A stretch of DNA of 19,750 nucleotides from the NCBI GenBank assembly GCA_900548135.1, contig URJC01000012.1, positions 1-19,750 on the forward strand, read 5' to 3'. A program made the translations under genes and the position numbers. How positions within the stretch are numbered: the stretch's first letter is position 1; each line of letters opens with the position of its first letter. Source of the DNA: an uncultured Odoribacter sp. GTDB taxonomy: Bacteria > Bacteroidota > Bacteroidia > Bacteroidales > Marinifilaceae. The notes under the pieces were generated by a model. That model saw only the letters and a program-made list of their open reading frames with translations. It was not told where the DNA came from and did not search any database. This document shows, in pieces, positions 1-19,750 of the stretch.

Positions 1-1
1 A

Positions 2-223
2 GCAAATAATGATGCGGTGCGGTTGGAGTTGTGCTGTGCGGGGAAAAATGAAAACGGCCATTGGGTTTACAGGGGTTTAGTTCCGCCACAAACTTTGGAA
101 ACCGGTTATTTGTTAGTGGTGGCGGAAGGGCAGGTGGTGACTGAAACTGCCCCATTCAAATCCCTTCTTTTAGAGGCAGGGAAGGGAGTTGCCTTTCAGT
201 TTCGATTGCCGGATATGAAATAA
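2..223 (+). CDS. C-terminal fragment of a probable fimbrillin-family protein (cut by window edge)
   Basis: The reading frame is open from the first bases of the window and stops at 221-223, leaving about 73 residues of a protein whose start lies outside. An in-frame GTG at 17 is not a credible start because the frame continues upstream of it. The visible part alternates short hydrophobic strands with turns and ends in the pattern LEAGKGVAFQFRLPDMK. Fimbrillin-like domains of Bacteroidales commonly end this way, with a 'leucine, glu/asp, x, Gly-Lys' turn before the last beta strand. The next gene downstream carries a fimbrillin domain in the same orientation 94 bases away, so a shared fimbrial locus is plausible. 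The family call rests on this tail pattern and on context; any other beta-rich surface protein remains possible. Confidence 0.45.
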   Translation, partial: ANNDAVRLELCCAGKNENGHWVYRGLVPPQTLETGYLLVVAEGQVVTETAPFKSLLLEAGKGVAFQFRLPDMK

Positions 224-229
224 ACGATT

Positions 230-252
230 AAGCCGGGAGCAAAGCCTGGCTT
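230..252 (+). other. Short intergenic hairpin
   Basis: AAGCCGGG (230-237) pairs with CCTGGCTT (245-252) through one G-T wobble around a 7-base loop. It starts seven bases after the stop codon of the upstream gene. No T run follows, so it is not a standard intrinsic terminator. It could stabilise the upstream mRNA end or be chance. Confidence 0.3.
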
Positions 253-317
253 GCTTGAGCTTGGCCGAGGCGAGAGTGATTGTAAACGACAGTTTAAAAT
301 AACGTAAAATACCTGAT

Positions 318-2138
318 ATGATGAAAGAATCTGAAAAAATTCTATATTACTTCCGGCATAGCAGTTGTGTAGGATTGTTAGTCGGAACCTGTTTGTTGGC
401 GGGATGTTCTGATGATCCGGATACAGAAAAGGACGTTCCTGTAGGGCCTGATGTGGAAAAGACTGTTGTTCGTCTGAAAGCGGAAACCGGATTGAAACCG
501 GATGCGGCTGTGGGGGTTTTTATGCTTCCACGGGGAGGTTGGTTGCCCGAGGACGTATGTCCTGGTGCGGACAATTTGAAGTATAAACTTTCGGATACCA
601 GTACGGGAGTGCTTGTGGCGGAAGATGGCAATACACTTTTCTGGCCGGAGTCGGATAAAGCGGATTTTGTGGCTTACGCTCCTTACATAAATGCAGTTGC
701 TGCGGAAGGATATCCCATTTCGGTGGTTGATCAGAAAAAAGTGTCGGAGGAAAATGTACTTTATGCCAGAAAGACGGGAGTACTTGTCAGTGAGGCAGAT
801 GAGGTGAAATTGTCGTTTGAGCAGGCTTTGTGCAAGGTAACATTGAATTTAAAAGCGGGGGAACTGTTGGATGCGGATTTGGTAAAGGAGATTACTCCGG
901 CAAACGTGACTTTCAACCGTATACCACTGAATGCCCGTTTGGATTTGGCTGACGGGGAGGTGATACCGGAAAAGACTACAGGCGTCGTTCATCCTTTAAA
1001 GGCGGAAAATGCGGATGAGGGGTATGACGTTACTTTTTCGGTTGTGCTGATACCGCAGGAAAAAGGCCGTTTTTTGAGACGTAGTATTTCTTTCAGCATA
1101 GAGGGACGGAATTATTCAGTGGAAATAGGGGATTATACCTATCCGATGGAGGTGAATGATGACCATATTGTAATGGGAAAGACGGAGTTTGAGCCTTGGG
1201 ATATTCGGGATGGAGGTACGTTGAAGGACATGACGGAGGCATGGACTCCGGGCATGCCTTATGTTCCGTATCCCGGTATGCCGCTTCAAAGCGAAGGCAA
1301 AAGAATATATCTGATTGTCTGTGATGCGGATTCCCATGGAGAAAAAATTATGGAGGTGTTGAATAATCGCGGGTGGGCATACTCTATAAATACTGTGGAT
1401 CAGAAAAATCTGCCTCAATGTTTTTTTCCGGTACATCCGGATATCGATTTATATTTGACGGAAACTTATGCAGATCCGAATCCTGAAAATGCTCCGTGTG
1501 ATATTCTGAGTGCTTCTACTTCCGGATTTAATCTGGAAGGGGCAAGGAAGAATTTCAAGATTATGATGGATAAAAACAAATTCCCGGAATTCCCGTTGGT
1601 CATTACGAGTGCCGGTAATGGGACCAATATGTTTACTCAGGAAGCCTGGGATTTCTGTTTGGAATACGGGACATTGGAGTGGGATGATATTGTCCGTATA
1701 AAAGGTTGGGAGATAGGTGAGGATGGACGGTGGAGCGATGAGCAGGCTGCCTGGTATAAACCAGGTGATGTTAGTGCTGCATATATCATCCAGGATGTGG
1801 ATGGCTTGGGACATGCAAAAGATTATATTGTTGTCGGACGGGATGACGGCAGGGGTAACAAACCTGGTCCGATCTTGAAAGACCGTTGGATTTGTACTTA
1901 CTATTCGTTTAGAATATTTGATGTGAAAACGGACGGAACCAGTTTCAGTACTCCTTATGTGGCTAAGATTGCAGCGGAGATTAAACGCCGTGCTCCCCAT
2001 TATACGAATGACGAGATTGCCCAATTGATTTTTTCTACGGCGGATGACCTGGGTGAGCTGGGCTGTGATGAAGTTTATGGCTGGGGACGGATGAATCCGG
2101 CTAATATTTGGGAAGAGTTGACACGCAGAGGATATTGA
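318..2138 (+). CDS. Lipoprotein fusing a fimbrillin-like domain to a subtilisin-like (S8) serine protease domain
   Basis: The 606-residue product begins with a signal peptide ending in the lipobox LAGC (Cys30), so it should be a lipid-anchored envelope or surface protein. Residues about 50-298 look like a complete fimbrillin (Mfa-like) domain, with the YAPY segment near 120, the VKLSFEQALCKVTLNL strand at 163-178 and the usual closing 'PWDI' near 293. A proline-rich linker (300-327) leads to a subtilase fold. Asp336 in IYLIVCDADSHG fits the catalytic Asp, His340-Gly341 the catalytic His, SAGN at 431-434 the oxyanion Asn, and DGTSFSTP at 539-546 the nucleophile Ser542. A C-terminal YGWGRMNP at 587-594 matches the usual end of the fold. 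The Asp-His gap is far shorter than in subtilisin BPN'. The domain has six cysteines, and an exported thioredoxin-like gene follows 72 bases later. A role in pilus processing or as a surface protease is inference. Confidence 0.85.
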   Translation: MMKESEKILYYFRHSSCVGLLVGTCLLAGCSDDPDTEKDVPVGPDVEKTVVRLKAETGLKPDAAVGVFMLPRGGWLPEDVCPGADNLKYKLSDTSTGVLVAEDGNTLFWPESDKADFVAYAPYINAVAAEGYPISVVDQKKVSEENVLYARKTGVLVSEADEVKLSFEQALCKVTLNLKAGELLDADLVKEITPANVTFNRIPLNARLDLADGEVIPEKTTGVVHPLKAENADEGYDVTFSVVLIPQEKGRFLRRSISFSIEGRNYSVEIGDYTYPMEVNDDHIVMGKTEFEPWDIRDGGTLKDMTEAWTPGMPYVPYPGMPLQSEGKRIYLIVCDADSHGEKIMEVLNNRGWAYSINTVDQKNLPQCFFPVHPDIDLYLTETYADPNPENAPCDILSASTSGFNLEGARKNFKIMMDKNKFPEFPLVITSAGNGTNMFTQEAWDFCLEYGTLEWDDIVRIKGWEIGEDGRWSDEQAAWYKPGDVSAAYIIQDVDGLGHAKDYIVVGRDDGRGNKPGPILKDRWICTYYSFRIFDVKTDGTSFSTPYVAKIAAEIKRRAPHYTNDEIAQLIFSTADDLGELGCDEVYGWGRMNPANIWEELTRRGY

Positions 2139-2210
2139 TGAAAGACAGGCAAGTTGGATTTCGTTTTGAAAAATGATTATTTTATTATATACCAGATTAA
2201 TTGAAAATTT

Positions 2211-3296
2211 ATGAAAAGCATATTATTTTTAAGTTTGTTTTTTCTGAACATGTTATCGTCTGCCCAGGACCGTTCTATCCAATTTGAGACGACTTCGTTT
2301 AAAATGGCTTTGGATAAAGCCCGGGAGAACGACAAATTGTTATTCGTCGATTGTTACACCTCCTGGTGTGGTCCCTGTAAAATGCTGGCTAAAGATGTCT
2401 TTACCAATAATGAGGTGGCCGATTATTTCAACAAGAATTTTGTTGCATTTAAAGTCGACTGTGAAAAAGGAGAAGGACCCGGGATCGCTAAGCAATATGG
2501 AGTATCCGGTTATCCGACTTTGTTGTTTCTCGATGCAGACGGAAATTTAGTGAACAAGATCGTAGGTGCTACAGCCCCGGCAGCTTTTCTGGAAAAGGTG
2601 AAAAAAGGACTCGATCCTGAAACTTCTTTATACGGGAAAGAGAAAAGATATAAGGCCGGAGAACGTGATCGGGCCTTCGTACTTGACCTGATAGAATCCT
2701 ATAAAGCGATTCGTGAAACCCAAAAAGCCAGACAAGTATCCTTGGAATTATTACCTACGCTGAGTGAACAAGAGTTATTGACGAAAGAAATGTGGAATGT
2801 CGTCAGGTATTATTATGTATCTACTTATGGTTCTGAATGGTGGAATTTTATTTTGAAACATAAAAACGATTATATCGCGGTGGTGGGAGAGAAGGCCTTA
2901 AGGGATAAGGTCGGGGAAACGTTGCATCCTTATTTATTCAGTTATAGTTATGGACGTAAAAAAGCTGGAAATAGAAAGGATTTTGAAACTTATAAAGCTT
3001 TGGTCGATGAATATCAACCCCGTCAAAAGGGGATATTGTATTCCTTTATAAAGTTAGGAGAAAGTGCCAGCTTCGACAATTTCAATGGTTATTTCAAGAC
3101 TTTATTGAAAGTCGTTCCCGAAATGGATCTTTCTGAACATTACCGCTTTTTTGTAAATGCTTTGGATTTTTTAGTTAAGAACGTCGACACGAAGCAGAAA
3201 CAGCAACTGTTGGCTTTGTTGAAAGATTCTGAAGCAAAACAGAGTGATTATTTTAAACCTCTGTATCAAAAATTTTATGATAAATTGGGAGAATAA
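2211..3296 (+). CDS. Exported thioredoxin-fold protein with CGPC active site
   Basis: The 361-residue protein starts with a cleavable-looking signal peptide (about residues 1-19, ending SSAQ), placing it in the periplasm or outer envelope. Residues about 22-135 form a thioredoxin domain with the active site WCGPCK (Cys53, Cys56) and the cis-proline loop GYPT (Pro102). Such proteins reduce or exchange disulfides in exported proteins. The remaining 220 residues are mostly helical and charged with no motif I can name; this long extension is common in Bacteroidota thioredoxin-family proteins and probably binds a partner. The ATG at 2211 is chosen because the signal peptide begins there. The gene lies 72 bases after the cysteine-containing fimbrillin-subtilase gene on the same strand, which suggests cotranscription, although no promoter or terminator was recognised between them. 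Confidence 0.85.
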   Translation: MKSILFLSLFFLNMLSSAQDRSIQFETTSFKMALDKARENDKLLFVDCYTSWCGPCKMLAKDVFTNNEVADYFNKNFVAFKVDCEKGEGPGIAKQYGVSGYPTLLFLDADGNLVNKIVGATAPAAFLEKVKKGLDPETSLYGKEKRYKAGERDRAFVLDLIESYKAIRETQKARQVSLELLPTLSEQELLTKEMWNVVRYYYVSTYGSEWWNFILKHKNDYIAVVGEKALRDKVGETLHPYLFSYSYGRKKAGNRKDFETYKALVDEYQPRQKGILYSFIKLGESASFDNFNGYFKTLLKVVPEMDLSEHYRFFVNALDFLVKNVDTKQKQQLLALLKDSEAKQSDYFKPLYQKFYDKLGE

Positions 3297-3674
3297 CTTC
3301 ACCGTTTAACCGGAAAAAGAGCAGGTTGAATGTTTCCTTTATGAAAAGACGGTATGGTTTCCGGAGTACTTACCGGATTAAATCACCGATTTGCTGTACC
3401 GTGGAATTGATGGGCTATTGGAGTATAGAATTGCTGTAGAGGGATGAACTTAAAACTATTGCGGTATAGTGATTTAAAATCATAAAATTATAACTTTGCA
3501 CTTTTGAAAAGTCTGCTAACTGATCAGAGAGAGGATAGAGAATATTTCAGAGAAAATATTTACCGAATTGAAGGAAAATATTTGAATTGGATGTGATCAG
3601 GCTGAGGGATATGGAATTTAGATTACGTAATATTTAACCAATTATTAAATTATTTATTGTTATTCGTTTAAATT
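3297..3674. other. 378-base intergenic region with short direct repeats
   Basis: No open frame of credible coding character was seen. The second half is AT-rich and holds a partial direct repeat: GAAAATATTT at 3552-3561 and 3574-3583, each followed within a few bases by GAATTG (3565-3570 and 3584-3589). A further AATATTT sits at 3541-3547. A candidate -7 box lies at 3491-3498. No T-tailed hairpin was found after the thioredoxin-family gene, so how its transcript ends is unclear. Confidence 0.5.
3491..3498 (+). promoter_or_regulatory. Candidate Bacteroides-type -7 promoter element
   Basis: TAACTTTG matches the Bacteroidota primary-sigma -7 consensus TAnnTTTG exactly and lies about 177 bases before the start of the small membrane protein gene. 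A convincing -33 TTTG was not found at the expected 19-21-base spacing (the position reads AGTG), so the call is tentative. If used, it would give a long 5' leader containing the AAAATATTT repeats. Confidence 0.3.
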
Positions 3675-4184
3675 ATGGAAAATCCTTTTGATGAGCAACA
3701 GAGACCTATTCAACGCCCTACTTTTCTGATGGTGCTTTGTATTTTGACTTTTATAGGAAGCGGATGGGGAGTATTGAGTAATTTATATTCAGTTTTTACT
3801 TCTGGTTTTATGGATAATGCCACCCTGCATATGGAGCAGTATTCCAATATGGTAAATGAATTGGAAGATCAGAGTTCTGCTTCGTTTATGTCCGGTTTTT
3901 TAAATTCTTCGATGGAGGTGTTACGGGCAACGGCAGAACATGCACGGGAAATTGCTATCCTTAGTCTGGTGCTTAATTTGGTTAGCTTACTTGGTGGTAT
4001 TTTGATGTTTCAGCTTCGTCGTTCCGGTTTTTATATCTATACGGCAGCTCAGGTGCTGATGTTATTTATATTACCTTATTTTGCTGGTTTTTCAACTTTG
4101 GTTATTATGGGGATGCTTTGGTCTGCTTTTATAGCTGCTATTTTTGTTGTCATGTATGCTTTGAATTTGAAATATATGCATTGA
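3675..4184 (+). CDS. Small integral membrane protein with four predicted helices, function unknown
   Basis: The 169-residue product has a short soluble N-terminus with a run of prolines and charged residues, then four hydrophobic segments at about 17-40, 93-113, 118-137 and 142-165. Between the first and second helix lies a polar stretch of about 50 residues rich in Met, Glu, Asn and Ser that could face the periplasm or cytoplasm. There is no signal peptide apart from the first helix, no catalytic motif and no recognisable transporter signature. It is probably an inner-membrane protein. It is preceded by a 378-base gap with a possible promoter and followed 22 bases later by an intrinsic terminator, so it looks monocistronic. 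I cannot assign a family or function. Confidence 0.75.
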   Translation: MENPFDEQQRPIQRPTFLMVLCILTFIGSGWGVLSNLYSVFTSGFMDNATLHMEQYSNMVNELEDQSSASFMSGFLNSSMEVLRATAEHAREIAILSLVLNLVSLLGGILMFQLRRSGFYIYTAAQVLMLFILPYFAGFSTLVIMGMLWSAFIAAIFVVMYALNLKYMH

Positions 4185-4206
4185 GGTTTACCGGTATAAA
4201 CAATAG

Positions 4207-4233
4207 GCAGGACTTTAAGGGTCCTGCTTTTTT
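4207..4233 (+). terminator. Rho-independent terminator
   Basis: GCAGGAC (4207-4213) pairs perfectly with GTCCTGC (4221-4227) around a 7-base loop, followed directly by six T residues. It ends the transcript of the small membrane protein gene. Confidence 0.9.
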
Positions 4234-4353
4234 GTTTGGGGGTTAGCTGTCTGTTGTTTATCGCTTTGATAAGATCAGGAAACCGTTTGCAGGTCCGGGG
4301 GGAAGTGTGAACCGGAAGGTACTGCCCTTACCGGGAGTGGAGTTTGTGCCAAT

Positions 4354-4373
4354 TTGTCCATGTTAATGGACAA
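4354..4373. repeat. 8-bp perfect inverted repeat
   Basis: TTGTCCAT (4354-4361) and ATGGACAA (4366-4373) are perfect reverse complements separated by GTTA. No T run follows. It could be a regulator site or a leftover hairpin in the gene-poor stretch 4234-4648, which otherwise holds the barrel-gene remnant and a palindrome. Confidence 0.5.
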
Positions 4374-4390
4374 GGATGATGTTCCCATAA

Positions 4391-4585
4391 TACTCCTTTT
4401 ACACGGAATCGGCCTATAAATTGGGTAATGTGGATTATCAGGCTGCCGGCAAATTAATTTTCACTGTTTAGTTTGGGAAGACTTTCCGTTACTTTTACCG
4501 GAATGCAAATAATCAAAGTGGATCACAGAAATATATTGAATCAGCGGCTTTCAGTTGTCTCGGTTTTATCCGGATAAATACTTAA
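4391..4585 (+). pseudogene. Possible decayed C-terminal tail of an outer-membrane beta-barrel protein
   Basis: One frame of this otherwise non-coding stretch reads like the end of a barrel protein: YKLGNVDYQAAGKLIFTV, a TAG stop at 4469-4471, then FGKTFRYFYRNANNQ and about 20 further residues to TAA at 4583-4585. A final amphipathic strand followed by FGKTFR and a basic tail resembles the end of TonB-dependent or OMP beta-barrel proteins of Bacteroidota as I know them. There is no start codon with a signal peptide and the frame is interrupted, so it cannot make a full protein. It lies between a terminator and an intact SusC gene. It could equally be a chance open stretch, as the recognisable part is only some 30 residues. 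Confidence 0.3.
4565..4578. promoter_or_regulatory. 14-bp perfect palindrome, candidate operator upstream of SusC
   Basis: TTTATCCGGATAAA is a perfect palindrome, 70 bases before the preferred ATG of the SusC gene, in the region where a promoter would be expected. A dimeric regulator site is possible. No flanking -33/-7 pair was convincing, and the palindrome also falls inside the possible barrel remnant. Confidence 0.35.
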
Positions 4586-4648
4586 AAATACTAAATTAAT
4601 GTGTATATTAGCAACCTCATTCCTAGATATAAAAATAAATCATCATAT

Positions 4649-7600
4649 ATGCATAAAAATCTGTTTTTGTGTGGGGTATTCATTTTGTTTATGATGTCCG
4701 CAGTTATTGGGAAAGCACAACTATTGAGAATAAATGGTTGGGTCATGGATGAGAGGGGTAAACCTTTGGCCGGGGCTTCTATTCGGGTAAAAAATACTAC
4801 GTTGGGAACAACAACGGATAAGGATGGAGGGTTCGTTTTGCAGCAAAGGACAGAGGGAAAAACACTGGTTGTTTCGTTTATGGGAAGAAAGACCGTTGAA
4901 ATACTTGCATATCCCGGGATGCGTGTGGTGCTTCCGTTGGAAAATAAAGAACTGGAGACTGCTTTGGTACAGGTTGCCTATGGAAATTTGAGCAGATATG
5001 CCCTGACAGGTGCAGTATCATGGGTTGAAAATCGGAAGATTACTTTACGTCCTGTGACAAACGTTACTTCGGCTTTGGAAGGTACAGTGCCTGGTATCTT
5101 AGTTAATAATACTTACGGTCAACCGGGAGATGCTCCTCAGATACGGATACGGGGATTTAATTCTGTCAATGGAGTGAATGAGCCGCTCTACATTGTAGAT
5201 GGCGTCCCCTTTGAAGGACGGTTAGCGGAGATCAATCCCCTGGATGTGGAAAGTGTTTCTGTTTTGAAAGATGCGGCAGCCGCAGCCCTTTATGGTAATC
5301 GTGCAGCAAACGGTGTAGTACTGATCAGCATGAAAAAAGCGGATAGCAGGAATTTGTCGATGGAATTGACTGTGCGTCAGGGAATATATGCTCAGGGGAT
5401 GAAAGACTATGATTGTGTGGGTACAGATGAATTTATGGAGGTCATGTGGAAAAGCTACCGCAATTCCCTGTTGACTACCAGTGCAGGTAATTATCCTACT
5501 GTGGAGCTGGCAAATGCTAAAGCAAGTGCGTCGCTGGTTCAGAATATACTGGGCTATAATGTATACAATCTGGCGGACGACCAGCTTTTTGATGCAGAAG
5601 GGCATTTGGCAGAAGGGGCAGTGGTCAGGGAAGCGATCCGGGAAGATTTGGATTGGTATAAACCCTTATCGCGGAAAGGATTCCGGCAAGAATATTTATT
5701 GAGCGGAGGGGCGGTTCATGATATCAGTGATTATCGTTTTTCATTGGGATATATGGATGAAGAAGGTTTTTTGAAAAATGCTGGTTTTAATCGGTTGACT
5801 GCACGCTTACAGATGAATGTATCGCCTAAATCATGGTTGGGATGTGGGTTGGCTTTGTCCGGAAATCACCAGAATCAGGATATTACGGATGGAACAGATA
5901 ATACTTATGTCAATGTTTTCAATGTAGCCCGTTATGTGGCTCCGATTTATCCGGTGCATTTACATGATCTCTCTACAGGGGAATATATACTGGATGAGCA
6001 GGGGAATAGAAAATATGATGATGGCAGTGCAAATGGACGTAAACAAAATGTAGGCAGAAATATTGTATGGGAAAACGAGTTAAATCAAAATAGGCTGACC
6101 AAAACTGCACTGACCGGACAGATCTATGCAGATGTGAAATTGCCGGCAGGATTCACTTTTACTTTGAAAGGTGACTTGTATTTGGCAAATCAGGAAAGGA
6201 GGAAGTTTCTGAATACAGAAATCGGCGATGGTATCGGTGTGGGTTGGAATTATCGTTACCAATACCGTTTTAAGCGTTATGTTTTTCAAGAACAATTAAA
6301 CTGGTTACGCCAATTTGGAGAACACCAGGTAGGAGTGTTGCTGGGACATGAAAATTATTATTACGATTATCAATATACAGGTTTGGCAAAGTCAGACCAG
6401 ATCTTACCGGATAATCTCGCTTTAAGTAATTTTATTTCCATGAAAGGTTTAACTGGTTATTTGCAAAATTACCGTACAGAGAGCTATTTAGGAAGGATTC
6501 GTTATGACTATGGCGGGAAATATTTTGCGGAGATTGCTTTCCGGAGGGATGGTTCCTCCCGTTTTCATCCTGATCATCGTTGGGGGAATTTTGGAAGTGT
6601 CGGATTAGCCTGGCTTATTTCACGGGAGAATTTCTTACAGGAAATCAATTGGTTGAATTATCTGAAATTACGTTTTTCTTATGGGGAAGTGGGTAATGAT
6701 GCTAGTTTGGATTATTATGCCTGGATGTCTTTGTATAAAATTGTTGTGAATGGAGGTAATGCAGCAGTTTATAAATCTCAGCATGTGGCAGAAGATATTA
6801 AATGGGAAGCGAATGTTTCTTATGATGCAGCTTTGGAGGCTCGTTTGTTTAAGCGTCTAAATCTGACATTGGAATATTTTGATAAACGTTCGAAAGACTT
6901 GTTGTTTGATGTTGCTTTGCCTTTGTCTGCAGGGGCTACTTCAACAGATGCCAGTGAACTGGCCAGTATAACCCGTAATTTAGGGAGTGTTTCTAACCGG
7001 GGATGGGAATTTTCTGCTGATATTGATCTCATTCATACAACAGCCTGGCATTGGAATATCGGATTGAATGCGACGGTGATGAAAAATAAAATTCTCACTT
7101 TACCAGAAGAAAACAGGAAGACAGGTATTGTGGTGGCTGGTCAAAATCAAAAATATATGGAGGGACACAGTATTTACGAATGGTGGCTTCCGTTATATGC
7201 AGGAGTGGATCGGTTGACAGGAAATGCTTTGTATATCCCGGACCAGGAAAAATACTATATGGAGAATGCGGAAGCAGGGAAAGATCCTTTTCCGGAGGAC
7301 GATCTGGTGAAAATAGGAGATACTTACTATACCACCAATACCAGTTTTGCGCGTAAAGATTGGTGTGGAAGTGCCTTGCCTAAGTTGTTCGGTAGCTTTT
7401 CTTCGGATCTGAGCTGGAAAGGAATTTCATTTTCTGCCTTATTTACTTATTCTATAGGTGGTAAAATTTACGATGAATCTTATGCTTCCTTAATGGCTAC
7501 CGGTAAAACTCCAAGGGCAGTTCACCGGGATATATTGAACTCCTGGGAGAAAGTTCCGGATGGAATGACCGAAAATTCTCCTGACCGGATTGACCCGGAT

Positions 7601-7894
7601 GGAATCCCTGTTGTGAATGCTGATCTAAGTGTCCGTAATAATGCTGTTTCTTCCCGTTTTCTGATTGATGGCTCTTATTTGTGGGTGAAAAATATCACGG
7701 CTGCCTATACTCTACCGGGTAATGTAGTGAAGAAGTTGGATCTGCAAGGGATTCGTGTTAATTTTTCGTTTGAGAATGTGGTGATGTTTACTAAAAGAAA
7801 GGGAATGAATCCACAACAATCTTTCAGGGGATTAAGTGAAGACGTATTAGTTGCACCTAGAGTGATTTCACTAGGGTTAACCATTAAATTGTAA
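4649..7894 (+). CDS. SusC/RagA-family TonB-dependent outer-membrane receptor
   Basis: The product imports a ligand through the outer membrane using TonB energy, working with the SusD lipoprotein encoded next. I place the start at ATG 4649, giving 1081 residues, because the signal peptide MHKNLFLCGVFILF...KAQ begins there; a GTG at 4601 would add 16 polar residues before it. After cleavage comes a carboxypeptidase-regulatory-like beta domain (about 27-105), a TonB-box-like VQVAYG segment near 108-113 and a plug domain (about 115-230) with the SusC hallmarks EPLYIVDGVP and VLKDAAAAALYGNRAANGVV. The rest is a long barrel ending in RVISLGLTIKL. There is no N-terminal STN domain, so it is probably not a sigma/anti-sigma transducer. 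SusD starts four bases after the stop. The substrate cannot be read from the sequence; no glycoside hydrolase is nearby. Confidence 0.95.
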   Translation: MHKNLFLCGVFILFMMSAVIGKAQLLRINGWVMDERGKPLAGASIRVKNTTLGTTTDKDGGFVLQQRTEGKTLVVSFMGRKTVEILAYPGMRVVLPLENKELETALVQVAYGNLSRYALTGAVSWVENRKITLRPVTNVTSALEGTVPGILVNNTYGQPGDAPQIRIRGFNSVNGVNEPLYIVDGVPFEGRLAEINPLDVESVSVLKDAAAAALYGNRAANGVVLISMKKADSRNLSMELTVRQGIYAQGMKDYDCVGTDEFMEVMWKSYRNSLLTTSAGNYPTVELANAKASASLVQNILGYNVYNLADDQLFDAEGHLAEGAVVREAIREDLDWYKPLSRKGFRQEYLLSGGAVHDISDYRFSLGYMDEEGFLKNAGFNRLTARLQMNVSPKSWLGCGLALSGNHQNQDITDGTDNTYVNVFNVARYVAPIYPVHLHDLSTGEYILDEQGNRKYDDGSANGRKQNVGRNIVWENELNQNRLTKTALTGQIYADVKLPAGFTFTLKGDLYLANQERRKFLNTEIGDGIGVGWNYRYQYRFKRYVFQEQLNWLRQFGEHQVGVLLGHENYYYDYQYTGLAKSDQILPDNLALSNFISMKGLTGYLQNYRTESYLGRIRYDYGGKYFAEIAFRRDGSSRFHPDHRWGNFGSVGLAWLISRENFLQEINWLNYLKLRFSYGEVGNDASLDYYAWMSLYKIVVNGGNAAVYKSQHVAEDIKWEANVSYDAALEARLFKRLNLTLEYFDKRSKDLLFDVALPLSAGATSTDASELASITRNLGSVSNRGWEFSADIDLIHTTAWHWNIGLNATVMKNKILTLPEENRKTGIVVAGQNQKYMEGHSIYEWWLPLYAGVDRLTGNALYIPDQEKYYMENAEAGKDPFPEDDLVKIGDTYYTTNTSFARKDWCGSALPKLFGSFSSDLSWKGISFSALFTYSIGGKIYDESYASLMATGKTPRAVHRDILNSWEKVPDGMTENSPDRIDPDGIPVVNADLSVRNNAVSSRFLIDGSYLWVKNITAAYTLPGNVVKKLDLQGIRVNFSFENVVMFTKRKGMNPQQSFRGLSEDVLVAPRVISLGLTIKL

Positions 7895-7897
7895 ATT

Positions 7898-9451
7898 ATG
7901 AGGAATCAGATTCTTTTGTTCTGTATGGTTGGAATCTGCTTTATTGCTGTTTCCTGTACAGGAGATTTTTTGGATACTGCTCCGGAAAACCAAACCGGTT
8001 CAGCAATTGTATTTGAAAAAACGGAATATGCTGATATGGCAGTAAACGGAATTGCAAAATTGATGAATACTCCATTTTTCTATCCGGATAAAAATACTCC
8101 AAAGACAGCTGAATTTAATGGAGAAGGGGCTATCAAAATGATCAATGGGAATTGGATGGGGAATCATTTTGTTTGTTCAAACCGGGATGGATATGGAGTT
8201 TTGTATAAAGGGACCAATTATATGTCGAATACTTCTTCGGTATATTGTTTTTATCCCTGGTGGTATTATTATATGATTATTGGAAATGCCAATACCATTG
8301 TTACCCACATTGCATTGGCGGAAGGGGTAGAAACTGACCGGCAACGGATTTTGGCACAGGCACTGACTTTCCGGGCGTATGCTTATACGATGCTGTCGCA
8401 AATATATTGTAAACGGTGGATGGATTCGGATGAAGGTAATGCGGATGGGGTGGTACTTCGTTTGACAGATTCATATGAAGCCCTGAAATTGTGTACGTTA
8501 AAGCAATTGTATAAACAGATATATGATGATTTGGATGAAGCTATTCGTCTCTTTAAACTTTCCGGGTTTGTAAGAGAAGGAAACAATCATCTTCCGGATA
8601 TACATGTGGCATATGCGATTTATGCGCGTGCAGCTTTAGTCCGTCAGGATTATAAAACTGCTGCTGCAATGGCAGTTGCAGCCCGGGAAGGTTTTCCTTT
8701 AATGACTAATGCTGAATATAGTCAGGGATTTAATGTGCCTGTTTCTGAGTGGATTTGGAGTAGTCGTAATTCCGGCGATGAATCTATCGGGCAATATGCT
8801 TTCTTTGCCCGGATTGCTTACAATTCGAGGATTACAGAAGCTTATAATTATAGTAAGTGTATTAGTAAAGAATTGTATAACCGTATTCCTCTGACGGATA
8901 TCCGGCGTCGGTTGTTTTTGAATCCCGAAGGGTACAGTTACAATTCCTCTACCGGATTGGCAAGTAAGGATTTAGCAGCTTATGCCCGGACTTTGTATGC
9001 TGATATTTACGATAAATCGCCGGTGTATGCCTATATGCAATTTAAGTTTAAGGCAAGCGATAATACGGGTGCCGGCGATGTGAATCACATCCGGGCTGCT
9101 GAAATGTATCTGATAGAGGCAGAAGCAGATTATTATCTCCATGATGAAAAAGGTGCATGTGAAGCTTTGATCGCTTTGACTAAAGATTCAGGACGTGACC
9201 CTGAATATACTTGTAGTAAAACAGGGAGAGAGTTGTTGGAAGAAATAAAGTTATACCGGGCGATAGAATTGTGGGGAGAAGGTTTTGACTGGTTTGACAT
9301 GAAACGGTGGGGAGATACTATTGAACGGAAAACATTTGACAAGGGTGGAAATTTTACTGCGAAAACTGGCTTCACTACCCGGCCGGATGAAAATAATGGT
9401 TGGTGTTGGTTGATCCCTGAGCTTGAAACTGATTATAACCCCGAAATATAG
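7898..9451 (+). CDS. SusD/RagB-family surface lipoprotein
   Basis: This 517-residue protein should be the substrate-binding lid of the SusC transporter encoded just upstream. Its signal peptide ends in AVSC, giving Cys20 as the lipidation site, followed by the typical DFLDTAPE segment. The helical repeat region includes the common SusD pattern AQALTFRAYAYTMLSQIY (about residues 153-170), and the C-terminal part contains EMYLIEAEADYYL and YRAIELWGEGFDWFDMKRWG, both standard for the family. The chain ends in LIPELETDYNPEI, close to the usual 'IP..E...NP' ending. It starts three bases after the SusC stop codon, so the two are surely cotranscribed. Aromatic residues are abundant, but none can be assigned to a ligand site without a structure. 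Confidence 0.95.
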   Translation: MRNQILLFCMVGICFIAVSCTGDFLDTAPENQTGSAIVFEKTEYADMAVNGIAKLMNTPFFYPDKNTPKTAEFNGEGAIKMINGNWMGNHFVCSNRDGYGVLYKGTNYMSNTSSVYCFYPWWYYYMIIGNANTIVTHIALAEGVETDRQRILAQALTFRAYAYTMLSQIYCKRWMDSDEGNADGVVLRLTDSYEALKLCTLKQLYKQIYDDLDEAIRLFKLSGFVREGNNHLPDIHVAYAIYARAALVRQDYKTAAAMAVAAREGFPLMTNAEYSQGFNVPVSEWIWSSRNSGDESIGQYAFFARIAYNSRITEAYNYSKCISKELYNRIPLTDIRRRLFLNPEGYSYNSSTGLASKDLAAYARTLYADIYDKSPVYAYMQFKFKASDNTGAGDVNHIRAAEMYLIEAEADYYLHDEKGACEALIALTKDSGRDPEYTCSKTGRELLEEIKLYRAIELWGEGFDWFDMKRWGDTIERKTFDKGGNFTAKTGFTTRPDENNGWCWLIPELETDYNPEI

Positions 9452-9452
9452 T

Positions 9453-9482
9453 AGTTGTCCTGAAAATTTTTTCAGGACAACT
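9453..9482. terminator. Perfect 14-bp hairpin between convergent operons, probable bidirectional terminator
   Basis: AGTTGTCCTGAAAA (9453-9466) pairs perfectly with TTTTCAGGACAACT (9469-9482) across a two-base TT centre. It lies two bases after the + strand SusD stop and 18 bases beyond the - strand amidohydrolase end. The T tract is inside the hairpin rather than after it, which is atypical for an intrinsic terminator, but the position between convergent genes favours that role. Confidence 0.65.
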
Positions 9483-9499
9483 TGCTAAAGGAGCTTGGT

Positions 9500-10746
9500 T
9501 TATTTAGTTATTATTTGTTTTTTTCCATGTTTGATGATTAGTTCAATACTTTTCAGGTTTTCAATATTGTGTAGGGGATTGTCTTTTAGGATCAACAGAT
9601 CGGCTTTTTTTCCAATGTTAACGAGCCTGTTTCTTTTTCGATTCCCAGAGCTTCTGCTGCGATGAGAGTGGCAGACCGGATAGCGTCCAGAGTAGTAAAA
9701 CCACATTGATTGACATACAGAGTGATTTCATCAAAAAGGAAAGGGTAGGCACGGGAGAGATCATTGATATAATCGGTACCGGCACAGATTTTGACGCCGT
9801 CCTGGTAGGCTTTTTTCACTACGTCTGCCGACCATTCCATATTGTTCACCATGCATAAATAGAGGGTTGGATCAAAGATTGCTCCCTGCTTTTTCACTGC
9901 TGTGATGAAAGGTGAGGAATTAATATGCTGGTGGTCAATTTTAGAGTAAAAAAGCTCGTAGTTTTTGAAAAAATCTTCAGACAGGGGGTCGGGGACATTT
10001 TCCCATTCCAGTAAATAGGCATGCGAGATGACTTCCATTCCTGCCTCTGCAACATCCTTGGGTTTGGCCGGAAAAAGAGCTGCGTGTCCCCATATTTTCA
10101 GTCCTTCTGCTTTTGCAGCTTTTACCAGAGGAAACAATTCTTCACGGGTAAAGCCGCCATATATTTTTATACCGGTGGCTCCGCAATTTTTAGCTGCTTT
10201 CATTGCTTGTTGCAAGTCTGCTCCTGGCTGAATACATTGTAACCAAGGAGCAAAGGTGGTATCTAGTCCGGCAACCATGTTTTTCTCCCGGTCATTATCC
10301 TTATAATAGGGTGGACCTGCAATAAAAGCGGCATAATGAATATCGGGACCTGCTATTTCTCCGGTGCGGACTCCGTTTTGTAAGTCTCTTAAAATACGGG
10401 CATCTCCTGCTGCATCGCGGATTGTCGTAATACCATGCAGTAAGAAATACTCCAAATGACGGATCCGGTCTGTCCGGCTTTCCTTAGGATCATTGGAGAG
10501 GTGAACATGGGCATCGATCAGACCAGGTATGGCATAGGCTCCTTTCAGATCCAGTGTATCGACTGAATGAGTGTGTTTGATCCGGGGGCGGATGGCTTTT
10601 ATTTTTCCGTTTTGGATAAGCAATTGAGTAGGTTCACTGAATTCACCTTTCCCGAAATCCAGTATTCGAACATTCCGGAGCAATAAATCCTGACTTTGAC
10701 CTTTCCAGATGGTAAAGGTCAGTAATAGAAAGAATAGAATCTTCAT
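9500..10746 (-). CDS. Exported metal-dependent amidohydrolase, reading frame broken near the C-terminus
   Basis: The protein would be a secreted binuclear-metal hydrolase of the amidohydrolase superfamily, in the imidazolonepropionase/prolidase-like branch. It has a signal peptide (about residues 1-18) and the expected ligands in order: HVH at 80-82, Lys194 in TGIKIYGG, His221, His242 and Asp325 in CAGTDY. The zero frame ends early at 9592 as ...SLTLEKKPIC (384 residues). The frame one base back continues with ADLLILKDNPLHNIENLKSI and stops at 9500. That is exactly the conserved closing strand of the family, and would give about 415 residues. The switch lies in a run of seven A residues. It could be a lost base, a sequencing slip or a -1 frameshift site. 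The gene starts six bases after the TlpA-like gene and is last in its operon; a dipeptidase role is inference. Confidence 0.8.
9604..9610 (-). other. In-frame A AAA AAG heptamer, candidate -1 frameshift site
   Basis: On the coding strand the zero-frame codons are GAA AAA AAG, so the heptamer A AAA AAG is in the phase needed for tandem -1 slippage, as at the E. coli dnaX site. Slipping back one base makes the next codons GCC GAT CTG, restoring the family ADLLIL motif and 34 further codons. Only a weak 4-bp GATC/GATC hairpin (9590-9601) follows, and no strong Shine-Dalgarno-like stimulator lies upstream. Indel error in the A run is the simpler alternative. Confidence 0.4.
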
Positions 10747-10752
10747 GGGCTT

Positions 10753-11838
10753 TTATTTTTTTAGAAAGATATTGATTTCTTCTTCTGTCGGATTTGTGGC
10801 TATTATTTTGCCCGAAGGGTCGATCAGGTAAACAGTTGGAACTTGGTTGACTTTATAGGCTTGGCGGACCATGCTGTTCTTAAAGCCAGCCGGATCATTC
10901 AATTGTGTCCAGGAGACTTTGTCTTCTTTTACGGCTTTCAGCCATTGTTGCTGCTGATCATCCAGGGAAATAGAAATCACTTCCAGCCCCTGTTCCTTTA
11001 ATTCAGGATAGTGTTTATACAGTTCTTTGTTTTTTTCCCGGCAAGGAGCACACCAGGAGGCCCAAAAATCAACCAGGACATATTTGCCCCGATAATCAGT
11101 TAAAGCCACTTTTTTCCCTTGTATGTCTGGTAGAATGAAAGCGGGAGCTTCACCGGTTAATTGTGCCGCTTTTAGTTGCTCGTAGGTCTTTATAATCTGT
11201 TCTTTCATCCCGCAATCCGGCAGGCTGTCCCCAAGTGCTTCTATTGCCTGGGTGAATGATTTGTAGCTATTTTCATAGAAATACAGCACCCGGTAGATGA
11301 TGTATTGGGCAATTTCTGTACCGGCAAACTGACGGATTCCGGTTAAACGGAAGGCTTCATTGTCCGCAAATTGCCGGGACAGAACGGCGCTTCGTTCTGC
11401 TTTGTGATGGATATCACTGATGGTATCATAGCCCATTGACAGACGGTTGTAGGTTTCCTCTCTGTTGTTTGCTTCCTGTAAATAGGTTGTAAAACGATTT
11501 TGCAAGGAAGAGGAATCTGCGGAGATAAAATAATAATGTCCGTTTTTTTCTATTAGGGTATAATGTTGATTTTCAGCATAAATTGGAATTTTGATATAAT
11601 CTTTGTCCAATTGGACAATGAGCAGACTACCGGAAGGAATTTGACCTTCTAAACTGAAACTGCCATCAGTTTGTATAGGCAGAGTGAATAGACTGCTGTC
11701 CCGGTGAGTATGGGGAAGGCGTAAGTGTAATTCCTGGCTTTGGGGTATTTTTTCAAACTTTCCACTTAAGCGGAAAGACGGAGATTGCTGACAGGCAACC
11801 AAAAGCAAGATACAGATTGAAAATAAATAGGTTTTCAT
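10753..11838 (-). CDS. TlpA-type thiol-disulfide oxidoreductase lipoprotein
   Basis: I start this gene at ATG 11838 (361 residues); a TTG two codons earlier is less likely. The signal peptide ends in LVAC, so Cys16 should be lipidated and the protein envelope-anchored. The N-terminal part (about 20-110) is beta-rich and resembles the DUF4369-type domain often found before redoxin domains in Bacteroidota. A helical middle segment follows (about 110-225). The redoxin/TlpA domain (about 230-358) carries FWASWCAPCRE with active-site Cys263 and Cys266 and the cis-proline loop QVPT (Pro334). It should reduce disulfides or thiol substrates outside the cytoplasm. It follows the PKD-like gene after 116 bases, the longest gap in this operon and the site of a hairpin, and precedes the amidohydrolase by six bases. 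Confidence 0.9.
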   Translation of the reverse strand: MKTYLFSICILLLVACQQSPSFRLSGKFEKIPQSQELHLRLPHTHRDSSLFTLPIQTDGSFSLEGQIPSGSLLIVQLDKDYIKIPIYAENQHYTLIEKNGHYYFISADSSSLQNRFTTYLQEANNREETYNRLSMGYDTISDIHHKAERSAVLSRQFADNEAFRLTGIRQFAGTEIAQYIIYRVLYFYENSYKSFTQAIEALGDSLPDCGMKEQIIKTYEQLKAAQLTGEAPAFILPDIQGKKVALTDYRGKYVLVDFWASWCAPCREKNKELYKHYPELKEQGLEVISISLDDQQQQWLKAVKEDKVSWTQLNDPAGFKNSMVRQAYKVNQVPTVYLIDPSGKIIATNPTEEEINIFLKK

Positions 11839-11887
11839 AAACAATTATTTTGGATGAAGGGGAATTGGAATGATTAGGGAAATCCTC

Positions 11888-11923
11888 TGTATTCCTGTTA
11901 TTTTAAATAACTGTAAGAATACA
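11888..11923 (-). promoter_or_regulatory. Two-part hairpin in the gap before the TlpA-like gene
   Basis: TGTATTC (11888-11894) pairs with GAATACA (11917-11923), and inside it GTTAT (11897-11901) pairs with ATAAC (11907-11911), leaving small unequal internal loops. No T run follows on the coding strand. It may mark a processing or partial-termination point that sets different levels for the lipoprotein genes and the downstream enzymes, or a new transcript start nearby. Confidence 0.4.
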
Positions 11924-11954
11924 AAGGACTTCCGGACAATCTGGAATTAGGATG

Positions 11955-13331
11955 TTATTCTTTGTAAATCATCTCAACGATTTCTCCGGCTATTCCCGTT
12001 TCATGCCATAATTCAGTACGGGTTTTATTGTCGAAACAATAAACATCTCCTATGTATTCTCCGTCACTGGAATTTACAGCGATATACAATTTGGATTCAT
12101 CCGGGCTTAAAATCATGGTTTTTATTACATCTCCGTCTTTACCTACGATGAAATCCGGTTGGCTTTGGAAATGTCCCTGTGAGCTATAGTCGTAACGGAA
12201 TACCTTGTTTCCGACGGAATAATACAGGATGACGGATTCCTGGCTGGCAAGAAAAGCACTGTGTGTCGTGATTCCGCTTCCTGTAACCGGAGTGACAGAA
12301 TGTATCACGGGAACCAGAGGGGAAATATCTACAATTTCTATGATGCCTGTCGTCTTATGCTGCACAAAAACTAACGCTTCTTCTCCATGTTTGCAAGGGA
12401 TCATATCGACCAGGGTTTTTCCTTTGAAAGTTTCTGGTAATAAGGAAGAACATTGCCATTCTCCGTATAATAACATGCCAAATGTATTGTCATAGAAAAG
12501 AATGTCGTCGCTGTATTTTCCATTATATAAACGCATTCCTTTGTCTGCCAGATATGCACCCGGGTACATCATTTCCAGCATTTTTTGAGGGGCGTTCATG
12601 TAACCATCCTGACTGTTGTCGAAACTTAACATCTTGCCTCCCCCTAAGAAAGTGAGTCCAAAGGAACCACTGCTATTACCGATCATATACTTCAATTCCG
12701 GGTCAGGATTGGGAATCTTTTTCTCGGCTGCAAAAGTTTTGTCGTTCACTAGAACAATTTGAGTCGGATCTTCGGTCGCAATGTAAAGTTTGCCAGCCTG
12801 TTGCAATAAAGCTGTTGGTTTCTTACCCAAAGATACCAGGGGATTATTCAGGCTGTAGGCATTTAATTGAAATTTCGTATTTTCAATGTCTTCACGTTTA
12901 AAAGATACCATCGAGCCGTTATTGAATTGGCTTAGTACGACCAGGCCTTCTTCGTATGGGGAAGTTACTTTCAATCGAAAATCCAGATAGGCTTCTCCGT
13001 CTTCGTTTGAGACGATCAGCCTACCCTGTACACCTTGGTCCTGGGTCAATTCAGTACATAAATAAGTCAGGTCTTTTTCTTTAGATACTTCTTGATAGTT
13101 GATTTCCCAACGGTAACTAACCGGTTTTGCCTGGTAAGTTTGTTCAATTTCCGGGGCTTCCAGTTTAAATTCAGACCATTGGTCACAACGATAGGGGTCC
13201 TTTTCAAATTGAGTTTTGAATTTGATCTGGGATATATGATTTAATCCCAAATCAGATTTATCATCTATGCATGAAGCAAAGAGTAATATCAGAATTCCTA
13301 AAAGATAATATTTTTTCATAATGATATTCAT
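11955..13331 (-). CDS. PKD-like family surface lipoprotein
   Basis: The 458-residue protein begins with a signal peptide ending in FASC (Cys21). The ATG at 13331 is used; an in-frame ATG at 13319 would give the more usual MKKYYLLG start and cannot be excluded. Residues about 25-130 form a beta-sandwich region with YRWEIN and RLIVSNEDGEAYLDFRLKV, typical of the PKD-like lipoprotein family found with SusCD pairs. After the YEEGLVVLS segment (about 132-140) the rest is a series of short beta repeats resembling a propeller, for example SPDESKLYIAVN near 413-424. No catalytic residues are evident. It lies 11 bases after the DUF4843 gene. In family context it probably helps SusD hold or present the substrate at the cell surface, but its ligand is unknown. 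Confidence 0.8.
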   Translation of the reverse strand: MNIIMKKYYLLGILILLFASCIDDKSDLGLNHISQIKFKTQFEKDPYRCDQWSEFKLEAPEIEQTYQAKPVSYRWEINYQEVSKEKDLTYLCTELTQDQGVQGRLIVSNEDGEAYLDFRLKVTSPYEEGLVVLSQFNNGSMVSFKREDIENTKFQLNAYSLNNPLVSLGKKPTALLQQAGKLYIATEDPTQIVLVNDKTFAAEKKIPNPDPELKYMIGNSSGSFGLTFLGGGKMLSFDNSQDGYMNAPQKMLEMMYPGAYLADKGMRLYNGKYSDDILFYDNTFGMLLYGEWQCSSLLPETFKGKTLVDMIPCKHGEEALVFVQHKTTGIIEIVDISPLVPVIHSVTPVTGSGITTHSAFLASQESVILYYSVGNKVFRYDYSSQGHFQSQPDFIVGKDGDVIKTMILSPDESKLYIAVNSSDGEYIGDVYCFDNKTRTELWHETGIAGEIVEMIYKE

Positions 13332-13342
13332 TTCATGATTAA

Positions 13343-14038
13343 TTATTCAAATGGCCACCAAATATTTTCTTCAAAAATGAAGCCCGCTTCCGGATGTTCC
13401 TGGGCGTAATCGTAGACCTGGGTTTTGAAGGCATACATGATTTCCAGATAAGAGGCAGTGGCTTGCTCTCCCTTTTCAGGGCTGCCGTAATAAGCTATCA
13501 AACGCTGGTATTTGCCGGGTTGGTAAGGACCTGTACTACCTAAGTTGGGAGTCCACCATGCGGGTTCCTCCAGGTAGTTATTCATGGTCAGTACGGCTGT
13601 CAGGCTTTCTGTAATGCCTGTCTGGAATTCATCGTTTGCCACTAATTTCAGAACTAAGCGGAAAGAGGTGTCCGTGTCGGGCATTTTATCCCGGATAAGT
13701 TCTATCGGAAAGTAGGCATTTACGGAATCCGGTAGTAAAGAGTATTCCTCTTGTAACGCAACATAGTGAATGTCTTTTTGGGCTGTACTTTGGGCTTCAT
13801 CTACTTCGATTTTGTATTTCATCTCGTGTGTAGCTTTCATTCCCAGCATCTTCACCGGATAATAGAACGTATGGCGGGTATATTCTGCCAATTGATCCCC
13901 GAAGGAATAATTGAGACTGTCTGCATTGAAATAGATTCGGGGTATATTGTCATAGAAACCGTCGGTATTGTCTTCACAGGCTGTAAATCCGATGAATAGC
14001 ATCGTGATACCCAATATATTATAAAATATCTTTTTCAT
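13343..14038 (-). CDS. DUF4843-type surface lipoprotein
   Basis: The 231-residue product has a signal peptide ending in FTAC (Cys21), then CEDNTDGFYDNIPRIYFN, which resembles the start of DUF4843 proteins. The middle is beta-rich and includes DTSFRLVLKLVANDEFQTG. A tryptophan pair sits at EPAWWTPN and another closes the chain (IWWPFE). Proteins of this family are encoded between SusD and PKD-like lipoproteins in Bacteroidota uptake operons, as here, with 11-base gaps on both sides. The likely role is an accessory surface-exposed substrate binder. No enzyme motif is visible, and the family has no settled biochemical function that I know of. Confidence 0.8.
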   Translation of the reverse strand: MKKIFYNILGITMLFIGFTACEDNTDGFYDNIPRIYFNADSLNYSFGDQLAEYTRHTFYYPVKMLGMKATHEMKYKIEVDEAQSTAQKDIHYVALQEEYSLLPDSVNAYFPIELIRDKMPDTDTSFRLVLKLVANDEFQTGITESLTAVLTMNNYLEEPAWWTPNLGSTGPYQPGKYQRLIAYYGSPEKGEQATASYLEIMYAFKTQVYDYAQEHPEAGFIFEENIWWPFE

Positions 14039-14049
14039 TTTCTTCAGAG

Positions 14050-15534
14050 TTATTTGTTAGTGTTTCCGAATTCTTTCTCATCTTCAGGCCAGGGGAGAAT
14101 AAAGATGGCATTGGAAGGAGCTATGGTTACATTTACTTTTGACGGACTGGTAAATCCTTCATATTGATATTTGTGTTCGAAGAAAGTCTGACCTTCTCCC
14201 CAGAATTCTTTCAGTCGTTCTTTCATTAGTTCTTGTCTGAATTTCTCTTTGGAATCGAGTCGGTTGGCTTGCATGTCCATTAAACCACGGCTATTGCGCA
14301 CTGCATTGAAGTAGGCGATGGCCTGGGTTGGATTGGAGTCATAGAGAGCTTCTGCTGCAATGTAATACATCTCTGGCAAACGCAGTAGGCATATTCCTTT
14401 TATCGCTTGTTCCTGTGCAGAGGAATTGCTGGCTTCTTCTTCTAGAAAACGACTGAAAGAGATGTTCGTACTATCAACTACATAATCAAAAAATTCATCG
14501 TAACGGTAATCATGATCATCTGGCCCGAGAGGGGTTTCTTTGTAAATCTTTTCGTAATCTTTCCGGACCTCTAAGCGGGTATCACTACCGGTAGCTTGTC
14601 GTTTGGCAATGAACATTTTATAGAGAGGAGTGTATAATTTGTTATTAAACAATCCCCAGATTAATTCCTGGTTTCCTGGATATTTTTTAGCCTTTTTCAG
14701 GTCATTATGGGAATTGATCAGGTGCAATTGGCTGGAAGAAATTATTTTTTCAGCATAGATTCCGGCACTGTCCAGATCACCTTTGAATCTGAATACTCTG
14801 GCTTTGATTCCGTATACGGCATAAAGGTTTACCTGGGTGTAACGGTTGTTCCGGTAGGGAGAGGAATTACTTCCCGTAGAAAGTAACGTGTCATTCGCCA
14901 ATAAATATTGGGCTGTATTCAAGTCTTCTAATATATTCTCATACGTTTCTTTTAGTGTGAACAACTGTTTGTTCTGTAAATCGAATGTGTAAGCATAGGG
15001 GATACCTCCGGCTGTCGGATTACGTCGTATATCGTCACAATACAACCGTAATATGTCAAAGTGGAGAAAGGCCCGAAGGGCGTAAGATTCTCCCTTAATC
15101 AAACGATAGTCCGGATCAGCATTCAGATTGACGGAAGCAATGTTGCCCAATACGTTATTGATATAGGAAATACATTTGTAGGAATTTGTCCAGATGCCTT
15201 CTACTGTTGGTTGTACTGACTGGTCTGCATAGTTATATTCCTGTATTTTCTGTACTTTCTGATAATAATCTCCCAGAGAGTGGGAAGGATAGAAAAGTTG
15301 CCCCAATTGTTCTACAAAACCAAAACTCAGATTTTCACCATAAAGGACACTTTGGGCCATGCTGGCATAAATACCATACATAGCATCCCGGTAACCTTGT
15401 ATGTCTTCAAATATTTTATCCTGAGTCACTTTTCCCGCCGGATTTACATCCAGAAAACTGTCGCATCCTGAGAAGGTCATAATAGCCAATAACCCCATGG
15501 AAAATCGATATAATATTTTTTTCATAGTATTCAT
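14050..15534 (-). CDS. SusD/RagB-family surface lipoprotein (STN-SusC operon)
   Basis: The 494-residue protein carries a signal peptide ending in FSGC (Cys24), followed by DSFLDVNPAGKV. The ATG at 15534 is used; ATG 15525 is the alternative. Helical SusD features include GESYALRAFLHFDILRLY (about residues 148-165), RLPEMYYIAAEALYDSN and LMKERLKEFWGEGQTFFEHK. It ends in ILPWPEDEKEFGN, an ending I associate with the SusD subgroup encoded beside DUF4843 and PKD-like genes. This differs from the SusD at 7898-9451, which ends in ETDYNPEI, so the two pairs are probably not recent duplicates. It begins nine bases after the SusC stop codon. Its natural SusC partner is frame-broken in this sequence, so whether it still takes part in transport is uncertain. 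Confidence 0.93.
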   Translation of the reverse strand: MNTMKKILYRFSMGLLAIMTFSGCDSFLDVNPAGKVTQDKIFEDIQGYRDAMYGIYASMAQSVLYGENLSFGFVEQLGQLFYPSHSLGDYYQKVQKIQEYNYADQSVQPTVEGIWTNSYKCISYINNVLGNIASVNLNADPDYRLIKGESYALRAFLHFDILRLYCDDIRRNPTAGGIPYAYTFDLQNKQLFTLKETYENILEDLNTAQYLLANDTLLSTGSNSSPYRNNRYTQVNLYAVYGIKARVFRFKGDLDSAGIYAEKIISSSQLHLINSHNDLKKAKKYPGNQELIWGLFNNKLYTPLYKMFIAKRQATGSDTRLEVRKDYEKIYKETPLGPDDHDYRYDEFFDYVVDSTNISFSRFLEEEASNSSAQEQAIKGICLLRLPEMYYIAAEALYDSNPTQAIAYFNAVRNSRGLMDMQANRLDSKEKFRQELMKERLKEFWGEGQTFFEHKYQYEGFTSPSKVNVTIAPSNAIFILPWPEDEKEFGNTNK

Positions 15535-15543
15535 TGTTTTATC

Positions 15544-18500
15544 TTAAAAGCTGGTACTTAAAGAAAATTCAAAACTCCGGGCAAACGGATAGTCAAACCC
15601 GCGTTCTTGTTTGACGGATGAAGTCCTGAATACGTCATTCATCAAAAATTCTATTCGTAGACGGTTTAAATGCAGTTTACTGTAAATTTTCGGACTGAAA
15701 TCATAAGCCAGACTCAAAGAACGTAGACTTAAGGTATATTCATCTTCTATAAACCGGCTGGTTTGCAGAGGAACAGAGGTATCTGCGATGTCTTTGTATT
15801 TCACATGGTCACCCACTTCTTTCCAGCGGCTGTCGAATACCCGGTGATCAGCATTGTTTTGAGGATTGGCTCCCTCTACCCGGGTTACCAGGGTTTGATT
15901 GTAAATGGTTGCTCTTAGCTTGTAGTCAAACATCAGGTTCAATGAGATCCCTTTGAAAGTGAGGTAGGAACCGATGATCCCATATACTTTGGGATCAGAA
16001 TCTCCATAAACTTTTTTGTCATGATAATCGTATTTGAAAGTGGGTTTACCCTGGCGGTTGATGTAGATTTCCTGACCGGTTGCCGGATCTATACCTCCGG
16101 ATGGTACTGCTTTGATGGCACTTATCGATTCTCCTTCTTCGTAAACCGGCTTAGGGGTAACAGAATTTTCGGCGTTGTTTTCTTCATTCAGGTTTTTTAG
16201 GTAGTTACTGATTTTTTTAATTTTATTCCGGTTGTGTGTGGCTGTCAGGGAAAGTGCCCAATCCCAGTTTTTGTTTCGTAAGGCAATGACACGGGTACGG
16301 AATTCTATCCCACTATTGTCGATTTTTCCCATGTTTTCTGTTGCTGAGGTTACTCCGATTGAAGGTGCTTTAGAAACATCCAATAGCAGATTATCAGTGA
16401 TTTTTTTGTAATAGTCTACCGTAACATCCAGTCGGTTCTGAAACAGATTGACATCCAATCCGATATTGTAAGTCAGCGTTCTTTCCCATTTCAAATCTGG
16501 ATTACCGATAGTGATCGGAATGGCACCGATTCCTTTTTCATAATAAAGATCAGATTTGTATTCATAAGTGGTCAAAGCTTGATAGGGAGAAAAACTGGCA
16601 TTTCCCAAATAACCGACACTGGCACGTAGTTTCAAACGGTCTGTAGGATTTGCTTTGAAAAAGTTTTCTTTGTGTATGTTCCAACCTCCACCGATGCTCC
16701 AAAAAGGAGCATAACGTTGATCAGACCCAAATTTAGAAGAACCTTCTTCCCGGATAGATAAATCGACAAAATAACGGTCTTTGAAAATTATATTGGCATT
16801 CAGGAAACCTCCTAAGCTGCGGTCCAGGTCTTCAGAACCTGAGGGGGAACTGCCTGAGGGATATTGCGAAGCAAATCCGGGATGGGCTAATTTGTCAGAG
16901 AAAATACCAATGCCTGTATATCCGTTACGGTTGATAGAAGTCGATTGGATATTGCCTCCGGCTAAAATACTCATCAAGGTTCCTTCTCCAAAAAATTTGT
17001 TGTAGCTGAGGAGTAATTTTCCCTGATAAGCGATTTGTTTATTGTTGGAAATAGTGATTCTTCCTTTTTCATTGGTTGCAGAAGTAGAAAATTCTTTGGA
17101 TAGAGGAGAAACAAATACTTCTGTGTCATTTTTGTATTTTGTTAAAGCAAACGAACCTTCAATACGCAGTCCTTTTATGATTTCGAATCTCATATCCAGA
17201 GTATTGTTGATATAGAAATCTTCACCTCGGTTATAACTTCCAAGAGTCGCTTCATATAAAGGATTTTTATGTCCATAGGAAAGGTTATTATTCAAGGTCC
17301 CGTCTAAATTGTAAGCGCGGTCATAGGGATTTAACTTTACAAATTCTGAGAAAGAACCATAAGGAGATTCTTCATTGTTGACAGAAGATATTGTGGTTTG
17401 GTTTTGGATGAAAATTTTTTCGTCTTTGTTGTATGAAAGTTTGAAATTCAAGGAATAACGTCTTCTTTCAGAACCTTTCATTACTCCCCGGTCATTCCCA
17501 TAGCGTACTCCCAGGTTGTAACGGACATAATTGTCTCCACCATATATGCTGACATTGTGGTTATTTGTGAAGGCATTTCTCAAGGGTTTGGAGATCCAGT
17601 CGGTATTCACCCCCTCGCGGATTCGCTGAAATACTTCATTGTACAGTTGGTCTAAGGCGTATTGTTGTGCGCCCGGACCATATTGGTAGGTGTAAAGATT
17701 AGCCCGTTTTTCATATTCCAGTTTTTCAGCTGCATTCAAGAGGTGGTAATCGCTTAACAGAAGCTTTGAAAGTACCGGTGTAAGAAACTTTCATTTTTCC
17801 TCCTTGAATTGCTTTGGTGGTGATCACAATGACACCATTCGCTGCTTTTGCTCCATATAATGCTGATGCAGAAGCATCTTTTAATACTGTTGCCGACTCT
17901 ACATCGTTGATATCCATATCAAAAATGTAATCCAGGCTAACTTCGGCTCCATCAACAATAAAGGTGGGAACATTACTTCCTGTCGCAAAACTGCTTCGTC
18001 CGCGGATGAGAATCTCCGGGCGAGTATTCGGATCAGAGCCCCGTTCATTATTCTCTACTAATTGCATACCTGGAATGAAAGCCTGTAAACTTTGCAAAAT
18101 ATTTTTGGTACCTACGCTTAATAATTCATTCCGGGAAACAGTTTGAGCTGAACCGGTAAAACTTGCCCTTGATTTTGTTCCAAAACCGGTTACTACGACA
18201 TCTTCTAAAGTTTGATTGTCATTTTCCAGGATGATATTATAATCGGTCTTGTTTTTGGTTATTTTTAATTCGTAGGATTTCATGCCGATAAAAGAGAAAA
18301 CCAGGATTGTATTGGCATCCGGTATAGTTAAAGTAAATTTACCGTCTGCATCTGTAGCTACACCTAAAGCAGTTCCTTTGATTGCAACAGAAACTCCCGG
18401 AAGAACATCACCTTGCTGGTCAGTTACCTTACCTGTAATATTAATGCCTTTCACTTGTGGAAGTTGATTTACTGTTCTGGAGGAGATAATCACATGGTCA

Positions 18501-18811
18501 TTCAATATTTCATAGGTCAGTGGTGTGTCGGTGAGGACGAGATCCAGAATTTCTTTTACGGTTTTTCCTGTGATATCACTGTGACAAGTATATCCTTGTA
18601 CATCCTCGTGATTGAATACAAATTTTAATTCAGTTTTTTTCTGCATTTGTTGAAAGAGCTGAACCAGATTCACCTGATTTGATTTTAGGTTGATCCGTTT
18701 TTCCTGTGACCAGACGGTTGCATTCAGACCAGTGTAGCCTAATGTGATAATCAGGCACATGAGCTTAATCTTAATCATGATCCGGATAAGATTTTGATTT
18801 GTTTTTTTCAT
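15544..18811 (-). pseudogene. STN-domain SusC/RagA-type TonB-dependent receptor, frameshifted after the plug domain
   Basis: The first frame (18811-17726, 361 residues) holds a signal peptide (about 1-36), an STN domain (about 41-112) for signalling to FecR, a carboxypeptidase-regulatory-like domain (about 123-202), the TonB-box region DVVVTGFGT and a plug with VPTFIVDGAE and TVLKDASASALYGAKAANGV. It then reads GTFKASVKRLPPLECS and stops. The +1 frame takes over with LSDYHLLNAAEKLEYEK and runs through the whole barrel to LSTSF at 15544 (731 residues counted from a non-standard TTG at 17739). Family members usually have a few residues such as 'PDL' before SDY, so about 2, 5 or 8 bases appear lost. 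No homopolymer run lies at the break, so a real mutation is more likely than a simple base-calling slip. Repaired, the protein would be about 1085 residues. It would transport and also signal through FecR. Confidence 0.85.
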
Positions 18812-18837
18812 AATTTTGTTGTTGATAGTTTAACATG

Positions 18838-18855
18838 ATTCCCGGATTAGGGAAT
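18838..18855 (-). other. Small hairpin in the FecR-SusC gap
   Basis: ATTCCC (18838-18843) and GGGAAT (18850-18855) are perfect complements around a 6-base loop, 27 bases before the SusC start codon on the coding strand. Its position in the leader suggests a possible effect on SusC translation, but chance cannot be excluded. Confidence 0.35.
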
Positions 18856-18860
18856 GGTGT

Positions 18861-18894
18861 AGCCGGGATGTAGTGACGTGCATTCCGGCTTTTT
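18861..18894. promoter_or_regulatory. 10-bp hairpin just after the FecR stop codon
   Basis: AGCCGGGATG (18861-18870) pairs with CATTCCGGCT (18881-18890) with one G-T wobble, around a 10-base loop. The T run (18890-18894) lies on the + strand side, so it looks like a terminator for + strand transcription, while the genes here run on the - strand. For the operon it may act as a 3' end stabiliser or partial attenuator between fecR and susC. Confidence 0.5.
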
Positions 18895-18895
18895 A

Positions 18896-19750
18896 CTAGT
18901 TAGAGTTGTTTTGTACAGTTAGTGTTTTTCCATTTAAGTGCATTTTTATTTTGTGTGTTTTTTCTAAAATAGTGATAACCTCTTGTATTGAGTGACTGCG
19001 GTGAAACCAGGCTGTAAAATGATAGTTTTTGATTGCTGCCTGTTGATAGACTATATCGAGATCATACCAGCGGGATAGTTCATTGAGGATATTTTCCAGG
19101 CGGCGGTCCTTAAAACAGAAGGCCTCATGGCGCCAGGCGACTATTTCTTCCAGGTCTACAGTGGTGATTTCCATATATCCTTCTATAAAACGGGATTGCT
19201 GACCTGGTTGCAAAGGGTGTATTTTTCCTTTCCGTTCCACCTGTACTTTCCCTTCAACCAGAGTGGCCGATGCGTAATCATTTGCATAGGTGCGTACATT
19301 GAATTGAGTTCCTGTTACACGGATGTCAAATTGTGGCGTATGGACAATGAATGGTTGTGCCGGATTTTTGGCAACTTCAAAATAAGCTTCCCCTTGTAGG
19401 TATACTTCTCGTTTCGCACCAGCGAATACAACAGGGTAATTGAGTACACTCTCTGAGTTTAACCAAACTTTGGTCCCGTCAGCCAATATCAAAAGATATT
19501 CTCCTCCCCGGGGGATGGTGATGGTGTTGGTTCCCGGAGTGTTTGTTTCGCCTGCTGCTTGATAGACAAGGGTTTTGGGTGTATTATTGTTAATGACTAC
19601 TCCTTCTTCATTTTTCAGCACTTGGAAAAGAGTATCCTCTAAGGGAAGTTGCTCACCATTGGATAAAGTAAGGACAATTTGTTTCTTAGGAGGCTGTGGA
19701 ATTTGTTTGGTTTGAGACATTTCAATTTTCGGATTTTCCGGATACTCAAA
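18896..19750 (-). CDS. FecR-family anti-sigma factor, N-terminus outside the window
   Basis: The frame stays open to the window edge. An in-frame ATG at 19720 is probably not the true start, because FecR proteins have an N-terminal cytoplasmic domain and a membrane helix before this point. The visible periplasmic part begins about ten residues earlier. Counting from that Met, it contains the FecR domain (about 66-162), with the signature DGTKVWLNSESVLNYP, then QGEAYFEVAKNP and GTQFNVRTY. A C-terminal DUF4974-type domain follows (about 202-270) with FKDRRLENILNELSRWYDLDI. The protein holds an ECF sigma factor inactive until the STN domain of the partner SusC signals that substrate is bound. 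The STN-SusC gene follows 84 bases later, as expected. The sigma gene should lie just beyond the window. Confidence 0.92.
   Translation of the reverse strand, partial: FEYPENPKIEMSQTKQIPQPPKKQIVLTLSNGEQLPLEDTLFQVLKNEEGVVINNNTPKTLVYQAAGETNTPGTNTITIPRGGEYLLILADGTKVWLNSESVLNYPVVFAGAKREVYLQGEAYFEVAKNPAQPFIVHTPQFDIRVTGTQFNVRTYANDYASATLVEGKVQVERKGKIHPLQPGQQSRFIEGYMEITTVDLEEIVAWRHEAFCFKDRRLENILNELSRWYDLDIVYQQAAIKNYHFTAWFHRSHSIQEVITILEKTHKIKMHLNGKTLTVQNNSN

Follow-up and report, generated by a model that had tools for sequence, protein, structure and literature searches.

A fimbrillin-like domain fused to a compact subtilase in a lipoprotein from an Odoribacter-related member of the Bacteroidales

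We analyzed a stretch of 19,750 nucleotides (the window) from a Bacteroidales bacterium related to Odoribacter, in which the plus-strand gene at 318..2138 encodes a 606-residue lipoprotein that combines a fimbrillin-like domain with a compact subtilase. This two-domain protein is real, and it resembles a tethered enzyme for protein digestion more than it does a component of a pilus. The reading that we favor, with a probability of about 0.5, is that an anchor-type fimbrillin serves, within a surface lipoprotein, as a non-polymerizing stalk for a protease of external proteins or glycoproteins.

The open reading frame starts with a signal peptide and the lipobox LAGC, ending at Cys30 (318..407). 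Pfam placed an Mfa_like_1 domain at residues 57 to 283 (E = 7e-27, 95.4 bits against a cut-off of 27), within a fimbrillin-like beta-sandwich that spans residues ~50 to 298 (465..1211) and ends close to Trp294. In the fold model (mean pLDDT of 68), this part matched 4k4k with an E-value of 3e-14, a TMt of 0.61 and an rmsd of 5.9 Å. A linker carrying the motif WTPGMPYVPYPGMP (residues 309 to 322; 1242..1283), which the alignment also revealed in standalone lipoproteases, leads to the S8 catalytic domain at residues 328 to 606 (1299..2135), where the structure model shows a subtilisin fold. Peptidase_S8 was detected by Pfam at residues 537 to 590 (E = 4.5e-12), with just the last 54 of the 288 profile positions aligning, and NCBIfam matches to mycosin and fusolisin, both far under the cut-off, covered the same C-terminal stretch. 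An Rfam search of the sequence gave no match. The E-values together with the fold rule out a chance domain call.

A preliminary description of this DNA had proposed the fusion of a fimbrillin with an S8 protease in one lipoprotein; both domains were recovered by profile HMMs and by fold, and the structure prediction that it had suggested modeled the beta-sandwich as well as the subtilase. Its choice of catalytic residues also held, as all four are invariant in 20/20 aligned proteins, the window protein included. They are the catalytic Asp336 at the end of the first strand (1323..1325) and the catalytic His340, four residues further on (1335..1337), both placed by alignment and model, and, by alignment, the oxyanion-hole Asn434 within SAGN (1617..1619) and the nucleophile Ser542 within DGTSFSTP (1941..1943).

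Regarding location, the lipobox Cys of the window protein is followed by an acidic signal (CSDDPD), the SDDPD part of which resembles the Bacteroidetes surface-export signal. Among 48 family members examined, 46 carry at least two Asp or Glu within the five residues that follow the lipobox Cys; the count omits fragments and distant members (P0034, P0036, P0037, P0051 and P0054 to P0059), and the lipobox pattern picked the wrong Cys in P0004. In PMC5080379, SDDDD is described as the likely surface-export signal of B. fragilis, functional in Capnocytophaga. The sequence is thus suggestive of surface exposure.

The active site is unusually compact. In a wider alignment of 50 rows, 38 proteins keep all four catalytic residues, 11 have substitutions, and one (P0051) is a fragment whose N-terminal part is missing; the start of P0054 diverges, which makes its placement unsure. 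This tabulation omits the family matches P0034, P0036, P0037, P0041, P0043, P0057, P0059 and P0060, of which P0041, P0043 and P0060 were inspected separately. Among the 38 intact rows, 37 have an Asp-His spacing of four residues; the exception, P0058, has nine. As a control we took 26 subtilase frames from Bacteroidales loci and searched them with a loosened pattern; both motifs were readable in 17 and unreadable in 9, and in the readable ones the spacing ranged from 27 to 56. It is approximately 32 in subtilisin numbering, a wide separation being usual for S8 enzymes and not strictly defining. Pfam found no prodomain in the standalone member at locus L001. The subtilase belongs to a rare compact family without a recognized prodomain.

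Protein searches yielded overlapping sets of matches, at least 21 in the first, and 55 and 57 in two others. Fourteen of the 21 matches listed for the first search are proteins of 337 to 354 residues that have the protease without a fimbrillin domain. The full fusion, which the preliminary description had proposed to look for in other genomes, was found in five database proteins (P0002 to P0006, 51 to 99% identical; the window protein is P0001). When a tree was built from 52 catalytic domains and rooted by midpoint for drawing only, the six fused proteins formed one group (100/99), and the rows nearest to it were standalone lipoproteases, mostly of ~345 residues. A single gain of the fimbrillin part is the simplest reading of this tree. 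The alignment sets the fusion boundary directly before the shared motif. Most likely, a standalone lipoprotease gained the fimbrillin part in a single insertion that fell between its lipobox and its protease.

The N-terminal modules of the family differ, being absent in some members and of the Mfa_like_1, BACON or cadherin-like type in others; the BACON domain of P0038 scored over the cut-off and the cadherin-like match of P0052 below it. In P0055, P0056 and P0059 this compact subtilase is preceded by different N-terminal regions; the longest contigs listed are 2.06 Mb for P0055 and 0.99 Mb for P0059. Full-length members are rare among the genomes searched. Within the order of the Odoribacter metagenome-assembled genome (MAG) G001, 38 of 393 genomes had a match at an E-value of 1e-3, only two of which were full length, the other 36 being short C-terminal matches, and in the order of G003, 1 of 395 genomes had a member at 1e-15. 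Long matches to the protease part of P0001 were obtained in only 2 of 56 genomes (G001 and G002). A scan of genome contigs with P0001 alone gave no match, a second scan with query A1 gave three loci, and viral contigs gave two short C-terminal matches. In the open-access literature, outside which subscription papers mostly fall, we found no report of a fimbrillin-subtilase fusion or of a SusC/SusD-linked subtilisin-like lipoprotein, and no paper on BACUNI_00621 or on a Bacteroid subtilase pseudoprotease.

We then considered whether the fimbrillin part could be processed as in a pilin. According to PMC5789003, shaft and tip fimbrillins carry an exposed Arg in the loop that follows the first strand and are cut there; in the anchor Mfa2, which remains uncut, this loop contains neither an Rgp nor a Kgp site; and some fimbrillins have putative Lys sites. 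Our search for comparators gave 22 open reading frames, of which one without an N terminus and three copies or near-copies were dropped; the resulting 18 distinct frames, from the family of G001, were supplemented with P0021 and P0022. With the position judged by eye on sequence segments, the loop Arg was present in 20/20 comparator fimbrillins, compared with 0/6 fused proteins, the window protein among them. In the window protein the loop lies between modeled strands 52-57 and 64-71 and contains Lys60 and no Arg. Arg52 starts the first of these strands, before the loop, with equivalents in P0002 and P0003 and not in P0004 to P0006.

The occurrence of Lys60 in the loop, together with the putative Lys sites of other fimbrillins, means that the fused protein could still be cleaved. 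The two parts also lie in one chain, and the protease might cut the leader strand of its own fimbrillin and start polymerization, as the preliminary description had envisaged for a self-processing subunit. We regard this as highly improbable, since the loop Arg is absent, the loop is short in P0001 to P0003, and most of the family members found lack a fimbrillin domain that could be cut. Nor is the Lys retained: it is followed by Pro in P0001 and P0002, Lys-Pro bonds being poorly cut, and P0004 has a Lys in the region, but it is replaced by Gln in P0003, and the loops of P0003, P0005 and P0006 contain no Lys. Without the loop Arg, the fimbrillin most likely retains its first strand and remains tethered by its lipid in the manner of an anchor fimbrillin, serving as a stalk and not as a subunit that polymerizes.

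The window copy carries one further peculiarity. At the Asp272-Tyr273 junction (1131..1136) it lacks, in frame, nine residues that all five fused relatives found have in the alignment, and its fimbrillin domain scored 95.4 bits in Pfam versus 119.8 bits for P0002. This represents either real variation or an assembly error.

Downstream of the fusion gene, the plus strand encodes a 361-residue thioredoxin-domain protein (2211..3296; Pfam). Its best match in the 56 genomes is in G001 (66% identity, E = 6e-160), where it is the next gene after the protease, and the second best is in G002 (59%, E = 7e-143), where it is the next but one; the third reaches only 36% (E = 5e-61). Weaker relatives are widespread, with 46 of the 56 genomes at an E-value of 1e-30 or better, and some of them attain identities of up to 49% over shorter stretches.

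We read the neighborhoods of three relatives. In L001 and L002, two loci of Odoribacter MAGs, a standalone protease follows genes for SusC, SusD (importer-type genes) and three further proteins; SusC and SusD of L001 and all L002 gene names were assigned by eye. Pfam identified DUF4843 and PKD_2 among the L001 genes before the protease, and after it a thioredoxin protein with two thioredoxin stretches, GH84, an alpha-L-fucosidase, presumably of family GH29, and GH3. In L002 the protease is followed by a 314-residue protein without a Pfam match, a thioredoxin and a fucosidase-like gene. The third locus, L003, from a Flavobacteriaceae MAG, encodes a 311-residue member with no SusC/SusD genes nearby. 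Thus, two of the three neighborhoods are of the SusC/SusD type; fimbrillin genes, for which the preliminary description had proposed to check the neighbors, were not beside these genes in L001 and L002, and the Mfa_like_1 matches of these two genomes lie on other contigs. In the window itself, SusC and SusD genes (4601-9451) are separated from the 318-3296 region by a 169-residue open reading frame and gaps. On the minus strand, 9592-18811 carries SusC-, SusD-, DUF4843/PKD-like-, TlpA- and amidohydrolase-like genes, named by eye, and is probably a second uptake locus; the amidohydrolase is 55 to 56% identical to genes of G010 to G013, from the same family as G001.

These neighborhoods bear on the possibility that the fused protein belongs to a type V pilus as its anchor or a minor subunit, with the protease as pilus cargo or as the enzyme that matures partner pilins. 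Its Mfa_like_1 domain does lack the loop Arg in the manner of an anchor, and the 3' end of the upstream gene (2..223, plus strand, 73 residues) bears a weak likeness to the end of an Mfa_like_1 domain. The preliminary description had called this fragment fimbrillin-like; the resemblance stands, albeit with no Pfam match. As the window begins at this perhaps fimbrillin-like gene end, a link to a pilus locus could exist. Mfa_like_1 domains with extra C-terminal sequence are, moreover, common in related genomes: in G009, 25 of 42 matches are in open frames of at least 550 residues, and locus L077 of this genome is a tandem array of Mfa_like_1 regions, most of ~560 to 630 residues, many with similar C-terminal ends. 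Against this, most relatives of the protease are without a fimbrillin domain, two of the three loci read are of the SusC/SusD type, the N-terminal module is swapped or missing in other members, and Pfam detected no fimbrillin among the four downstream plus-strand open reading frames tested in the window. A role as pilus component thus appears rather unlikely, and the pilus-processing reading is not supported. The earlier proposals of a maturation enzyme and of a protease displayed at a pilus tip likewise find no support; the idea that an anchor-like pilin domain displays the protease holds in part, with the domain as a stalk and not as part of a pilus.

Another S8 gene, near an Mfa_like_1 cluster of G009, was considered as a pilin protease and rejected. 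At L075 (12068-15525), downstream of Mfa_like_1 genes, an AAA ATPase gene directly precedes this gene, whose product is a 786-residue subtilase that has no lipobox start and belongs by eye to another family; the two look like an independent ATPase-subtilase pair.

Catalytic residues are lost in some members of the family, and catalysis may therefore not be the whole function of the family. Three or four residues are lost in P0032, P0033, P0039, P0040, P0042, P0045, P0048, P0049, P0050 and P0053, Pro replaces the catalytic His in P0028, and all four residues are lost in P0041, P0043 and P0060. As we read the tree, the losses fall in three places, namely a group of 12, P0032 and P0028. In the L002 member (9869-10900), Tyr, Asp and Arg stand in for the His, Asn and Ser, and the protein is likely, from its sequence, a pseudoprotease; it is identical to P0033 at 333 of 343 residues and occupies the same operon place as the intact L001 protease. 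The helix segment KIAAEIKRRAPH (residues 550 to 561; 1965..2000) is mostly retained even in such members, with Lys550, Glu554 and Arg558 kept in 50/50 rows and Arg557 in 49/50. These residues may mark a second, binding function, or structure only.

It may be, then, that this lipoprotein mainly binds peptides or glycoproteins, and that catalysis is dispensable or vestigial in the family. The substitutions in 11 of the 50 aligned members, the exchange of an intact for a dead protein at one operon place, and the invariant C-terminal residues fit this idea, but the latter may be structural, and all six fused rows keep the four catalytic residues in register. The fused branch therefore looks to be under selection for catalysis, and we consider a mainly binding role quite unlikely for it. 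A wider reading, which we put forward tentatively and with low confidence, is that of a separate compact family of Bacteroidota cell-surface subtilases that has lost the Asp-His loop. Its older function would be to bind substrates or present them to a SusC/SusD-thioredoxin importer of host glycoproteins, and N-terminal modules, including a repurposed fimbrillin that does not polymerize, would set the reach above the membrane. With binding or presentation as the older common function, catalysis could be lost repeatedly.

In the favored stalk reading, the product would be an outer-membrane lipoprotein, probably surface-exposed, with the compact subtilase borne on the fimbrillin-like beta-sandwich. 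The protease most likely acts at the cell surface on extracellular proteins or glycoproteins, which it would cut there, and the neighboring thioredoxin-like protein would act on disulfides of the products after uptake. This suggests that a pilin-type domain can be reused as a fixed enzyme carrier, and it separates having a fimbrillin domain from making a pilus. The existence of a compact subtilase family that comprises intact as well as dead members, some in loci of the SusC/SusD type, would be relevant to the attack of gut bacteria on host glycoproteins.

Compared with known systems, the window protein shares with type V fimbrillins (4k4k, which is BACUNI_00621; Mfa_like_1, PF13149) the beta-sandwich, the lipobox and the Trp near the domain end. 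It differs from them in continuing into a protease and, in the window copy, in lacking nine residues near the domain end; no pilus locus was seen in the neighborhood that the window covers. The missing loop Arg sets it apart from shaft and tip fimbrillins and is shared with the anchor Mfa2 as described in PMC5789003. P0021 (PF03781) and P0022 (PF09479) likewise have an N-terminal Mfa_like_1 followed by a second domain; unlike the fused proteins, they keep the loop Arg and have no subtilase domain listed. Relative to the S8A subtilases fusolisin (8axg), Serratia Ssp (8e7f), subtilisin BL (1st3) and PatA (3zxy), the family of the window protein differs in its four-residue Asp-His spacing, and the window protein itself in aligning to only the end of the Pfam profile and in being lipid-anchored.
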